Shown here: positions 1 through 64,000 of the stretch, piece by piece
Numbering within the stretch: position 1 is the first letter of the stretch
Layout of the letters: each line of letters starts with the position of its first letter
Origin: Leucobacter chromiireducens subsp. solipictus
GTDB lineage: Bacteria; Actinomycetota; Actinomycetes; Actinomycetales; Microbacteriaceae
Reading direction: 5' to 3'
Length of the DNA stretch: 64,000 nt
Assembly (NCBI RefSeq): GCF_016758195.1
Contig: NZ_QYAC01000007.1
Location: forward strand, 140,385-204,384
Program-made: the position numbers and the translations under genes
Notes under the pieces: generated by a model
The model's database searches: none
Seen by the model: only the letters and a program-made list of their open reading frames with translations
What the model was told of the DNA's origin: nothing

Positions 1-295
1 TTGCGACGGCGGGGTCGTCGAGGGCGACGGGTGCGCCGTTCTGGTCGGTGGCGGCGGTGGTTTCCCACGCGGTCGAGGCGAGCAGCTCCGCGGGCGAGGA
101 CGGCGTGGCCGCGAGTGCGCGTGCGGTGGCAGGCACCTCGGAACCGGGTGCCGCCGCGAACGCCGCGCCGGCCGGAAGCACGCACAGCGCGGCGGCGAAG
201 GCCGCGGACGTGAGGAGCGCGCCCCGAGACCGATGGGAGCGCGCCGCACGGGTGATCGGTGCGGCGGTGGAGCGTGGCGGGGTGTGAGCGGTCAT
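1..295 (-). CDS. Secreted protein, N-terminal part only (possibly DUF4822-like)
   Basis: Leftward reading frame that starts with ATG at 295 and runs off the left edge without a stop, so only about 98 residues are visible. The start MTAHTPPRSTAAPITRAARS is basic, followed by a hydrophobic stretch ending in AGAAFA before AAPGS, a typical Sec signal peptide. The mature part begins with an Ala/Pro-rich linker and then LLASTAWETTAATDQNG, which recalls DUF4822 secreted domains; this is recollection of family style, not a search result. The function is unknown. It lies 85 bp beyond the response regulator stop in the same direction and may be transcribed with that operon. Confidence 0.6.
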   Translation of the reverse strand, partial: MTAHTPPRSTAAPITRAARSHRSRGALLTSAAFAAALCVLPAGAAFAAAPGSEVPATARALAATPSSPAELLASTAWETTAATDQNGAPVALDDPAVA

Positions 296-380
296 GTGCG
301 TCCTTGGGCGTCGGCGAGCGGGGAGAAGCGGCTCGTCTGAGCCGGTTATTCCAGGCTAGGAACGCGGGACGGCTGGCGGA

Positions 381-1055
381 TCAATCGATCGGTTGAACCT
401 CGGAGGAGTCTGACGGATTGCCGGATCCGGCGCGAGTGATGCGCACGAGCCCGCGATGGACCGCCGTGGCCACCGCGGCCTGGCGGTTCTCGGCCCGAAG
501 CTTCACGAAGGTGTGGTGCAGGTGGGTCTTGACGGTGGCCTCGCTGACCACGAGCTGCCGCGCAACCTCGCGGTTGGACAGGCCCGCAGCCACGAGCTCG
601 AGGACCTCGAGTTCCCGGGCCGTCAGCGCCTCGTCGGGGTGGGTGCCGCTGCGCTGCTGCCGCGCGGTGAGCGGGTCGCCGAGTGATCCCGCCGCCGCCG
701 CCCTGATCGCCTGAAACACGGTGTCCGGGCGGCTGTCCTTCACGAGATACCCCACGGCGCCGGCATCGGCGGCCCGCACCACGTCGGCGTCAGAGTCGAA
801 GGCGGTGAACACGATGACCTGCGGTGCCGGCGTGAGCTGCCGAAGCGCGCGGGTGACATCGATGCCCGAGGGTGCGGCAGTACCCAGGTCGAGATCCACG
901 AGCGCGACATCGAAGTCGTGCGTCGCGGCGGCACGCAGCGCCTCGCTCAGCGAACCCGCGTCGGCTCCGACCGCGAAATCAGGCTGGGTGCCGAGCAGTG
1001 CGCGCATCCCGTGGCGCAGCACGGGATGATCGTCAACGAGTAAAATCCTGATCAT
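381..1055 (-). CDS. NarL/FixJ-family response regulator
   Basis: 224 residues. The receiver domain (about 1-120) has the acidic pair DD at 8-9, the likely phospho-acceptor Asp54 in LVDLDLG, and the conserved Lys in YLVKDS. The C-terminal LuxR-type helix-turn-helix reads LTARELEVLELVAAGLSNRE followed by VSEATVKTHL. It is the output half of a two-component system with the kinase immediately upstream; its ATG overlaps the kinase stop by 4 bp (1052-1055), so the two are translationally coupled. The MFS gene ahead of both is the obvious candidate context for the signal. The ligand is unknown. Confidence 0.92.
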   Translation of the reverse strand: MIRILLVDDHPVLRHGMRALLGTQPDFAVGADAGSLSEALRAAATHDFDVALVDLDLGTAAPSGIDVTRALRQLTPAPQVIVFTAFDSDADVVRAADAGAVGYLVKDSRPDTVFQAIRAAAAGSLGDPLTARQQRSGTHPDEALTARELEVLELVAAGLSNREVARQLVVSEATVKTHLHHTFVKLRAENRQAAVATAVHRGLVRITRAGSGNPSDSSEVQPID

Positions 1056-2308
1056 TCCGTGCTGCCTTCGATCGTGGCACGTCCGGTGGCGCCCTCGGGC
1101 GTTCCTCTCGCGGTCCCGTCAGCTGGCAGCGCGACGGCATCGCCCGCGGGAGCGAGGGGGATGCTGGCGGCGACGACGGAACCGTGCCCCGGATGTGACT
1201 CGATGGTGAGCGTTCCGCCGAGGTTCTGCGCCCGCCAGGTCATGGCTCGGATCCCGAACCCCGGGGCGGGGTTCGGGCCCGCGGGCGCGAATCCGATGCC
1301 GTTGTCGGAGATGTCGACGCGGAGACTGTCCGGGAAAAAGGTGACGGTCACCCGAGTGGTGGCGGCCGCGGCGTGCTTCGCGGCGTTGACGAGGGCCTCG
1401 CGGGTGATCCGTTGGAGCGCGTGCACGGTGTCGTCCGGGACGGCCCGGGCCGCGCCCTCGAGCGTGAAGGCCGCCCCGGCGGCGCTGGCCTCCGCCCGGA
1501 GCGCGCGTTCGAGCGAGACGCCGGCGGTGTGGGGATCCGCGAGGCCGTGTACGAGCCGCCGGGTGTCGGTCAGGGTCTCGCGCATCGCCTCTCCCGCCTC
1601 AGCCGCGATCGCGCGCGCGGCGGCCGGATCGTCGCGATGCTGCGCGGTCTCGAGGAGCAGCAGGGCACTTGCGGTGCGCTGCACCACGGTGTCGTGGAGT
1701 TCGCTGGCGACGCGGTTCCGTTCGGCGAGGGCCCCGGCCGCCCGTTCGGATTCTGCAAGTTGCTCCCGAGTGTCGGTGAGCTCGGTGATCACGGTGCGGT
1801 GCGCCGCGAGGGTCCGAGTGAGCGTTGCGAACGCGTAGGAGAGGACGATGCCTCCGAAGAACGGCCCGAGCACGAGGCCGAGATCCGTCCCGCCCGACAT
1901 GATCCAGAGCCCCACGCTGACCGCGAGCACGATCAGGGCCGAGGCGGCGACGGCACCGCGCACCGGCAGCACCCGGTACATCGCGAAGATGAGCGCGAAA
2001 GCGCACCACCCGAACGATGGCGCGAGCACCGTGAGCGGGAGCCACAGCCCCGTTGCGGTGAGGAGACCCGCGCGGTGCCAGGAGGATGCCGTGGTCGACG
2101 GTGGCCCGGGGCGAATCGCCACAAGGACCGCCGCGAGGTAGCTCGCGCCTGCTCCGATGGCGAGCAGGAGCACAAGCTCGCCGCCCGCGAGTGGGTGGAA
2201 CGCAAAGTAGCGGAGCCCGCAGACGACCAGCAGGATGAGGAATCCCGCGTCCACGATCCGATCGAGCGCCGCAGTGCGCGTGGGGGCGAGGCGTGCGGAG
2301 TGCGGCAT
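1052..2308 (-). CDS. Sensor histidine kinase (HisKA_3 family)
   Basis: 418 residues. The N-terminal half (about 20-165) is hydrophobic with several transmembrane helices and no large extracellular loop, so the signal is probably sensed in or at the membrane. The dimerisation/phosphoacceptor segment is ERNRVASELHDTVVQRT with the catalytic His, preceded by a coiled-coil-like stretch. The HATPase domain shows the N box ALVNAAKHAAA, DISDNGIGF, and GFGIRAM near the end. This is the NarX/DesK-like class that pairs with LuxR-type regulators, as here. It starts 9 bp after the MFS gene stop and overlaps the regulator, forming MFS-kinase-regulator. Confidence 0.92.
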   Translation of the reverse strand: MPHSARLAPTRTAALDRIVDAGFLILLVVCGLRYFAFHPLAGGELVLLLAIGAGASYLAAVLVAIRPGPPSTTASSWHRAGLLTATGLWLPLTVLAPSFGWCAFALIFAMYRVLPVRGAVAASALIVLAVSVGLWIMSGGTDLGLVLGPFFGGIVLSYAFATLTRTLAAHRTVITELTDTREQLAESERAAGALAERNRVASELHDTVVQRTASALLLLETAQHRDDPAAARAIAAEAGEAMRETLTDTRRLVHGLADPHTAGVSLERALRAEASAAGAAFTLEGAARAVPDDTVHALQRITREALVNAAKHAAAATTRVTVTFFPDSLRVDISDNGIGFAPAGPNPAPGFGIRAMTWRAQNLGGTLTIESHPGHGSVVAASIPLAPAGDAVALPADGTARGTPEGATGRATIEGSTE

Positions 2309-2317
2309 CGGACGTTC

Positions 2318-3667
2318 CTAGGCTGCCGGAGTGACCCGCGCGGCGCGGACCGGCAGCAGGAGCATGAGCCCCACGATCAGGACAAGCGCGATCCCGAGGA
2401 TCCCGAAGATCGCCGAGCCTCCGAGCGTGACCGCGAGGGTGAACGCTGCCGGTGCGAGGAAGGAGACGGCGCGGCCCGTGGTGGCGTACAGGCCGAAGAT
2501 CTCGCCCTCCCGGCCCGCGGGGATGAGGCGCGCGAGGAAGCTGCGGCTCGCGGACTGGACCGGGCCGACGAAGATGCACAGCAGGAGGCCGAAGACCCAG
2601 AACACCCAGGTGCCGAGCGGGGCGAGGATGAACACGAGAAGCGCGGAGAGGATCATGCACGCGATCGACCAGACCATGATCGGCTTTGCCCCGATCCGAT
2701 CCTCCGCAAAGCCGGCGGTGATCGTGGCGAGCCCGGCGACCACGTTCGCGGCGATTGCGAAGATGATCACGGTCGTCGCGTCGAAGCCGAAGCTGCGCGC
2801 GGCGATGACCCCGCCAAATGTGAAGACGCCAGCGAGGCCGTCGCGGAACACCGCACTCGCGAGCAAGAAAAAGAGGGTCTGGCGGGCCGTGCGCCAGAGA
2901 TCCGCAATCGTGCGAAACAGCGTGCCGTAGGCGGTGAGGACACCACGCATCCCGGGCTTGCGCGCCGGGTCCACGCCGATCTCGGGAACCGCGAAGAAGA
3001 CGGGGATCGCGCTGAGCCCGAACCAGGCGGCCGCGACGATCATCGCGACGCGGATGTTCCAGCCGCCCTCGTGGGTGACGCCGAACCAGCCGGGATCCGG
3101 GAAGATGAAGCCGACGAGCAGGATCGCGAGCAGCACGATGCCGCCGAGGTAGCCCATGCCCCAGCCGAAGCCGGAGACGCGGCCGACGTTGGCGTTCGTG
3201 GAGACCTGGCTGAGCATCGCGTTGTAGCTGACGCTCGCGAACTCGAACGCGACGTTCCCGATCGCGAGCAGCACGAGCCCGAGCATGAGATAGCTGGGCT
3301 CGGGGGCAACGAGCGCGAGGAGAGCGGTGCAGCCGACGACCACCGCGGTCGTGATGCCGAGCCACAGCTTGCGTCGACCCGCCGCGTCCGTGAGCTGCCC
3401 GGTGACGGGTGCCAGCAGGGCGACCACGATTCCCGCGATGAGGAGGGCGGTTCCGAGCTGCGCCGTCACCTCGGCTTCGGGGCCGAACGCGGGCTGCGTG
3501 ATGTAGACGCCGAACACGAAGGTGGTCACGACCGCTTGGAAGGCTGCGGATCCCCAGTCCCAGAGCGACCACGCGAGGATCGTGCCTTTCCCCGCCGGGG
3601 GCTGCGTGCGCGGCGCGGGTGATCCGGCCGCTGGGGGGATCGAGGTCGAGGCGGGGAGGTCGCTCAT
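2318..3667 (-). CDS. MFS transporter, UMF1/Atg22-like family
   Basis: 449 residues with about 12 hydrophobic helices in two halves. The N-terminal motif LAWSLWDWGSAAFQAVVTTFVFGVYITQP is characteristic of the UMF1 (unknown major facilitator) family related to vacuolar effluxer Atg22; only its beginning is diagnostic. The substrate is unknown. An in-frame GTG lies at 3676, but ATG 3667 is preferred because TACTGT sits 7 nt upstream of it, the leaderless arrangement seen repeatedly in this window. It is the first gene of the leftward MFS-kinase-regulator operon and is divergent from dnaK across the HAIR-containing region. Confidence 0.85.
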   Translation of the reverse strand: MSDLPASTSIPPAAGSPAPRTQPPAGKGTILAWSLWDWGSAAFQAVVTTFVFGVYITQPAFGPEAEVTAQLGTALLIAGIVVALLAPVTGQLTDAAGRRKLWLGITTAVVVGCTALLALVAPEPSYLMLGLVLLAIGNVAFEFASVSYNAMLSQVSTNANVGRVSGFGWGMGYLGGIVLLAILLVGFIFPDPGWFGVTHEGGWNIRVAMIVAAAWFGLSAIPVFFAVPEIGVDPARKPGMRGVLTAYGTLFRTIADLWRTARQTLFFLLASAVFRDGLAGVFTFGGVIAARSFGFDATTVIIFAIAANVVAGLATITAGFAEDRIGAKPIMVWSIACMILSALLVFILAPLGTWVFWVFGLLLCIFVGPVQSASRSFLARLIPAGREGEIFGLYATTGRAVSFLAPAAFTLAVTLGGSAIFGILGIALVLIVGLMLLLPVRAARVTPAA

Positions 3668-3674
3668 GGTTTTC

Positions 3675-3680
3675 ACAGTA
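3675..3680 (-). promoter_or_regulatory. -10 hexamer of leaderless MFS gene
   Basis: TACTGT on the minus strand, followed by 7 nt and the ATG at 3667. There is no Shine-Dalgarno-like sequence between them, so transcription probably begins at or next to the start codon. Confidence 0.5.
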
Positions 3681-3723
3681 GTCGCTGCGGGCGACTTGAG
3701 GGTGAACTGGGCGCAAGCTGAAA

Positions 3724-5751
<2,028 letters not shown>

Positions 5752-5753
5752 CC

Positions 5754-6359
5754 ATGACGAACAAGGAACAGCACACCCCGGGCTCGGACGACGAGTTCAC
5801 CGGAAGTGAGGTTCCTGCTGCGGGGTCGGAGGCGAATGCCTCCGGCCCCGAGCCGCAGCAGGAGGACCTCACGGTCGACGACATCCTGAACGCGGAGCAG
5901 AGCGATGCCGCTGCCGGCGCGGACGCTGAGGCGGGCGAGGCCGAGAACCCCTACCTGGAGGATCTCCGCCGGCTCACCGCAGAGTATGCGAACTACCGTA
6001 AGCGCACCGAGGCGAATGCCGCGCTCGAGAAGCAGCGAGCCATCGCCGCGGCGGTGACCCCGCTCCTGTCGGTGCTCGACGACCTTGACCGGGCCGAACA
6101 GCACGGCGATCTCGTCGAGGGCACGGCCTTCGCGACGATCGGGCAGAAGCTGCGGAGCACGCTCGAGCGCTTCGGCCTCGCGAGCTTCGGCGAGAAGGGG
6201 GAGCCCTTCGACCCGCAGGTGCACGAGGCCATCGCGCAGGTGCCCGTGCCCGGAACCGAGCAGGACACCGTCCTGGACGTAATCGAGCGGGGGTACCGAC
6301 TCGGCGATGTTGAGCTGCGCCCCGCCAAGGTAGCGGTGGCGGTGGGGGCAGATGGCTAG
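5754..6359 (+). CDS. grpE: Nucleotide exchange factor GrpE
   Basis: 201 residues. Dimeric exchange factor that releases ADP from DnaK. After a low-complexity acidic N-terminus of about 60 residues come the long helix (NPYLEDLRRLTAEYANYRKR) and the beta domain ending in VIERGYRLGDVELRPAKVAVA, the conserved GrpE signature. It starts 2 nt after the dnaK stop and its last 8 nt overlap dnaJ, so it is translated within the same mRNA. Confidence 0.97.
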   Translation: MTNKEQHTPGSDDEFTGSEVPAAGSEANASGPEPQQEDLTVDDILNAEQSDAAAGADAEAGEAENPYLEDLRRLTAEYANYRKRTEANAALEKQRAIAAAVTPLLSVLDDLDRAEQHGDLVEGTAFATIGQKLRSTLERFGLASFGEKGEPFDPQVHEAIAQVPVPGTEQDTVLDVIERGYRLGDVELRPAKVAVAVGADG

Positions 6360-7308
6360 TCAAGATTGGCTCGAAAAGGACTTCTACCAGATTCTGGGCG
6401 TCTCCAAGAGCGTCAGCGACGCTGAGCTCAAGAAGACGTACCGCAAACTCGCCCGCACCTACCACCCGGACTCCAACCCGGGCGACACGGCGGCCGAGGC
6501 GAAGTTCAAGGAGATCAGCGAGGCCTACGCCGTGCTGTCCGACGCGGAACAGCGCGCGGAATACGACCAAATTCGGGCCATGGGCACGGGCGGTGCCCGC
6601 TTCACCTCGGGCGGCGGCGGTGGCCAGGGCTTCGAGGACGTGTTCGGTGGGATGTTCGGCGGCGGCGCTCGCGGTGGTCACCAGTACAGCTACCAGCAGG
6701 GCGGCGGCCAGAACTTCGAGGATATCTTCGGCATGTTCGGCGGCGGGGCCCGCGGACCCCAGCCGGGTCGCGATGTGCAGGCGTCCACGACGCTCGACTT
6801 CGAAACCGCCGTGCAGGGGAAGACCGTCACGCTCCAGGCGCCGAGCGGCAACGTGAAGGTGAAAATCCCGGCGGGCGTCTCCGACGGCCAGCGCATCAAG
6901 GTGCGCGGCAAGGGGGAGCCCAGCCCGAACGGCGGTCCCGCGGGTGACATCATCCTCACGGTGAGCGTGCGCAAGCACCCCGTGTTCGAGCGCGACGGCA
7001 ACAACTTGCGGCTGAAGCTCCCGATCACGTTCTCGGAGGCCGCCCTCGGAGCGACCGTCGAGGTCCCGACGCTGGGCGGCGAACCCGTCAAGCTGAAGGT
7101 GCAGCCGGGAACTCCGAGCGGGCGCGTGCTGCGCGTCAAGGGGCGCGGCGTGAAAACCGCGAAGGCTACGGGCGACCTGCTGGCCGAGGTGCAGGTCGTG
7201 GTTCCCTCGCACCTGTCCGCAGAGGCGAAGGAAGCCTTGGAGGCGTTCCGCGCCACCGAACCGAATGAGAACCCGCGCGAGGATCTGCTCGCGCGAGCAC
7301 GGAGTTAG
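6352..7308 (+). CDS. dnaJ: J-domain co-chaperone, class II (DnaJ without zinc finger, CbpA-like)
   Basis: 318 residues. The J domain (about 10-75) has the HPD motif in ARTYHPDSNPGD, which stimulates the DnaK ATPase. A Gly/Phe-rich linker with two FGGMFGGG/FGMFGGG blocks follows, then the two C-terminal substrate-binding beta domains (DVQASTTLDFETAVQGKTV onward). The four CxxCxGxG zinc-binding repeats of classic DnaJ are absent, so this is the shorter class II type. A second, zinc-finger DnaJ probably lies elsewhere, as is common in actinobacteria. The start overlaps grpE. Confidence 0.93.
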   Translation: MASQDWLEKDFYQILGVSKSVSDAELKKTYRKLARTYHPDSNPGDTAAEAKFKEISEAYAVLSDAEQRAEYDQIRAMGTGGARFTSGGGGGQGFEDVFGGMFGGGARGGHQYSYQQGGGQNFEDIFGMFGGGARGPQPGRDVQASTTLDFETAVQGKTVTLQAPSGNVKVKIPAGVSDGQRIKVRGKGEPSPNGGPAGDIILTVSVRKHPVFERDGNNLRLKLPITFSEAALGATVEVPTLGGEPVKLKVQPGTPSGRVLRVKGRGVKTAKATGDLLAEVQVVVPSHLSAEAKEALEAFRATEPNENPREDLLARARS

Positions 7309-7313
7309 CGCAC

Positions 7314-7346
7314 GAGGGCCGGCCGCCGCCGTGGTGGCCGGCCCTC
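7314..7346 (+). terminator. Intra-operon hairpin between dnaJ and hspR
   Basis: GAGGGCCGGCC (7314-7324) and GGCCGGCCCTC (7336-7346) form a perfect 11-bp stem with an 11-nt loop. There is no T tract, and hspR follows 30 bp later with its own ribosome binding site. The hairpin may reduce read-through or protect the upstream mRNA, lowering hspR relative to the chaperones. Confidence 0.5.
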
Positions 7347-7375
7347 TCCGGGCGGGGAAGAGAGGAACTGACATC

Positions 7376-7798
7376 ATGCCCATCCCGCAGATGGACCGTT
7401 TCACACCCGTGTTCGCCATTGCGGCGGCGGCGGAACTCGCGGAGATGCACCCGCAGACCCTGCGACAGTACGACCGGATCGGGCTCGTCTCGCCGCAGCG
7501 CACGCGCGGCAACACGCGTCGCTACTCGATGCACGACGTGGCGCAGTTGCGTGAGGTCGCGCGGCTGTCCGCCGAGGGGCTCAGCCTTGAGGGGATCCGG
7601 CGCGTGCTCGAACTCGAGGATCGCGTCCGGCAGTTGCAGTCGCAGGTGCGTGACCTTGAGCGCGCCCTCTCGGAGGAGCGCATGCAGCGTCCCGATCGCC
7701 GCGTGTTCGCGGCGGGCGCGGCCGGTGGCGAGGTCGTCACCCTGCGCCGGGGCACTCGGATGCGCCGCAACGCCGAGGTTGTCGTGTGGAAACCCTGA
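7376..7798 (+). CDS. hspR: Heat-shock repressor HspR (MerR family)
   Basis: 140 residues. The MerR-type winged helix-turn-helix (about 10-80) includes MHPQTLRQYDRIGLVSPQRT and RRYSMHDVAQLREV, followed by a short coiled coil (LELEDRVRQLQSQVRDLERAL) for dimerisation. HspR represses the dnaK operon at HAIR sites and uses DnaK as co-repressor in studied actinobacteria; two HAIR sites lie ahead of dnaK here. ATG 7376 is chosen over an upstream in-frame start because GAGAGGA sits about 9 nt ahead and the protein then has its usual length. Confidence 0.95.
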   Translation: MPIPQMDRFTPVFAIAAAAELAEMHPQTLRQYDRIGLVSPQRTRGNTRRYSMHDVAQLREVARLSAEGLSLEGIRRVLELEDRVRQLQSQVRDLERALSEERMQRPDRRVFAAGAAGGEVVTLRRGTRMRRNAEVVVWKP

Positions 7799-8973
7799 GC
7801 GGCGCGCCGGAGCTGTTCGCCCGGCTCTCGCGAGAGCCGGACTTTACGGCCGATGAGCTGCTCGCCGCGGACGCCACCGATGAGCTGCTTCTTGCGACCG
7901 CGGCGGACGAGATCCGAGGAGCTGAGTCGGGCGAGCTCGTGGTGATCGGCGATCGTCACGGTGCGCTCGCGCTCGGCGCGATCGAGCTGCTCGGGGCCCG
8001 CGGTGTTCGTGTGTTCCAGGACCCCTTGCTCGGCGAGCTCGCGCTGCGCGCCAATGCCGCCCGGCTCGGGACCGGGGCGTCTGAATCGGGGGGCACGGAG
8101 TTCCGTTCCCACCCGCTCGACGCGGCGCTGCTTCGTGATGCGCGATGTGTGCTTGTCCAACTGCCCCGCGGACTCGACGCGCTCGCGGAAATCGCCTGGT
8201 CCATCGCGCGGTGGGCGCGCCCGGACGTGCGCGTTTTCGCCGGCGGACGCGTCAAGCACATGACGCGGGCGATGAACGAGGTACTGGGGCAGTATTTTGA
8301 CGACGTGACCGCGGGTCTCGGGTGGCGCAAATCCCGAGTGCTCGCCGCACGCGGCCCGCGGCCCGCGGGCGACGCACCGTTCCCGCGGTGGGGCGGCGAT
8401 CCGGATCTCGACTTCCGGCTCGCGGCATTCGGGGCCACGTTTGGCGGGCCCACCCTCGACCACGGCAGCCGATTGCTGCTCAAGGATCTGGAATCCGCCG
8501 CGCCTGCGGCCCGCCGGATCGTGGACCTCGGCTGCGGAAACGGGGTCCTCGCGACCGCGGTGGCGCGGAGCCGGCCCGACGCGCGGGTGATCGCCACGGA
8601 TCAATCCGCCGCGGCCGTGGCGGCGACGACCCGCACGGCCGAAGCGGCCGGGGTGTTGCAGTCGGCGGGTGGCACTGACGTCGGCACCGCCGGCGTCCAC
8701 GTCATGCGCGCGGACGCACTCGCTGGGGTGCCCGACGGCTGGGCTGAGCTCATTCTGCTGAACCCGCCATTCCACACCGGTGCGACGGTTCACGCCGGCG
8801 TGGCGCACCGGCTCATCTCGGCCTGTGCGCGGGCGCTCGCGCCGGGCGGTGAGCTCCGGCTCGTCTTTAACTCGCACCTGCAGTATCGCGGCCTCGTCGA
8901 GCGGGTCATCGGTCCCACGCGGCAGATCGCGCGGGATCGAACCTTTACGGTGCTGGCTGCGACGCGGCCGTAG
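7786..8973 (+). CDS. Class I SAM methyltransferase, RsmC/RlmG-like
   Basis: 395 residues. The C-terminal Rossmann methyltransferase domain has motif I VDLGCGNGVLATAVA and the motif IV NPPFHTGA typical of enzymes that methylate exocyclic nitrogen of bases. The N-terminal half (about 1-190) resembles the degenerate methyltransferase-like domain of RsmC/RlmG, which make m2G in 16S or 23S rRNA. It is therefore probably an rRNA guanine-N2 methyltransferase, with the exact target not determinable. GTG start overlaps hspR by 13 bp, suggesting co-transcription with the heat-shock operon. The 3' end overlaps the convergent XRE gene by 29 bp. Confidence 0.78.
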   Translation: METLSGAPELFARLSREPDFTADELLAADATDELLLATAADEIRGAESGELVVIGDRHGALALGAIELLGARGVRVFQDPLLGELALRANAARLGTGASESGGTEFRSHPLDAALLRDARCVLVQLPRGLDALAEIAWSIARWARPDVRVFAGGRVKHMTRAMNEVLGQYFDDVTAGLGWRKSRVLAARGPRPAGDAPFPRWGGDPDLDFRLAAFGATFGGPTLDHGSRLLLKDLESAAPAARRIVDLGCGNGVLATAVARSRPDARVIATDQSAAAVAATTRTAEAAGVLQSAGGTDVGTAGVHVMRADALAGVPDGWAELILLNPPFHTGATVHAGVAHRLISACARALAPGGELRLVFNSHLQYRGLVERVIGPTRQIARDRTFTVLAATRP

Positions 8974-9292
8974 CGTCCGGGTCGGAGGCCACTCTGTCGC
9001 GCGCGGCCCGAGCGTTGATCAGGTCGCGTGCGGTGAGCCGGTGCGGGCGCTGGCCGTAGTCATCGCTCGTCACTCCGGTGAGAAATGTTCCGGGCTCCAC
9101 GTCGAGGGCGGTTGCCAGTCGCACGATCGTTTCGACGTTGGGGCTTTGCGCGCCACGTTCGATTTTTCCGATGCTCGTCCAGCTCACTTCGGCGAGTTCG
9201 CCGAGGTCCTCGAGGGAGATGCCGAGGCGCTGTCGCGCGCTGCGAACACGCTGGCCAATTTTCAGGGCAGCGGCGGAGTGAATCTTGGCCAC
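8945..9292 (-). CDS. XRE-family transcriptional regulator
   Basis: About 115 residues from GTG 9292 (VAKIHSAAALKIGQRVRSAR). The helix-turn-helix reads RLGISLEDLGELAEVSWTSI then GKIERGAQSPNVETIVRLA, a standard Cro/cI-type DNA-binding domain; the C-terminal tail is short and polar. An upstream in-frame GTG at 9340 would add a Cys-rich leader and falls within the inverted repeat 9324-9345, so 9292 is preferred, although no good ribosome binding site precedes it. It is divergent from the MFS gene at 9424 and probably controls it and itself. Confidence 0.75.
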   Translation of the reverse strand: MAKIHSAAALKIGQRVRSARQRLGISLEDLGELAEVSWTSIGKIERGAQSPNVETIVRLATALDVEPGTFLTGVTSDDYGQRPHRLTARDLINARAARDRVASDPDATAASQPAP

Positions 9293-9294
9293 AC

Positions 9295-9306
9295 AGCAAG
9301 CTTGCT
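9295..9306. repeat. 12-bp perfect palindrome next to XRE start
   Basis: AGCAAGCTTGCT, perfectly self-complementary, 2 nt upstream of the GTG at 9292. It could be an accessory operator or chance; it is too short to judge. Confidence 0.3.
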
Positions 9307-9323
9307 TGCATGGGGCATTCCAC

Positions 9324-9345
9324 ACCAGGTCGTAAAACACCTGGT
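9324..9345. promoter_or_regulatory. Inverted repeat, candidate operator of the XRE regulator
   Basis: ACCAGGT-N8-ACCTGGT, perfect 7-bp arms, in the divergent region between the XRE gene and the MFS gene. A minus-strand TATGCT (9357-9352) lies just beyond, so the repeat covers the expected transcription start, where a self-repressing XRE protein usually binds. Confidence 0.5.
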
Positions 9346-9411
9346 CGCAGAAGCATAATTCTCTGTCCGGGGCCTGAGGGTTCCGGCTCCTGGGGGGCCG
9401 CCGGGCACGGC

Positions 9412-9417
9412 TACTGT
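9412..9417 (+). promoter_or_regulatory. -10 hexamer of leaderless MFS gene
   Basis: TACTGT, 6 nt, GTG at 9424. The GGGGAG between them touches the start codon and is too close to serve as a normal ribosome binding site. Confidence 0.5.
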
Positions 9418-9423
9418 GGGGAG

Positions 9424-10656
9424 GTGACGAAGAACCCCACCCGCGATCTCCTCCTCCGGATGGCCCCCAGCATCTATGGCCCCACGGTGCTGTTCACCCT
9501 GGGGCAAAGCGCGCTCGTGCCGCTGATCCCGGTGATCGCGGTCGGAATGGGAGCCGGCATCGGCCTTTCTGGCCTCATTGCGTCGGCGCTGGTGGTGGGC
9601 CAACTCATCGGGAACCTGCCGGCGGGGTGGCTGGTGGCCCGCTCGGGGGAGCGCGTGGCCATGCTGGTCGCCACGGCCGTGGCGCTGCTCGGCGCCGTGG
9701 GCGTCGCCCTCGCCCCGACGGTGAGCCTGCTCGGGGTGGCCGTGTTCGTCATCGGCTTCGCCGGGGCCACCTTTGGCCTGGCCCGGCACTCCTTCATGAC
9801 CACGCGGGTCCCCGTCGCGTTCCGGGCGAGGGCGCTCTCCCTGATCGGCGGCTCGCACCGGCTCGGCCGCTTCGGGGGCCCGTTTCTCGCGGCGGGCCTG
9901 TTCACGCTGACGGGAATCGCGACGGCACCGGTCTGGGCGTTCGCGGTGTGCCTGTTCCTCACCGCCGCCCTCGTCGCGTTCGCCCCCGACCCGGAACGGG
10001 TCCTCCCCGTGCAGGTGCCTGCGGGGGAACCCGAACCACGCACGGCGGGGGTCCGGGCCGCGGTGCGGCACAGCCGCGCCCCGCTGGTGCGCGTCGGCGG
10101 CTCCGCGGCCGTGCTCTCGGGCCTGCGCTCGATCAAAGACGTGTTCCTGCCGCTCTGGGCCGTCTCGATCGGGATGGACCCGGCCGGCGTCGCGCTCGTG
10201 GTGGGCATCGCCGGGACCGTCGATTTCGCCCTGTTCTACACGAGTGGCCAGGTCATGGATCGCTTCGGCCGGCTCGCTGCCGCCCTCCCGGCCACCGTCG
10301 GTATGGCCGTGGCGTTCCTGGCGCTCGCGTTCACCCACGATCTCGCGAACGCGTCGTCCTGGCTTATCGGCTGCGCGATCGTCATCGGGATCGGAAACGG
10401 CCTCTCAAGCGGGATCGTGCTCACGCTCGGGGCCGACCTTGCGCCGCAGGCGGAGCCGGCCGCGTTCCTCTCCGCGTGGCGCACGCTTGTCGACTTCGGC
10501 GGCGCGGCAGCGCCCCTCGCGATCTCCGCGATCGCGGCGGCTTCGCTCCCCCTTGCGAGCGTCGCCGCGGGCACGCTCGCCGTACTCGGTGCCGCCGGCT
10601 TTGCGCGCTGGGTGCCGCGCTATATTCCCCGGTCACGACCCGATAATTCGGGATAA
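9424..10656 (+). CDS. MFS transporter (drug/metabolite exporter type)
   Basis: 410 residues with about 12 predicted membrane helices (for example TVLFTLGQSALVPLIPVIAV and ASALVVGQLIGNLPAGWLVA). The loop 2-3 motif is GWLVARSGERVAML, the MFS motif A region. The substrate cannot be told from sequence. The frame stays open much further upstream, but that part overlaps the divergent XRE gene; GTG 9424 fits the leaderless -10 and the first helix. The divergent XRE gene is the likely regulator. Confidence 0.85.
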   Translation: MTKNPTRDLLLRMAPSIYGPTVLFTLGQSALVPLIPVIAVGMGAGIGLSGLIASALVVGQLIGNLPAGWLVARSGERVAMLVATAVALLGAVGVALAPTVSLLGVAVFVIGFAGATFGLARHSFMTTRVPVAFRARALSLIGGSHRLGRFGGPFLAAGLFTLTGIATAPVWAFAVCLFLTAALVAFAPDPERVLPVQVPAGEPEPRTAGVRAAVRHSRAPLVRVGGSAAVLSGLRSIKDVFLPLWAVSIGMDPAGVALVVGIAGTVDFALFYTSGQVMDRFGRLAAALPATVGMAVAFLALAFTHDLANASSWLIGCAIVIGIGNGLSSGIVLTLGADLAPQAEPAAFLSAWRTLVDFGGAAAPLAISAIAAASLPLASVAAGTLAVLGAAGFARWVPRYIPRSRPDNSG

Positions 10657-10808
10657 CCGGAGTACCCAGGTACCGTTCTCCTCACCTTTCGGTACCGAAG
10701 CGCCCGGGTTTTGCGCGATCGCCCGGGAAACCCCGGTGCGATTGCCTAGACTGAATGCTGTTCGCCCACCGGCGCTCATTCCACCCAGACGAAGGACTCC
10801 CGCACACC

Positions 10809-11996
10809 GTGAGCACTCCCGATCGCCCGGCCCCACTACGTATTCTGATCGGCTGTGACACCTTCCTGCCGGATGTGAACGGTGCGGCGCGGTTCGCAGA
10901 ACGCCTCGCGGCGGGGCTCGTGCGTCGCGGCGAGGACGTGCACGTGGTGGCCCCGGCCACGCGACGTGGCCGCGCCGGCAGCTTCGTGGAAACCATCGAG
11001 GGCGAGCAGATGACCGTCCACCGCTGGGCCAGCTGGCGTTGGTACCCGCACGATTGGCTGCGTTTTGTTCTCCCGTGGCGCGCACGCGGTTATGCGCGCA
11101 AGCTGCTGGATCAGCTCCGCCCCGACGTGATCCACATCCAGTCGCACATCGTGGTGGGACGCGCCCTCGCGAAGGAGGGGGCGAAGCGCGGGATCCGGAT
11201 CGTCGCAACGAACCATGTCATGCCCGAGAACGTGCTCGATTTCACGCTGCTCCCCGAGCGCCTGAAGCGCGTGTTCGTCCGGTGGGGCTGGCGCGACGCC
11301 GACCGCGTGCTGAAGCGTGCGGCCGAGGTCACCACGCCGACCCGCCGCGCAGCCGACTTCCTGGAGCGCAACACGCACCGGCGCGGCGTGCTCCCCGTAT
11401 CCTGCGGCCTGCGGGCATCGGACTACACCGCCGATCTGACGCCGCGGCGTGAGAACCGCCTGGTGTTCGTGGGACGCGTCACGCTCGAGAAGGAGATCGA
11501 CGTGATCCTGCGGGCGATCCCGCGCGTCGACCCCGCGCTCAACGTGAGCTTCACGATCGTGGGCGACGGCGATCAGCGCAAGCAGCTCGAAAAGCTCGCC
11601 ACGGAACTCGGGATTCGCGAGCGCGTCCGCTTCACTGGGCGCGTGACGGACGAGGAACTCCGGGCGGAGCTGACTCAGGCGAGCATCTTCGTGATCGCTT
11701 CGATCGCGGAGCTGCAGTCCATCGCCACCATGGAGGCGATGGCCTCGGGGCTGCCGATCCTCGCAGCCGACGCGATGGCGCTCCCGCACCTGGTCCACGA
11801 GGGTGAGAACGGCTTCCTGTTCCAGCCCGGCTACGACCGGGAACTCGCGGAGCGGATCGAGCACGTACTGCGCCTGTCGAGCGCCGAGTATCAGGCCATG
11901 CAGCGCGCCTCGCTCGACGCCGTCCAGGTGCACGACATCGACCGGACGCTCGATACCTTCGAGGCGCTCTACCGCGGCGAGACCCCCGCGAGCTGA
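10809..11996 (+). CDS. GT4-family glycosyltransferase
   Basis: 395 residues from GTG 10809 (VSTPDRPAPLRILIGCDTFL), with GAAGGA about 12 nt ahead. Two Rossmann-like halves (GT-B fold): the N-terminal acceptor half has FLPDVNGAARFAERLAAGL, and the C-terminal nucleotide-sugar half has LVFVGRVTLEKEID and the E-x7-E motif in SIAELQSIATMEAMASGLP. Retaining transferases of this family in actinobacteria build mannosylated lipids or glycolipids; donor and acceptor here are unknown. The next gene is another GT4 enzyme 2 nt downstream, so the pair probably acts in one glycan or glycolipid pathway. Confidence 0.85.
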   Translation: MSTPDRPAPLRILIGCDTFLPDVNGAARFAERLAAGLVRRGEDVHVVAPATRRGRAGSFVETIEGEQMTVHRWASWRWYPHDWLRFVLPWRARGYARKLLDQLRPDVIHIQSHIVVGRALAKEGAKRGIRIVATNHVMPENVLDFTLLPERLKRVFVRWGWRDADRVLKRAAEVTTPTRRAADFLERNTHRRGVLPVSCGLRASDYTADLTPRRENRLVFVGRVTLEKEIDVILRAIPRVDPALNVSFTIVGDGDQRKQLEKLATELGIRERVRFTGRVTDEELRAELTQASIFVIASIAELQSIATMEAMASGLPILAADAMALPHLVHEGENGFLFQPGYDRELAERIEHVLRLSSAEYQAMQRASLDAVQVHDIDRTLDTFEALYRGETPAS

Positions 11997-11998
11997 TC

Positions 11999-13222
11999 GT
12001 GCACGTCCTCGTCGTCACCGACCAGCATCCGGACTCGCTCGGGGGCGTGCAGGTCGCGATTCGCCTGCAACGGCAGGAACTTGAGCGGCTCGGGCACCGT
12101 GTGACCATTGTCGCCCCTGCGCTGCACCGGCCGGGGTACACCGTCGCCGCGGCGGATCGCGAGGCATACCTTGATCTCCCGTCCCGGCCCATCACGGCCG
12201 ATCGCGAGTATGGCATCAGCTGGCCGGGGGCGCGCATGGACCGGGCGCTCGCCGGGGCGCTCGCGTCGCTGCCGCGCGTGGACCTTGTCCATATCCAAGG
12301 AGACTTCTGGGGTGCGCTGATCGGCATCCGCGCGGCCCGCGGGTTGCGAGTGCCGATTGTGCACACCATGCACAACCACGTCGACGCGGGCACCCGCGCG
12401 ATCACCCCGTTCGCTCCCGTCGCGTTCGCCGGGCTCCGTGCGTGGCGCCAGCTCGCCCTCGGGCGCCCGCGCGGACCGGTGGATCATCGCGCGCGGGGCG
12501 CCTGGCGCTATCTTGCCGAGATCGCGAGCGAGGCCGCGGTGGTCACGGCTCCCTCCCGGCACTTCGCCGCAGAGCTGACCGCGCACGGCGTGGCCGCGGA
12601 CGTTCGGGTCACACCCGGCGGGGTGGACGACGCGGCGATTGCGGTGGCACGCGCGATGCCCCGTGCGCCGCGGTCGCGTCCGCAACTCGTGTGGCTCGGG
12701 CGGATGAGCCAGGAGAAGCGCATTCTCGAGTTCATCGAGGCGATCGGTGCTGCACGGATCGACGCCGATGTCGCGCTGCACGGGGCCGGACTGTTGCTCC
12801 CACGCGTGCGGGAGCGCATCGCTCAGCTCGGGCTCGCAGACCGCGTGACGATTCCGGGGCCCGTGCCCTACCCGGACGCGCTCGCGGCGATGCGCCAGGC
12901 GGACGCGCTCGTGCAGACCTCAATGGGCTTCGAAACGCAGGGGCTGACCCCGTTTGAGGCCGCCGCGCTGGGGACGCCGACGATCTACTGTGACGCGGAG
13001 ATTGCGGATGACGTGGCGGTGCAGCCCGAGTGGCGCGTGCGGGACGGGAGCGTTGCCGCCCTGGCGGACGCGCTGCGGGACGCCGTGCGGGACATCGCCG
13101 CGGCGGCACCGGGGACCCTCCGGGTCGCGGATGCGGCGGCGGCGGGATTTCTCCAGTCGGCGCAGTCTCAGGTGATGCTCAGCGCCTACGAGCGGGCGCT
13201 GCGGACCGGACTCCGGGCTTAG
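11999..13222 (+). CDS. GT4-family glycosyltransferase
   Basis: 407 residues from GTG 11999 (VHVLVVTDQHPDSLGGVQVA). GT-B fold: N-terminal motif DQHPDSLGGVQVAIRLQRQEL, C-terminal LVWLGRMSQEKRILEFIEAI, and E-x7-E in FETQGLTPFEAAALGTPTIY. It follows the preceding GT4 gene by 2 nt, so the two are co-translated and likely act in sequence on one acceptor. Its stop codon overlaps that of the convergent secreted-protein gene by 4 bp (13219-13222). Confidence 0.85.
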   Translation: MHVLVVTDQHPDSLGGVQVAIRLQRQELERLGHRVTIVAPALHRPGYTVAAADREAYLDLPSRPITADREYGISWPGARMDRALAGALASLPRVDLVHIQGDFWGALIGIRAARGLRVPIVHTMHNHVDAGTRAITPFAPVAFAGLRAWRQLALGRPRGPVDHRARGAWRYLAEIASEAAVVTAPSRHFAAELTAHGVAADVRVTPGGVDDAAIAVARAMPRAPRSRPQLVWLGRMSQEKRILEFIEAIGAARIDADVALHGAGLLLPRVRERIAQLGLADRVTIPGPVPYPDALAAMRQADALVQTSMGFETQGLTPFEAAALGTPTIYCDAEIADDVAVQPEWRVRDGSVAALADALRDAVRDIAAAAPGTLRVADAAAAGFLQSAQSQVMLSAYERALRTGLRA

Positions 13223-13851
13223 AAGCGCCAGACGGCGGCCTGGAAACCCGCGGGAAGCTCCGGGGTCCAGTTCTTTTCCTGCGTGACCAGGCCGGATCCA
13301 CCCGGGCTGTTCGACTGGACGATCGTGAACGTGCCGTCCGTGTTCACCTCGGTGATGAGGACCGTGTGCACGCCCGTGACCCAGGAGGTCGGCGACGATG
13401 CGTACTCGTACTGGACGATATCGCCCGGTGCCGCCGTTTCCAGCGTCATGCGCGTGGCGCCGGCGTAGTTCGCGACGGGATCGCCGCTGCCGTTCCACGC
13501 GCCACCGCCGGCGCGGATCCAGCGCTGCGCGGACATGATGCACTCGCCGGGCTGGCTCCAACCGGTCGGGCGGCTCGTGCCGATCTCGCTCTCCGCGAGC
13601 GCGATCGTGGCGGCGACATCAAAGTTGTGGGGGACCTTCGCGACCTCTTCGATCTGCAGCACCGAATCAATCGTGGCGCCGGCCAGTTCGTCCGTCGTTG
13701 TGTCGAGCGTCTGCGCGACCGTCGTGGTCGGCAGCACCGCTGCGGGGGAGAAGTCCTCGACCGGCGTGACCGCAACAGCCGGTGCCGCACCCAGTGTGAA
13801 GGTCACAGACGAGACCAGGCCCACAATGAATGCCTTGGCAGAAACTCTCAC
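13219..13851 (-). CDS. Secreted CHAP/papain-fold protein
   Basis: 210 residues from GTG 13851, with CGGAG 8 nt ahead; a TTG at 13881 is possible but has no such site. The signal peptide VRVSAKAFIVGLVSSVTFTL ends at AVA. The C-terminal domain (about 95-210) looks like an amidase/CHAP fold: candidate catalytic Cys in PGECIMSAQRW, His in GVHTVLITEV and a polar residue in IVQSNSPG, with the usual APGDIVQYEY strand. It may cut peptidoglycan or cell-wall peptides outside the cell, but the assignment is fold-level only. Its own promoter is at 13913-13941. Confidence 0.72.
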   Translation of the reverse strand: MRVSAKAFIVGLVSSVTFTLGAAPAVAVTPVEDFSPAAVLPTTTVAQTLDTTTDELAGATIDSVLQIEEVAKVPHNFDVAATIALAESEIGTSRPTGWSQPGECIMSAQRWIRAGGGAWNGSGDPVANYAGATRMTLETAAPGDIVQYEYASSPTSWVTGVHTVLITEVNTDGTFTIVQSNSPGGSGLVTQEKNWTPELPAGFQAAVWRF

Positions 13852-13912
13852 GCGTTTAACTCCGGGGGTAGTCCAATACAAAGCGCCGGGCAGGAGCCCG
13901 AGCGCCTCACCC

Positions 13913-13941
13913 AGTATGCGTTACCGTTCTGTTACTTACAA
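13913..13941 (-). promoter_or_regulatory. Promoter of the secreted CHAP-like gene
   Basis: On the minus strand TTGTAA (13941-13936), a 17-nt spacer and CATACT (13918-13913), a good sigma-70 match. The remainder of the 324-bp gap 13852-14175 holds the tRNA promoter and no gene I can support. Confidence 0.6.
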
Positions 13942-14120
13942 GTTATGAAGCTGGGAAATTCTCAACCTTCGGTGAAAAACGGCTCGATCACGCGGATTTT
14001 CGCCGCCAAAATCATGCCCGAGTTCGCCCTCGGCGAAGCAAATGCGGTGGCCGGAACCGCGTGACTGAGGGTGATGCGTGCGTGAAGACACGCCGGAATC
14101 GGGCCCCGTGGGCCGCTCGG

Positions 14121-14150
14121 TTCGGTCCTGGGCCGAGAACCCGCTAGACT
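14121..14150 (+). promoter_or_regulatory. tRNA-Ser promoter
   Basis: TTCGGT (14121-14126), an 18-nt spacer and TAGACT (14145-14150). The -10 is good and the -35 weak. It lies 25 nt ahead of the mature tRNA. Confidence 0.5.
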
Positions 14151-14175
14151 GATGCGCGCTGGCTTGTGCCAGTGA

Positions 14176-14260
14176 GGAGGATTCGCCTAGCGGCCTATGG
14201 CGCACGCCTGGAACGCGTGTTGGGTTCACGCCCTCAGGGGTTCAAATCCCCTATCCTCCG
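14176..14260 (+). tRNA. tRNA-Ser (anticodon GGA)
   Basis: 85-nt class II tRNA. The acceptor stem GGAGGAT (14176-14182) pairs with ATCCTCC (14253-14259), discriminator G14260. The anticodon stem CACGC/GCGTG encloses CTGGAAC, anticodon GGA at 14210-14212, reading UCC/UCU. The long variable arm is typical of tRNA-Ser, and the T loop is GTTCAAATC. CCA is not encoded. Confidence 0.95.
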
Positions 14261-14266
14261 CGTGTG

Positions 14267-14314
14267 GGGCCCGAAGATATCGAGAGATCGATAGCTTCGG
14301 GCCCTTTGTGTTTT
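14267..14314 (+). terminator. Rho-independent terminator after tRNA-Ser
   Basis: GGGCCCGAAG (14267-14276) and CTTCGGGCCC (14295-14304) form a perfect 10-bp stem that extends further inward, followed by the T-rich tail TTTGTGTTTT. The region 14315-14567 between it and the next gene has no gene I can support. Confidence 0.88.
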
Positions 14315-14567
14315 CTGCCCGCGAGACGCGAGACGCGAGCCGCGGCGCGCCGTGAGTGGTGATCGTGACCCACGCAGGGTCCATTACTCAGTGCGCGCCC
14401 ACTACGGCGCCCAATGACGGCGAATGGCCGCGCAGACTACTCCACTCGCGCTTCTTACTACTCATTGGCGTGGGGTGGAACACCCATGCCACCCCTCACT
14501 GGCGTTTCTGAGACTCAGGATCGTACTGACAGGCAACACCAGGAACACGAGGGGAACCGCGGAAATC

Positions 14568-17411
14568 ATGCGCCATCGAGCGAAGCGTTGGGAGCGTCAC
14601 ACGGACGCAGAACGTGCCGTGCCCGGCACGCAGACGCGGCCACGGCGCCGCGCGGTGGTCGCGATGACGGCGGCGCTCGCGTTGGTCGTCAGCCCGTTCC
14701 TCTTCGCGCAGAGCGCGCAGGCGGCCTCCTACACCTTTCTGATCGACTCCACGGATGTCACCGCGACCGCGAAAGACAGCAGCCCGGGTGACGGCGTCTG
14801 CCGCACGGCCGCGAACACGTGCACGCTGCGCGCTGCGCTCGAGGAGTCGAACGCGCTGAACCTTCCCGCCGGGTCGATTCGGATCGCTCCCGCGCCGGAT
14901 TTCAACGGAAACATTGATCCGGTTGCCTCGGGATTTCAGGTAATGCAGGGAGGCCGGGTCTCCAACCAGGACGCCAACGCGCACTTCGAGGTCACGGCCC
15001 CCGTGACCATCGACCTCGAGAATCGGGTCACCGTTGAGGCGACCCGCGATGCCGGGGGCGGGCTCTTCCACGTCAATGGGCCGGACATCAACTTCCTGAA
15101 CGCTTCTCAGATGCTCTCGGGCGAGAGCTCCTACATCATGGGCCCGAATGCGAATCGGGTCACGATCGACGGCGGAGCCTCGATCACCCAGGCGCACTAC
15201 GGGCCTGAGCGCTTCGTCGTGCTGCGCGAGGGCGCCAAGAACATCACGGTCAAGAACTACCAGTTGCAGGGCTTCTACAACTCCGGCACTGATACCGGGC
15301 TGTTCTACGTCAACGCGCAGAACAATACGCCGATCGAAAACGTCGTGATCGACAACGTCCGCGTTACCTACACCTCGGGCGGCACCTGCGGCGGAAGCGA
15401 CGGCTCCGGCTGCCGCACCACCCTGCTGCAGTTCCTGCCGCGGAACCAGAACGTCGTGATGGATGGCTTCACCTTCACGAACTCCTTCGTGTCGAACCTG
15501 ACCAACCAGACCTCGTTCCCGTTCACCACCGGGACCGCGCTCTCAACCAGCGTGCGCGCCTCCAACGTGCAGTTCACGAACAACGAGTTCATCAACGTGC
15601 AGGGCAACGGCAGCAACTGGACTGGCGCGTTCATCGCCCTTCCGCTGGGCCCGATGGCCGGCACCAACGAGATCTCCGGGAACACCTTCGTCCGTGCCAA
15701 TAGCGGCCAGAACTTCGCAATCGGCTGGAACGGGATGACCAACAGCGGAAGCGCCGGCGATCTTCGCATCGCCAACAACTACTTCAACGGCTACTCCGGG
15801 ACGTCAATTTACCTCCAGAACACCGGTGACGTCGCGGTCGAGCGGAACACCTTCGGGGCCCGGAGCGCAAGCCAGGCCCGGCCCGGCATCGCCGAGGAAA
15901 CCCGTGACGGCACCACGTCGCTGTTCGACAACAACACGAACGCGAACGGCCGGATCACGACCTGGTATCCCGCGAAAGACGCTGCCGTGCTGACGGCCGA
16001 AGCCCCCGCGGGCGCGGTGCAGCTCGAGTCTCCGCTCCCAGCGGAAGTGCCGGCATGTGTCGCAACGCTCGATGTCACCGCCCCGATCGACGGTCCGCTC
16101 CCCGCAGAGAAGGTGGACCTGGACCTGTACTGGACCCAGGACCGCACGGCTGAGGTCTACCTCGGACGCGTCTCGGAGCTCACCGGGAAGAGCGCGAAGC
16201 TGCTCCTCGATCTGCCGGTCGGGCCGCAGGAGTTCCCCTCCACCGTGGTCGGCGAGACGGAAAGCGCCACGATCGTTGACGCCGACACGGGGCTCGGAAA
16301 CGGATACATTCGCTTGCAGACCATCGGAAGCGACACGCGTCAGTCCTCGCAGTACTCGCGGATGGTCGGGTTCAGCGGCAGCTGCCGCCCCGAGCTCACC
16401 CTCGAGCAGGCCGCCGGGCAAAACGATCCCACGCTCGCTCGTGACCTGACGTACACGCTGGCCTCTTCGCTGCCGCTCGATCCCGAGTCGGTGTCCGCGG
16501 CGGTCGTGGACGTAACCGCAGGTGCCGTCACCGAGACGATCGACGCCGGGCGCCTGAACCCACGACCGGTTGCCGTCACCCCCGTGGCCGGCACCGCGAA
16601 CCGCGAGTTCACCGTGACCGCCCGGGTCGACGACTCGGCGCTCGTGACCGCGGGCATCGCCGCTGAGCGCGTGAGGAGCCTCGGCGGGCTCACCAACCGG
16701 GCAGCCGCAGCGAGCGCGGATCCGGAGATCACCTTCACGAACCCCGTGCAGGCGAAGCCCAGCTCATTCACGCTCGTGACGGGGGAACCCGATGGCAAGC
16801 GCTACGGTTTCTCGGTTGCTGCCGGGGCCCCCAAGCCCGCGGCGGACCTGAACTTCACCGCAGCACCCGACCAGTCCGCGATCGACTACCAGGTCGAACT
16901 CTCGAGTCCGACCGCGGTGATTCCCGCCGGACAGCTCAGCTCTGAGCAGCTCCGGGTGACCGCGGCGGAGGGCGACGTGCCCGCGAACACCCCGGTGACG
17001 TTCACGCACAGCCTGAGCTCCGACGACACGAACTACGACGGTCTCGTCGTGAACAATCTGCTCGTCAAGCTCTTCTCGACCGATCCGTCGATCAAGATCA
17101 CCAAACGCGCCTTCACCGACGTCGGGGACACGTCCTCGCCCGCTCAGATCATGGCGACCGGAACGGAAGCGCTGTCCGGAACGCGGCTCACCGATGGGCA
17201 GGCCGTCTGCTTCGTGTACGAGGTATCGAACATCTCCGCCGACGACTGGGCGACGGTACTGACCGACGTCACCGTGACGGACACGGATGCGCAGCTCGGG
17301 GAGAGTGGCGTGATCGGAACGATCGAGACGCTGCCGATCGGGCAGAGCGCGCAGCTGTCGGCTTGTGGCTCCCTGAAGCCCGAGGACACCACCGTCGGCG
17401 GCACCCGATGA
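14568..17411 (+). CDS. Large secreted beta-helix (CSLREA-type) surface protein
   Basis: 947 residues from ATG 14568, with GAGGGGAA 11 nt ahead. A long basic N-region precedes a hydrophobic core and the cleavage site AQSAQA, a Sec signal peptide. Next comes a CSLREA-like segment (DGVCRTAANTCTLRAALEES), then many short strands rich in Asn and Thr (for example ITVKNYQLQGFYN, IENVVIDNVRV), as in right-handed parallel beta-helix adhesins. The C-terminal third has Ig-like or DUF11-like repeats, ending in YEVSNISADDWATVLTDVTV. There is no LPXTG or membrane anchor, so retention must come from partners. It leads surface locus A, with its stop overlapping the next start. Confidence 0.78.
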   Translation: MRHRAKRWERHTDAERAVPGTQTRPRRRAVVAMTAALALVVSPFLFAQSAQAASYTFLIDSTDVTATAKDSSPGDGVCRTAANTCTLRAALEESNALNLPAGSIRIAPAPDFNGNIDPVASGFQVMQGGRVSNQDANAHFEVTAPVTIDLENRVTVEATRDAGGGLFHVNGPDINFLNASQMLSGESSYIMGPNANRVTIDGGASITQAHYGPERFVVLREGAKNITVKNYQLQGFYNSGTDTGLFYVNAQNNTPIENVVIDNVRVTYTSGGTCGGSDGSGCRTTLLQFLPRNQNVVMDGFTFTNSFVSNLTNQTSFPFTTGTALSTSVRASNVQFTNNEFINVQGNGSNWTGAFIALPLGPMAGTNEISGNTFVRANSGQNFAIGWNGMTNSGSAGDLRIANNYFNGYSGTSIYLQNTGDVAVERNTFGARSASQARPGIAEETRDGTTSLFDNNTNANGRITTWYPAKDAAVLTAEAPAGAVQLESPLPAEVPACVATLDVTAPIDGPLPAEKVDLDLYWTQDRTAEVYLGRVSELTGKSAKLLLDLPVGPQEFPSTVVGETESATIVDADTGLGNGYIRLQTIGSDTRQSSQYSRMVGFSGSCRPELTLEQAAGQNDPTLARDLTYTLASSLPLDPESVSAAVVDVTAGAVTETIDAGRLNPRPVAVTPVAGTANREFTVTARVDDSALVTAGIAAERVRSLGGLTNRAAAASADPEITFTNPVQAKPSSFTLVTGEPDGKRYGFSVAAGAPKPAADLNFTAAPDQSAIDYQVELSSPTAVIPAGQLSSEQLRVTAAEGDVPANTPVTFTHSLSSDDTNYDGLVVNNLLVKLFSTDPSIKITKRAFTDVGDTSSPAQIMATGTEALSGTRLTDGQAVCFVYEVSNISADDWATVLTDVTVTDTDAQLGESGVIGTIETLPIGQSAQLSACGSLKPEDTTVGGTR

Positions 17412-18091
17412 TGCGGGGAGCGACACTCAGAACTGCGCGCCGCCGGATCCAGGGCCTGAGCTATCGCACGAAGCTGACCGCCGGAATTGTCATCGCGGGA
17501 GTCGGCGTACTGTCGGCCGGGACCATGGCGTACGCGCTCTGGAACACGGACACCTCCGTCTCCGGCGGCACCGCGACCGCGGGCGACCTCGACCTCGAGT
17601 ACGGGGTCGGTACCTGGCAGCAGGTCACCGAGGGTGTGGTGACCCCGGCCGGCGGGATGCTCGTCGCGGGCACGGAAGGCTTCCACTCGATGCCCGGTGA
17701 CGTGATCGAGGTGCGGGTTCCCGTCACCACGACGCTTCGCGGCGACAACCTGAACGCCCGGATGAACGTCGAGCTCGGCTCCGGCGCCGCCGCGGATCTC
17801 GAAGCGGGAACGCTCGCCGCGAGCTACCGCGTGGAAGACGCGGCGCACGAGCCGGTCTCCGAGGAGACCGAGCTGGGCCAGCCGGTGACCGTGCCGGGCC
17901 TTGTCGGGAGCAACACCGGCGTGACCTCGTCCTGGACGGTCGTGGTGACGGTCTCCGTGCTCGGCGACTACCGCTGGACGCAGGAGGACCCGCTGCTCGA
18001 TCTCGATGAGTGGGCCCTGGACGGGGTCACCGTCACCCTTGAGCAGACGCGATCCGGCGACGGCTTCACCACGGCGAGGGCTGCATCATGA
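17408..18091 (+). CDS. Alternate-type (SipW-dependent) signal peptide protein A1
   Basis: 227 residues. ATG 17408 overlaps the previous stop. After a basic N-terminus comes a hydrophobic helix ending in GVLSAGTMAYALWNTD, then SVSGGTATAGDLDLEYG; the AxALW and GxLxL pattern is the hallmark of alternate-type signal peptides processed by SipW-like peptidases. The mature domain is a beta-rich module of about 180 residues with Ser/Thr/Val strands, like TasA/camelysin-type matrix proteins. It is probably a secreted fibre or matrix subunit; polymerisation is inference. The next gene overlaps by 4 bp. Confidence 0.8.
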   Translation: MMRGATLRTARRRIQGLSYRTKLTAGIVIAGVGVLSAGTMAYALWNTDTSVSGGTATAGDLDLEYGVGTWQQVTEGVVTPAGGMLVAGTEGFHSMPGDVIEVRVPVTTTLRGDNLNARMNVELGSGAAADLEAGTLAASYRVEDAAHEPVSEETELGQPVTVPGLVGSNTGVTSSWTVVVTVSVLGDYRWTQEDPLLDLDEWALDGVTVTLEQTRSGDGFTTARAAS

Positions 18092-18993
18092 AGCCACGGA
18101 CACGCACACTGATCGTTGCAGGCGGCGTTGTCGCGCTCATGGCGGGCAGCCTTGCTGCGAGCGCGCTGTGGAGCACCGGTGTCGGCGTCGACGTGCCGAG
18201 CGTCGCGCTCGGTGCCGTGCGATTCGGCGCGGAACCCGAGACGTCCGGTGTAGCGCGCAGCTTCTCCGAGGCGGGCGAGGCCGTATCCGTCACCCTGCCG
18301 GGCTCCACGGTCATCGAGGTGCTCGACCAGGACGCGGTCGGCGCGGAGCCGGTGATCTGGCGCTTTACCGCGCTCGGCACCGCGCTCGGGATCGCCGGCC
18401 TGAACTACGACGTCGCGGTGACCGAACAGGTCACGGCGGACGGCGCGCACGACATCGGCTCGGGCCACGCCCAGCCGGGGACCGTGCTGGAGCAGACCAC
18501 CATGAAGGTCTACCGTGCCGGCGTCGGTGGAGACTGTTCCGCGGTGCCCGAAACCCCCGCGGTGCCGGAGGGCGAGGCCCCCCGCAACGTGCATGTCTTC
18601 GACACGACCGACGTCGAACTGCAGGCCCCGGGTGCGGCGCTCGACGGCGCGGAGACGCTTCAGGAGTGGTGCGTCGCCTTGAACTGGAACAGTGTCGCCG
18701 ACGGAACATACGTGAACGATGTCCGAGTGCTCGCCATGGCCGAAGACGGCAGCGCCAACGGCGCCCAAGCCAGCTGGCACTCGCAGGTCGGGTTCCCGCC
18801 CGCGCTGGAAATGCTCGGTGTCTATCGCAACCTCGCACTCGTTGAGGCGCGCGCCGAAGACACGACTCGGGCGCGTGCCAGTGACGAATGGCACGCCGAC
18901 ATCTACCCCGATCCCTCGGGAGAACCCGATGTGGTGATCACCCTCGACCCGGTGGTCACCAACCTGAACCCCTCGGTTGATCCGCGCGATTGA
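18088..18993 (+). CDS. Alternate-type signal peptide protein A2
   Basis: 301 residues. Starts inside the previous stop (ATGA). The N-terminus MKPRTRTLIVAGGVVALMAG continues to LAASALWSTG, an alternate-type signal, followed by VPSVALGAVRFG in place of the more usual GDLxL. The mature part is beta-rich and larger than A1, with acidic segments and four Cys (GGDCSAVP, LQEWCVAL among the contexts), so disulphides may form outside the cell. It is probably a minor or accessory subunit of the same surface structure. It has no C-terminal anchor. Confidence 0.75.
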   Translation: MKPRTRTLIVAGGVVALMAGSLAASALWSTGVGVDVPSVALGAVRFGAEPETSGVARSFSEAGEAVSVTLPGSTVIEVLDQDAVGAEPVIWRFTALGTALGIAGLNYDVAVTEQVTADGAHDIGSGHAQPGTVLEQTTMKVYRAGVGGDCSAVPETPAVPEGEAPRNVHVFDTTDVELQAPGAALDGAETLQEWCVALNWNSVADGTYVNDVRVLAMAEDGSANGAQASWHSQVGFPPALEMLGVYRNLALVEARAEDTTRARASDEWHADIYPDPSGEPDVVITLDPVVTNLNPSVDPRD

Positions 18994-19042
18994 CCGAGCG
19001 CAGTACCCCCTATCCCCATCCCCCCAAAGGAGAATCCCCAAC

Positions 19043-19864
19043 ATGACGAACACCAACCCCGAACAGGTCCTCGTGGTCACCGAACAGAAGCAGCGCCGTC
19101 GCGGCCTGATCTGGGTCGCAGCCGGGGCCGCAGCCCTGCTGGCCGGCGGCACGACCTTCGCCCTGTGGAGCGCCTCGGACACGTTCTCCGGCGGCAACAT
19201 CACCGCCGGTGACCTGAACATCGTCCAGCTCGAGGACACCTCCTTCTGGGACGTTTCGAACGACCGGAAGGATGCCACCGAGGTCGTCGGTGCCACGGAC
19301 GGCTCGCAGCTCGGCCACCAGGTCGACGACGTGAACACCTGGCGGATCGCGCCGGGCGACAAGCTCGCGGCGTCCTTCGAGACGACGGCAACGCTGGACG
19401 GCGACAACCTCGTGGCCCGCGTCGGCATCGATGGCCTCGACCAGATGGCGACGGCGATCACCGGGATGAACTACAGCTACGAGATCTACTACGGCGACGA
19501 GCTGCTCGTCACCGAGACCGTGCTGCCGAAGACCGCCGACGCGCCGCTGCTGTACCTCTCGGCACCCGGTGCCGGGCAGGAAGCGGGCGCTGAGGATGCC
19601 ACCAACGGGATCCTCGGTTCGACGGCGACCGCCGTCGACGGTGCCGCCGCACAGTCCGCCGTGTTCGGCATGCCGACCACCTCGGTCGATCTGAACGTCG
19701 TGATCTACGCGTCGTTCTACGAGGACCAGGACGGCGACTTCCGCTACCAGGACACGGACGTGACGGTCACCGACCGCACTGATGTGACGCTGCAGGACGC
19801 GCTGGCGGAAATGACCGTCTCGCTCTCGCAGGTCCGCGACACCGGCGCTCAGTTCGGCGCCTAA
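19043..19864 (+). CDS. Alternate-type signal peptide protein A3, candidate major subunit
   Basis: 273 residues. ATG 19043 has a strong AAAGGAG about 10 nt ahead, unlike A1 and A2, which rely on overlap, so it may be translated at a higher level. The signal region RRGLIWVAAGAAALLAGGTT continues FALWSASDTFSGGNITAGDLNI, the clearest alternate-type signal in the window. The mature domain resembles A1 (AASFETTATLDGDNLVARVG here, VTTTLRGDNLNARMNVE in A1), so the two are paralogues. Strong hairpins follow the gene (19889-19960) and would favour this transcript over the peptidase downstream. Confidence 0.8.
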   Translation: MTNTNPEQVLVVTEQKQRRRGLIWVAAGAAALLAGGTTFALWSASDTFSGGNITAGDLNIVQLEDTSFWDVSNDRKDATEVVGATDGSQLGHQVDDVNTWRIAPGDKLAASFETTATLDGDNLVARVGIDGLDQMATAITGMNYSYEIYYGDELLVTETVLPKTADAPLLYLSAPGAGQEAGAEDATNGILGSTATAVDGAAAQSAVFGMPTTSVDLNVVIYASFYEDQDGDFRYQDTDVTVTDRTDVTLQDALAEMTVSLSQVRDTGAQFGA

Positions 19865-19888
19865 GCGCCCATCCTTGGGCCCCGCGGG

Positions 19889-19960
19889 GCGGTTCCGGGC
19901 CATCGGCCCGGAGCCGCTCCGCTCCCAGCATCGTCCGGCCTGGGCCGGACCCATCGTTTT
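19889..19960 (+). terminator. Tandem hairpins between subunit A3 and the signal peptidase
   Basis: Hairpin 1: GCGG and TCCGGGCC (19889-19901) with GGCCCGGA and CCGC (19905-19917). Hairpin 2: GTCCGGCC (19933-19940) with GGCCGGAC (19943-19950), followed by CCATCGTTTT. It is probably a partial terminator within the operon, since the peptidase gene has its own ribosome binding site at about 19965. Confidence 0.6.
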
Positions 19961-19979
19961 CGTGTGAGAGGAATACCCG

Positions 19980-20825
19980 GTGCCCCCGACTCCCGCTGCT
20001 CGCAAGCCTGCCGTGCCGCGTCGGGCTCGTCCGAGCTGGTTTGCCTCGCCCTGGCGTATCGCTGCCCGGGCGGTGGGTTCCGCGCTCGCGATTGTGGCGC
20101 TGGGCGCGCTCCTCGCACTTGTCGTCGTGCCGCGCATGCTGGGCGGCGACGCCCTGACCGTGCTCACCGGCTCGATGGAACCGACGCTCTCGCCCGGCGA
20201 CGTGGCGGTGGTGCGCGGGATCGATGAGGCCGCGGTCTGCACTGACGTCTCGGTCGGATCGATCGTGACCTTCTTTCCCGAAGCGAACGACCCGAGCCTG
20301 ATCACGCACCGCGTGGTGGGCAAGACGGTGGGGACCTTCGAGGACGGCACCTCCTGTCGCCTGATCACACAGGGCGACGCGAACAGCGCCGTCGACGCCC
20401 CGGTGTCTCCCGCCCAGGTCCGTGGCACCTTCATGTACGGCGTCCCCGGGCTGGGCTGGGTGCGGCAGTGGGCGGGAGACCACCCAGCGTTCCTCATCGG
20501 CGGGGCCGCGGCGCTGCTCGTGGGGTGGCTGCTGCTGGGCAGCCTGCGAAAGCCGCGCACCACCGTCGTCGCGGTGCCCCGCGCGACACCCCCGCCCCGT
20601 CCCGCCGCCGCCGGCTCTGGCGTCGGCCCTGGCACCGGCGAGGCGGACGCACCCCGAGAACGTGATCTCCGCGAGCGGGAGCTCACCCTCCGCGAGCGCG
20701 AGCTTGAGCTGCGCGAACGCGAGCTCGCGTTCGCGATGTCCTCGCGGGACCCGGGCGACACCGCCCCCGTGTCACCCGCGGCACCTTCCCCTGACTTCGA
20801 CCCTTCCGCCCGAAACGAGGCTTGA
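19980..20825 (+). CDS. SipW-type signal peptidase I with C-terminal heptad-repeat tail
   Basis: 281 residues from GTG 19980, GAGAGGA just ahead. One N-terminal membrane helix (ALAIVALGALLALVVVPRML) precedes the catalytic Ser in VLTGSMEPTLSPGDVAVV. The second conserved region is LITHRVVGK, with His where bacterial-type enzymes have Lys, so this is the ER-type Ser-His class to which SipW belongs. A second membrane helix (FLIGGAAALLVGWLLLG) is followed by a cytosolic tail with an RERELTL-like heptad repeated three times. It presumably processes the alternate-type proteins A1-A3 beside it. The repeat tail is unusual for the family. Confidence 0.88.
   Translation: MPPTPAARKPAVPRRARPSWFASPWRIAARAVGSALAIVALGALLALVVVPRMLGGDALTVLTGSMEPTLSPGDVAVVRGIDEAAVCTDVSVGSIVTFFPEANDPSLITHRVVGKTVGTFEDGTSCRLITQGDANSAVDAPVSPAQVRGTFMYGVPGLGWVRQWAGDHPAFLIGGAAALLVGWLLLGSLRKPRTTVVAVPRATPPPRPAAAGSGVGPGTGEADAPRERDLRERELTLRERELELRERELAFAMSSRDPGDTAPVSPAAPSPDFDPSARNEA
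20655..20740 (+). repeat. Heptad repeat encoding Arg/Glu/Leu coiled coil in the signal peptidase tail
   Basis: About three 21-nt units around CGCGAGCGCGAGCT encode RERELTL, RERELEL, RERELAF. Leucine and alternating charges every seven residues predict a coiled coil or single alpha-helix on the cytosolic side. Confidence 0.75.
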
Positions 20826-20828
20826 CCG

Positions 20829-21743
20829 ATGCGAATCTCCACTGCCGATCAACTGCAGGGCGTCGACGGGACCGTGCTGACCGTGGAGGGGGCCGGCGGG
20901 CTCTCCTCCCGGAGCCGGCTCATCGCCGGGGTCCTCACCGTGATCCTGCTGCTGTGCGGAGGCGTGGCGCTCGCGTTCGCCGACGCGCTTCCTACCCTGG
21001 GCGGCCGCGCCCAGAGCGTCGCCGCGGCTGACGCCGGTGCCGCCGCTGCCGCCCCAGTGCGGCTCGGAACGGGCACGCCCGCCGGAGGGGCCGAGGCGCT
21101 CCCCGCCGCGGTGGTCGCCGCGGAATGGGATGGCCCCGCGGTGCACTTGGACTGGACGGGCGCGGAGGTCGCGCGCGCGGAGACGACCTTCATCGGCGAT
21201 CGACGCGCGGCCCCCGGCGACCGTGTCGTGCGCACGCTGAACGTGGTGAACGCCGGCCCGGGCGACGGCGTCGCAGCCGTGACCTTCGACCTGGCCGAGC
21301 TCGTCCCCGAGGGCGCACTCAACCCGGACCTCGCGAAGGACGTGACGCTGTTCTGGGACATCGCCGGCGTCACCGGCGAGGACACCTTTGCCGCGCTCAA
21401 CACGCGTGAGCGCGTGAGCGTCGCGGAGGTCGCGGTGGCCCCCGGTGCCACGGTCCCGGTCACTGTTGGTTTCGCGATGGACACGGCGGTCGAGACCTCC
21501 AACGCCTCGGGTGCCGATTCGACCGTGCTGAGCTTCGATGTGGGCGTCAACCTGACCGGGGAGCGCGAGGTTCCCACCGCACCCACGCTCGCGATCACCG
21601 GCACCGGCCTGCTCGCACTGCTGTGCATTGCGGCCGCGTTCGTACTGCTCGGCGTGATCCTCATCGTCGTTCGCCGCCGGCGCGCGGCGGAGGAGCGGCT
21701 GCTCCTCGAGCACGAGCAGGGCGACGCAGGGCAGCTGGGCTAA
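20829..21743 (+). CDS. Membrane-anchored surface protein, last gene of locus A
   Basis: 304 residues, ATG 3 nt after the peptidase stop. An N-terminal hydrophobic segment (RLIAGVLTVILLLCGGVALA) is preceded by about 30 soluble residues. The extracellular part has a conserved-looking repeat module (PGDRVVRTLNVVNAGPGDGV), and the C-terminus carries a membrane helix (LAITGTGLLALLCIAAAFVL) with a basic cytosolic stop VRRRRAAEERLL. It resembles an LPXTG-less anchor protein. It could tether the fibre made by A1-A3 or the large beta-helix protein; that is inference from position. The family is unrecognised. Confidence 0.65.
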   Translation: MRISTADQLQGVDGTVLTVEGAGGLSSRSRLIAGVLTVILLLCGGVALAFADALPTLGGRAQSVAAADAGAAAAAPVRLGTGTPAGGAEALPAAVVAAEWDGPAVHLDWTGAEVARAETTFIGDRRAAPGDRVVRTLNVVNAGPGDGVAAVTFDLAELVPEGALNPDLAKDVTLFWDIAGVTGEDTFAALNTRERVSVAEVAVAPGATVPVTVGFAMDTAVETSNASGADSTVLSFDVGVNLTGEREVPTAPTLAITGTGLLALLCIAAAFVLLGVILIVVRRRRAAEERLLLEHEQGDAGQLG

Positions 21744-22951
21744 GCGAGTTCCCGCAGACGCGCCACCGCGTCGCGGAGCGTCGCTTCGTCCTTCACGAAA
21801 GTAAAGCGCACCCAGGAGCCGAGCGCCGCCGCGGTCACCGAGCCGGCGCGGCAGAACGCCGAGAGCGGTACGCACGCGACCCCGGCACGGCGCGGCAGGT
21901 CGCGTGCAAACGCGGCACCGTCCGGCACTTCGGGGGTGAGGAACGGGCTGGCGTCGGCGCACACGAAGTAGGTGCCGTCAGGTACAACGACCGCAAAGCC
22001 GGCGTCTCGCAGCCCCGCGATCAGGAGATCACGGCGCGCTGCGAGCGAGTCGCGCAGCGCCGCGATATCCGCGTCGCCGCGCGTGAGGGCCTCGGCGATC
22101 GCGGGCTGGAACGGGGCGCCGCCGGAGTAGGTGAGGAACTGCTTCACCGCGAGGACCGCCTCGATCAGCTCCGCCGGCCCCGAGACCCAGCCAATCTTCC
22201 AGCCGGTCAGCGAGAACGTCTTTCCCGCTGAGGAAATAGTCAGGGTGCGCTCGGCCATCCCGGGCAGCGTCGCCAGGGGGTGATGCGCGCGGCCGTCGAA
22301 GGTGAGATGCTCGTACACCTCATCGGTAATGACGATCGCGCCGACCCGCGTCGCGGCGGCCGCGACGGTCCGCAGCTCCGCGTCGGTGAGGACCGTGCCC
22401 GTGGGGTTGTGCGGGGTGTTCACGAGGATCAGCCGGGTGCGCGCCGTCACCGCGGCCTCGAGGCCGGCCTGATCCAGCCGGAACCCGGTGGCGTCCGGCT
22501 GCAGCGGCACCGTGACGTGCGTGGCACCGGCGAGGGCGATCACCGCGGCGTGCGCATCGTAGAACGGTTCGAGCGTGACCACCTCGTCGCCGGGGCGGGC
22601 GAGGGCGAGCACCGCCGCCGCGAGCGCCTCGGTCGCTCCAGCGGTGACGAGCACCTCGCGCTCGGGATCGAGCTCCACGCCGTAGTGACGTCGCTGATGC
22701 GCGGCCACCGCTACGCGGAGCTCGGCGCTGCCACGCCCGGGCGGGTACTGATTCGCGCCGTCGCGCACCGCGGCCACCGCGAGCTCGCGGATCCATTCGG
22801 GGCCGTCCGCATCGGGGAACCCCTGCCCCAGGTTCGCCGCGCCGGTGGCCTGCGCGAGGGCGGTCATTTCCGCGAAGATCGTGGGTCGAGCACTGCCGTC
22901 GGGTCCCAGCAGGCCGCTGGCCTGCGCTACCTCGCGCCACCGGAGAGTCAT
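21740..22951 (-). CDS. PLP-dependent aminotransferase, class I/II
   Basis: 403 residues from ATG 22951 (MTLRWREVAQASGLLGPDGS). Fold-type I enzyme: cofactor region NTPHNPTGTVLTDAEL, Asp/Tyr in ITDEVYEHL, PLP Lys in ISSAGKTFSLTGWKIGW, and the carboxylate-binding Arg in SWVRFTFVK near the end. The closest recollected groups are methionine/kynurenine or N-succinyldiaminopimelate aminotransferases; the substrate is not decided. Start 22951 is chosen because TACACT lies exactly 6 nt upstream, a leaderless promoter, and the upstream extension is not protein-like. It is convergent with locus A, with stop codons overlapping by 4 bp. Confidence 0.88.
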   Translation of the reverse strand: MTLRWREVAQASGLLGPDGSARPTIFAEMTALAQATGAANLGQGFPDADGPEWIRELAVAAVRDGANQYPPGRGSAELRVAVAAHQRRHYGVELDPEREVLVTAGATEALAAAVLALARPGDEVVTLEPFYDAHAAVIALAGATHVTVPLQPDATGFRLDQAGLEAAVTARTRLILVNTPHNPTGTVLTDAELRTVAAAATRVGAIVITDEVYEHLTFDGRAHHPLATLPGMAERTLTISSAGKTFSLTGWKIGWVSGPAELIEAVLAVKQFLTYSGGAPFQPAIAEALTRGDADIAALRDSLAARRDLLIAGLRDAGFAVVVPDGTYFVCADASPFLTPEVPDGAAFARDLPRRAGVACVPLSAFCRAGSVTAAALGSWVRFTFVKDEATLRDAVARLRELA

Positions 22952-22957
22952 GCTGCC

Positions 22958-22963
22958 AGTGTA
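22958..22963 (-). promoter_or_regulatory. -10 hexamer of leaderless aminotransferase gene
   Basis: TACACT on the minus strand, 6 nt (GGCAGC), then ATG 22951. Confidence 0.55.
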
Positions 22964-23015
22964 CGAGATCGACTCGGAGCGCGGGATCGTCCGGTCAGCG
23001 TCCAGTTCCAAAACT

Positions 23016-23021
23016 TAGGAT
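23016..23021 (+). promoter_or_regulatory. -10 hexamer of leaderless PGPGW-protein gene
   Basis: TAGGAT, 7 nt (GGGGGCC), then ATG 23029. Confidence 0.5.
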
Positions 23022-23028
23022 GGGGGCC

Positions 23029-23388
23029 ATGACCGACCCCTACGCGGATGACGCGGAGCGCGCGCAGCGGCTCACGCGGGGGTTCGGCGCGTTCATGCAG
23101 CGGTGGCGTCGTTGGATCCGGCGCCGCCCGTGGCTCAACACCGTGTATCGGGTGCTCGTGACCGCGCTCGGCATCGCGGTCGTGGTGATCGGCCTGATCC
23201 TGGTGCCGCTGCCCGGGCCCGGCTGGCTGATCGTGTTTATCGGGTTGACGATCCTCGGCACCGAGTTCCACTGGGCCCGGCGGCTGCTCGGCTGGTTGCG
23301 CCGGGTCCTCGCGCGGTTCTGGGAGCGCTGGAACGCCTGGCGCGCAGAGCGGCGACGGCGGCGCGAAGCGGAAGGCTCAGGACGCTAA
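23029..23388 (+). CDS. Small membrane protein, TIGR02611/PGPGW family
   Basis: 119 residues. Two hydrophobic helices flank the signature LVPLPGPGWLIVFIGLTILG, the putative PGPGW transmembrane motif. The N-terminus is soluble, and the C-terminus is a basic amphipathic tail (WERWNAWRAERRRRREAE). The family is widespread in actinobacteria without an assigned function. ATG 23029 fits the leaderless -10. The gene stands alone and ends in a bidirectional terminator. Confidence 0.85.
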   Translation: MTDPYADDAERAQRLTRGFGAFMQRWRRWIRRRPWLNTVYRVLVTALGIAVVVIGLILVPLPGPGWLIVFIGLTILGTEFHWARRLLGWLRRVLARFWERWNAWRAERRRRREAEGSGR

Positions 23389-23415
23389 GCCTCAGGACGC
23401 CGAAGGCTCAGAACG

Positions 23416-23459
23416 CCGAGGGCCGGGTGCCGCGCATCAGCGCAGCACCCGGCCCTCGG
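23416..23459. terminator. Bidirectional terminator between convergent genes
   Basis: Perfect 15-bp arms CCGAGGGCCGGGTGC (23416-23430) and GCACCCGGCCCTCGG (23445-23459), 14-nt loop, between the PGPGW gene and the DUF4870-like gene. Just upstream, 23370-23415 holds three imperfect copies of a CTCAGGACGC-like unit. Confidence 0.75.
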
Positions 23460-23472
23460 GCTCCGTGGCGGG

Positions 23473-24177
23473 CTACTTCACCAGGGGGAGGTTGAAAATA
23501 AAGCCCGGCTGCTCACCGCGACGGAAGGCTTCGGGTGCCTTCGCTGCCGCGATGATGTGGAAGATGAAGAGCACGAGGGACCCGATGCCGAGCACGACCG
23601 CGAAGAGTCCGCCGATCACGGGGATCGCGCCCAGGATCCAGCTCGCGAGTACGACGCCAATGCGCAGCAACGAGAAGTTCAGGTTGTCGCGGTGGTACAC
23701 GTAGGCCTGCTGGTTCCCCTTGTCCTTCTCCACGATGAAGAAGATGAGCGCCGGGATCCAGGTGAAGAACACCGACAGCCAGTAGTTCAGCGTGATGTTC
23801 GACACCGGGTCGGCCACCGGCTGCTGATAGCCGGCCGGGGGCGCCTGGTACCCGCCGGGGGGCGGGGTCTGGTAGGCACCCGCTGCCGGGGGCGCCGCGT
23901 ACTGCGGCGGCTGCACGTGGGGCTGCTGGGGTGCCGCGTACTGCGGGGCCTGCGGGGCGGCCGACGGCTGCTGGGGCGCCGTGTACTGCGGGGCCTGCGG
24001 CGTGGTGTGCTGCGGCGGGACCGGGGGTGCCGGAGGTGCCGGGGCGGCGGGCGCTGCGGGAGCGACCGGCGGCTGCTCGGGCAGCTGCGGGGCGGGCTCG
24101 GCGGCGGCCGGCACCGCGGGGGTTGATTCGTCGCCAGCCGGCTGGCTGTCCTGTCCCTCAGGGGGCAGCGTGGTCAT
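23473..24177 (-). CDS. DUF4870-like membrane protein with Pro/Ala/Gln-rich N-terminus
   Basis: 234 residues from ATG 24177, with AGGAG 7 nt ahead. The first 130 residues are low complexity, rich in Pro, Ala, Gln and Tyr (repeats such as APQYAAPQQP), a flexible cytosolic arm. The C-terminal part has the DUF4870 arrangement: NITLNYWLSVFFTWIPALIF, a conserved polar segment YVYHRDNLNFSLLRIG, then two helices. The function is unknown. Pro/Gln-rich arms of this kind can mediate protein-protein contact at the membrane. Confidence 0.8.
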   Translation of the reverse strand: MTTLPPEGQDSQPAGDESTPAVPAAAEPAPQLPEQPPVAPAAPAAPAPPAPPVPPQHTTPQAPQYTAPQQPSAAPQAPQYAAPQQPHVQPPQYAAPPAAGAYQTPPPGGYQAPPAGYQQPVADPVSNITLNYWLSVFFTWIPALIFFIVEKDKGNQQAYVYHRDNLNFSLLRIGVVLASWILGAIPVIGGLFAVVLGIGSLVLFIFHIIAAAKAPEAFRRGEQPGFIFNLPLVK

Positions 24178-24285
24178 GGAGATCTCCTCTAGTCCGGGCA
24201 CGTCTGTTGTATGAGCGTACCGCAGGGCTTCCCCGCGGCACAGGGGAAAATCTTGCGCTGCGGAGGTCGCGGGCCAGATTCCGGT

Positions 24286-24990
24286 CTAGTAGACGTCGGG
24301 GCTCGGGCCGGCGGTGTGCAGAATCGAGACGTCTGCGTGGCGGTCGAAGCGGTAGCCCGTGCCGCGAACGGTGCGCACGATGTCCTGGTACTGCGCGAGC
24401 TTCACGCGCAGGCGTCGGATGTGGACGTCGATGGTCCGCTCGCTCGGCGCCTCCTCGTCGGACGCGTCGTTCCACAGCGCCGCGATGATCTCCTCACGGC
24501 TCACCGTCCGGCCCTCGCGGAGCACCAGGTACTGGAGCAGCTCGAACTCGCGGAAGGTCAGCGCTGCCGAGATGTTATCGAGCAGCACGCGCTTGCGGGT
24601 GAGGTCGAGCACCACGCCGCTCGCCGCGCGATCCTGCTCGGGTGCCTCGTGCTGCTTCTGGCGCGCGTGTGCGGCCGGATCGCCGAGCGCGAGGCGCACC
24701 ACGTCAACGTCGCGGCCGCCGGTGCCCTCGGGGGCGAGCGCGACGGCGGCGTAGGTGTCTGCCTGCGGGGCGAGCTGGGCGACGAGCTGCTTAATCTGCG
24801 TCACGATCGCGCCGAGTCGCGGATCGCCCGCGGCGATCTTGTCCTCGGCGAGGCCGACGTAGAGCGCGAAACCACGGATCTCAGAGCCGGCGGGAACGTT
24901 GCGTTCCGGGGCGACGGCGGTGTGCGCCGCGGCCAGGGCTGCGGCGGGAGTCTCGATCGTGGTGGGCTGTGCGGTCTGGATGGTGCTCAT
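24286..24990 (-). CDS. Orphan OmpR/PhoB-type winged-helix regulator
   Basis: 234 residues. The C-terminal winged helix (about 130-225) includes FREFELLQYLVLREGRTVSR, ERTIDVHIRRLRVKL and TVRGTGYRF, the OmpR-type DNA-binding domain. The N-terminal 125 residues are not a receiver: there is no acidic pocket or phospho-acceptor Asp; it contains IRGFALYVGLAED and DTYAAVALAPEG. I recall closely similar proteins in other Microbacteriaceae, so it is a conserved lineage-specific regulator whose input is unknown. AAGGA precedes ATG 24990. A 265-nt leader with a possible short peptide and hairpins lies upstream. Confidence 0.8.
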   Translation of the reverse strand: MSTIQTAQPTTIETPAAALAAAHTAVAPERNVPAGSEIRGFALYVGLAEDKIAAGDPRLGAIVTQIKQLVAQLAPQADTYAAVALAPEGTGGRDVDVVRLALGDPAAHARQKQHEAPEQDRAASGVVLDLTRKRVLLDNISAALTFREFELLQYLVLREGRTVSREEIIAALWNDASDEEAPSERTIDVHIRRLRVKLAQYQDIVRTVRGTGYRFDRHADVSILHTAGPSPDVY

Positions 24991-25011
24991 GATGATGTCC
25001 TTGGGTGCTGT

Positions 25012-25049
25012 GGTTCCGGATGCGCCGGAACCTCGCCACCGGAGTGGCG
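25012..25049 (-). promoter_or_regulatory. Two hairpins in the 5' leader of the winged-helix regulator gene
   Basis: GGTTCCGG (25012-25019) pairs with CCGGAACC (25025-25032), and CGCCAC (25034-25039) with GTGGCG (25044-25049). They stand side by side about 20 nt ahead of the start codon and could affect ribosome access or transcription. Confidence 0.45.
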
Positions 25050-25149
25050 GGAATGATGCGAGAGTGAGCGAGCGCGAGGCTCAGAAGCTCACCTGGGGCA
25101 GCGAAGCCGGACTACCGGTTCGCGTACGGTGGAAGCGCGAGATTGCGGT

Positions 25150-25197
25150 TCACATGCACATTCGACAGCGCATGACACCCTGCCCGGCCATCATCAT
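25150..25197 (-). CDS. Possible leader peptide (15 codons)
   Basis: MMMAGQGVMRCRMCM, encoded leftward within the long 5' leader of the winged-helix gene. Six of 15 residues are Met and two are Cys. No strong ribosome binding site precedes it (only GGGA about 10 nt away). It is downstream of the promoter at 25262-25291 and upstream of two hairpins, the layout of an attenuator. It may equally be chance; nothing else supports translation. Confidence 0.25.
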   Translation of the reverse strand: MMMAGQGVMRCRMCM

Positions 25198-25261
25198 GCC
25201 GGAGTTCCCAAAGTTCACCTCGAAGGCGGACCGGGGACGAATGGTGTCATACATAGGGGCT

Positions 25262-25291
25262 AGTTAAGCAAGACATTGCGTCGTGTGTCAA
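25262..25291 (-). promoter_or_regulatory. Promoter of the winged-helix regulator gene
   Basis: On the minus strand TTGACA (25291-25286), an 18-nt spacer and TTAACT (25267-25262). The -35 is a perfect consensus. It lies 15-45 bp beyond the upp stop. The 316-bp gap 24991-25306 holds this promoter, the leader and the hairpins. Confidence 0.65.
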
Positions 25292-25306
25292 CCCCGAAGT
25301 GGGAAG

Positions 25307-25939
25307 CTACGCGGTGCCGTAGAGGCGATCGCCCGCGTCGCCCAGGCCCGGCACGATGTATGCGCGCTCGTCGAGGCCCTCGTCAAGCGCGCCCAGCACG
25401 AGCGTCACCTTGCGGTCACCCGCTGCCTCGCGGATCACCTCGACGCCCTCCGGGGTGCCCAGTACGCAGATCGCAGTGACGTCGTCTGCGCCGCGCTCGA
25501 ACAGGAACTCGATCGCGCCGGCGAGCGAGCCGCCCGTCGCGAGCATCGGATCCAGCACAAAGCACTGGCGTCCGGCGAGCGAGTCGGGGAGTCGCTCGGC
25601 GTAGGTGGTGGGCTGCAGCGTCTCCTCGTCGCGCACCATGCCGAGGAAGCCGACCTCGGCGGTGGGGACGAGCTTCACCATGCCCTCGAGCATGCCGAGG
25701 CCCGCGCGCAGAATCGGCACGATGAGCGGCAGGGGCTCACTGAGGCGCACGCCCGTCGTGGGGGCCACGGGGGTCTGGATCTCGTGCGGTTCGACGCGGA
25801 CCTCGCGGGTCGCCTCGTACGCGAGCAGGGTCATCAGCTCCTCGATGAGGAGCCGGAAGGTGGGCTGCGGCGTTTTCGCGTCGCGGAGCACCGTCAGCTT
25901 GTGGGTGATCAGGGGATGATCCGCTACGAAGACACGCAT
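25307..25939 (-). CDS. upp: Uracil phosphoribosyltransferase
   Basis: 210 residues from ATG 25939 ([20 protein letters not shown]). Cytosolic pyrimidine salvage enzyme converting uracil and PRPP to UMP. Visible motifs are [18 protein letters not shown], the PRPP loop in [13 protein letters not shown] (usual [11 protein letters not shown]), and the uracil-binding C-terminus [20 protein letters not shown]. Another ATG lies two codons upstream at 25945, but the second is 6 nt from TAGAAT, the leaderless spacing. It is divergent from tadA, with the two -10 boxes overlapping. Confidence 0.97.
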
Positions 25940-25944
25940 ACGCA

Positions 25945-25951
25945 TATTCTA
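25945..25951. promoter_or_regulatory. Overlapping divergent -10 boxes of upp and tadA
   Basis: Rightward TATTCT (25945-25950) is 6 nt from the tadA GTG at 25957. Leftward TAGAAT (25951-25946) is 6 nt from the upp ATG at 25939. The two hexamers share five base pairs, so two polymerases could hardly open both at once. Confidence 0.55.
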
Positions 25952-25956
25952 TTCCC

Positions 25957-26433
25957 GTGCCCACCCGTATTCCGCCATCCGCCGCCGAGATTGCCGCGAT
26001 GCGTCGCGCGCTCGCGGAGGCCGAACGCGCGTCCGCGGCCGGAGAGATCCCGGTGGGCGCGATCGTGCTCGGCCCCGACGGCGAGCTCATCGGTGCCGGG
26101 CACAACACCCGCGAGGCCGTTGCCGACCCGACCGGACACGCGGAGGTCCGCGCGATCCGGCAGGCCGCCGCGACGCTCGGGGACCGGATCCTGAGCGGAT
26201 GCACGCTCGTGGTCACGCTCGAACCGTGCGTCATGTGCGCGGGCGTGATCCTCGCCGCCCGGATCCCGCGCATCGTGTTCGGGGCGTGGGACGAGAAAGC
26301 CGGGGCCGTGGGCAGCGTCTACGACCTCCTGCGCGATGGCCGGCTCCCGTCACCCGTGCCCGAGGTGGTCGCCGGGGTGTGCGAGGCCGAGAGCATCGCG
26401 CTGCTGCGGGAGTTCTTCGCGGCCCGCAGATAG
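25957..26433 (+). CDS. tadA: tRNA adenosine(34) deaminase TadA
   Basis: 158 residues from GTG 25957. Zinc-dependent deaminase that makes inosine at the wobble position of tRNA-Arg(ACG). The cytidine-deaminase fold shows the catalytic HAE in GHAEVRAIRQ and the zinc ligands in LEPCVMCAGV; the tail includes GAVGSVYDLLRD, as in TadA. It starts leaderlessly, with no ribosome binding site. It is divergent from upp. Confidence 0.94.
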   Translation: MPTRIPPSAAEIAAMRRALAEAERASAAGEIPVGAIVLGPDGELIGAGHNTREAVADPTGHAEVRAIRQAAATLGDRILSGCTLVVTLEPCVMCAGVILAARIPRIVFGAWDEKAGAVGSVYDLLRDGRLPSPVPEVVAGVCEAESIALLREFFAARR

Positions 26434-26448
26434 CGGCCGCGGCGCGGG

Positions 26449-27558
26449 CTACAGCCGCGGCGCCACCGTCACGGGCTCCGGCGCGAAACTGACCGCGACG
26501 CGGTCGCCCGCACGGAACTCCGCGTCCGCGCCGTGCTGCGCGGCGACCGTGTGGCCGTCCTCGAACTGCACCACGGTGCGCCGGATCGGCCCGAGGAAAC
26601 CGCTCGAGAGGACCACGGCGTGCGGGGTCGCGTCCGTCGGCGCCCCCGACCACCCGGTGAGCCGCACATGCTCGGGCCGAACGTAGGCGGTGACCCGGGC
26701 CCCCGCGACCCGGGTCGAGCCGGCGGGCGCGGCCAGCACCGGCAGCTCGGTGCCACGCACCCGCACCCCGGCCCCGGCGAGTTCCCCATCGATCTGGTTC
26801 GAGAGGCCCACGAAGTCCGCGACGAAGGGGGACGCGGGGCGGCGGTACAGTTCCTCGGGGGTGCCGAGCTGCGCGATCCGCCCGGCCTCCATGACGGCGA
26901 CGCGATCCGAGATCGCGAGCGCCTCCTCCTGGTCGTGCGTCACGAACACGGTCGTCATGCCGAGTTCGGTCTGGATGGCGCGGATCTGCTCGCGCAGGCG
27001 CACCCGGACCTTCGCATCGAGGGCGGAGAGCGGCTCGTCGAGCAGCAGCGCGCGGGGACGGGTGACGAGCGCGCGGGCGAGCGCGACGCGCTGTTGCTGA
27101 CCCCCGGAGAGCTCGTGCGGAAAACGCTCGGCGAGGCGGCCGAGCCCCACGATCTCCAGCATCTCGCCCACCCGGGTGCGGCGTTCCGGCTTCGGAACAC
27201 GCCGCATGTCGAGCCCGAACTCCACGTTCTTCGCGACGGTCAGGTGCGGGAACAGTGAGTACTGCTGGAACACCATCCCGATATCGCGCCGGTTCACCGG
27301 CACGTGCGTGACCTCCTCGCCGCCGATGAGCACGCGCCCGCCCGTGACGGATTCGAGCCCGGCGATGCACCGCAGCGCCGTGGTCTTGCCGCAGCCCGAG
27401 GGGCCCAGCAAGCAGATCAGCTCGCCCGGCGCGAGTTCCAGATCGACGCCGTGGAGCACGGTGGTGCCACCGTACGCCTTCGTGACGCCGTCGAGGCGAA
27501 CGGACTGGCCTGCGTGGCCGGTCGTGCCGCTCTGGGAAAGGGGGGTCTCAACGGGCAC
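26449..27558 (-). CDS. ABC transporter ATP-binding protein (PotA/FbpC type)
   Basis: 369 residues. Walker A LLGPSGCGKTTALRCIAGL, signature LSGGQQQRVALARAL, Walker B ALLLDEPLSALDAKVR and the switch His in VFVTHDQEEAL. The C-terminal third is a TOBE-like regulatory domain (VRPEHVRLTGW; FAPEPVTVAPRL at the end). It is the ATPase of the importer formed with the two permeases and the binding protein to the right, and it overlaps the second permease gene by 11 bp. Substrates for this class are polyamines, Fe(III), thiamine or 2-aminoethylphosphonate; which one is not decided. Confidence 0.92.
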   Translation of the reverse strand: MPVETPLSQSGTTGHAGQSVRLDGVTKAYGGTTVLHGVDLELAPGELICLLGPSGCGKTTALRCIAGLESVTGGRVLIGGEEVTHVPVNRRDIGMVFQQYSLFPHLTVAKNVEFGLDMRRVPKPERRTRVGEMLEIVGLGRLAERFPHELSGGQQQRVALARALVTRPRALLLDEPLSALDAKVRVRLREQIRAIQTELGMTTVFVTHDQEEALAISDRVAVMEAGRIAQLGTPEELYRRPASPFVADFVGLSNQIDGELAGAGVRVRGTELPVLAAPAGSTRVAGARVTAYVRPEHVRLTGWSGAPTDATPHAVVLSSGFLGPIRRTVVQFEDGHTVAAQHGADAEFRAGDRVAVSFAPEPVTVAPRL

Positions 27559-28381
27559 GGGCGGGCTCCTTGGCGGTGGGGGACGGGCGGCGGCGCGGCG
27601 GCCCGCCGGTGGCGCTCACGAGGAGCAGCACGACGAAGACGCCGACGAGCGAGAGTAGCGAGATGGCGACCGCCACGAAGGGGTCGGACTTCGACACCTG
27701 CAGGAGTGCGGTTTGCAGGGTGATGCGGTTGAGCAGCGACGACACGGTGAACTCGCCGAGCACGATCGCGATCGTGAGCAGCGACGCGGCGAGCAGGCCG
27801 CGGCGTACGCCCGGGGCGATGATCCGGAGCAGCACGGTGCCCCAGCCGGCACCCAGCGACCGCGCGGCCTCGGCGCGCACCCGCGCGTCCATGCCGGCGA
27901 GGTCCGACGCGATCGCCCGGTAGGCGAAGGGCAGCACCAGCACCCCGTACGCGAGACACAGCGTCCACACGCCAGAGCCCACGGACTGCCCGATCACGCG
28001 GTAGATCGGCGCAAAACCGACCACGAGCACGATCGCGGGGATGGCGATGGGGAGAACCGTGAGGAGATCGAGCGCGCGCTGCAGTCGCGGGAACCGCAGG
28101 TGCACGAGCACGATCGTCGGGAAGAACACGAGCAGCACGATCCCGAGCGTGAGCGCCGCGAGCAGGAACGAGTTCCCGAGCCCCTCGAACAGGACCCGAT
28201 ACGTGCGCTCCTTCGCGGGATCGAACAGCGCGAGCCAGTGCTCGGGGCCGTAGCCGCCCGCGGTGCGGCGCAGCGTGAACTCCAGCATCGCGACGAGCGG
28301 GATCAGGAAGGCCGCGCCGATGACCCCGATAACGGTGCGGGCGAGAGCGGGCGAGGGACGGCCGGGCGTGCGGGCGCTCAT
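27548..28381 (-). CDS. ABC transporter permease (PotC-like)
   Basis: 277 residues from ATG 28381, which overlaps the preceding permease stop by 4 bp. About six membrane helices (VIGVIGAAFLIPLVAMLEF at the start). The EAA loop that contacts the ATPase is EAARSLGAGWGTVLLRIIAP, at the usual place. The frame stays open upstream to 29404, but that part is a shadow of the other permease. It forms the membrane channel with the adjoining permease. Confidence 0.9.
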   Translation of the reverse strand: MSARTPGRPSPALARTVIGVIGAAFLIPLVAMLEFTLRRTAGGYGPEHWLALFDPAKERTYRVLFEGLGNSFLLAALTLGIVLLVFFPTIVLVHLRFPRLQRALDLLTVLPIAIPAIVLVVGFAPIYRVIGQSVGSGVWTLCLAYGVLVLPFAYRAIASDLAGMDARVRAEAARSLGAGWGTVLLRIIAPGVRRGLLAASLLTIAIVLGEFTVSSLLNRITLQTALLQVSKSDPFVAVAISLLSLVGVFVVLLLVSATGGPPRRRPSPTAKEPARAR

Positions 28382-29223
28382 CGTTGCCACCGTGCCGCGC
28401 GCGACATGAGCCGGCCGTAGGCGAGCATCACCACGGTCATCACGACGATCATGCCGAGCGCGAGCACGCCCGCCGTCGCCGCCTGGCTGGCACCCGTCTC
28501 CCCGATGAGTGCGGCGCGGATCTGCAGGGGCACGATCTGAGAGCCCTGGCTGATCAGGGCCGCCGCCGTCGCGTAGGAGGAAAACGCGTTCGCGAACAGG
28601 AGCAGCAGCGAACCGAGGAAGGCGGGGGCGAGCACCGGGAGACCCACACGCAGCCAGTAGGCACCGCTCGAACCGCCGAGCGTCGCCACGGCCTCGGACC
28701 AGTCCGGACGCAGCGCCACCACGGCGGGGAGGAACGTGATCACCATGAGGGGAACCTGGAAGTACAGATAGGGCAGGACCAATCCCGGGAGTTCGTACAG
28801 CCAGACCCCGCCGGCGTACAGGTCCACGCCGAGCTGTTCGCGCAGGATCACGGTGACGATGCCCTGAATGCCGATCGTGGCGATGAACGCGAAGGCGAGC
28901 ATGACCCCGCCGAACTGGGCGAGGACCGAACTCGCCGCGTCGATCACCCGGCGCAGCGGGCCGCGCTCTGGAAGCGCCGCCAGCGCCCAGCACAGGATCG
29001 CGCCGAGTACCGCACCCACCACCGCGGTGAGGGCACTCACCCCGATGCTTGCGGAAAACGCGGCGAGGGTGTTCGGCTGCGTGAGCACGGCGAGGCCGTC
29101 GAGGGTGAATCCGTGCTCCCCGGTGAACCCGCTCGCGATCGCGATCACCGTGGGCACGGCGAGGAACAGGAGGACATACGCGGCGAACGGGGTGAGCCCG
29201 AGCGCCGGGAGGAATCGTTTCAT
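28378..29223 (-). CDS. ABC transporter permease (PotB-like)
   Basis: 281 residues, ATG 29223. About six membrane helices, with the first at LGLTPFAAYVLLFLAVPTVI. The EAA-type loop is EAVATLGGSSGAYWLRVGLP. It pairs with the permease downstream (4-bp overlap) and lies 56 bp after the binding-protein gene, separated from it by a strong hairpin. Confidence 0.9.
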   Translation of the reverse strand: MKRFLPALGLTPFAAYVLLFLAVPTVIAIASGFTGEHGFTLDGLAVLTQPNTLAAFSASIGVSALTAVVGAVLGAILCWALAALPERGPLRRVIDAASSVLAQFGGVMLAFAFIATIGIQGIVTVILREQLGVDLYAGGVWLYELPGLVLPYLYFQVPLMVITFLPAVVALRPDWSEAVATLGGSSGAYWLRVGLPVLAPAFLGSLLLLFANAFSSYATAAALISQGSQIVPLQIRAALIGETGASQAATAGVLALGMIVVMTVVMLAYGRLMSRAARWQR

Positions 29224-29243
29224 GAGGGAACGCGCGAGGGACC

Positions 29244-29270
29244 GGGGGCAGCGGCACAGCCGCTGCCCCC
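29244..29270 (-). terminator. Intra-operon hairpin between binding protein and permease
   Basis: GGGGGCAGCGGC (29244-29255) and GCCGCTGCCCCC (29259-29270), a perfect 12-bp stem with a 3-nt loop. It stands directly after the binding-protein gene and before the permease, the usual place for a structure that keeps binding-protein mRNA more abundant. Confidence 0.65.
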
Positions 29271-29279
29271 GCCGATCCG

Positions 29280-30434
29280 CTACTGGACCGTGGCGGCCCA
29301 GCGCTCGGTGAGCAGCGCGTTCGCGGCGTCGGTCTGCGCCTGATCCGGCGACACCCAGTCCGCGGAATCCACGCCGAAGGTGGCCGCGTCGATGAGCTTC
29401 TCATCGGCCGTACCCGCCTCGGTCAGCGCGTCCACGCGAACCGGGACCGCGTTCCCCTTCAGGAACATGGCCTGCACCTCGTCGGAGAAGATCCACTCCT
29501 GCCACAGCCGCGCCGCGGCCGGGTTCGGGGCGTCCTTGTTGATCGCCTCGTTGTAGAACGAGACGTAGGCGGCACCCGGGAGGACCGTGGTCTTCCAGCT
29601 GGGCTTGTCCGCGGCCGCGGCCACGTTGTTGAAGGACCAGTCGAACACGACCGGCGTCTCGCCCGAGGCGATCGTCGCGGGCGTCGGATCGAGCGTCAAG
29701 AAGTTTCCGGCCGTGCGCAGCTCGCCCATGAAGTCGATACCGGGGCCGAAGTCGTCGACCCCGCCGCCGTTCAGCGCCGCGATCGAGCCGACCGCGGCGA
29801 ACGCGGCACCGGCCTGCGTGGGGTCGCCGTTCAGGGCGACCGCCCCGGCATAGTCGCTGCCGAGCAGATCCTTCAGCGCCTTCGGTTCGGGCAGCTTGTC
29901 CGAGTCGTAGCCCACCGACATGATGCCGGAGTAGTTGTTCACCCACAGGCCCTCGGGGTCCTTGTTCTCGGCGGGGATCGAATCCCACACCTCGACCTGG
30001 TAGGGGGCGAACTGATCGACGCTCGACAGCGCCACCGCCGCGCCGAGATCGAAGACGTCAGGGGCCGTGTCCTGCCCCTTCAGGTTCTCGGCGGCCTGGA
30101 TCTCCTCGGCGCTGGAGGCATCGGGCGAGGCCGAGTTGACGGTGATGTCGTAGGTGTCCTCGAAGCCGGCGATGATCTCGCCGTAGTTCGCCCAGGTCTC
30201 GGGGAGCGCGATCACGTTCAGCTCGCCCTCCTCCTGAGCGGCCGCGATGAGGCCATCCATGCCGCCGAAGTCCTCGGCGCTCGTCGCGGTGGCCGCGTCC
30301 ACCGCGCCGGTGGTGCTGCCCGAGTCGCCGGCACCGGCGTCGGGTGCCGCGCCGGAGGAGCAGGCCGCCAGGCCGCCGACGATCAGGGCGGTGGTGAGGA
30401 GCGTTGCGGAACGCAGGATAACGCGAGAGGCCAC
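29280..30434 (-). CDS. ABC transporter substrate-binding lipoprotein
   Basis: 384 residues from GTG 30434 (VASRVILRSATLLTTALIVG) with GGAAGGAAA 5-8 nt ahead. The signal ends in a lipobox GGLAAC, so the protein is a lipid-anchored binding protein outside the membrane. A Gly/Ser/Ala linker is followed by the two-lobed domain of the PotD/FbpA class (EGELNVIALPETWANYGEII, VWDSIPAENKDPEGLWVNNY, ARLWQEWIFSDEVQAMFLKG). It is the first gene of the leftward importer operon. The ligand is not predictable. Confidence 0.88.
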   Translation of the reverse strand: MASRVILRSATLLTTALIVGGLAACSSGAAPDAGAGDSGSTTGAVDAATATSAEDFGGMDGLIAAAQEEGELNVIALPETWANYGEIIAGFEDTYDITVNSASPDASSAEEIQAAENLKGQDTAPDVFDLGAAVALSSVDQFAPYQVEVWDSIPAENKDPEGLWVNNYSGIMSVGYDSDKLPEPKALKDLLGSDYAGAVALNGDPTQAGAAFAAVGSIAALNGGGVDDFGPGIDFMGELRTAGNFLTLDPTPATIASGETPVVFDWSFNNVAAAADKPSWKTTVLPGAAYVSFYNEAINKDAPNPAAARLWQEWIFSDEVQAMFLKGNAVPVRVDALTEAGTADEKLIDAATFGVDSADWVSPDQAQTDAANALLTERWAATVQ

Positions 30435-30588
30435 AGTGGTTTCCTTCCGGAGAGTGAACGGATCGCCGGTGCGGCGCGTGCGGCAGCCGCCGCGGCGGTG
30501 CCGATCCGATCCCACGCTAGGGAGGGCGGGTTGCCGGGGAACTGCCCGCGAGTGGCCGCGACGTGAACGGTGCGTGACGCGGGGCGCC

Positions 30589-30594
30589 TATGCT
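30589..30594 (+). promoter_or_regulatory. -10 hexamer of leaderless AlkD-like gene
   Basis: TATGCT, 6 nt (GTGCAC), then ATG 30601. Confidence 0.5.
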
Positions 30595-30600
30595 GTGCAC

Positions 30601-31476
30601 ATGGATCCCGCCCAGATCGGCCCCCACCGCACTGCCGTCGCGCTCGCCGCCGAGATCGACGCGGGCCTGCGGTCGCGGGCGACTCCCGAGCGGGCGGAGC
30701 GCGAGCGCGCCTACCTCAAGAGCGAGATCACCCACTACGGGGTCACGGTGCCGCAGACACGCGCCGCGGTGACCGCGGCGCTCCGTGGCCTGGGGCTCGG
30801 CCACGACACGCTCGGCCACGACACGCTCGGGCACGACGAGCTCATCGCGGCCGCGACGCTGCTGTGGGCTGCGCCGGAGCCCGGACCGGAGCCCGATCTG
30901 GAGCCCGATCTGGAGGCCGAACCAGTGCACGAGCCGGTGCACGAGCCGGTGCACGAGCGGCGCGCGGCCGCGATCGCACTGCTCGAGGCGCGGAGCGCGC
31001 TGCTCGGCCCCGACGACTTGGCGCTGCTCGAACGCTTCCTGCGCGAGTCGCACACCTGGGCGCTCGTCGACGACCTCGCTGGATCGGTCGTGGGTCCGCT
31101 CATCGAACGCGCGGCGGATGCGACACCCGAGCGTGCCGGCGAGCTCACGGACACGCTGGACCGCTGGGCAGCCGACGAGGACTTCTGGATCCGGCGCTCC
31201 GCGCTCCTCGCGCACCTGCTCCCGCTCCGCGCGGGACGCGGGGACTTCGCCCACTTCGGCCGCATCGCCGATGGGATGCTCGACGAGCGGGAATTTTTCG
31301 TCCGGAAGGCGATCGGGTGGGTGCTGCGCGACACCTCACGCACGCGCCCCGAGCTCGTGTTCGAGTGGATCCTCCCGCGCGCCGCCCGCGCGTCAGGCCT
31401 CACCGTGCGCGAGGCGATCCGGCGGCTCCCCGAAGCCCAGCAAGCCGAGGTGCGTGCGGCGCGCGCGGCGTCCTAG
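30601..31476 (+). CDS. DNA alkylation repair protein, AlkD-like (HEAT-repeat)
   Basis: 291 residues. AlkD family members are HEAT-like helical proteins that remove alkylated bases. Supporting motifs are RAYLKSEITHYGVTVPQTRA at the N-terminus, ESHTWALVDDLAGSVVGPLI (the Trp/Asp region), DEDFWIRRSALLAHLLPLR and REFFVRKAIGWVLRDTSRTR. In the middle (about residues 66-120) is a low-complexity insert of three different short repeats, LGHDT x3, EPDL x2 and VHEP x3. It sits between helices of the fold, so is probably a disordered loop. Its stop overlaps that of the convergent CDF gene by 4 bp. Confidence 0.85.
   Translation: MDPAQIGPHRTAVALAAEIDAGLRSRATPERAERERAYLKSEITHYGVTVPQTRAAVTAALRGLGLGHDTLGHDTLGHDELIAAATLLWAAPEPGPEPDLEPDLEAEPVHEPVHEPVHERRAAAIALLEARSALLGPDDLALLERFLRESHTWALVDDLAGSVVGPLIERAADATPERAGELTDTLDRWAADEDFWIRRSALLAHLLPLRAGRGDFAHFGRIADGMLDEREFFVRKAIGWVLRDTSRTRPELVFEWILPRAARASGLTVREAIRRLPEAQQAEVRAARAAS
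30796..30960 (+). repeat. Three in-frame tandem microrepeat tracts inside the AlkD-like gene
   Basis: CTCGGCCACGACACG-type 15-nt units at 30796-30810, 30811-30825, 30826-30840; GAGCCCGATCTG 12-nt units at 30889-30900, 30901-30912; GTGCACGAGCCG 12-nt units at 30925-30936, 30937-30948, 30949-30960. All are multiples of three, so copy-number change keeps the frame. Confidence 0.9.
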
Positions 31477-32435
31477 TCGCTCGAGAGCATCACCACGGAG
31501 CTCGTGGTCGGTTGCGTGGAGTTCGGGTCGAGGTAGACGTCCGGCTCCAGGTAGATGATCCGCGCCGCGGGCACCGCTTCGCGGATCCGGCGTTCGGCGA
31601 GATTCACGATCATCGATACCTCGTTCATGGTGCGCTCCGGGGCCAGGCTGATCTTCGCGCCGATCATGAACTCGTCGGGGCCGACGTACAGCGTCTTCAT
31701 GTGGATCAGGCGGTCGATGTCCTTCGACTTCAGGAGCGCGGCCTCGATCTTCGCGACGTCCTCGTCGCTCGCGCCCTCGCCGACGAGCAGGCTCTTGACC
31801 TCGGCACCGATGATGACGGCGACCGCGATGAGCAGCACGCCGATCGCGATCGTCGCGATACCGTCGAACAGGCCGTTGCCCGTGAGCACCGTGAGGCCGA
31901 CCCCGAAGAACGCGATGACCAGGCCGAGCAGTGCGGCCATGTCCTCGAGCAGCACGACGGGCAGCTCCGGGGCCTTGGAGCGACGGATGAACTGGAACCA
32001 CGTCGAGTCGCCCTTGTGCGGGCGGCTCTCGCGCACCGCGGTGCGGAGCGAGAAGCTCTCGAGCACGATCGCGATCGCGAGGACGACGAGCGGCAGCCAC
32101 CACATGTCGAGCGGGTGGGGGTTCTGAATCTTCGAGACGCCCTCGTACACGGAGAACACGCCGCCGATCGAGAACAGGACGATCGCCACGACGAAGGCGT
32201 ACACGTAGCGCACGCGCCCGTACCCGAACGGGTGCTCCTTGTCGGCGGCCTGCTTCGCGCGCTTGCCACCAAGCAACAGGAGCAGCTGGTTCCCGGAGTC
32301 GGCGAGCGAGTGCACGCCCTCCGCGAGCATCGACGACGAGCCGGAGAACGCCCACGCGATGAACTTGGTGATCGCAATGCCCATATTGGCGAGGAACGCC
32401 GCGATGATCGCCTTATTTCCGCCTGTCGCGCTCAT
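31473..32435 (-). CDS. Cation diffusion facilitator (CDF) transporter
   Basis: 320 residues. About six membrane helices in the first 220 residues, with ALLGLVIAFFGVGLTVLTGN among them. The metal-site region of helix 2 reads SMLAEGVHSLADSGNQLLLL (H/D ligands), and the helix 1 motif is NMGIAITKFIAWAFSGSSSM. The C-terminal cytoplasmic domain is about 90 residues. CDF proteins export Zn, Fe, Mn or Co in exchange for protons. The metal here is unknown. An RBS-like GGAGG lies about 10 nt before ATG 32435. It is divergent from proC. Confidence 0.88.
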   Translation of the reverse strand: MSATGGNKAIIAAFLANMGIAITKFIAWAFSGSSSMLAEGVHSLADSGNQLLLLLGGKRAKQAADKEHPFGYGRVRYVYAFVVAIVLFSIGGVFSVYEGVSKIQNPHPLDMWWLPLVVLAIAIVLESFSLRTAVRESRPHKGDSTWFQFIRRSKAPELPVVLLEDMAALLGLVIAFFGVGLTVLTGNGLFDGIATIAIGVLLIAVAVIIGAEVKSLLVGEGASDEDVAKIEAALLKSKDIDRLIHMKTLYVGPDEFMIGAKISLAPERTMNEVSMIVNLAERRIREAVPAARIIYLEPDVYLDPNSTQPTTSSVVMLSSD

Positions 32436-32547
32436 GTCAGATGCCTCCAGCCGAGTGTCGTACGCTTCTGCGCCATTCTACGGTGGGTGGGCCGCGTGCG
32501 GGGGATATAGCCGGGTGCCGGATCCGCGATCGCGCTCGGGTTCCTCC

Positions 32548-32553
32548 TACACT
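32548..32553 (+). promoter_or_regulatory. -10 hexamer of leaderless proC
   Basis: TACACT, 6 nt (GGGCCT), then GTG 32560. Confidence 0.55.
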
Positions 32554-32559
32554 GGGCCT

Positions 32560-33447
32560 GTGAGCGAAACGACGACGCAGCCCCAGACCGCCCTGCCCCG
32601 AACCGCGATGATCGGGGTCGGCTCGATGGGCGGGGCGATTCTCGCGGGCTTGCGGGACCCGGGCGTCGCGATCGCCCGCCCGATAGCGGTCACGACGCAC
32701 TCTGCGGCCTCGGCGGCGCAGTTCGCGGGAGCCGCCGACGTCACGGCCGTGGCGGTCGCGGACGACGCCGAAGCGAACCGGCGGGCTGTCGCCGGGGCCG
32801 GGCTCGTGATCCTCGCGGTGAAGCCGTGGCTCGTGGTCGATGCGGCGCGCGAGATCGCGGAGGCCCTCGACCCCGGCGCCGTGGTCGTCAGCGTCGCCGC
32901 GGGCGTGCCGAGCGCCGCGATCGAGGCCGTGCTCCCTGGCGGCATCGCCGTGGTGCGTGCCATGCCGAACACCCCCGCCCATCTGGGCCGGGGCATGACG
33001 GGGATCGCGGGCGGCGCGAGCGCTGATGCCGCCGCGCTGGCGCTCGTGCAGCGGCTATTCGAGACCGTCGGCCAGGTGCTCGTCGTGCCGGAGTCGCAGA
33101 TCAACGACGTGGCGGCCGTGTCCGGATCCGGCCCCGCCTACCTGTTCTACTACGTGGAGGAGATGATCGGCGCGGCCGAGCGCCGCGGGTTCACGCCCGA
33201 GGCCGCCCGTCAGCTCGTGCAGCAGACGGTGCTCGGGGCCGCGGAACTCCTCGACACGAGCGGCGAGGACGCGGCGCAGTTGCGGCGCAACGTGACCAGC
33301 CCGAAGGGGACCACGGAGCAGGCCATCTTCGTGCTCCAGGACGCCGGCTGGGGTGAGCTGTTCGACCGGGCCCTCGCCGCGAACGTGCGCCGCTCCGAGG
33401 AACTCGAGGGGAACTCACCGGCCTGCCGGCCTGCCGGATCACCCTAA
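32560..33447 (+). CDS. proC: Pyrroline-5-carboxylate reductase
   Basis: 295 residues from GTG 32560 (VSETTTQPQTALPRTAMIGV). Last step of proline synthesis, NADPH-dependent. The Rossmann motif MIGVGSMGGAILAGL, the LAVKPW loop, VVRAMPNTPAHLGRGMTGIA and the C-terminal signature VAAVSGSGPAYLFYYVEEMI with TVLGAAELL and RRNVTSPKGTTEQAI are all present, so the call is firm. The frame extends far upstream, but the leaderless -10 and the family length fix the start. Confidence 0.96.
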   Translation: MSETTTQPQTALPRTAMIGVGSMGGAILAGLRDPGVAIARPIAVTTHSAASAAQFAGAADVTAVAVADDAEANRRAVAGAGLVILAVKPWLVVDAAREIAEALDPGAVVVSVAAGVPSAAIEAVLPGGIAVVRAMPNTPAHLGRGMTGIAGGASADAAALALVQRLFETVGQVLVVPESQINDVAAVSGSGPAYLFYYVEEMIGAAERRGFTPEAARQLVQQTVLGAAELLDTSGEDAAQLRRNVTSPKGTTEQAIFVLQDAGWGELFDRALAANVRRSEELEGNSPACRPAGSP

Positions 33448-33517
33448 CCTAGGCAATTTATCTGGCCCGACCCGTTTTCGGGCAAAAACCCATCGGGCCA
33501 GATAAATTGCCTAGGTT
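33446..33517. terminator. Long palindrome / bidirectional terminator after proC
   Basis: 25-bp perfect arms, 33446-33470 and 33493-33517 (AACCTAGGCAATTTATCTGG at the start of the left arm), separated by 22 nt that contain a smaller CCCG-TTTT-CGGG hairpin. It begins in the last codon of proC and lies before the convergent trkA stop. There is no T tract beyond the arm, but A/T-rich blocks lie inside the stem. Confidence 0.75.
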
Positions 33518-33542
33518 TAGGCGTGCTGCGCCGGGGGCCGGG

Positions 33543-34208
33543 CTAGGCGATGGTGGCGAAGCGCTCCACGTCGGCGGCGGTGCCGCTCACGATGATGAGG
33601 TCGTGGGGGGAGATCAGCGTGTCCTGGGTGGCGTGCGTGAAGGGCTGCCCGGGCGTCTTCACGCCGACCACGGTGACGCGGTACCGGGTGCGCACGCCGC
33701 TCTCGGCGAGCGTGCGGCCCCGGATCGAGCGCGGCGGGTACATCTTCGCGATCACGTAGTTGTTGTCGAACTGGATGAAGTCGAGCATCGCGCCGCTCAG
33801 GAGGTGGGCGACGCGCTCGCCGGCCTCGCGCTCCGGATAGATCACGTGGTTCACGCCGATCCGCTCGAGGATCTTGCCGTGGGAGGCCGAGATCGCCTTC
33901 GCCCAGATCTGGGGGATCTCAAGGTCCACGAGGTTCGCGGCGATCAAGACGCTCGCCTCGATCGAGGAGCCGGTCGCGACCACCGCGACCTGGAACTCGT
34001 CGGCCCCGATCTGGCGCAGGGCCTCCATCGAGCGGGCGTCGGCCTGCACCGCGTGGGTGACGCGGTCGGCCCACTTCTGGACGAGGGTCGGGTCGGTGTC
34101 GACGACGAGGACCTCCCGGTCCTGGCGGTCGAGCTGACCGGCGGTGGCGGCGCCGAAACGGCCGAGGCCGATGACAAGCACCGGGGCATCACTGCGAATA
34201 TCAACCAA
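33543..34208 (-). CDS. trkA: Potassium uptake regulatory subunit TrkA
   Basis: 221 residues. An RCK_N domain with VLVIGLGRFGAATAGQLDRQ (nucleotide-binding GxGxxG) and LVVDTDPTLVQKWAD, followed by an RCK_C domain (YPPRSIRGRTLAESGVRTRY; LIIVSGTAADVERFA at the end). The peripheral subunit gates TrkH in response to nucleotides. Start TTG 34208 is chosen: GAAAGG lies 7 nt ahead, the protein then has the length usual for TrkA, and it overlaps the trkH stop by 8 bp. The longer upstream frame lies inside trkH. Confidence 0.93.
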   Translation of the reverse strand: MVDIRSDAPVLVIGLGRFGAATAGQLDRQDREVLVVDTDPTLVQKWADRVTHAVQADARSMEALRQIGADEFQVAVVATGSSIEASVLIAANLVDLEIPQIWAKAISASHGKILERIGVNHVIYPEREAGERVAHLLSGAMLDFIQFDNNYVIAKMYPPRSIRGRTLAESGVRTRYRVTVVGVKTPGQPFTHATQDTLISPHDLIIVSGTAADVERFATIA

Positions 34209-35640
34209 CGATCGGCCTTTCTTCGGGGAGTCGGAACAACCGCGAGCGGTTGGTGGCCGCGATTGCCGCGGCGAGGGTGACGGTGCCGACGCGGCCCGCC
34301 CACATGGTGGCGATGAGGACGTACTTGCCCGCATCAGGGAGTTCCGCGGACAGGTTGGAGGACAGGCCACAGGTGCCAAACGCGGAGATCACCTCAAACA
34401 GCACGATGTCGAGCGATTCGCCGGTCATGTGCATGATCGCGACCGTCGCGGCGAGCACGATCGTGGCCCCCCAGATCAGGATCGAGACGGAGACGCGGAG
34501 CACCTCGTTCGGAATGCTGCGGCCGAACGCCTGCACGTCCTTGTAGCCGCGCGCTTCCGCATACGCCGCGAGGAACAGCACCGCGATCGTGGTGACCTTG
34601 ATGCCGCCGGCGGTGGAGGCCGATCCGCCGCCCACGAACATCAGCATGTCCATCACGAGCAGCGTGGAGCCGTTCATGTCGAGCGGGTCGATGATGCCGA
34701 GCCCGCCGGAGCGCGTCATGATCGACATGTAGACCGAGCTGAACATCGTCTGCCAGAAGTTCTGGCTGCCGAGGGTCGCCTGGTTGTTCCACTCGAGCGC
34801 GGCGATCGCGAGCCAGCCGAAGATGACAAACACGATGGTCGTGGTCAGGGTGAGCTTCGCGTGCAGCCCGAGCCGCTTGTGCGCGCGCCAGCCGCTGCCG
34901 ATCACGTAGCGGTAGAGCGCGAAGATCACGGGGAAGCCGATCGCGCCGAGGAACACGCCGATGGCGAGCACGCTGAGCAGGTAGACGTCGGTGGCGAACG
35001 GATCGAGCCCGCCCCCGAGCGGCACAAAGCCGGTGTTCGTGAACGCGGAGGCCGCGAGGTAGAACCCGTTCCAGAGCGCGTGCCAGAAGTCATAGCCGGC
35101 CATCATCAGGCGCGGGGTGATGAGTACCGTCAGGGCGGCCTCGATGATGACCACGCTCAGCGCGACCGCGCCCAGCAGGCCGCCGATCTCGCCGAGCCCC
35201 ACGGCCTGGCTCTCGGAGACGTCACGCCCCATGCGCATCGGGTTCGTGTCACCCGCGGCGAGCAGGCGCTGGCGGAGCCCGAGCCGGCGGGTCACCGTGA
35301 GCCCCAGGATGCTCGCGAGCGTGAGCACACCGATGCCGCCGATCTGCAGGCCGGCGAGCACCACGATCTCGCCAAACAGCGACCAGTGCGTCGACATGTC
35401 GACGGTGGAGAGCCCGGTCACGCAGATCGCGGAGACCGCGGTGAAGAGCGCGTCGGCGAGCGGGGTCATCGTGCCGCTACTGCTCGCGATGGGCAGCGAG
35501 AGCAGCGCGGTCCACAGCAGGATCAGCGCGGTGAAGATGAGCAGCGCGAACCGGGCGGGGGACGAGTGGATCATCCCCCCGATCCACGACCGCCGCGAGA
35601 GTGCAGCGGAGCGGCGCTGGCTCCTGACGGATGCCCCCAC
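34201..35640 (-). CDS. trkH: Potassium transporter membrane subunit TrkH
   Basis: 479 residues from GTG 35640. Four pore-loop repeats of the Trk/Ktr/HKT type, for example FTAVSAICVTGLSTVDM and SAFTNTGFVPLG, then RSGGLGIIDPLDMNGST and ISAFGTCGLSSNLS, with Gly at the selectivity positions. It works with TrkA, encoded directly downstream with an 8-bp overlap. It is divergent from the ArsR-like regulator at 35795. Confidence 0.95.
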   Translation of the reverse strand: MGASVRSQRRSAALSRRSWIGGMIHSSPARFALLIFTALILLWTALLSLPIASSSGTMTPLADALFTAVSAICVTGLSTVDMSTHWSLFGEIVVLAGLQIGGIGVLTLASILGLTVTRRLGLRQRLLAAGDTNPMRMGRDVSESQAVGLGEIGGLLGAVALSVVIIEAALTVLITPRLMMAGYDFWHALWNGFYLAASAFTNTGFVPLGGGLDPFATDVYLLSVLAIGVFLGAIGFPVIFALYRYVIGSGWRAHKRLGLHAKLTLTTTIVFVIFGWLAIAALEWNNQATLGSQNFWQTMFSSVYMSIMTRSGGLGIIDPLDMNGSTLLVMDMLMFVGGGSASTAGGIKVTTIAVLFLAAYAEARGYKDVQAFGRSIPNEVLRVSVSILIWGATIVLAATVAIMHMTGESLDIVLFEVISAFGTCGLSSNLSAELPDAGKYVLIATMWAGRVGTVTLAAAIAATNRSRLFRLPEERPIVG

Positions 35641-35782
35641 AGTGCCCTACTTTCCCGGTGACGGTGCGAGGCGCACGAATCTCATGGTCTCGGCTTGCTG
35701 GTGTCATGGTACACATGCGAAGCGGCTCAGGTGAATTATCGGCCCGCGGCACGCGGGTGCGGACAGAATGCCTGCGGCCCAC

Positions 35783-35788
35783 TACCCT
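35783..35788 (+). promoter_or_regulatory. -10 hexamer of leaderless ArsR-like gene
   Basis: TACCCT, 6 nt (GGGGCT), then ATG 35795. Confidence 0.55.
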
Positions 35789-35794
35789 GGGGCT

Positions 35795-36271
35795 ATGCCA
35801 GATATCTTCGGGGTTATTGCCGACGCGACCCGGCGCGACATCCTGCAGGTCCTGCTCGAGCGGGTGCAGCGCGACGCCGAGATCAGCGTGTCCGAGATCG
35901 TCGGGCAGCTCGAGATCAGCCAGCCGACCGTCTCGAAGCACCTGAAGGTGCTGCGCGAGGCCGAGCTTGTGACGGTCCGCGAGGAGGGGCAGCACCGCTA
36001 CTACTCCCTGAACGCCGAGCCGCTCGAGATGATCGAGGACTTCATCATCCCGTTCCTTTCGGCGGGGTTCGATACCGAGGTGACGGTCGAATATCTGTCG
36101 GAGTCGGGCGAGCGAATCCCGGGCCCGGGGGATCAGGATGCGTTCGCGAACCTCGACGAAGAGGTGCTCCCGGAGGAGGCCGCGGCCGCCGCGGAGCGCA
36201 TGGGTCGTGCTGCCGCACGCGCCGAGAATCGGGTGAAGGAGCTCGTCGCTCGGTTCCGTCTGCGCGAGTGA
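35795..36271 (+). CDS. ArsR-family winged-helix regulator
   Basis: 158 residues. The helix-turn-helix near the N-terminus includes MPDIFGVIADATRRDILQVL, IVGQLEISQPTVSKHLKVLR and EGQHRYYSLNAEPLEMIED, the ArsR fold. There are no clear Cys-based metal sites. The C-terminal 60 residues are acidic and helical, ending in ERMGRAAARAENRVKELVAR, perhaps a dimer coil. The same arrangement (short ArsR-like with acidic tail, next to bS22 and glutaredoxin genes) is familiar from other Microbacteriaceae, but that is recollection. Confidence 0.8.
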   Translation: MPDIFGVIADATRRDILQVLLERVQRDAEISVSEIVGQLEISQPTVSKHLKVLREAELVTVREEGQHRYYSLNAEPLEMIEDFIIPFLSAGFDTEVTVEYLSESGERIPGPGDQDAFANLDEEVLPEEAAAAAERMGRAAARAENRVKELVARFRLRE

Positions 36272-36377
36272 TATCGAGGAATCTGCCGATTCGGTTCGCG
36301 CTGCGGCCTCGCACCGAGTAGGATTACTGTTTTGTGGGCCACGAATCCGGCGGCCCGAGAGACGTTGTGAGGTGACC

Positions 36378-36476
36378 GTGGGTTCTGTTATTAAGAAGCG
36401 CCGTAAGCGTATGTCCAAGAAGAAGCACCGCAAGCTGCTTCGGAAGACGCGTCACCAGCGTCGCAATAAGAAGTAG
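36378..36476 (+). CDS. Small ribosomal protein bS22 (AURKAIP1/COX24 domain)
   Basis: 32 residues from GTG 36378: starts VGSVIKKRRKRMSKKKHRKL and ends RRNKK. Almost entirely Lys and Arg. This tiny protein is found in high-GC actinobacteria and was seen as an extra protein in the 30S subunit of mycobacterial ribosomes. A GAGGTG-type ribosome binding site lies just ahead. It is easily overlooked because of its length. The next gene is glutaredoxin-like, in the same direction. Confidence 0.92.
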   Translation: MGSVIKKRRKRMSKKKHRKLLRKTRHQRRNKK

Positions 36477-36570
36477 TCGACGCGCCTCGGGCGCGACGGA
36501 TGCTGGCGTCGGGCCGTAGGTCCGGCGCCATTGTGTTTTCTGGGATGCGGTACGTGCGGAGGGGAACCCC

Positions 36571-36861
36571 ATGCGAGCAGTGCGGTTGACGCTGATCGGT
36601 AAGCCCGGCTGTCACCTGTGTGACGAGGCGCGCGACGTCGTGGAGCGCGTCCGCGCGGAGGTCGCGGCGGAGGGTGTCGAGACGGAACTCGAGGAGCTCG
36701 ACATTCTGCAGGATCCCGCGCTCGCGCGCGTCCATGCGGAGAGTATTCCGGTGCTCCAGATCAACGGCAAACGCCACGCGATTTGGCGCGTGGATCCCGC
36801 GCGCCTCGCTCCCGCGATCCAGAAGGCGGCCCGCGGCCCGCTCGGGCGGCTGCTGCCGTAA
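36571..36861 (+). CDS. Glutaredoxin-family protein (DUF836-like)
   Basis: 96 residues. A short thioredoxin fold: VRLTLIGKPGCHLCDEARDV carries a CxxC (CHLC) redox site, and ESIPVLQINGKRHAIWRVDP holds the cis-Pro (IPVL). The family is annotated glutaredoxin-like or DUF836. It probably acts as a cytosolic disulphide reductant or scaffold; partners are unknown. The 90 bp after it contain two direct copies of CCGTTCTCGCCGGAA about 18 nt apart. Confidence 0.85.
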   Translation: MRAVRLTLIGKPGCHLCDEARDVVERVRAEVAAEGVETELEELDILQDPALARVHAESIPVLQINGKRHAIWRVDPARLAPAIQKAARGPLGRLLP

Positions 36862-36950
36862 CCCTCGTTCCGGCCGCGACTGCCGTTCTCGCCGGAATCC
36901 CCGTTCTCGCCGGAACCCCCCCACCGTTTGCGTGACTCGAAAGGCTGCTC

Positions 36951-37253
36951 ATGACCCTGCGCCACATTGTTTCCTGGAAGCTCGGCGGCGAATCGCGCGC
37001 GGAGCGCGACGCCCAGGCCGCGGAGATCACCGCCGCCCTCCTGCCGCTGCGCGAGCTCGTCCCGACGCTGCGCGCGCTCGACGTGCACCGGAACGAACTG
37101 TTCGACGGCGACAACTACGATCTGACGCTCGTCGCGGACTTCGACGACGCCGAGGGCCTCGCGGTCTACGCGACGCACCCCGACCATGTTGCGGCGGGTG
37201 CGGTGGTGAAGCAGTACGCCGTGGCCCGCGTCGCCACAGACTTCACGCTCTAG
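36951..37253 (+). CDS. Dabb (stress-responsive alpha/beta barrel) domain protein
   Basis: 100 residues, MTLRHIVSWKLGGESRAERD at the start. The Dabb ferredoxin-like fold is recognised from RHIVSWKL and LVADFDDAEGLAVYATHPDH (conserved Tyr and His positions), ending in YAVARVATDF. Proteins of this family form small dimeric barrels, function usually unknown. CGAAAGG lies about 7 nt ahead of the ATG. It is convergent with the monooxygenase gene, with a long palindrome between. Confidence 0.85.
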   Translation: MTLRHIVSWKLGGESRAERDAQAAEITAALLPLRELVPTLRALDVHRNELFDGDNYDLTLVADFDDAEGLAVYATHPDHVAAGAVVKQYAVARVATDFTL

Positions 37254-37270
37254 CCCCGACCCATCGCGGC

Positions 37271-37324
37271 GAGCACGCATTTTGGCACCTTTCCCGTCGT
37301 GGGAAGGTGCCAAAATGCGTGCTC
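37271..37324. terminator. Long palindromic element, copy 1 (bidirectional terminator)
   Basis: Perfect 21-bp arms at 37271-37291 (GAGCACGCATTTTGGCACCT at the start) and 37304-37324, with a 12-nt centre. It sits between convergent genes, 17 bp after one stop and 35 bp from the other. A second, degraded copy lies at 49992-50049. Confidence 0.75.
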
Positions 37325-37358
37325 GGCCGGGTGGCGGGCTCGGGGGCGCGGGTGAGAG

Positions 37359-38639
37359 CTAGGCCCGCGCGAGCAGCTCGGCGCTCGGGGCGTAGGCGCG
37401 ATAGCTCTGCTGGATCGCGATCTGGTCCGCGAGGTACTTCGCGTCGTGCCACACGCCCCAGATGAAGCTCGAGCCGCGGCGCGACTGCCAGGGGAGTCCG
37501 AGGAAGTACACGCCCGGCTCGCGGGATACGCCACGCTGATGCACCGGTCGGCCGAGCTCGTCGAATGCGTCGACCTGGAGCCAGCTGTAGTCGGCGCGGA
37601 ATCCGGTGGCCCACACGATCGAGGTGATGCCGGCCGCGGCGAGGTCCAGCTCGAGGATCGGGTCGGTGACGCACGCCGGATCCGGGCCCAGCTCGCGGGC
37701 CGTCGGTTCCTCGGGGAGGTCGAGGCCCATGCGCTCGATGTAGGCGTCGGCCTCGTCGAGCAGCGCCAGGTAGTTTTCGTCGCCACCGCGAATGTTCGTG
37801 GCGAGGTCGGTGCCGAAGCGCATCACGCCGTCCTCGTACGCGTTCGCGCGGCCCACGAGTGTGATCCCGTCGGCGGCGAGATTGCGGAAGTCGATGGTGC
37901 GCCCGCCATCCGCCCCGCTGACGGCGATCGTGACGTGTTCCGCGCCCTCCGCGGGCGTGGCCGCATCCCACTTGCCCAGCACCCCGAGCCACCACACGAA
38001 ACTGCGGTTGCGGTAGCGCTGCGGCGGGCGATCGTGCGGCCCGACGGCCAGGGTGACCTGGCGACCCGCCTGACGGAGTTCGTTTGCGATCTGCACCCCG
38101 GAGGAGCCAGCCCCGACGACGAGCACGCCCCCGTCCGGGAGCTGCTGCGGGTTGCGGTAGCTGGCGGAGTGCAGCTGCGTCAGGCCGGCGCGCTCGGGCA
38201 CGATGGGCGGGATCGCGGGGACCTGGAACGCGCCCGTGGCCGCCACGATGTAGCGCGCCCGGATCGAGCCGTCGGAGGTCTGCACCTGGAAGCCTGCCGC
38301 GTGGGGCAGTTTCTGCACGGACTGGACCTCGACGCCGCAGCGGATCGGGGCGTCGATCATGCGCGCGTACGTTTCGAAGTACGCGGCGACCCGCTCCTTC
38401 GGGGCGAACGCGTCCTGATCGAGGTCGTCGAATTCGAGGCCGGGGAAGCGGTCGTGCCAGGCGGGACCGTTCGCGACCAGGGAGTCCCACCGTTCGGAGC
38501 GCCACCGCTCCGCGATTCGATGCCGCTCAACGACGATGTGGGCCACGCCCTGCGCGCTCAGGTGCTCGCTCATGGCGACGCCGGCTTGCCCGGCGCCGAC
38601 GACGAGGACTTCGGTGACCTCGGGTGCTGTGGTCGGCAT
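37359..38639 (-). CDS. Flavin-dependent monooxygenase (FMO/CzcO-like)
   Basis: 426 residues from ATG 38639, with GGAGA 7 nt ahead. Two Rossmann motifs, VLVVGAGQAGVAMSEHL for FAD near the N-terminus and VLVVGAGSSGVQIANEL for NAD(P)H in the middle, plus ERWRSERWDSLVANGPAWHD. The arrangement matches FMO and Baeyer-Villiger-like oxygenases, which hydroxylate nitrogen, sulphur or carbon. In context it may make the first attack on the substrate of the RidA/aminotransferase cluster, because its promoter carries the same LysR-type box (38799-38821). The substrate is unknown. Confidence 0.87.
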   Translation of the reverse strand: MPTTAPEVTEVLVVGAGQAGVAMSEHLSAQGVAHIVVERHRIAERWRSERWDSLVANGPAWHDRFPGLEFDDLDQDAFAPKERVAAYFETYARMIDAPIRCGVEVQSVQKLPHAAGFQVQTSDGSIRARYIVAATGAFQVPAIPPIVPERAGLTQLHSASYRNPQQLPDGGVLVVGAGSSGVQIANELRQAGRQVTLAVGPHDRPPQRYRNRSFVWWLGVLGKWDAATPAEGAEHVTIAVSGADGGRTIDFRNLAADGITLVGRANAYEDGVMRFGTDLATNIRGGDENYLALLDEADAYIERMGLDLPEEPTARELGPDPACVTDPILELDLAAAGITSIVWATGFRADYSWLQVDAFDELGRPVHQRGVSREPGVYFLGLPWQSRRGSSFIWGVWHDAKYLADQIAIQQSYRAYAPSAELLARA

Positions 38640-38777
38640 GATTCGTTCTCCGCTCGAATTGGGGTCGATGCGGATCGCCGGCGCGGGGCAGCAGTGCACT
38701 CGGGGCCGGGATCCGGCCGGGGCGCGGAAGGTGCGGCCCGGATATGCACCAGCAAACCCCAGGGTTCGAGCGGGATG

Positions 38778-38783
38778 CCAATA
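38778..38783 (-). promoter_or_regulatory. -10 hexamer of the monooxygenase gene
   Basis: TATTGG on the minus strand, beginning exactly 22 nt after the G of the GAT half of the LysR-type box. The same distance is found at 39857 and 43784. The transcript would carry a leader of about 130 nt. Confidence 0.55.
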
Positions 38784-38798
38784 CACATTCGCGGAGCA

Positions 38799-38821
38799 CT
38801 GCATCGGTTTCAATGATGCAG
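38799..38821. promoter_or_regulatory. LysR-type box, copy 1
   Basis: CTGCATC-N9-GATGCAG, a perfect inverted repeat containing the LTTR core ATC-N9-GAT. It lies between the LysR gene and the monooxygenase gene and faces the latter. Same arms as copy 3 at 43746-43768. Confidence 0.75.
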
Positions 38822-39784
38822 CTAACCTGCAGGATCGGAAAAAGGCATGTCCGTGACCTTGGCTGGCGCGGGCACCTCGCCGGTGACCAGCTCGCGCACG
38901 GCGGCGGCCACCGCACGTGAGCGCGCGGTGCGCTCGACCTGCGCCAGCGAGGCCACCGTGACGTTGAGCCGGCGCACGTCATCGCTGATATCGACCACCA
39001 CCGTCTTGCTCCCGGTGTACGTCTCCTCGATGCGGGGGCGCTGGTTCAGGATCGCGAAGCCGCAGCCCATCGCGACCAGGGAGCGCACCGCCTCGTAGTT
39101 CTTGGTGCGGTACTTGATGTTCGGGGTGACGCCGACGTCACTGAACAGCTGCAGGAAGTACGTGCTGCTGTCGGGGAGATCGAGCAGGACGAGCGGATCG
39201 TTCGCGAGCTCTGCGAGGGCCACTTCCGCGCGCCCGGCGAGCGGGTGCGCGGTGTCGAGGATGACGTGTGGCGAGACCTCCGCGATGAACTCGTGGTCGA
39301 TCCCGTCGGGCGAGGTGAGGTCGTAACCGACGACGACCTCGGCCCGGCCCCCGCGCAGGGCCGCGAGGTTCTCCTCGTGATCGCCTTCAAGCACGTCGAC
39401 GGTGAGCTCGGGATAGCGCTCCTGCAGCAGCGCCAGGAGCTGGGGGAGCAGGAACGGGGTCAGCGTGTGGAAGCAGGCGATCGTGATCGCCCCGCGGACC
39501 TCGTTCTGCTCGGCCTGGATGTTTTCGATGGTGTCGGTGAGGAGGCCGAACAGGCGGTGGGTGTCGCGCAGCAGCTCTTCGCCGGATGCCGTCAGGATCA
39601 GGCCCTTCGAGTGCTGGCGAATGAACAGCGCGGTGCCGAGGGAGCGCTCGAGGTGCGAGATCGCCGTGGAGACCGCGGACTGGGCAACGTGGAGCTGCTG
39701 GCTCGCCGCGGTCATGTTCAGCGTCTTCGCGCACTCCGCGAAATAGCTGAGCTGGGTGAGCGTGATGGCAAAACGGTGGCTCAT
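38822..39784 (-). CDS. LysR-family transcriptional regulator of the RidA/aminotransferase cluster
   Basis: 320 residues. The N-terminal winged helix has QLSYFAECAKTLNMTAASQQ then LHVAQSAVSTAISHLERSLG, the LysR signature. The C-terminal co-inducer domain (about 95-300) begins GAITIACFHTLTPFLLPQLL. A GGAGG lies about 10 nt ahead of ATG 39784. It is divergent from ridA and adjacent to three matching ATC-N9-GAT boxes. The inducer is probably the substrate or an intermediate of the pathway. No second LysR gene is visible in this part of the window, so it is the natural candidate for these sites. Confidence 0.9.
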   Translation of the reverse strand: MSHRFAITLTQLSYFAECAKTLNMTAASQQLHVAQSAVSTAISHLERSLGTALFIRQHSKGLILTASGEELLRDTHRLFGLLTDTIENIQAEQNEVRGAITIACFHTLTPFLLPQLLALLQERYPELTVDVLEGDHEENLAALRGGRAEVVVGYDLTSPDGIDHEFIAEVSPHVILDTAHPLAGRAEVALAELANDPLVLLDLPDSSTYFLQLFSDVGVTPNIKYRTKNYEAVRSLVAMGCGFAILNQRPRIEETYTGSKTVVVDISDDVRRLNVTVASLAQVERTARSRAVAAAVRELVTGEVPAPAKVTDMPFSDPAG

Positions 39785-39818
39785 GCGGGGGATCCTCCGG
39801 CGGTGGGGGCACGGCTGT

Positions 39819-39862
39819 GTGCATCTGAATTATCGATAGCCTAGCTTCGTTTTGAGTATTTT
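39819..39862 (+). promoter_or_regulatory. LysR-type box, copy 2, and ridA promoter
   Basis: GTGCATC-N9-GATAGCC (39819-39841) keeps ATC-N9-GAT but has weaker outer arms. TATTTT (39857-39862) begins 22 nt after the G of GAT, the same as in copies 1 and 3. A longer inverted repeat TGCATCTG (39820-39827) / CAGATGCA (39864-39871) encloses the promoter. It lies in the divergent region and probably also serves lysR autoregulation. Confidence 0.7.
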
Positions 39863-39933
39863 ACAGATGCAATTTCAGTGTTGAGAATGGTGCTCAGGAC
39901 CCCGTTCATCCCGCAACTCAACGAGGAGACACC

Positions 39934-40365
39934 GTGACGGAAACGACGCACCTGCGCCTGCGGAAGTTCAACACCCGCGAGACCTACCCGGAGCAGAACC
40001 TCGACAACGACCTGTGCCAGGCCGTGGTGGCGGGCGGGGTGGTCTACCTCCCCGGACAGATCGGGCAAGACCTCGACACCCGCGAATCGGTCGGCATCGG
40101 GGACGTGACCGCGCAGACCGAGCAGGCCATGCGGAACATCGCCATGCTGCTGGAGGAGGCGGGCAGTAGCCTGGCCGACATCGTGAAGGTGACGATCTAC
40201 ATCATCGACCCGCGCTACCGCGAGGACGTCTACCGCACGGTCGGGAAGTGGCTGAAGGGCGTCTACCCGGTGTCCACCGGCATCGTGGTCCAGGCGCTCG
40301 CACGCCCCGAGTGGCTCGTCGAGATCGACGCCACCGCGGTGCTCAGCGATGGGGGCCGGGCGTGA
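39934..40365 (+). CDS. RidA-family enamine/imine deaminase
   Basis: 143 residues from GTG 39934, with GAGGAG 7 nt ahead. Trimeric cytosolic fold: VVYLPGQIGQDL, then QAMRNIAMLLEEAGSSLADI with VKVTIYIIDPRY, and the active-site Arg in ARPEWLVEIDATAVL. RidA proteins hydrolyse reactive enamines and imines released by PLP enzymes or oxidations. At about 15 residues longer than the archetype with an N-terminal extension, it belongs to a pathway-specific subgroup. First gene of the rightward RidA-DUF1028-M20-ALDH operon. Confidence 0.88.
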   Translation: MTETTHLRLRKFNTRETYPEQNLDNDLCQAVVAGGVVYLPGQIGQDLDTRESVGIGDVTAQTEQAMRNIAMLLEEAGSSLADIVKVTIYIIDPRYREDVYRTVGKWLKGVYPVSTGIVVQALARPEWLVEIDATAVLSDGGRA

Positions 40366-41039
40366 CTTTTTCACTGATCCTCCGCGACCCCGTAACGGGG
40401 GAATTCGGATCCGCGATCTCCTCCTCTTCGCCCGCGGTTGCCGCGCGCTGCGTGAACCTCGCCGACGGGGTCGGCGGCGCGCACTCCCAGAACGTGACCG
40501 ACCCGCGCCTCGGCCCCGCGCTCCTCGCCGAGCTCGGTGCCGGTGCCACCGCGCAGCAGGCCGTCGACCGGGTCGTTGCGACGCAGGATCCCGCGACGAT
40601 CGGCTACCGCCAACTGCTGGTGCTCGATGCGGCAGGCCGCGCCGCCGTGTACTCCGGGGACCGCGCGCTCGGGATCTTTGGTGCGGCCAGCCGCGAGAAC
40701 GCGGTCGCGGGCGGCAACATGCTCGCGAGTCTCGACGTGCTCGACGCGCTCGTGGACACGGCGCTGTCCGCCCCCGGCCGGATCGAAGAACGCCTCCTCG
40801 CCGCGCTTCAGGCCGCGGTCGCGGCGGGCGGGGAAGCCGGCCCCGTGCACTCCGCAGGGCTGGCGGTCGTGGGATCCGCCGGCTGGCGGATCACCGACCT
40901 CCGCGTCGACTGGTCCGAGGACCCGATCGGGGAGCTCGGGCGCGTGCTCGCGGAGTGGCTGCCGCAGCGCGATGACTACACCCACCGCGGGCTGAACCCC
41001 GCGGCCGCCCCCTCGTACGGGGTACCCGGAGATGAATGA
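40362..41039 (+). CDS. DUF1028 protein (Ntn-hydrolase-like)
   Basis: 225 residues from GTG 40362, overlapping the ridA stop by 4 bp. VTFSLILRDPVTGEFGSAIS is the typical DUF1028 start, followed by VNLADGVGGAHSQNVTDPRL and LDAAGRAAVYSGDRALGIFG. The family is placed with N-terminal-nucleophile hydrolases, though the activity is not established. Being sandwiched between RidA and an M20 hydrolase suggests amide or lactam hydrolysis. That role is inference. Confidence 0.85.
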   Translation: MTFSLILRDPVTGEFGSAISSSSPAVAARCVNLADGVGGAHSQNVTDPRLGPALLAELGAGATAQQAVDRVVATQDPATIGYRQLLVLDAAGRAAVYSGDRALGIFGAASRENAVAGGNMLASLDVLDALVDTALSAPGRIEERLLAALQAAVAAGGEAGPVHSAGLAVVGSAGWRITDLRVDWSEDPIGELGRVLAEWLPQRDDYTHRGLNPAAAPSYGVPGDE

Positions 41040-42174
41040 CCCGCTGAAGTCGCGCGTTGCGGCGCGCGCCCGGGAGGTCGACGCCGAACTGATCGCGCTC
41101 TCGAACGATCTCCACGAGCACCCCGAGACGGGTTGGCAGGAGCACCGCTCCGCCGCCGCGGTCGCCGCGGTCCTCGCCGCGCACGGCTTCGACGTGGAGC
41201 AGCCCTACCTGGGCCTCGAGACCGCCTTCCGCGCGGTGCGCGATCCGGCATCCGCGACCCGTTTCACGGTCGGCTTGCTCGCGGAGTACGACGCGCTCCC
41301 CGGCCTCGGGCACGCCTGCGGCCACAATCTCATCTCGGCGATGTCCGTCGGTGCGGCGCTCGCGCTCGCGGCCGCGGCCGACGAGGTCGGGATCGCGGTG
41401 GAGGTGATCGGCACCCCCGCCGAGGAGGGTGGCGGCGGCAAGATCGCGCTGCTCGACCGCGGCGCGTTCACGAACCTCGACTTCGCACTGATGGCGCACC
41501 CCGCCCCCGTCGACGTGGCCGAGGCCCGGCCCTTCGCGGTGACCCACTGGCACGTCCAGTACGACGGCCGCGCCGCGCACGCCGCCGCGTACCCGGAGCG
41601 CGGGACCAACGCGAACGACGCGTTCCTCATCGCGCAGGTGGCGCTCGGTTTGCTCCGGCAGCAGCTGCCCGCGACGGTGCGCGTGCACGGCGTACAAACC
41701 CGTGGCGGCGAAGCGCCCAACGCGATCCCGGAGCGCACAGAGGGGCGCTGGTACGTCCGCGCCGAGACGACCGAGCAGCTCCTCGCTCTCGAAGCGCGGG
41801 TGCGTGCGTGCTTCGAGGCCGGCGCGCTCGCCACGGGCGCGCGCCTCACCATCACGCCGGAGAGCGAGCGCTACGCCGAGATGCGCACCGACGAGGCCGC
41901 GCTCGACCGGTACCGCGAGAACGCGACCGCGCTCGGCCGAAACTTCGACGTCGATCCGGCCGCCGCCACCATGAACCGCGCCTCGACCGACATGGGCAAC
42001 GTGTCCCAGCTCGTGAACGCGATCCACCCCTACATCGGAGTGGGTGGCGAGGCGAGCAATCACCAGCCCGCCTTTGCCGCGGCCTGCGTGGGCCCGGGGG
42101 CCGAGCAGGCGCTGCGCGACGGGGCCGTCGCGCTCGCCTGGACCGCGCTCGACGTGGCACGGAACCGCATCTGA
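41032..42174 (+). CDS. M20-family metallo-amidohydrolase
   Basis: 380 residues, ATG 41032 overlapping DUF1028 by 8 bp. Metal-site segments LHEHPETGWQEHRSAAAVAA, EYDALPGLGHACGHNLISA and GTPAEEGGGGKI are those of M20D amidohydrolases (p-aminobenzoyl-glutamate hydrolase, IAA-amino-acid and N-acyl-amino-acid hydrolases). It presumably cleaves an amide bond in the pathway. The final segment GVGGEASNHQPAFAAACVGP contains the C-terminal His ligand region. Start chosen by overlap and by GGAG at about 41022. Confidence 0.9.
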   Translation: MNDPLKSRVAARAREVDAELIALSNDLHEHPETGWQEHRSAAAVAAVLAAHGFDVEQPYLGLETAFRAVRDPASATRFTVGLLAEYDALPGLGHACGHNLISAMSVGAALALAAAADEVGIAVEVIGTPAEEGGGGKIALLDRGAFTNLDFALMAHPAPVDVAEARPFAVTHWHVQYDGRAAHAAAYPERGTNANDAFLIAQVALGLLRQQLPATVRVHGVQTRGGEAPNAIPERTEGRWYVRAETTEQLLALEARVRACFEAGALATGARLTITPESERYAEMRTDEAALDRYRENATALGRNFDVDPAAATMNRASTDMGNVSQLVNAIHPYIGVGGEASNHQPAFAAACVGPGAEQALRDGAVALAWTALDVARNRI

Positions 42175-42236
42175 TCCACCACTGAATCCCGGCGCCCCAC
42201 GCGGCGCGAGCACACCCACGGAGAAACGAGAACGAC

Positions 42237-43727
42237 ATGACCCGTACCCATGCCGAGTGGCAGGCCGCTGCGGCGGCCCTCGAGTTCGACGGCCGCGCCG
42301 TCATCGGGGGCACCCGCGTCGCCGCGAGCTCGGGGAAGACCATCGCGAAGACGAACCCCGCCACCGGCGAGGTGATCTCCCACATCCACGAGTGCGGCGG
42401 GGCCGAGGTGGACGCCGCCGTCGCCGCCGCCCGTGCCGCCTACGAGTCCGGGGAGTGGTCGCGGGCCGGTGCAGGTTTCCGCCGCGAACGCCTGCTGGAA
42501 CTCGCCCGCCTCATCGAGGAACGCGCCGACGAGTTCGCGCTCTACGACACCCTCGACATGGGCAAGCCGATCCGCGAGTCCTCGACGATCGATGCGCCCG
42601 GATCCGCGGCGCTGTATCGCTTCTACGGGGAAGCCGTGGAGAAGCAGGAGCACCTGATCCCGGTCACGCCCCCGGGTTCCACCGCGCTCGTGACGCGCGA
42701 GGCGCTCGGCGTGGTCGCCGTGATCGTGGCCTGGAACTATCCGCTCGAAATCGCGACGTGGAAGCTTGCCCCCGCGCTCGCCGCGGGCAACGCCGTCGTC
42801 GTGAAGCCGCCGGTGGAGGCCTCACACTCGACGCTGTTGTTGGCCGAGCTGGCCCTCGAAGCGGGGATCCCCGCGGGCATCGTCAACGTGGTCCCCGGAC
42901 GCGGCTCGGTCGTGGGGGCGGCGCTTGCCCTGCACGAGGACGTCGATATGCTCGCCTTCACGGGGTCCACCGAGGTCGCCAAACAGCTGCAGCAATACGC
43001 GGGGCAATCGAACATGAAGCGGCTCGCCCTCGAGGCCGGCGGCAAGAGCTCGAACCTGATCTTCGCGGACTGCGACGACCTGGCGCTCGCGGCGCAGAAG
43101 GCCGCGTTTGGCAGCTTCTACAACCAGGGTGAAGTGTGTTCGGCGAACTCCCGCATCTTTGTGGAGCGCGCGGTGTATGACGACTTCCTGCGGCTGTACG
43201 CCGAGGCCGCCCGGGCCTACGCGCCCGGGGATCCGCTCGACCCGGCCAGCGGGATCGGCTCGCTCGTGTCCGAGGCGCACGCGGACACCGTGTGGGCGAC
43301 CATCGAGAACGCCCGCCGGGACGGCACGATCGTCGCCGGTGGCACCCGGCCGGAGATCGCCGGATCCCGCGCCTTCATCGAGCCGACCATCGTGACGGAC
43401 GTGCCCGCAGACCACGAGGTGCACACGCGCGAGATCTTCGGGCCGGTGGCCGTCGTCACCCCGTTCGACACCGAGGAGGAAGCGATCGCGCGGGCGAACG
43501 AGACCCCCTTCGGCCTCGCCGCATCGCTCTGGACGGGCAGCCTGGCCCGGGCGCACCGCGTCTCGGAGCGCCTGGTCGCCGGCACGGTGTCCGTGAACAC
43601 GGTGGACGCCCTCGGCTTCACCACGCCGTTCGGCGGCTTCAAGCAGTCCGGGTTTGGCCGGGATCTCTCGGTGCACGCGCTCGAGAACTACACGGACTAC
43701 AAGACGACGTGGATGCAGTGGGGGTAG
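42237..43727 (+). CDS. NAD(P)-dependent aldehyde dehydrogenase
   Basis: 496 residues. Oxidises an aldehyde to the acid. The catalytic Glu is in LALEAGGKSSNLIF, the catalytic Cys in NQGEVCSANSRIFV, with the cofactor region VIVAWNYPLEIATWKLAPAL and FTGSTEVAKQLQ. It resembles gamma-aminobutyraldehyde / 4-hydroxyphenyl-type ALDHs, which act after an amine is turned into an aldehyde, consistent with an aminotransferase downstream. GGAGAAACGAG ahead of ATG 42237. Last gene of the first operon of the cluster. Confidence 0.93.
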   Translation: MTRTHAEWQAAAAALEFDGRAVIGGTRVAASSGKTIAKTNPATGEVISHIHECGGAEVDAAVAAARAAYESGEWSRAGAGFRRERLLELARLIEERADEFALYDTLDMGKPIRESSTIDAPGSAALYRFYGEAVEKQEHLIPVTPPGSTALVTREALGVVAVIVAWNYPLEIATWKLAPALAAGNAVVVKPPVEASHSTLLLAELALEAGIPAGIVNVVPGRGSVVGAALALHEDVDMLAFTGSTEVAKQLQQYAGQSNMKRLALEAGGKSSNLIFADCDDLALAAQKAAFGSFYNQGEVCSANSRIFVERAVYDDFLRLYAEAARAYAPGDPLDPASGIGSLVSEAHADTVWATIENARRDGTIVAGGTRPEIAGSRAFIEPTIVTDVPADHEVHTREIFGPVAVVTPFDTEEEAIARANETPFGLAASLWTGSLARAHRVSERLVAGTVSVNTVDALGFTTPFGGFKQSGFGRDLSVHALENYTDYKTTWMQWG

Positions 43728-43745
43728 GCGGAGATATCCGCCGAA

Positions 43746-43789
43746 CTGCATCTCAAACCACGATGCAGTGATCCGAAAATAACTATTTT
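43746..43789 (+). promoter_or_regulatory. LysR-type box, copy 3, and aminotransferase promoter
   Basis: CTGCATC-N9-GATGCAG (43746-43768), the same arms and spacing as copy 1, followed by TATTTT (43784-43789), which begins 22 nt after the G of GAT. Beyond the box, TATTTTACTGATGAATG resembles TATTTTACAGATGCAAT at the ridA promoter. It drives the aminotransferase-permease operon. Confidence 0.75.
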
Positions 43790-43867
43790 ACTGATGAATG
43801 ACGCGGTGTGACGATGGGTGCAGGACCCGCGACCCGTCCGGTCAATGCCGACTGAGAGGAACCCGAC

Positions 43868-45304
43868 ATGACCATGCAGCAGGAATTCTCCGACGTGAGC
43901 GCGCAGCTCACGAACACCCCGAGCGGGCTCGCCGAGATCGCGAAGCGCCACCTGGTGATGAACTTCACCCCGGCGAGCAAGTACCGCGACGACGAGCTCC
44001 CGGTGTTCGTGCGCGGCGAGCACTGCTCCGTGTTCGACGAGAGCGGCCGACGCTTCTTCGACGGCCTCGCGGGACTGTTCTGCGTGCAGCTGGGCTACAC
44101 GCACGGGGCCGAGGTCGGCGACGCCGTGCGCGATCAGCTGGCGGCGCTCCCGTTCCAGACCACGTGGAGCGTGGCGCACCCGCCCGCCGCGCTGCTCGCC
44201 CAGAAGATCGCGGAGCTCGCGCCCGGCGACCTGAACCGCGTGTTCTTCGCCTCGGGCGGCGGCGAGTCGAACGAGGCCGCAATCAAGCTTGCGCGGCAGT
44301 ACCACATCACCCGGGGTGAGGGGACGCGCACCAAGTTCATCGCCCGCCGCGTCGCCTACCACGGCACCAGCTTCGGCGCGATGTCGCTGAACGGAATGAC
44401 GGACGTGCGCAAGATGTTCGAGCCCCTCATGCACGGGGTGCGCCACACGCACAACACGAAGCGCTACCGCCGTCCCGAGGGCGAGACCGCCGAGCAGACC
44501 ACGGCATTCCTCCTGGCCGAGCTGGAATCGCTCATCGTGCAGGAGGGTGCCGACACCATCGCGGCGATCATCATGGAGCCACTGCAGAACGCGGGCGGCA
44601 GCCTCACCCCGCCCACGCCGGACTACTTCCCGGGCGTGCGGGCGCTGTGCGACACGTACGGCATCCTGCTGATCGCGGACGAGGTCATCACCGGTTATGG
44701 CCGCCTCGGCTCCTGGTTCGGTTCGACCCACTACGGATTCCAGCCCGACATGATGACCTTCGCGAAGGGCATCGCCTCCGCCTACATGCCGCTGGGCGGC
44801 GTGATCGCGAGCGACCGGATCATCGAGACGGTGCTCGACGGACCGCTCGGCATGTTCAACCACGCGCTCACCTACGGCGGCCACCCGGTCGCCTGCGCCG
44901 CGGCACTGAAGAACCTCGAGATCATGGAGCGCGAAGGCGTCGTGGAGAACGTCGCCGAGCTGAGCCCGTACCTGGGGGAGAAACTCGCGGAGGTCGCGTC
45001 CCGGCACGCGGCGATCGTCGGTGACCTGCGCGGCGACGGCTTCCACCGCAGCTTCGAGCTCGTCACGGACCACGCTGCGAAGCGCTGGGCCGAGACGCCG
45101 CTGAACGCGGGCGACTTCGTCGGCGGCCACCTGAATCCGGCGCTTGCCGAGGCCGGGCTGCTCTGCCGGGTCGCGATTGACGCCGAGGGGAACCCGCTCG
45201 TGCAGGTGTCGCCCCCGCTCGTCATGACTCGTGCGGATATCGATGAGCTCGCCGGGCTCCTGGACCAGGCGTTTACCGCCGCGACGGCGAGCGCCGGGCT
45301 GTAA
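43868..45304 (+). CDS. Class III PLP-dependent aminotransferase (omega-amino-acid type)
   Basis: 478 residues. Motifs: RFFDGLAGLFCVQLGYTHGA, FFASGGGESNEAAIKLARQY (phosphate contact), IMEPLQNAGGSLTPPTPDYF, IADEVITGYGRLGSWFG, and the PLP Lys in MMTFAKGIASAYMPLGGVIA. The group includes taurine-pyruvate, beta-alanine-pyruvate and polyamine aminotransferases, which turn a primary amine into an aldehyde. That fits the aldehyde dehydrogenase just upstream. It is the first gene of the second operon, under LysR box 3, and ends before a double hairpin. Confidence 0.92.
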   Translation: MTMQQEFSDVSAQLTNTPSGLAEIAKRHLVMNFTPASKYRDDELPVFVRGEHCSVFDESGRRFFDGLAGLFCVQLGYTHGAEVGDAVRDQLAALPFQTTWSVAHPPAALLAQKIAELAPGDLNRVFFASGGGESNEAAIKLARQYHITRGEGTRTKFIARRVAYHGTSFGAMSLNGMTDVRKMFEPLMHGVRHTHNTKRYRRPEGETAEQTTAFLLAELESLIVQEGADTIAAIIMEPLQNAGGSLTPPTPDYFPGVRALCDTYGILLIADEVITGYGRLGSWFGSTHYGFQPDMMTFAKGIASAYMPLGGVIASDRIIETVLDGPLGMFNHALTYGGHPVACAAALKNLEIMEREGVVENVAELSPYLGEKLAEVASRHAAIVGDLRGDGFHRSFELVTDHAAKRWAETPLNAGDFVGGHLNPALAEAGLLCRVAIDAEGNPLVQVSPPLVMTRADIDELAGLLDQAFTAATASAGL

Positions 45305-45315
45305 TTCCGAGTGAC

Positions 45316-45370
45316 CCCCGGGGACCCTGCGTCGGGTCCCCGGGGTGGCGCGATTCGTCGCGCCATTTTT
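45316..45370 (+). terminator. Double hairpin with T tract between aminotransferase and permease
   Basis: Stem 1: CCCCGGGGACCC (45316-45327) / GGGTCCCCGGGG (45334-45345). Stem 2: GGCGCG (45347-45352) / CGCGCC (45359-45364), followed at once by ATTTTT. It looks like a true rho-independent terminator, yet the permease in the same direction follows 33 bp later with no promoter I can see, so partial termination is likely. Confidence 0.78.
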
Positions 45371-45402
45371 ACCCAACTTCAACGGCGAAATAGGGATCCC
45401 CC

Positions 45403-46827
45403 ATGAGCGAATATCCACGGCTGACGACGTCCACGACCAAGATCATCACCTTCGAACGGCGGCACATCCGGCCGATCCCCGACGACGAACGTCACGGGAC
45501 GACGCGCGGGCTCTTCTTCGTGTGGCTCGGGATCAACATGCTCCCGCTCACCATCGTCACGGGTGCCCTCGGGCCCACCGTGTTCGGGCTCTCGCTCGGG
45601 TGGACCATCGCCGCCGTGGTCATCGGCAACGTCGTCGGCGGTCTGGGAGCCGCGTTGCACGCCTCTCAGGGGCCGCAGCTGGGGATCCCCCAGATGCTGC
45701 AGGCGCGCGGGCAGTTCGGCTACTTCGGTGGCAGCCTGCTCGCGCTCATCGCGGTGATCATGTTCCTCGGCTTCTTTGCCTCCAACCTCGTGGTGGCCGC
45801 GCAGAGCTTCGCCGCGGTATTCCAGAGCGACAACATCAACATCGGCATCATCGTGTGCGCCGGGATCGCGCTGGTGGTCGCGATCTTCGGCTACGACCTC
45901 GTCCGCAAACTCATGGCCGTGTTCTCGGTGGTCATTGGGCTGCTCGTGGTCGTGTCGATCATCATCGCGGTCGCGAACCCCGCGACGTTCGTGCCGCACG
46001 CGGACCTCGGATACAACACCGCCGGGTTCTTCGGCATGCTCGCGATCGGCGTCACCTGGCAGCTCGCGTACGCCCCGTACGTCTCCGACTACTCGCGGTA
46101 CATGCCGCGCGAGGGCGGGGCCAAGCAGGCGTTCTGGGCCACCTACTTGGGCCTGGTCCTGGGCACCGTGCTCGTCATGCTGCTCGGCGCGCTCGTCGGA
46201 CTGACCACCGCGGACGGGGACACGATGGCCGCGCTCGGCCGCCTCCTCGGCGGCTTTGGCCCGGTCGTGCTTTGTGCGTTCGGGATCGCCTCCGCGGTCA
46301 TGAACTCCTCGAACATTTACTCCGGGGTGATGTCCTCGCTCACCGTGCTCGAAACGATCTCCGCGAAGATCCGGATCGATACCGCGAAGCGCATCCTGAT
46401 GACGGTGGCGTATGCGGTGATCGCCATGCTGGGCGCGCTCCTCGGCAAGGACAGCTTCCTGCTGATCTTTGGGGACTTCGTCACGCTGCTGCTCTACGTG
46501 CTGATCCCGTGGTCCGCGATCAATCTCGTCGACTACTTTGTGCTCCGCAAGGGCCACTACGCCGTTGACGACATGTTCCGGCGCGATGGCGGTCGCTATG
46601 GGCGCTGGGACTCGGCGGGCCTCGTGAGCTATCTGATCGGCATCCTCGTGCAGATCCCATTCATGGTGACCAGCCTGTACACCGGGCCGCTCGCCGAGCC
46701 GTTGGGCTTCGTGGACGTGGCCTGGATCTTCGGCTTCATCGTCCCGGGCGCGCTCTACTACCTGTGGCGGCGTGGCGGCGCGGCGGCGGAACTCCGCACC
46801 GCGGCGCGGGAGCGGGTGGCCGCGTGA
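45403..46827 (+). CDS. NCS1-family permease, first of two
   Basis: 474 residues, about 12 membrane helices. The nucleobase-cation-symport-1 features are FEREHIRPIP-like start (FERRHIRPIPDDERHGTTRG), FVWLGINMLPLTIVTGALGP, HASQGPQLGIPQMLQARGQF, and LLYVLIPWSAINLVDYF near the end. Substrates of the family are purines, pyrimidines, hydantoins, allantoin and thiamine. Here it probably imports the cluster's N-containing substrate. The next gene overlaps its stop by 4 bp. It is paralogous to the permease at 48515. Confidence 0.9.
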   Translation: MSEYPRLTTSTTKIITFERRHIRPIPDDERHGTTRGLFFVWLGINMLPLTIVTGALGPTVFGLSLGWTIAAVVIGNVVGGLGAALHASQGPQLGIPQMLQARGQFGYFGGSLLALIAVIMFLGFFASNLVVAAQSFAAVFQSDNINIGIIVCAGIALVVAIFGYDLVRKLMAVFSVVIGLLVVVSIIIAVANPATFVPHADLGYNTAGFFGMLAIGVTWQLAYAPYVSDYSRYMPREGGAKQAFWATYLGLVLGTVLVMLLGALVGLTTADGDTMAALGRLLGGFGPVVLCAFGIASAVMNSSNIYSGVMSSLTVLETISAKIRIDTAKRILMTVAYAVIAMLGALLGKDSFLLIFGDFVTLLLYVLIPWSAINLVDYFVLRKGHYAVDDMFRRDGGRYGRWDSAGLVSYLIGILVQIPFMVTSLYTGPLAEPLGFVDVAWIFGFIVPGALYYLWRRGGAAAELRTAARERVAA

Positions 46828-48503
46828 GCGCGCCGGATCTGGTCGTCACCGGTGCCCAGCTGTGGGCCCCGGCGCTCAGCGCGGACACGGCCGTCGCGGT
46901 GCGGGATGGTCGGATTGTGGCGGTGGGCAGCGACCGCGCGATCGGCGCCCTCGCCGCGCCACAGACCGAGCGGATCGATGCGGCGGGTGCGGCGCTGCTC
47001 CCGGGATTTCACGACGCGCACATTCACGCGCTCGCCGGCGGGCTCGCGCTGCTCGGCTGCGACCTGGAAACCGAGCACTCGCTCGACGGCTACGGCCGAC
47101 TCATCAGGGACGCCGCCGCGCTCGGCGAGCCCTGGGTGATCGGTGCCGGCTGGTTTGGGGACGTGTTCCCCGGCGGGCTCCCCACGCGGGAGCTCCTCGA
47201 CGAGTGGGTGCCGGACCGCCCCGCGGTGCTCACCAGCCACGACGCCCACGGCGTTTGGGTGAATACTCGGGCGCTGGAACTCGCGGGGATCACGGATGAC
47301 ACGCCTGATCCGCCGGCCGGCCGGATCGTGCGGAACGCCGACGGTGTTGCGACCGGCATGCTGCTCGACACCGCCGGGGAACTCGTCACGCGGCTCGCAC
47401 CACCGCGCGGTGCCGCCGAACAGCGGCGGGCGCTGCGTGCCGCGCAGGAGCGGCTCTTCTCCCTTGGGATCACGAGCTGGCACGACGCGATCCTGGGCGA
47501 CTACCTCACCCTGCCGGATAGCTTGCCGACGTATCTCGAGACCCGTGCGGACGGGAGCCTGCGGGCCCGCGTGACCGGGTCGATGTGGTGGCCGCCGACG
47601 GCCGGGCCCGCGTACCTGCCCGAGATGCTCGGGCGGATCGATGCGGCGCGCGGCGCGGGGTTCGCGGTGTCGAGCGTCAAGATCATGCAGGACGGGATCT
47701 GCGAGAACTGCACGGCGGCGCTCATCGACCCCTACCGGGGAGTGTCGCCCGCGGTGCGCGGCGATTCGGTGATCTCGCCCGAGGATCTCGCCGAGATCGT
47801 GTGCCACCTGGATGCGGCGGGGCTCAGCGTCCACTTCCATGGCGTCGGGGACCGCGCGGTGCGCGAGTGCCTCGACGCGGTCGCGGCGGCCCGGGCGGGA
47901 GGCACAGGGGTGCGGCACCAGATCGCGCACCTGGACCTCGTCGATCCCGCGGACATCCCGCGGTTCGCGGAGCTCGGCGTCACCGCGAACCTGCAGCCAC
48001 TGTGGGCGCGCAACGACCAGGAGATCCTCGAGCGGAAGCTCCCGCTGCTGGGCGCAGAGCGGGCGCAGTTCCACTTTCCGTTCGGGTCCCTGCACCGCGC
48101 GGGGGCCCACCTCGCGATGGGAAGCGACTGGCCGGTGACGAGTCCGGATCCGCTATGGGGGCTGCACACCGCGTGCACCCGAACCGCGCCCGCGGCCGAT
48201 GTGCACGCACTGAACGCGGAATCCCGGGTCCCCGCGCTGCCGGATGAACAGCTCAGCCCGGAGGTGGCGATCCGCGCGTACACGCTGGGCTCCGCGGAGA
48301 TCTCGGGCGTCGCGGACCAGCTCGGGCGCATCGCGGTCGGCGCGCTCGCCGACCTCGTGCTCCTGAGCGGGCCGGTCGGGGCCGCTGGCGATTTCGACCG
48401 CGTGCGCGTTGCCCGCACCATCCTCGGCGGCACCACGGTGTACGCCGCACCCACCACGGACGACCGCGATCCCGAGCTGGCCTCACCGTCAGCTCGGGCG
48501 TGA
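46824..48503 (+). CDS. Metal-dependent amidohydrolase, YtcJ-like (amidohydrolase_3)
   Basis: 559 residues from GTG 46824, overlapping the permease stop. The metal-binding HxH is in GFHDAHIHALAGGLALLGCD, and the TIM-barrel continues through VSSVKIMQDGICENCTAALI, a region conserved in YtcJ proteins. A composite beta-sandwich is formed by both ends (DLVVTGAQLWAPALSADTAV and GRIAVGALADLVLLSG). YtcJ-type enzymes hydrolyse cyclic or linear amides. Its position between two NCS1 permeases suggests action on the imported compound. Confidence 0.87.
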   Translation: MSAPDLVVTGAQLWAPALSADTAVAVRDGRIVAVGSDRAIGALAAPQTERIDAAGAALLPGFHDAHIHALAGGLALLGCDLETEHSLDGYGRLIRDAAALGEPWVIGAGWFGDVFPGGLPTRELLDEWVPDRPAVLTSHDAHGVWVNTRALELAGITDDTPDPPAGRIVRNADGVATGMLLDTAGELVTRLAPPRGAAEQRRALRAAQERLFSLGITSWHDAILGDYLTLPDSLPTYLETRADGSLRARVTGSMWWPPTAGPAYLPEMLGRIDAARGAGFAVSSVKIMQDGICENCTAALIDPYRGVSPAVRGDSVISPEDLAEIVCHLDAAGLSVHFHGVGDRAVRECLDAVAAARAGGTGVRHQIAHLDLVDPADIPRFAELGVTANLQPLWARNDQEILERKLPLLGAERAQFHFPFGSLHRAGAHLAMGSDWPVTSPDPLWGLHTACTRTAPAADVHALNAESRVPALPDEQLSPEVAIRAYTLGSAEISGVADQLGRIAVGALADLVLLSGPVGAAGDFDRVRVARTILGGTTVYAAPTTDDRDPELASPSARA

Positions 48504-48514
48504 CAAGGAGAACC

Positions 48515-49954
48515 ATGACTCAGGAACCACCCGTCGTCACGAAGACATTCGTGCGATTCGAGCAACAACACATTCTGCCCATCCCCGAGACCGAGCGAAC
48601 GGGCACGAGCAGGTCGATCTTCGCCATCTGGGTGGGGCTCAACATGATGCCCCTCACCGTGGTCACGGGGGCCGTCGCGACGGGCGCCTACTCGCTGCCC
48701 ATCGGGTGGAGCATCGCCGCGCTCTTGATCGGCAACGTGATCGGGGCCTTCGGCTCGGCCCTGCACGCATCGCAGGGTCCGCACCTCGGGATCCCGCAGA
48801 TGCTCCAGGCCCGTGCCCAGTTCGGGTATCTCGGCGGCGGTCTCTTCGCGCTGATCGCCTTCATCATGTTCATGGGCTTCTTCGTCGGCATCCTGATCGT
48901 TGCGAAGGACGCGCTGCTCGCCGTGTTCCCGAGCGTGAACGGCTCGGTCGCAATCATCGGGTTCGCGGCCGTCGGCATCGTGCTGTGCGTGTTCGGCTTC
49001 GATTTGCTGCGCAAGACGATGGTGTACATCTCGATCCTCATCGCGGTCGCCGTGACGGTGTCCATGGTGATGCTCTGGCTGCAGCCCGAGGTGACCGCTT
49101 CCCGCACCGACGCGGAGTTCACCCTGGAGGGGTTCTTCGCGGTGCTCGCGATCGGGGTGGTGTGGCAGCTCGCCTACGCGCCCTACGTGTCGGACTACAC
49201 GCGGTACCTTCCGAAGCAGACGGGCCCGAAGACCGCCTTCTGGAGCACCTACCTGGGGCTCGTGCTGAGCTCGGTGTTCGTGATGACGCTCGGCGTGCTC
49301 CTCGGGGCCGCGAACCCCGACAATCCGCTTGCCGCGCTGAGCGATCACCTGGGCGGGCTCGGCCTCGTCGTGCTGCTCGTGTTCGCGGTCACCTCCGCGC
49401 TCATCAACGGCGTGGAACTGTACTCGGCCGTGATGAACGCGCTGACCGGAATCCAATCGAGCTTCCGGAACGTCATCATTACCTCCGGCACGCGCGTGTG
49501 GACCACGGTGGTGTGCGGGGTCGTCGCCACGGTCGTCGCCCTGCTCGGCCAGGGGGACTTCATGACGGCGTTCGACAACTTCCTCTCGCTCCTGCTCTAC
49601 GTGCTGATCCCCTGGTCCGCAATCAACCTCGTCGACTACTTCGTCGTCAAGAAGGGGCACTACACGATCGGCGACCTGTTCGACCGCACCGGCGGACAGT
49701 ACGGACGATGGAACGTCGTGGGGCTCGGGAGCTACGCGATCGGGTTCCTCGCGCAGGTGCCGTTCATGATCACGGCCCTGTACACGGGACCGATGGCCGC
49801 ACCGCTGCACAACGTGGACATTGCCTGGCTCGTCGGCTTCGTCGTGACCGTGATCGTCTATCTGGTCTGGGTGAAGCTCGCCCCGAACGGCGGCACCCGA
49901 GAGGTCGAGGACGCCGCCGCCGAGGCCGCCACGACCCACGAGCCGACCCGCTAA
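48515..49954 (+). CDS. NCS1-family permease, second of two
   Basis: 479 residues from ATG 48515, AAGGAG 4 nt ahead. It has the same core motifs as the first permease: RFEQQHILPIPETERTGTSR, LNMMPLTVVTGAV, HASQGPHLGIPQMLQARAQF, LLYVLIPWSAINLVDYFVVK. The two genes are clear paralogues, differing in the helix 3-4 region. Having two suggests two related substrates, or an importer and an exporter of a product. It ends the operon before a palindromic element. Confidence 0.9.
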   Translation: MTQEPPVVTKTFVRFEQQHILPIPETERTGTSRSIFAIWVGLNMMPLTVVTGAVATGAYSLPIGWSIAALLIGNVIGAFGSALHASQGPHLGIPQMLQARAQFGYLGGGLFALIAFIMFMGFFVGILIVAKDALLAVFPSVNGSVAIIGFAAVGIVLCVFGFDLLRKTMVYISILIAVAVTVSMVMLWLQPEVTASRTDAEFTLEGFFAVLAIGVVWQLAYAPYVSDYTRYLPKQTGPKTAFWSTYLGLVLSSVFVMTLGVLLGAANPDNPLAALSDHLGGLGLVVLLVFAVTSALINGVELYSAVMNALTGIQSSFRNVIITSGTRVWTTVVCGVVATVVALLGQGDFMTAFDNFLSLLLYVLIPWSAINLVDYFVVKKGHYTIGDLFDRTGGQYGRWNVVGLGSYAIGFLAQVPFMITALYTGPMAAPLHNVDIAWLVGFVVTVIVYLVWVKLAPNGGTREVEDAAAEAATTHEPTR

Positions 49955-49991
49955 CTGCCCGGCCCCGTTCGTCGCCCGCCCCGGACTACGA

Positions 49992-50049
49992 CCGAGCACG
50001 CGATCTAGCACCTGCTGCCCGTGAAGAAAGTGCGAAATTGCGTGCTCGG
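49992..50049. terminator. Long palindromic element, copy 2 (one arm degraded)
   Basis: Outer arms CCGAGCACGC (49992-50001) and GCGTGCTCGG (50040-50049) are perfect. Read from the right, GAGCACGCAATTTCGCACTT matches copy 1 (GAGCACGCATTTTGGCACCT) closely, while the left inner arm has drifted. It lies between convergent genes, as does copy 1. Confidence 0.65.
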
Positions 50050-50115
50050 CGGGGAATGGGGAGAGGGAAAAGGGGGGAGCCGGGAGTAAGGCAGGGCAGA
50101 GCCAGGGGCAAGTCC

Positions 50116-50811
50116 CTAGATGCGGTGCAACTCCCGGCGCGGGCGGACCGCAACGTCGGTGAGCTGGACGTCGGCGGGGGCGTCGACCACGAAGCGCACC
50201 GCGCGGGCCACCGAGCTCGGCTGCACGTAGTGCTCGGGACGGTACGCGTCCGCGGGGATCAGCCCGCGCAGCATCTCGGTGTCGGTCTGACCCGGTGCCA
50301 CGGTCGCGACGCGGAGCAAGTGCGGTTCCTCGTCGATGCGCAGCACGTCGGCGAGGCCGCGCAACGCATGCTTGCTCGCGGTATAGACGGCGCTGCCCGC
50401 GGCCGGCTGCGTGCCCGCGCCGGATCCGATGAACACGACCGTGCCGCGGGCGGCGCGCAGCAGGGGAAGCGCCAGTCGCGTGAGCGTCGCGGGCGCGGTC
50501 ACGTTGACCGCGAAGTGCGCGTCCCAGTCGGCCGGTGACGCCGCCTCGACCCCGAGGGAACGCGCGATCGCGGCGGCGTGCACGATCACGTCGAGCCGAT
50601 CGAGCTCCGCGACCCGGCGCGCGAGCGCGGCCTCGTCGGTGACATCGAGCTGCCACACCTCACCGCCCGTGTCGGCGGCCACGGCGGCCAGTCGCTCGGC
50701 GTTGCGGCCCACCAGGATCACGCGGTGGGTGCGGCGAAGTTCCCGCGCGATCTCGGCCCCCATGCCGCCAGAGGCCCCGGTGATCAGCGCAGTCTGGCGG
50801 GAATCGGACAC
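50116..50811 (-). CDS. Short-chain dehydrogenase/reductase
   Basis: 231 residues. The Rossmann motif TGASGGMGAEIARELRRTHR, VIVHAAAIARSLGVEA and the catalytic YxxxK in GSAVYTASKHALRGLADV mark a classical SDR; the substrate is not predictable. Two starts are close: ATG 50817 touches the GAGGAG ribosome binding site, whereas GTG 50811 is 6 nt from it and is preferred. It is 53 bp downstream of the AraC gene in the same direction. Confidence 0.87.
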   Translation of the reverse strand: MSDSRQTALITGASGGMGAEIARELRRTHRVILVGRNAERLAAVAADTGGEVWQLDVTDEAALARRVAELDRLDVIVHAAAIARSLGVEAASPADWDAHFAVNVTAPATLTRLALPLLRAARGTVVFIGSGAGTQPAAGSAVYTASKHALRGLADVLRIDEEPHLLRVATVAPGQTDTEMLRGLIPADAYRPEHYVQPSSVARAVRFVVDAPADVQLTDVAVRPRRELHRI

Positions 50812-50864
50812 GGACATCTCCTCGGGATCGGCGTGCGGCGCAGGAGATCCTGGCCGCTCGCCCT

Positions 50865-51680
50865 TCAGCCTACGCCCCGCACTCGGGCGCGGTACTCGCT
50901 CGGGGTGAGCCCCAGCACGGCCCGGAACTCCGTGGCGAAGTGCGCGTGGTCGGCGTAGCCCAGCTCGGTCGCCAGCGCGGCGAGCCCCGAGCCCGGTCCG
51001 GCCGCGCCGTCGTGCCGCAGCCGCTCCGCCGCTTCCTGCAGGCGCCTGCGGCGGATCATCGAGTGCAGGGACAACCCGAAGCATCGCTGCGCCGTGCGCT
51101 GCAGCGTGCGGGCCGAGGCGTGGAGCCGTGCGGGGAGTTGGTCGGTTCGGGTGAGCGTCGGATCGGCGAGCGCATCGGCGAGCGCGTTTGCCAGCCGGCC
51201 CGCGGCGTCCGCCGGCGGGACGGCGGAGGCCAGCCAGGCGGAGACCAAGGCCACGGCGTCCGCGCGCCGCGCGTCGTCGGTCTGCGCCCGAGCCTCCATC
51301 GCCGTGGTGACCGCGGCGTGCAGGAGTGCTGCTGAGGCCGGTGCCGCCGCGTCGCGCAGGGCCGCGGGATCCGGCAGCAGTGCGGGCACCGCGGCGGGGC
51401 GCAGCAGCGCGCCGACCGCCCAGCCGGACCCGGTCAGCACGCGCTCGGAGCGCCGCGTGGGCGGGCCGACAATGGTCACCCCCGCGGGCTCGACCACGAG
51501 GTTGCACGCAGGGAACGGCAGGATCTCCTGTCGGGATTCGACGCCCGCGGGAAGCGACCACTCGGGGATCCAGAACCACCTCACGCGATCCGCCAGTTCG
51601 GGTGGCGGGGCGATCCGATGAAAGGTGGGAAGCCGCTCCGGGTAGAGCACGCCGCGCCGGTTCGTGGGGTCCTCGCCCAT
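50865..51680 (-). CDS. AraC-family transcriptional regulator
   Basis: 271 residues from ATG 51680, with GAGGGG just ahead. The C-terminal double helix-turn-helix includes LHASARTLQRTAQRCFGLSL and LATELGYADHAHFATEFRAV, then LGLTPSEYRARVR. The N-terminal domain (about 1-150) is that of the family with SLPAGVESRQEILPFPACNL, not the classical arabinose domain. It probably controls the SDR that follows and the divergent VOC gene. The ligand is unknown. Confidence 0.87.
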   Translation of the reverse strand: MGEDPTNRRGVLYPERLPTFHRIAPPPELADRVRWFWIPEWSLPAGVESRQEILPFPACNLVVEPAGVTIVGPPTRRSERVLTGSGWAVGALLRPAAVPALLPDPAALRDAAAPASAALLHAAVTTAMEARAQTDDARRADAVALVSAWLASAVPPADAAGRLANALADALADPTLTRTDQLPARLHASARTLQRTAQRCFGLSLHSMIRRRRLQEAAERLRHDGAAGPGSGLAALATELGYADHAHFATEFRAVLGLTPSEYRARVRGVG

Positions 51681-51748
51681 GTCACCCCTCTCGCCCGGTG
51701 GGTCCCGCGGTTGGCGCGAATCTGCAAGCGCGGACCGCACGCCGATTT

Positions 51749-51754
51749 TACGCT
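51749..51754 (+). promoter_or_regulatory. -10 hexamer of leaderless VOC gene
   Basis: TACGCT, 6 nt (GGGGGC), then ATG 51761. Confidence 0.55.
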
Positions 51755-51760
51755 GGGGGC

Positions 51761-52264
51761 ATGACGACTCCCGAGCATCGCGCCGCACACGGCGCCCACA
51801 CGACCCACGGCCGCCCGAACGGGGCCTCCTCCCTCACGCCGTTCCTCGCGATCCCGGGCGCGAACGACGCGATCGCGTTCTACCGCGACATCTTCGGTGC
51901 CCGCGTCGTGGACGTCACCGAGATGGGCGGACGCGTGGTTCATGCCGAGCTCGCCTTCGAGGTGGGCCACCTGCAGCTCGGCGAGCCGGTGCCGGATTTT
52001 CACCTGGTCGCGGCACCCGAGGGGGAGAGCGACTGCTACTCGATGGGGATCTACGTTCCCGATGTGGACGCGGTGGTGGATCGCGCGCTCGCCGCCGGGG
52101 CGACGCTTCGCGAGCCCGTCAGCAACTTCGTCTCGGGGGACCGCTACGCGAGCGTCCGGGATCCGTTCGGGGTGCGCTGGTCGATCATGACCCGGGTTGA
52201 GGACCTCTCGGAGGAGGAGAGCGCCGCCCGCGTGCAGGCATGGAGCGCCGCGGCGGGCGGGTAG
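51761..52264 (+). CDS. VOC-family (glyoxalase/bleomycin-resistance-like) protein
   Basis: 167 residues, MTTPEHRAAHGAHTTHGRPN. The paired beta-alpha-beta fold shows LTPFLAIPGANDAIAFYRDI and FGARVVDVTEMGG, then SMGIYVPDVDAVVDRALAAG and YASVRDPFGVRWSIMTRVED, matching PhnB/YdcJ-like VOC enzymes. A role is not assigned. The start is fixed by the leaderless -10. It is divergent from the AraC gene. Confidence 0.87.
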   Translation: MTTPEHRAAHGAHTTHGRPNGASSLTPFLAIPGANDAIAFYRDIFGARVVDVTEMGGRVVHAELAFEVGHLQLGEPVPDFHLVAAPEGESDCYSMGIYVPDVDAVVDRALAAGATLREPVSNFVSGDRYASVRDPFGVRWSIMTRVEDLSEEESAARVQAWSAAAGG

Positions 52265-52282
52265 TTCCCCGCACGCGCGGAG

Positions 52283-52846
52283 TTAGTTCACTCCCTCGGG
52301 CACGGTGTGCAGGTGCAGCCGCTCGCCGGCCGCGTTGAAGATGCTGATCACCTCGGTGCGGGTGTCGCCGTCGGTGCGCATGCGGTGCGGGATCGCGGTG
52401 TCGAATTCGGCGGCCTCGCCGCTGCCCAGTACGAGGGTCTGCTCGCCGAGGTCGAGGCGGAGCGCCCCGGAGAGAACGTAGAGCCACTCGTGTCCGTCGT
52501 GCACCTGCTGTGGGCGTTCCGGCGCGTCCGGGTGGTACGTGATCTTGAATGCGCGCACTTCGGACGCCTCGCGGGTGAGGGGCGCGATCGTCAGCCCGTC
52601 CCGGGTGACGGGGGTGCGGCGCACGCGCGGATCTGGGTCCTGCGGCGTGAGGAGGTCGTCGATGCGGATCCCGAGCTGCCGGGTGAGGGGAAGGAGCAGT
52701 TCGAGGCTGGCCTGGCGCTTGCCCGATTCGAGCCGGGAGAGCGTGCTGGCCGACAGCCCGGCCCGGCTCGCGAGCTCGTCGAGGGTCCAGCCGCGATGCT
52801 GCCGGGCGGCGCGAAGCCGCGGTCCCAGGTGTGTGAGTTCGTCCAC
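52283..52846 (-). CDS. XRE-family regulator with C-terminal cupin domain
   Basis: 187 residues from GTG 52846 (VDELTHLGPRLRAARQHRGW), with AAGGGG 5 nt ahead; an ATG eight codons upstream is possible. Helix-turn-helix LDELASRAGLSASTLSRLES at about 25-45. The cupin barrel (about 110-187) has FKITYHPDAPERPQQVHDGH, EWLYVLSGALRLDLGEQTLV and EFDTAIPHRMRTDG. Such proteins sense a small ligand in the cupin and repress neighbouring genes. It is divergent from the flavoprotein at 52912, with an operator-like repeat between. Confidence 0.88.
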   Translation of the reverse strand: MDELTHLGPRLRAARQHRGWTLDELASRAGLSASTLSRLESGKRQASLELLLPLTRQLGIRIDDLLTPQDPDPRVRRTPVTRDGLTIAPLTREASEVRAFKITYHPDAPERPQQVHDGHEWLYVLSGALRLDLGEQTLVLGSGEAAEFDTAIPHRMRTDGDTRTEVISIFNAAGERLHLHTVPEGVN

Positions 52847-52870
52847 GTCCCCCCCTTGCCAATTCTGCAA

Positions 52871-52895
52871 ACTTGATTGCGATTATCGCACAAGT
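52871..52895. promoter_or_regulatory. Operator-like nested inverted repeat in the XRE-cupin/flavoprotein divergent region
   Basis: Inner arms TGCGA (52878-52882) and TCGCA (52886-52890) around TTA; outer arms ACTTG (52871-52875) and CAAGT (52891-52895). It lies between the two divergent starts and overlaps a minus-strand GATAAT, the likely -10 of the regulator gene. Confidence 0.5.
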
Positions 52896-52911
52896 TGCGC
52901 ACGATGAGAAC

Positions 52912-53865
52912 ATGACAGACACACACGTTGACGCGGTCGTACTGGGTGCCGGGGCCGCGGGGCTCAGCGCCGCCCAGGCCCTCGGCCGCTCGCTCCGCCG
53001 CACCCTGGTCATCGACGCGGGCGCGCCCCGCAACCGCTTCGCCGCGCACATGCACAACGTGCTCGGCCTCGACGGGACACCCCCGCTCGAGCTGGTCGCC
53101 CGCGGCCGCGCCGAGGCCGAAGCCTACGGCGTCGAGTTTGTCGAGGGCACCGTCGCGGCGGTCACCGGGGACGGCGATCTGACGCTCGAGCTCGCGCCGG
53201 ATCCGGACGGCACGGTGCGCCGCATCGAGACCCGGGCGCTCATCGTCGCGACCGGCGCGAGCGACACCCTCCCCGACATCCCGGGACTCGCCGACTACTG
53301 GGGGAGCACCGTGCTGCACTGCCCCTACTGCCACGGCTGGGAAGTGCGCGGCTCGCGCCTCGCGGTGCTCGCCGCGTCACCACTCGCCCTGCACCAGGCG
53401 ACACTGGTGCGGCAGTGGAGCGAGCGGTTGACCCTCTTCAGTGCCGCGCTCGGCGAACTCGAGCCGGACGTCGCTCACGCACTCCAGGCCCGCGGCACCG
53501 TGATCGAGCAGAACCCCGTCGCGGAGGTGCTCGGGGACGGCACCCGCGTCACCGGCATCCGCACCGCCGACGGGGTCGTGCACGAGATCGACGCGATCTT
53601 CACCATGGGGGCGGTCACCCCGCACGACGGCTTCCTCGCGGGACTCGCGCTCGAGCGCACGGACACTCCCGTGGGGAACTTCCTCGCGGTCGACCCGGGC
53701 GGGCGCACGAGCCACCCCCGGATCTGGGCGGCCGGAAACGTGGTGAACCCGATGGCCACGGTCCCCATCGCGATGGGCGCGGGCGCGCAGGCCGGGGGAG
53801 CGGCGAATTACGCCCTCGTGGAACTCGACGTTGCGGACGCGCTCGCCGCCGGAGGTGCGGCATGA
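52912..53865 (+). CDS. FAD-dependent oxidoreductase, thioredoxin-reductase-like
   Basis: 317 residues from ATG 52912 (MTDTHVDAVVLGAGAAGLSA). FAD motif GAGAAGLSAAQALGR, the redox-like segment VLHCPYCHGWEVRGSRLAVL, with CPYC placed like the thioredoxin reductase disulphide, and RIWAAGNVVNPMATVPIAMG near the C-terminus. The NADPH-domain glycine motif is weak (VLAASPLALHQATLV), as in ferredoxin- or unknown-partner family members. It is followed by a methyltransferase overlapping 4 bp. The XRE-cupin gene is the likely regulator. Confidence 0.85.
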   Translation: MTDTHVDAVVLGAGAAGLSAAQALGRSLRRTLVIDAGAPRNRFAAHMHNVLGLDGTPPLELVARGRAEAEAYGVEFVEGTVAAVTGDGDLTLELAPDPDGTVRRIETRALIVATGASDTLPDIPGLADYWGSTVLHCPYCHGWEVRGSRLAVLAASPLALHQATLVRQWSERLTLFSAALGELEPDVAHALQARGTVIEQNPVAEVLGDGTRVTGIRTADGVVHEIDAIFTMGAVTPHDGFLAGLALERTDTPVGNFLAVDPGGRTSHPRIWAAGNVVNPMATVPIAMGAGAQAGGAANYALVELDVADALAAGGAA

Positions 53866-54548
53866 GTGCTCAGGGATCCGAGACGCCGAAGGCGTTCTGG
53901 GAAGAGCGATACTCGGGGAGCGAGCGCGTGTGGTCGGGGCGGGTCAACGCGACCCTCGCCGCGATCGTCGAGTCGCTCCCGGTGGGCCGGTCCCTGGATC
54001 TGGGGTGCGGCGAGGGCGGCGACGTGCTGTGGCTCGCCCAGCGCGGCTGGGACGCGACCGGGGTCGACCTGTCCGAGACCGCGATTGCCCGTGCGACGCG
54101 CACGGCCGCGGCGCACGGGCTCGGCTCCGCGAGCTTCGTCGCCGCGGATCTCGCGGACTGGGCTCAAGGCGCGGAGAGCGTCGAATATGACCTGATCACC
54201 GCCAGCTTCTTCCAGTCTCCCGTTGCGCTGCCGCGGGCGCAGATCCTGCGGGCCGCGGGACACCGCGTGGCGCCCGGCGGGCACCTGGTGCTCGTGGCGC
54301 ACGCCGCTCCGCCCAGCTGGGCCGCGCACGAGCACGGCGGCGCCGGCGGGCGCGGCCACGGTCCGCAGGACTTCCCGTCGCCGGAGTCCGAGCTCGCGGC
54401 GCTCGCGCTGGACCCGGCACGCTGGGAGGTGCTCGCTGCCGACGTCCGCGAACGGGTCACGACGGCTCCGAACGGTTCGCCCGCGACGCTGCTCGACTCG
54501 GTTGTTGTGGCACGGCGACGTGAAGCCACTCCGGAGCCTCTTGTCTGA
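53862..54548 (+). CDS. Class I SAM-dependent methyltransferase
   Basis: 228 residues, ATG overlapping the flavoprotein stop (ATGA). FWEERYSGSERVWSGRVNAT then motif I LDLGCGEGGDVLWLAQRGWD, and TGVDLSETAIARATRTAAAH. The FWEERY-W start resembles the TehB/thiopurine-methyltransferase-like group. It is often found downstream of this kind of thioredoxin-reductase-like gene in actinobacteria. Substrate unknown. The promoter of surface locus B overlaps its stop codon. Confidence 0.87.
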   Translation: MSAQGSETPKAFWEERYSGSERVWSGRVNATLAAIVESLPVGRSLDLGCGEGGDVLWLAQRGWDATGVDLSETAIARATRTAAAHGLGSASFVAADLADWAQGAESVEYDLITASFFQSPVALPRAQILRAAGHRVAPGGHLVLVAHAAPPSWAAHEHGGAGGRGHGPQDFPSPESELAALALDPARWEVLAADVRERVTTAPNGSPATLLDSVVVARRREATPEPLV

Positions 54549-54569
54549 GTGTCAGCTGAGTGTTACTCT
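54541..54569 (+). promoter_or_regulatory. Promoter of surface locus B
   Basis: TTGTCT (54541-54546), a 17-nt spacer and TACTCT (54564-54569). The -35 overlaps the end of the methyltransferase gene. The transcript would have a leader of about 125 nt before ATG 54700. Confidence 0.65.
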
Positions 54570-54699
54570 CCCAATCACCCGGCAGTGACGGCGGGGGAAC
54601 GCTCCCGCGCAGTGTCGGTCCGCACTGGGCATCATCACCGCACGATCCGAGACGGTCGGACGGATCCGCCCTGCGGAACAACCAGGGGGAGAACGAACC

Positions 54700-55371
54700 A
54701 TGCAGACCACACAGCGGCCGTCAGGTCGGACCCGGAAAATTGCCGCGATCGCGGCGGGTGCTCTTGTCGTTGGCCTCGGGGCCACCTATACCCTCGCGTC
54801 GTGGAACGACTCCGAGTGGGTCTGGGGCGGCGCGGACGGCGACCCGAACGTGGGAACGAGCACGTTCAACGTGCAGCAGAACACCTCGGTTCCCTACGTG
54901 GGGACCGCCTGGGGCGACTTCGAGGTGAACCCGGGTGATGAGCTGACGTTCACGGCGGGGGCCTTGACGCTCTCGCCGAGCGACACGATCTACGCGCCGG
55001 TCGCGTTGCGGACCGGCACGGACTCCGTGGCCGGCGACGTGGAGCTTCAGGGGGCCGTCGCCGCGGCCGGAATCACCGCGTCGGACGCGGGGGACCAGCT
55101 GTGGAACGCGATTCGCGCCACGGTCTACACCGCCGCGGGCGCCACACCGCCGGCGGCGTGCACGGCCGCTGGCGTGGGCGATGCCGCGTGGACCGCGATC
55201 GTCACGAACGCGCCGCTGAGTACCGTCGCGAGCGGGGAGCAAACGCTCAGCGCGGAGGCCGGATCGACGCAGCACTACTGCTTCGCGCTGACCCTGCCCG
55301 CGGGGTCGCCGGACACGCTCCAGGGACGCACCATTGCCCCCGCGTGGGAGTTCGCCGCCACCTCCAACTAG
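54700..55371 (+). CDS. Alternate-type (SipW-dependent) signal peptide protein B1
   Basis: 223 residues, AGGGGGAGA about 8 nt ahead. MQTTQRPSGRTRKIAAIAAG leads into LVVGLGATYTLASWNDSEWV, then GTSTFNVQQN: the TxASWxDxEW pattern is the variant shared with the choice-of-anchor protein downstream (NASWTDPEW). The mature domain of about 180 residues is beta-rich, with two Cys. It is probably the main exported subunit of locus B. The adjoining SipW-type peptidase is its likely processing enzyme. Confidence 0.82.
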   Translation: MQTTQRPSGRTRKIAAIAAGALVVGLGATYTLASWNDSEWVWGGADGDPNVGTSTFNVQQNTSVPYVGTAWGDFEVNPGDELTFTAGALTLSPSDTIYAPVALRTGTDSVAGDVELQGAVAAAGITASDAGDQLWNAIRATVYTAAGATPPAACTAAGVGDAAWTAIVTNAPLSTVASGEQTLSAEAGSTQHYCFALTLPAGSPDTLQGRTIAPAWEFAATSN

Positions 55372-55449
55372 GGCGGTCGTGCGGTCGGATCCGCGAGGGT
55401 GACCTCCGGATCCTGCAGCGGTCGGGCCTGAGCGGGGAGGGGGAAACGC

Positions 55450-55971
55450 ATGGCGCGACGGGGTTTCGCGATTCTCGGGACCACGGTGCTGGGTGCTGCG
55501 GTCGTCGCGCTCGCGGCCTGGGGCATCCTCGCGATGACCGTCGGCGCGACGCTCGTCGTGTTCCGCACGGGCTCGATGGCTCCGGCGATCCCGCAGGGCG
55601 CACTGGCGGTGTCGTTCCCCGTCGCGGCCGCGGAGATCCGCGTGGGCGATGTCGTCACGGTGCAGCGGGCCGACGCGGAGCTCCCCGTGTCGCACCGCGT
55701 CGTCGAGGTGCGCGCGGGGGCCGATGCAACCGTGGCACCGGCGATCCCGCGTGACGCCCGCGAACTCGTTCTGCAGGGGGACGCGAACGCGCAGCCGGAT
55801 CTGCGGCCCGCGGTCGTGCGGGAGGCTCGGCGGGTCGTGTGGTCCGTGCCCGGTGCGGGCACGGCGTTGATGATGGTGCAGAGCCCCATCGGCCTCGGCG
55901 TCATGGTGCTGGGTGCGGGCGCGCTCACCACCTGGGCGTTCTGGCCACGGCGCACGGGGGTGCCCGCGTGA
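55450..55971 (+). CDS. SipW-type signal peptidase I
   Basis: 173 residues. N-terminal helix AILGTTVLGAAVVALAAWGI, catalytic Ser in FRTGSMAPAIPQGALAVSFP, and VSHRVVEVRAGAD with His at the general-base position, so ER-type Ser-His like the locus A enzyme. A second helix near the C-terminus (GLGVMVLGAGALTTWAFWP) is followed by a short basic end. It is much shorter than the locus A paralogue and lacks the heptad tail. AGGGGGAA 5 nt ahead of ATG 55450. The next gene overlaps by 4 bp. Confidence 0.88.
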   Translation: MARRGFAILGTTVLGAAVVALAAWGILAMTVGATLVVFRTGSMAPAIPQGALAVSFPVAAAEIRVGDVVTVQRADAELPVSHRVVEVRAGADATVAPAIPRDARELVLQGDANAQPDLRPAVVREARRVVWSVPGAGTALMMVQSPIGLGVMVLGAGALTTWAFWPRRTGVPA

Positions 55972-56789
55972 GCGCCGTGCGGTCCCCGCGAGCCCGGGTC
56001 GCCGCGTGGGCGCTCCTGGTGGCCTCCCTCGTCGCGCTGGCCGGGGGCGCTGCGCTGGGTGCCGACCGGGCCTGGGCCACGTACCGCGCGCTGACCGAGA
56101 CCGGCCGTCCGGGATATCTCATGCTCAGCGTGGACGATCGCACGCCCACGTGGGCCACGCTGGCACCGGGCGAATCCACGCAGTGGCTGGTCCGCGCCGA
56201 TCTCGCCGGGGCGGCTGAGGGGCGGCTCGCGCTCGAACTCGACGCCCAGGGCCGGCTCGTGTCCGTCGGCGGGTTGACGGCGGGGGTGGTCTCCTGTGCG
56301 CGGCCGTTCAGCGGCGCGCCCGGCGCGCTCACGTGTGCACCGGGCGCGGTCACCGTGCTGCCGCCGACCGCCCTGCGGGATCTCGACCCGCGCCGGGCGC
56401 AGGTGTCGCTCGCCGCGTTGCGGGCCGACACCCCACGTCACCTCCTGGTGACGATCGCCGTGCCGGCCGAGGCTTCGCGGACCGAGATTGCCGGCACCGT
56501 CGCCCGCGTGGGCCTGGGGCTGCACGCGAGCGGGGAATCCTCCGGGCGGCCGCCGACACCGGTGCCACCCACACCCGTGCCACCCACACCCGTGCCGCCG
56601 ACACCCGTGCCGCCGACCGTGCCGTCGACGGCGCCGGCCGCACCCCGAGCCGAGGGCGCGGAACGACTGAGCGTCACCGGCGCGGACCTGCGTGCCCTCG
56701 GGCTGCTCGCCGCGGGGCTGCTCGGCTGCGGCGCGGCGATCGCGCTCGGGCGATGGCGCACGCGATCGGCGTCGGGAGGGCCGTCGTGA
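55968..56789 (+). CDS. Exported Pro-rich protein with C-terminal membrane anchor
   Basis: 273 residues from GTG 55968. An N-terminal helix (VAAWALLVASLVALAGGAAL) continues to GADRAWATYRAL, a signal resembling alternate-type ones. The globular beta-rich domain (about 40-185) has two or three Cys. It is followed by PTPVP units repeated four to five times and a C-terminal membrane helix (RALGLLAAGLLGCGAAIALG) with a basic end. The rigid Pro-rich stalk would hold the globular domain away from the membrane, as a base or anchor. Unknown family. Confidence 0.68.
   Translation: MSAVRSPRARVAAWALLVASLVALAGGAALGADRAWATYRALTETGRPGYLMLSVDDRTPTWATLAPGESTQWLVRADLAGAAEGRLALELDAQGRLVSVGGLTAGVVSCARPFSGAPGALTCAPGAVTVLPPTALRDLDPRRAQVSLAALRADTPRHLLVTIAVPAEASRTEIAGTVARVGLGLHASGESSGRPPTPVPPTPVPPTPVPPTPVPPTVPSTAPAAPRAEGAERLSVTGADLRALGLLAAGLLGCGAAIALGRWRTRSASGGPS
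56550..56621 (+). repeat. 15-nt tandem repeat encoding PTPVP stalk
   Basis: Units CCGCCGACACCGGTG-like at 56550-56564, 56565-56579, 56580-56594, 56595-56609, and a shortened fifth at 56610-56621. In-frame, so stalk length can vary. Confidence 0.9.
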
Positions 56790-58627
56790 CGCGCCGTCGA
56801 GCGTTGACGCGTCGCCGCGGCGTGCGGCTGGCCGTCGCGAGCGCCGTCGCGGCCTGCGCGCTCCTCGTGCAGGGGGTCGGGGTCACGAACGCGAGCTGGA
56901 CCGATCCCGAGTGGGACCGGGGCACGATTGGGACGACCGACTGCGGCCCCGCGGCGACGGGGATCGCGAGCCGAGGCGAGGGCCGCGTGCTCAGCGGCGC
57001 GATCCTCGGGGCCGATCTGGACACGCTGCTCGCGGCGCGCGGGGTGTCCGTGACCAACACCGGCAGCCGCGACAGGCACACGCCGTCGTCGGCGCAGCCC
57101 GTTCCCGGAAGTCCGCAGGGGTGGGCCGATCCCCTGAATGTCGCGCTGCTCAACGACGCGCTTGCCCTCGAACTGACGAGCGCCCTGCAACTGCCCCTCG
57201 GTGCGGGAACCGGCGCTGCCGGGCAATTCGGCCAGGCCGAGAACCGGGGCCGGGCGGCCGCTGCGTCCGGGTACCTGACGAGCGGCGGCGGCATCAACCT
57301 CGATGGCGCGCCGGCAGGCTACCCGAACCTCGCCACCCTGCGGCTGTCGCAGGTGCTGGGGTCCTTGAATCACCCGCTGGGCACGCTGATCCCCGGGATC
57401 ACCGATGTGTCGCTGACGGCGGGCGCGGTGGCGGGGCGGGCGGATCTGGACGCCTGCGATGCCGCCTGGACCGGGCTGCGCAGCGGGGCCTCGGGCAACC
57501 TCTCACGGAACTACCTGACGTCGCATCTGTCGCTCGACCTGACCTCGCCCACCGTGGGGGCGCTCGTGACCGGCGTCACGAACACCGTCACCACCCTGGA
57601 AACCACGGTGAATGGGATCGCGGGCAATGCGGGGGTGACCAACGCCATCGCGTCGGGCGTGACCGGGCTCCTGAACGGATTGATCGGGGGCAATAGTAGC
57701 TCGCTGAGCCTGGGCAACATCACCGTCGGTCCGGTGACCGCAACGGTCAACACAGCACCGCTGCGCACCTTCATCGCGGCGCCGTTCGGCGACCCCGGGG
57801 GGATCCTCACCGTGCGCCCTGGCAACGGCACGATCAGCGTGAACACCACCGCGCTGCTCGCGGCCGCATACCCGGGGAGCTACGGGAACGGGCTGAACGG
57901 CCTCGCACCCAACACGAACCCGCTCGCGGATCCCGCGGTGCTGACGACGCTCACGAATGTGCTCACGCAGACGCTCAGCGCCTGGGTCGCGTCCGTCAAT
58001 ACGATGCTCACCCAGACGATCAACGGGATCGCGGTGAATGCCGCCGTGGTGATCGACCTGCGGGCGAAGCTTCTCATCACGCCCTGGATTCACATCGGCA
58101 CGATTCAGGCGAGCACCTCCGGTACGCTCGCGCAACTCCTGACCCCGGGCAACACCTCGACGACCGCCTCCCTCACGCTGTTGAAAGACCTGGGGCTGGT
58201 CGCGGATCTCGTCAACGGGCTCCTCAAACCCGTGCTGAACAGCCTCGTGACGGGCCTCATCGGCGGGCTCGGTGGCGTGGTGGGGAATGCGATCGAGGCG
58301 GTGCTCGGGACGCTGCGGGTGCTCCCGGTCGCGGTGTCGGCGTTGGCGACCCCCATTATCACCGCGGTGACCACGCTGTATAGCCGGCTGTTCCTCTCCG
58401 GCATTGTCGCGCTCACCGTCAACGCCCAAAACGATCCCTTCACGGGCGGCCCCGAACCCCCGGATTGGGCCGCCCTGCCCACGGGGCGCTACGACGTGGC
58501 TGCCCTGCGCATCGGGGTGCTCGATGCCCTGGGCGGACTGGGCGTGCGGCTGTATCTCGGCCGCGCCTCGGTCGGTCCTGGGTGTACGGCTGCGCAGGCT
58601 GCGGGCGGCGGCTGCGCGGGGTACTAG
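56786..58627 (+). CDS. Choice-of-anchor G-like exported surface protein
   Basis: 613 residues from GTG 56786, overlapping the previous stop. The signal VRLAVASAVAACALLVQGVG leads into VTNASWTDPEWDRGTIGTTD, an alternate-type pattern. The body is rich in Gly, Asn, Thr and Leu, with repeated helical or beta turns (VTNTVTTLETTVNGIAGNAG, TNVLTQTLSAWVASVNTMLT), ending in Cys-containing SVGPGCTAAQAAGGGCAGY. The pattern matches what is annotated as choice-of-anchor G family in Microbacteriaceae, from memory. It closes locus B. No LPXTG or terminal helix is seen. Confidence 0.75.
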   Translation: MTRRRALTRRRGVRLAVASAVAACALLVQGVGVTNASWTDPEWDRGTIGTTDCGPAATGIASRGEGRVLSGAILGADLDTLLAARGVSVTNTGSRDRHTPSSAQPVPGSPQGWADPLNVALLNDALALELTSALQLPLGAGTGAAGQFGQAENRGRAAAASGYLTSGGGINLDGAPAGYPNLATLRLSQVLGSLNHPLGTLIPGITDVSLTAGAVAGRADLDACDAAWTGLRSGASGNLSRNYLTSHLSLDLTSPTVGALVTGVTNTVTTLETTVNGIAGNAGVTNAIASGVTGLLNGLIGGNSSSLSLGNITVGPVTATVNTAPLRTFIAAPFGDPGGILTVRPGNGTISVNTTALLAAAYPGSYGNGLNGLAPNTNPLADPAVLTTLTNVLTQTLSAWVASVNTMLTQTINGIAVNAAVVIDLRAKLLITPWIHIGTIQASTSGTLAQLLTPGNTSTTASLTLLKDLGLVADLVNGLLKPVLNSLVTGLIGGLGGVVGNAIEAVLGTLRVLPVAVSALATPIITAVTTLYSRLFLSGIVALTVNAQNDPFTGGPEPPDWAALPTGRYDVAALRIGVLDALGGLGVRLYLGRASVGPGCTAAQAAGGGCAGY

Positions 58628-58645
58628 CCGGCCGGACGCACGAAC

Positions 58646-58686
58646 GCCTCGGCCCTCCTGCTCGGTGTGAGCGGGAGGGCCGAGGC
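58646..58686. terminator. Bidirectional terminator between locus B and aspS
   Basis: GCCTCGGCCCTCC (58646-58658) and GGAGGGCCGAGGC (58674-58686), a perfect 13-bp stem, with GCTC/GAGC pairing inside the loop. Confidence 0.75.
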
Positions 58687-58703
58687 GGTGCCGAATCGGA
58701 CCG

Positions 58704-60047
58704 TTACGGGGTGAGCCGGTTCGGGCCGCGGAAGAGGTACGTGACCTCGCGGATCGAGGACTGCTCGAGCATCAGCATCAGCACGCGGTTCAAGCCCATG
58801 CCGAAGCCGCCGTGGGGCGGGACGCCATAGCGGAAGAAGTCGAGGTAGAAGCTGAGCTCGGCCGGGTCCATGCCCTTGTCGCGGGCCTGCGCCTCGAGCA
58901 CCTCGATGCGGTGTTCGCGCTGCGCGCCCGTCGAGATCTCGGTGCCCCGGTAGATGAGGTCGTAGCTCTTCGTGAGGTTCGCGTCGTCCTCGTGGCGCAT
59001 GTGGTAGAACGGCCGGATCGAGGAGTCGTAATCCGTGAGGAACACGAAATCGCTGCCGTGTTCTTCCTTGGCCCACGCCGCGATCTGGCGCTCGCCCTCG
59101 GGGTCCATATCGGCGTCGGCGCGGGGGACCTCGTAGCCGCGGGCCTTGACGAGCTCCTTCGCCTCGGCGAGGGGAATGCGCGGGAACGGGCGGGCGGGCA
59201 CGGTGATCTCGATGCCGAAGAGCTTCTGCACCTCTGCGCCGTGCTTCTCCTGCACCGCGGTGAGGCCCGCGACGATGAGCTCCTCGTGGAGCTCCATGAC
59301 GTCCTCGTGGGAATCGATCCAGCTCAGCTCCGTGTCGATCGAGGTGAACTCGGTCGCGTGGCGCGAGGTGAAGGAGTGGTCCGCGCGGAAGGCGGGGCCC
59401 ACCTCGAAGATGCCGCCGAAGCCGGCGGCCTGCGCCATCTGCTTGAAGAACTGGGGGCTCTGGGCCAGGAACGCCTGGCCTTCGAAGTACTCGACCTCGA
59501 AGAGCTCGGCGCGCGACTCGGACGCCGAGGCCATGAGCTTCGGGGTCTGGATCTCGATGAAACCGCGATCCACCCAGACGTTGCGCAGGGCGTGGAGGAA
59601 GGTGGTCTGGATGCGGAACACGAGGTTCTGCTCCGGGCGGCGGAGGTCGAGGAAGCGCCAGTCGAGGCGCACGTCGATGTTCGAGTCGTCGGCGACCGGG
59701 TTGTCGGGGAGCGACTTCGTGACGACCTCGATGGTCTCGATCTGAATCTCGACGCCGCCGAGCTTCACGCGCTCGTTGTGCTGCAGCTCGCCCACGACGG
59801 TGACGAAGGTGCCGTGCGTGAGCTCGGAGATCGTGGTGGTGCGGGGCACCAGAATGTCGGAGCGCGGATTCTCGGGATCGGCCTCGCGCAGCACGCCGCC
59901 GTTGACCAGCTGGACCGCTCCGGACTCGTCGCGGAGCACCACGAACTGGACGTAGCGCTGATCGCGCACCTTCTCTACCCAGCCGGAAACGCGCACGGTT
60001 CCGTCTTCGCGTGCGGCCAGGTCCTTGATTAATACGCGCTCAGTCAC
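58704..60047 (-). CDS. aspS: Aspartyl-tRNA synthetase, short archaeal-type
   Basis: 447 residues from GTG 60047 (VTERVLIKDLAAREDGTVRV). The OB-fold anticodon domain (about 1-110) is followed by the class II catalytic core: motif 1 region FIEIQTPKLMASASESRAEL, motif 2 FRADHSFTSRHATEFTSID, motif 3 GFGMGLNRVLMLMLEQSS. The bacterial GAD insertion is absent, so it is of the archaeal/eukaryal kind, many of which are non-discriminating and also charge tRNA-Asn for GatCAB. Whether this one is non-discriminating is not decided. A leaderless -10 (TAGACT) sits 6 nt upstream. Confidence 0.95.
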   Translation of the reverse strand: MTERVLIKDLAAREDGTVRVSGWVEKVRDQRYVQFVVLRDESGAVQLVNGGVLREADPENPRSDILVPRTTTISELTHGTFVTVVGELQHNERVKLGGVEIQIETIEVVTKSLPDNPVADDSNIDVRLDWRFLDLRRPEQNLVFRIQTTFLHALRNVWVDRGFIEIQTPKLMASASESRAELFEVEYFEGQAFLAQSPQFFKQMAQAAGFGGIFEVGPAFRADHSFTSRHATEFTSIDTELSWIDSHEDVMELHEELIVAGLTAVQEKHGAEVQKLFGIEITVPARPFPRIPLAEAKELVKARGYEVPRADADMDPEGERQIAAWAKEEHGSDFVFLTDYDSSIRPFYHMRHEDDANLTKSYDLIYRGTEISTGAQREHRIEVLEAQARDKGMDPAELSFYLDFFRYGVPPHGGFGMGLNRVLMLMLEQSSIREVTYLFRGPNRLTP

Positions 60048-60053
60048 CCCCAC

Positions 60054-60059
60054 AGTCTA
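60054..60059 (-). promoter_or_regulatory. -10 hexamer of leaderless aspS
   Basis: TAGACT on the minus strand, 6 nt (GTGGGG), then GTG 60047. Another in-frame GTG lies at 60053 inside the spacer. Confidence 0.55.
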
Positions 60060-60116
60060 GCCGTGCTGCGGAGTCGTTCCCGGCGAGGGTGACGTGTCTC
60101 GATTTACATAAGCTGT

Positions 60117-60163
60117 AATAATGTGTCACATTATTTGGGGTGATGTGTTCGGTTTCCTACGCT
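60117..60163 (+). promoter_or_regulatory. Operator palindrome and promoter of the amino-acid importer operon
   Basis: AATAATGTG-T-CACATTATT (60117-60135) is a perfect 19-bp palindrome. It ends on the first base of TTGGGG (60135-60140), which with a 17-nt spacer and TACGCT (60158-60163) forms the likely promoter. The A/T-rich palindrome is conspicuous in this GC-rich DNA. A regulator binding there is not encoded in the window. Confidence 0.65.
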
Positions 60164-60211
60164 GGCACCACTGCCCGGGGATCTCCCGGAACCAACGCAA
60201 AGGACACGCTT

Positions 60212-61093
60212 ATGGCACGCATCGCTCGCACCACCCTCCTCGTCGGCGCCCTCGCCGCGCTCGCGATGGGGGCGAGCGGCTGCGCCGCGAGCACGCCGGC
60301 GGCCGAGGCCTCGGGGACCGGGGCGGACGCGGCGCAGACCCTCGTCGTTGCGACCGGCGCCTCGCCGCGCCCCTTCACCTTCCTGGACGACAACGACGAG
60401 CTGACGGGCTACGACATCGAGATCCTGAAGCTCGTGGACGAGGCGCTGCCGGATCTGGAGTTCGAGTTCCAGGTGGCCGAGTTCCCCGCGCTGTTCGCGG
60501 GGCTCGACTCCGGCCGGTTCAACATCGTCGCGAACAATCTCTCCGCCACGGAGGAGCGGCGCGAGAAGTACGCCTTCAGCGACCCCTACATCGAGGCGCA
60601 GTTCGGGCTCGCGCTGCCCGCAGACTCGGAGCTCGCGACGGCCACCTCGATCAGTGATCTCGCGGGGAAGCGGACCTACGGGGAGCCGGGGCTCAACTTC
60701 ACGAAGATCCTCGAGGCATACAACGACGCGAACCCGGACGCCCCGATCCAGATCGAATACACGGAGCTTGATCTCCAGTCCCAGTACACGCAGCTCGCGA
60801 CTGGAGGCGTGGACTTCATCTTCAACGACAAGGTCGTCTACACCGGGTACAGCGAGGGGCTGCCCCTGGACTTTGTGCAGCTCGACGGCGCCCAGCTCGT
60901 TGCGGACTTCGGCACGAACCTGTTCTCGGCGTACGCGATCTCCAAGCAGACGCCGGAGGTCGACCGGGTCGTCGAGCAGATCAACGGCGCGCTCGCGGAC
61001 CTCGCCGCGGACGGCACGCTCACGGCGCTGAGCGAGGAGTTCTTCGACGGTCTGGATGTGTCGCCGAAGACGGCACCCGCCGACGCCAAGTAG
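60212..61093 (+). CDS. Polar amino-acid ABC transporter substrate-binding lipoprotein
   Basis: 293 residues from ATG 60212, with AAAGGAC 7 nt ahead. The signal ends in the lipobox GASGC. The mature family 3 binding domain has TGASPRPFTFLDDNDELTGY, DIEILKLVDEALPDLEFEFQ and FNIVANNLSATEERREKYAF, typical of cystine/polar amino-acid binders. In this operon the ligand may be a cysteine derivative, by analogy with importers beside LLM monooxygenases and acetyltransferases. The gene starts the rightward operon that runs off the window. Confidence 0.9.
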   Translation: MARIARTTLLVGALAALAMGASGCAASTPAAEASGTGADAAQTLVVATGASPRPFTFLDDNDELTGYDIEILKLVDEALPDLEFEFQVAEFPALFAGLDSGRFNIVANNLSATEERREKYAFSDPYIEAQFGLALPADSELATATSISDLAGKRTYGEPGLNFTKILEAYNDANPDAPIQIEYTELDLQSQYTQLATGGVDFIFNDKVVYTGYSEGLPLDFVQLDGAQLVADFGTNLFSAYAISKQTPEVDRVVEQINGALADLAADGTLTALSEEFFDGLDVSPKTAPADAK

Positions 61094-61110
61094 AGCGGGC
61101 ACCGCACCCC

Positions 61111-61881
61111 GTGGACACCATCATTGATTTCCCGGCGATCGGGCAATACGCGCTCGATCTGCTGCCCTACATCCCGATCACGCTCGCGCTCAGCATCGTC
61201 GCGACGGTGCTGGGCACGGGCCTCGGGCTGGGGATCGCGCTCATCAAGCTGGCGCGCGTGCCGGTGCTGAGCCAGCTCAGCGCGATCCTCGTCTCGTACC
61301 TGCGCGGGACTCCGCCGATCGTGCAGCTGCTGCTCAATGTGAACGCGGTGCCGATCGCGGTGCTCTACATCAACCACGCGTTCGGCACGAGCTGGAATGC
61401 GCTCGCGCTCTCACCGTTCCTCGTCGCGGCGCTCACGTTTGCGCTCATCGAGGCCGCCTACAGTTCCGAGACGATTCGCGCCGCGCTGCTCTCGGTGGAT
61501 CCGAAAGAGGTGGAGGCCGCGCACGCGCTCGGCATGACTCCGTGGCAGACGCTGCGCCGGGTCACCGTGCCCAACGCCACCGTGGTCGCGTTTCCGACCC
61601 TGGTGAACCACTTCATCGGCATGTTGAAGCAGTCGTCGCTCGCGTTCGTCGTGTCGATCGTGGAGATCACGGCGTACGCGAAGATCCTGGGCGGCCGCGA
61701 CTACCGCTTCTTCGAGGCGTACCTGGCGACGGCCATCATCTACTGGGCGCTCACCGTGATCGTGGAGCAGATCGCCCGCCGGGTGGAACGGGCGCTGGCG
61801 CGGCCACGCGTTCCCGCCGCGGGCCGCCGCGCGCGCCGCGCCGCGGTCTCCGCGCGGCCCGCGACGGGGGTGACCGCATGA
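61111..61881 (+). CDS. Polar amino-acid ABC transporter permease
   Basis: 256 residues from GTG 61111, 17 bp after the binding-protein gene. HisM/GlnP-type permease: IPITLALSIVATVLGTGLGL, FLRGTPxxVQ-like LRGTPPIVQLLLNVN, and the EAA loop EVEAAHALGMTPWQTLRRVT with VTVPNATVVAFPTL. About five membrane helices and a long basic C-terminal tail. The 4-bp overlap with the ATPase gene supports one complex. Confidence 0.92.
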   Translation: MDTIIDFPAIGQYALDLLPYIPITLALSIVATVLGTGLGLGIALIKLARVPVLSQLSAILVSYLRGTPPIVQLLLNVNAVPIAVLYINHAFGTSWNALALSPFLVAALTFALIEAAYSSETIRAALLSVDPKEVEAAHALGMTPWQTLRRVTVPNATVVAFPTLVNHFIGMLKQSSLAFVVSIVEITAYAKILGGRDYRFFEAYLATAIIYWALTVIVEQIARRVERALARPRVPAAGRRARRAAVSARPATGVTA

Positions 61882-62639
61882 TCGCGCTCGAACAGCTCTC
61901 GAAGTCGTTCGGTGATCGGGTCATCCTCGACGGGCTCGACCTCGAATTCGTTGACGGTGGCGTGACCGCGATCGTGGGCCCCTCCGGTGCGGGGAAATCC
62001 ACCCTGCTGCGTTCCGTGAACCTGCTGGAGCGGCCAGACGCAGGCCGGATCGTGGTGGACGATCTCACGGTCGACGCGGCACACGCGGCCCGCGCCGACG
62101 TGCTCGAACTGCGCCGCCGCACCGCCATGGTGTTCCAACAGTTTCAGCTCTTCGCCCGCAAGACCGCGCTGGAGAACGTCGCCGAGGGGCTTCGGATCGT
62201 GCGCGGCCTCGCCCGTGACGACGCGGACGTCGCGGCCCTCGCCCAGCTCGACCGGGTGGGACTCGCGGGACACGCCGCGCACTACCCCGCCCAACTCTCG
62301 GGCGGGCAGCAGCAGCGCGTGGGCATCGCCCGCGCGCTCGCCATGGAACCGCGCGTGTTGCTGCTCGACGAACCTACGAGCGCGCTGGATCCGGAACTCG
62401 TCGGGGAAGTGCTGCAGGTGATCCGTGAAATCGCCGCCGCTGGGCAGACCATGGTGATCGTCTCCCATGAAATGCACTTCGTGCGGCAGATCGCGGACCG
62501 CGTCACGTTCCTCGAGGGCGGGCGCATCGTCGCCGACGAACCGCCCGAGACCTTCTTTGGTGCCACCGCGAGCGAGCGCACCCGATCCTTCCTCCGCGAG
62601 TATCACCTCGCCCGCGGCGGCCCCGAATACCAGATTTAG
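61878..62639 (+). CDS. Polar amino-acid ABC transporter ATP-binding protein
   Basis: 253 residues, overlapping the permease stop. Walker A AIVGPSGAGKSTLLRSVNLL, signature LSGGQQQRVGIARALAMEPR, Walker B VLLLDEPTSALDPELVGEVL, switch MVIVSHEMHFVRQIADRVTF: the HisP/GlnQ class that drives polar amino-acid importers. It powers the transporter with the two preceding genes. Confidence 0.95.
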   Translation: MIALEQLSKSFGDRVILDGLDLEFVDGGVTAIVGPSGAGKSTLLRSVNLLERPDAGRIVVDDLTVDAAHAARADVLELRRRTAMVFQQFQLFARKTALENVAEGLRIVRGLARDDADVAALAQLDRVGLAGHAAHYPAQLSGGQQQRVGIARALAMEPRVLLLDEPTSALDPELVGEVLQVIREIAAAGQTMVIVSHEMHFVRQIADRVTFLEGGRIVADEPPETFFGATASERTRSFLREYHLARGGPEYQI

Positions 62640-62656
62640 AGTTCAGGAGAACACTC

Positions 62657-63727
62657 ATGACCGTCCCCCAGGCACCCGCCCGCCCGCTGCGTTCGCTCGG
62701 CTTCATCCACCTGGTTCCGTTCGACCGGAATGATCCCGGGAAAGGACTGCGCGACGGCGTCGAGCTGTTCCGCTATGCGGAGGAACTGGGCCTCGACAGC
62801 GGCTGGGTGCGCACCCGCCACCTGCAGTACGGACTGCCCTCGCCGGCGGTGTTCTTCGCGGCCGTGGCGCAGCACACGAAGCGGCTGGGCCTGGGCAGCG
62901 CCGTGATCCCGGTGGGACACGAGAACCCCTTCCGTCTCGCTGAGGACCTGGGCACCGCCGACGCGCTCTCGGGCGGGCGCGTGCTCGCCGGGGTCAGCGT
63001 CCACCCGCCCGGGTACTCCGAGGCGACCAACGATCTCGTCCACGACGCGGGGTGGCGCGAGGAGGACTACGGCTACGGGCGGATCGAGCGGCTGCGCGAA
63101 TTGCTCGACGGCCACGCCGTCCGCGAGGTGCCCGCGTACAACGGCATCGGCGGTGACATCGACTCGGAGCGCGTCGAGCCGCACAGCCCCGGGCTGGCAG
63201 GGCGGCTCTGGTACGGCGGCGGATCGCTGCGCTCGGCCGAGTGGGCGGGCCGTTCCGGCCTGAACTGGCTGGTCAGCAACATCAGCACCACCACCGACGG
63301 GGACCTCAACTTCGGCCGCGTGCAGCGCGCGCAGATCGACGCGTACCGGGCTGCGCACCCGGCCGGGGACGCCGCCCGCGCCTCGGTCGCTCGGGTGATC
63401 GTGCCGACCGACGGGGCGACCCCGGAGCAGCTCCGCAAGTACGAGGAGTACGCGGCGGCCCGCACCCCGCGCACCGAGCGCGTGCACGGCGGCAAGACGA
63501 TCATCGCGCGCGACGTGCTGGGCTCCACGCAGCAGATCGTGGACTTCATCCGGGAGGACCTCGCGTTCCAGGCGGCCGACGACTACCTGTTTGAGCTCCC
63601 CTTCGAGTTCGAGCTCGCGGACTGGAAACACATTCTGCACCAGCTGGCGACGGAGATCGGGCCCGCGCTCGGGTGGCAGCCGAGCGGCGCCGGCGCTGCG
63701 GCGGATCCGGCGTGGAACGCCGCGTGA
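62657..63727 (+). CDS. LLM-class flavin-dependent monooxygenase
   Basis: 356 residues, TTCAGGAGAAC ahead of ATG 62657. Luciferase-like TIM barrel: LGFIHLVPFDRNDPGKGLRD, YAEELGLDSGWVRTRHLQYG (the LDSGWVRTRH strand), LGLGSAVIPVGHENPFRLAE and LSGGRVLAGVSVHPPGYSEA. FMNH2-dependent enzymes of this class cleave C-S or oxidise sulphur compounds. Downstream of a polar amino-acid importer and ahead of a GNAT gene it recalls Bacillus operons that salvage S-modified cysteine. The substrate is not proven. Confidence 0.88.
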   Translation: MTVPQAPARPLRSLGFIHLVPFDRNDPGKGLRDGVELFRYAEELGLDSGWVRTRHLQYGLPSPAVFFAAVAQHTKRLGLGSAVIPVGHENPFRLAEDLGTADALSGGRVLAGVSVHPPGYSEATNDLVHDAGWREEDYGYGRIERLRELLDGHAVREVPAYNGIGGDIDSERVEPHSPGLAGRLWYGGGSLRSAEWAGRSGLNWLVSNISTTTDGDLNFGRVQRAQIDAYRAAHPAGDAARASVARVIVPTDGATPEQLRKYEEYAAARTPRTERVHGGKTIIARDVLGSTQQIVDFIREDLAFQAADDYLFELPFEFELADWKHILHQLATEIGPALGWQPSGAGAAADPAWNAA

Positions 63728-64000
63728 GCACCCACGACGCGCCCGCCGCAGCCGGTGCGCGCACCGAGATCCGGGTGCGGTCGGCGTCGAGCGCGGACTT
63801 CGCGGCGATCGACGCCGTGATCGACGCGGCGTACGCCCACGATTACGGCCCCCGCGCAGGCGGCACCGACCCGATGCACCGCGCCGCGGAGCGGGCCAGG
63901 GAACACGACGTGTGGATCGCCGTGGACGCGCACGGCACCACCCTGGGGAGCGTCACCACGCGGCGCCTCGGGGGTCCGCCGCTGCACGAGGACGTCGCCA
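63724..64000 (+). CDS. GNAT-family acetyltransferase, N-terminal part
   Basis: About 92 residues visible from GTG 63724, which overlaps the monooxygenase stop by 4 bp; the gene runs off the right edge. VRSASSADFAAIDAVIDAAY followed by HDVWIAVDAHGTTLGSVTTR matches the first strands of a GNAT domain. The acetyl-CoA motif is beyond the edge. In context it may N-acetylate an S-substituted cysteine before the monooxygenase acts. Confidence 0.75.
   Translation, partial: MSTHDAPAAAGARTEIRVRSASSADFAAIDAVIDAAYAHDYGPRAGGTDPMHRAAERAREHDVWIAVDAHGTTLGSVTTRRLGGPPLHEDVA

Follow-up and report, generated by a model that had tools for sequence, protein, structure and literature searches.

A probably catabolic gene cluster of Leucobacter chromiireducens subsp. 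solipictus very likely forms a local regulon under its own LysR-type regulator, with a T-N11-A box predicted at about -65 and a putative second half-site by the -35 element at two of its promoters, and with a proposed activation of the sliding-dimer kind. The cluster lies in a stretch of 64,000 nucleotides (the window), to which all coordinates refer. Sequence comparison supports the regulon and its LysR regulator well. The original prediction saw one operator in three promoters of a regulon spanning about 12 kb, and this holds for the three promoters of one 12.6-kb cluster. Its observation of the boxes and their fixed offset is confirmed and is stronger than its author could know; its promoter elements appear to have been placed too far upstream.

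The lysR gene (38822..39784, - strand) is flanked on one side by a gene for a flavin-dependent monooxygenase (FMO; 37359..38639, - strand), which is MSMEG_0569-like and scores below the MSMEG_0569 family cut-off. On its other side is the ridA operon (39934..43727, + strand), encoding RidA, a DUF1028 protein, an M20 amidohydrolase and an aldehyde dehydrogenase. The aminotransferase operon (43868..49954, + strand) encodes a class-III aminotransferase, an NCS1 permease, an amidohydrolase (Amidohydro_3) and another NCS1 permease. A profile search finds both parts of a LysR protein, the N-terminal helix-turn-helix (PF00126, 63 bits) and the LysR substrate domain (PF03466, 122 bits), each above its cut-off. 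Among NCBIfam models GltC, AlsR and others score highest for this LysR, all far below their cut-offs; its nearest protein among named records is that of Leucobacter sp. 7(1) (91%). For the M20 protein the nearest solved structure is Xaa-Arg dipeptidase (7yh4). The top-scoring family of the aldehyde dehydrogenase is PuuC, yet the score is under the PuuC cut-off. These are probably genes of a breakdown pathway; the family names alone suggest that an amide or amine is broken down via imine and aldehyde intermediates. No paper on DUF1028, on LysR-type regulators in Leucobacter, or on LysR together with RidA in Brevibacterium was found in the open-licence library searched, and a broader query for the gene set gave a single unrelated entry; the silence of this library is weak evidence. 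A perfect inverted repeat with CGAGCACGCATTTTGGCACCTT arms is found 3' of the monooxygenase gene (37270-37325), and an arm with one mismatch is found 3' of the last NCS1 gene (50027-50048), which places related palindrome arms at both cluster ends. Arms of the CGAGCACGCATTTTGGCACCTT type have eight matches genome-wide with up to three mismatches, and the control has none; they are possibly a terminator of the repeat type.

The three boxes are borne out by direct reading. CTGCATC-N9-GATGCAG, with its T-N11-A core, is present in the monooxygenase promoter (38799..38821, - strand) and again in the aminotransferase promoter (43746..43768, + strand). A weaker form, GTGCATC-N9-GATAGCC, lies between lysR and ridA (39819..39841, + strand). 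The 22-nt offset from the G of GAT (38805, 39835 and 43762) to a TATTnn hexamer is also as described: TATTGG at 38783 on the - strand, and TATTTT at 39857 and 43784.

It could be argued that the three boxes are alike by chance. In the window the bare ATC-N9-GAT core is indeed not significantly commoner than expected (15 sites against 11.4 +/- 2.9), and was rejected as evidence by itself. Nor is the 23-mer with up to three mismatches, which has 3 sites there, two of them exact, against 3.8 expected. Chance is nevertheless refuted, with next to no probability left to it, by conservation in 49 loci and by the uniqueness of the full geometry: ATC-N9-GAT-N19-TATTKK has three matches in the whole 3.54-Mb genome (3,537,946 bases), which are the three reported sites, and the reversed-pattern control has none. 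No further regulon members with the strict pattern are found elsewhere in this genome. TGCATC-N9-GAT alone gives 12 strand matches, 5 from the three cluster sites and 7 elsewhere. The conserved portion of the ridA box is the ATC/GAT core. At each of the four positions beyond it, the outer arms pair in only 8 to 16 of 46 ridA promoters; the operator therefore does not always include the long palindrome.

The box was tested on 34 loci of named genomes, 39 stretches from relatives and a 20-kb part of the window. These were fetched by LysR protein and not by box, and removal of duplicates by LysR DNA gave 49 distinct loci from Leucobacter and Brevibacterium. Four loci were left out: L092 (LysR below 50% identity), L110 (no LysR), and L111 and L144 (whose LysR fragments were too short to be checked for duplicates). 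Next to orthologues, the ATC-N9-GAT core with its 22-nt offset is conserved as the original prediction required. The strict geometry is found 5' of ridA in 49/49 loci and 5' of the monooxygenase in 46/49 copies, the other three having one mismatch (TTC for ATC). The 49 monooxygenase copies with an N-terminus come from 48 loci; L090 has two and L140 none. Of 29 aminotransferase genes, 23 have the strict site, one (L083) has TGTT for TATT, and five are without a site; these five directly follow the dehydrogenase gene, with gaps of -18 to 80 bp. Control upstream regions (DUF1028 49, M20 48, ALDH 45, NCS1a 12, amidohydrolase 13, NCS1b 27) give 0/194 exact matches and two with one mismatch, both 5' of NCS1b (L077 and L108). 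The box is not conserved merely through regional conservation, because no column of the ridA promoters from -50 to -13 reaches 60%. The geometry is unchanged in L103, where the monooxygenase and its box are about 1.8 kb from lysR. The tandem monooxygenase copies of L090 (13966 and 15481) each have their own box and TATTGG. In L074 (8133-9031), which is without an aminotransferase orthologue, a TATTTC box precedes an SDR dehydrogenase gene, followed by those for an NCS1 permease and an amidase; in L078, near 8859, a TATTTC box precedes another gene, with no aminotransferase orthologue shown.

The pattern also follows the regulator across genomes. Among 100 genomes (G000-G099) it is present in 45. 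A LysR orthologue (at least 46% identity) is encoded by 40, and 39 of these have the pattern, the exception being G071; six of the 60 genomes without an orthologue have one stray match each. By hand count, the 114 matches divide into 96 at the cluster, 12 elsewhere in orthologue genomes and 6 in the others; one of the 96 (G038:C518) was placed at the cluster by its letters only. The reversed-pattern control has four matches in total over the 100 genomes. One strict match outside the cluster is identical in two genomes of the same genus (G014:C14:138804 and G044:C7:163686), and could be a fourth regulon site there.

The adjacent LysR was proposed as the activator, and it stands as the likely regulator. 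The ridA box lies between the divergent lysR and ridA genes in 47/49 loci; in the other two (L091 and L109) the place of lysR beside the box is taken by the monooxygenase. A different regulator might read the boxes, given that this genome encodes 13 further LysR-like matches. Of the 100 genomes, the 40 with the LysR orthologue are also precisely those with the DUF1028 gene, so co-occurrence does not separate LysR from another factor. Against another regulator are the position beside lysR, the T-N11-A form of the box, which is the type of the LysR family, and the absence of the box geometry from the rest of the genome. Across 49 orthologues the helix-turn-helix is more conserved (0.89) than the ligand domain (0.72), in keeping with a constant operator, although LysR proteins usually show this difference. 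Control by another regulator is thus very improbable.

More distant LysR homologues are found in 13/394 genomes of the class (E<=1e-60, own genome included). Nine distant loci were scanned: one has the exact geometry, three have it with one mismatch (L146, L151 and L153) and five have none. The exact case, L155, is from the same family (LysR 41% identical), and its site lies between lysR and the monooxygenase gene. L153, from the same class (LysR 40%), has TGTT for TATT in the same arrangement. G071 has a LysR (46% identical) and DUF1028 and no strict site; its one-mismatch site (L146, 3581; GAA for GAT, then TATTTG) comes immediately after lysR, with the monooxygenase-ridA-DUF1028-M20 genes following it, and could be the operator in that relative. 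L151 (G218) has short DUF1028 and M20 matches near a LysR match with an internal TGA, and a one-mismatch box; the cluster may have decayed or been rearranged there.

Promoter elements were read from alignments gathered with the strict pattern; this selection fills the ATC, GAT and TATT columns in advance, but not the others. Removal of near-duplicates left 46 of 50 ridA, 23 of 24 aminotransferase and 42 monooxygenase promoters, in which offset 0 is the G of GAT. In ridA promoters a predicted -35 at offsets 25-30 reads TTTACA or TTCACA in 39/46 and TTTGCA, TTCCCA or TTTACG in the other seven. A hexamer nAnnnT (A2 and T6) is present in 46/46, at offset 48 in 38 and at 49 in 8. In the window the first of these elements is part of TATTTTACAGAT (39857..39868, + strand), which contains the -35 TTTACA (39860-39865) and a GAT half-site (39866-39868), the candidate activation site. 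The predicted -10, GAGAAT (39883..39888, + strand), would give a start near 39895. Aminotransferase promoters are laid out likewise, with a -35 of TTTAC followed by A, C or T in 16/23, and with the nAnnnT hexamer at offset 48 and TG at the extended -10 position, each in 23/23. Here TATTTTACTGAT (43784..43795, + strand) holds the putative -35 TTTACT (43787-43792) and the GAT half-site (43793-43795), and TGTGACGAT (43807..43815, + strand) is the predicted extended -10, with a start near 43822. The -35/-10 spacer is 17-18 nt in both classes, and none of the promoters listed has T as the first base of its -10. An independent promoter scan gives TTTACA-17-GAGAAT at 39860-39888 (9 of 12 matches); the aminotransferase and monooxygenase pairs proposed here are not listed by it. 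With the start predicted near offset 60 and the box centre at offset -5, the box would be centred at about -65 in ridA and aminotransferase promoters. Box and TATT are the same distance apart in 49/49 ridA promoters, though the -10 is found at either of two offsets, 48 and 49. The ridA gene of L091 and L109 has an in-frame ATG 7 nt past the -10, as might be expected of a leaderless message. A T-rich block at offsets 11-18 (T11, T15 and T18 in 46/46) is specific to ridA promoters and absent from the other two classes; monooxygenase promoters have CCGCGAA-like letters at offsets 11-17, where ridA has this block.

The original prediction took TATTnn itself as the -10, with the box overlapping the -35 region (centre at about -39) and LysR activating from there. 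TATTTT fits TAnnnT in 34/46 ridA and 20/23 aminotransferase promoters, and at the monooxygenase the upstream box and the box would then fall at about -70 and -39. The same hexamer is TATTTC in 12/46 ridA and 3/23 aminotransferase promoters, losing the T at -7; it is TATTGG in 41/42 monooxygenase promoters, and both L083 and L153, a relative at class level, have TGTT in place of TATT. The joint -35/-10 score, the weights of which are approximate, is lower at offset 22 than at 48/49 in all three promoter classes (5.4 and 9.0; 5.8 and 8.4; -0.05 and 3.7). A -10 at TATTnn also leaves unexplained the nAnnnT that is conserved 26 nt downstream of it at ridA and the aminotransferase, including the TG before 23/23 aminotransferase hexamers. 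This model of activation is accordingly quite improbable: the assignment of TATTnn as -10 is very probably wrong for ridA and the aminotransferase and is doubtful for the monooxygenase. Transcription, which had been expected to start about 7 nt after the hexamer, is now predicted to start about 38 nt after the beginning of TATT.

The same letters can be read on the opposite strand, where the block TATTTTACA...GACAAT at ridA would be the lysR promoter (TTGTCN-18-TAAAAT). Of three - strand pairs ending in TAAAAT that the scan gives on these blocks, one (TTCTCA-18-TAAAAT, - strand, 39887-39858) may be a lysR promoter. This is unlikely to account for the block, which recurs 5' of the aminotransferase gene where lysR is not adjacent, with TG in 23/23 in the aminotransferase direction. 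Two substitutions that are neutral for a ridA promoter would damage the lysR promoter: T27->C, seen in 12/46, would destroy A2 of TAAAAT, and C50->G the G of TTG. The ridA promoter and an opposite-strand lysR promoter may coexist.

The monooxygenase promoter is less clear. TTGGC is conserved at offsets 24-28; in the window TTGGCA (38776..38781, - strand) overlaps TATTGG and is the probable -35 (TTGGCN in 40/42), and TTGG is kept in L153 despite its TGTT. TTTGCT at offsets 49-54 (38751..38756, - strand; 35/42) is the best candidate for the -10, an uncertain one that is without A at -11. A hexamer with A2 and T6 at offsets 47-49 is found in 0/42, and no -10 position is convincing.

A second half-site accompanies the box at a pitch of 31-32 bp. 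GAT recurs at +31 from the box GAT in 44/46 ridA, 17/23 aminotransferase and 3/42 monooxygenase promoters; the background of such recurrence has a mean of about one sequence per position. In monooxygenase promoters it recurs upstream, at -31 (30) or -32 (10), in 40/42. The full T-N11-A partner is present at the +31 place in only 4/46 ridA, 0/23 aminotransferase and 4/42 monooxygenase promoters, and a complete AT-N10-GAT at -43/-31 in 26/42 monooxygenase, 0/46 ridA and 0/23 aminotransferase promoters. In the window this second, weaker half-box of the monooxygenase promoter is ATG-N9-GAT, 31 bp upstream and inside the lysR 3' end (38834..38848, - strand). At 31 bp, close to three turns of the helix, two LysR dimers would share one face of the DNA. 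We infer an RBS and an ABS at ridA and the aminotransferase, whereas the monooxygenase site would be extended upstream. The T-N11-A dyad expected of LysR-type RBS/ABS promoters is found in all three promoter classes.

The sequence itself shows the boxes, their geometry and conservation, the -35/-10 pair at two promoters and the location beside lysR; binding by this LysR, tetramer occupancy, the direction of regulation, the inducer and the start sites are inferred, as follows. A LysR dimer would be anchored on the T-N11-A box (ATC-N9-GAT), centred at about -65 at ridA and the aminotransferase; the second dimer of the tetramer would contact the GAT half-site 31 bp downstream, beside the -35 TTTACA. 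With an inducer from the pathway bound, the tetramer would relax or shift in the manner of the sliding-dimer model, giving RNA polymerase access to the weak -35/-10 pair. The partner half-site 31-32 bp upstream of the monooxygenase box would hold the tetramer further from that promoter. It is conceivable, if rather doubtful, that the tetramer layout is mirrored at a fixed 31-bp pitch, with the partner downstream at ridA and the aminotransferase and upstream at the monooxygenase, for opposite or differently timed regulation of the oxidising enzyme and the remaining pathway genes. If this is true, the cluster would have an LTTR with a visible conserved ABS half-site; the accessible portion of a 2016 paper states that no conserved ABS'' motif had been deduced for LTTRs (PMC4730206).

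The published LysR layout, in the same portion of that paper, places the RBS near -65, with ABS sites at about -35 and -10 (PMC4730206). As far as the consulted parts of the sources describe them, BenM, DntR, AtzR and MmsR have such RBS/ABS promoters, and share with this cluster a T-N11-A box near -65 and a weaker second site near -35 (both predicted here), a divergent lysR and target operon, and catabolic genes (PMC4730206, PMC6441110). The letters of the box differ here, and the second site is a single GAT half-site (44/46 at ridA), which lies upstream at one of the three promoters. The comparison with NodD made in the original prediction holds for the ATC-N9-GAT core, going by the excerpt at hand; the nod box there is a 47-bp region (PMC5596368), and two motifs of the ATC-N9-GAT kind fit into 46 bp of the monooxygenase promoter. 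Unlike NodD, the present regulator belongs to an actinobacterial catabolic cluster, and its ridA and aminotransferase promoters have only one full box; no NodD model is among the best 25 of 56 families. CutR of Mycobacterium sp. JC1 is an actinobacterial LysR regulator too, with an inverted repeat at -60, but its box is T-N12-A, it is a stable dimer, and no ABS is identified for it in the portion of the paper available (PMC12609908).

The regulon is genuine and new, but of the well-known textbook LysR type. It offers an unusually clean natural data set, 49 loci with up to three promoters each, for the phasing of two LysR sites against the -35 and -10 elements. DUF1028, RidA and M20 proteins are brought together by it in one regulon, and a ligand screen with a single reporter could identify the pathway.
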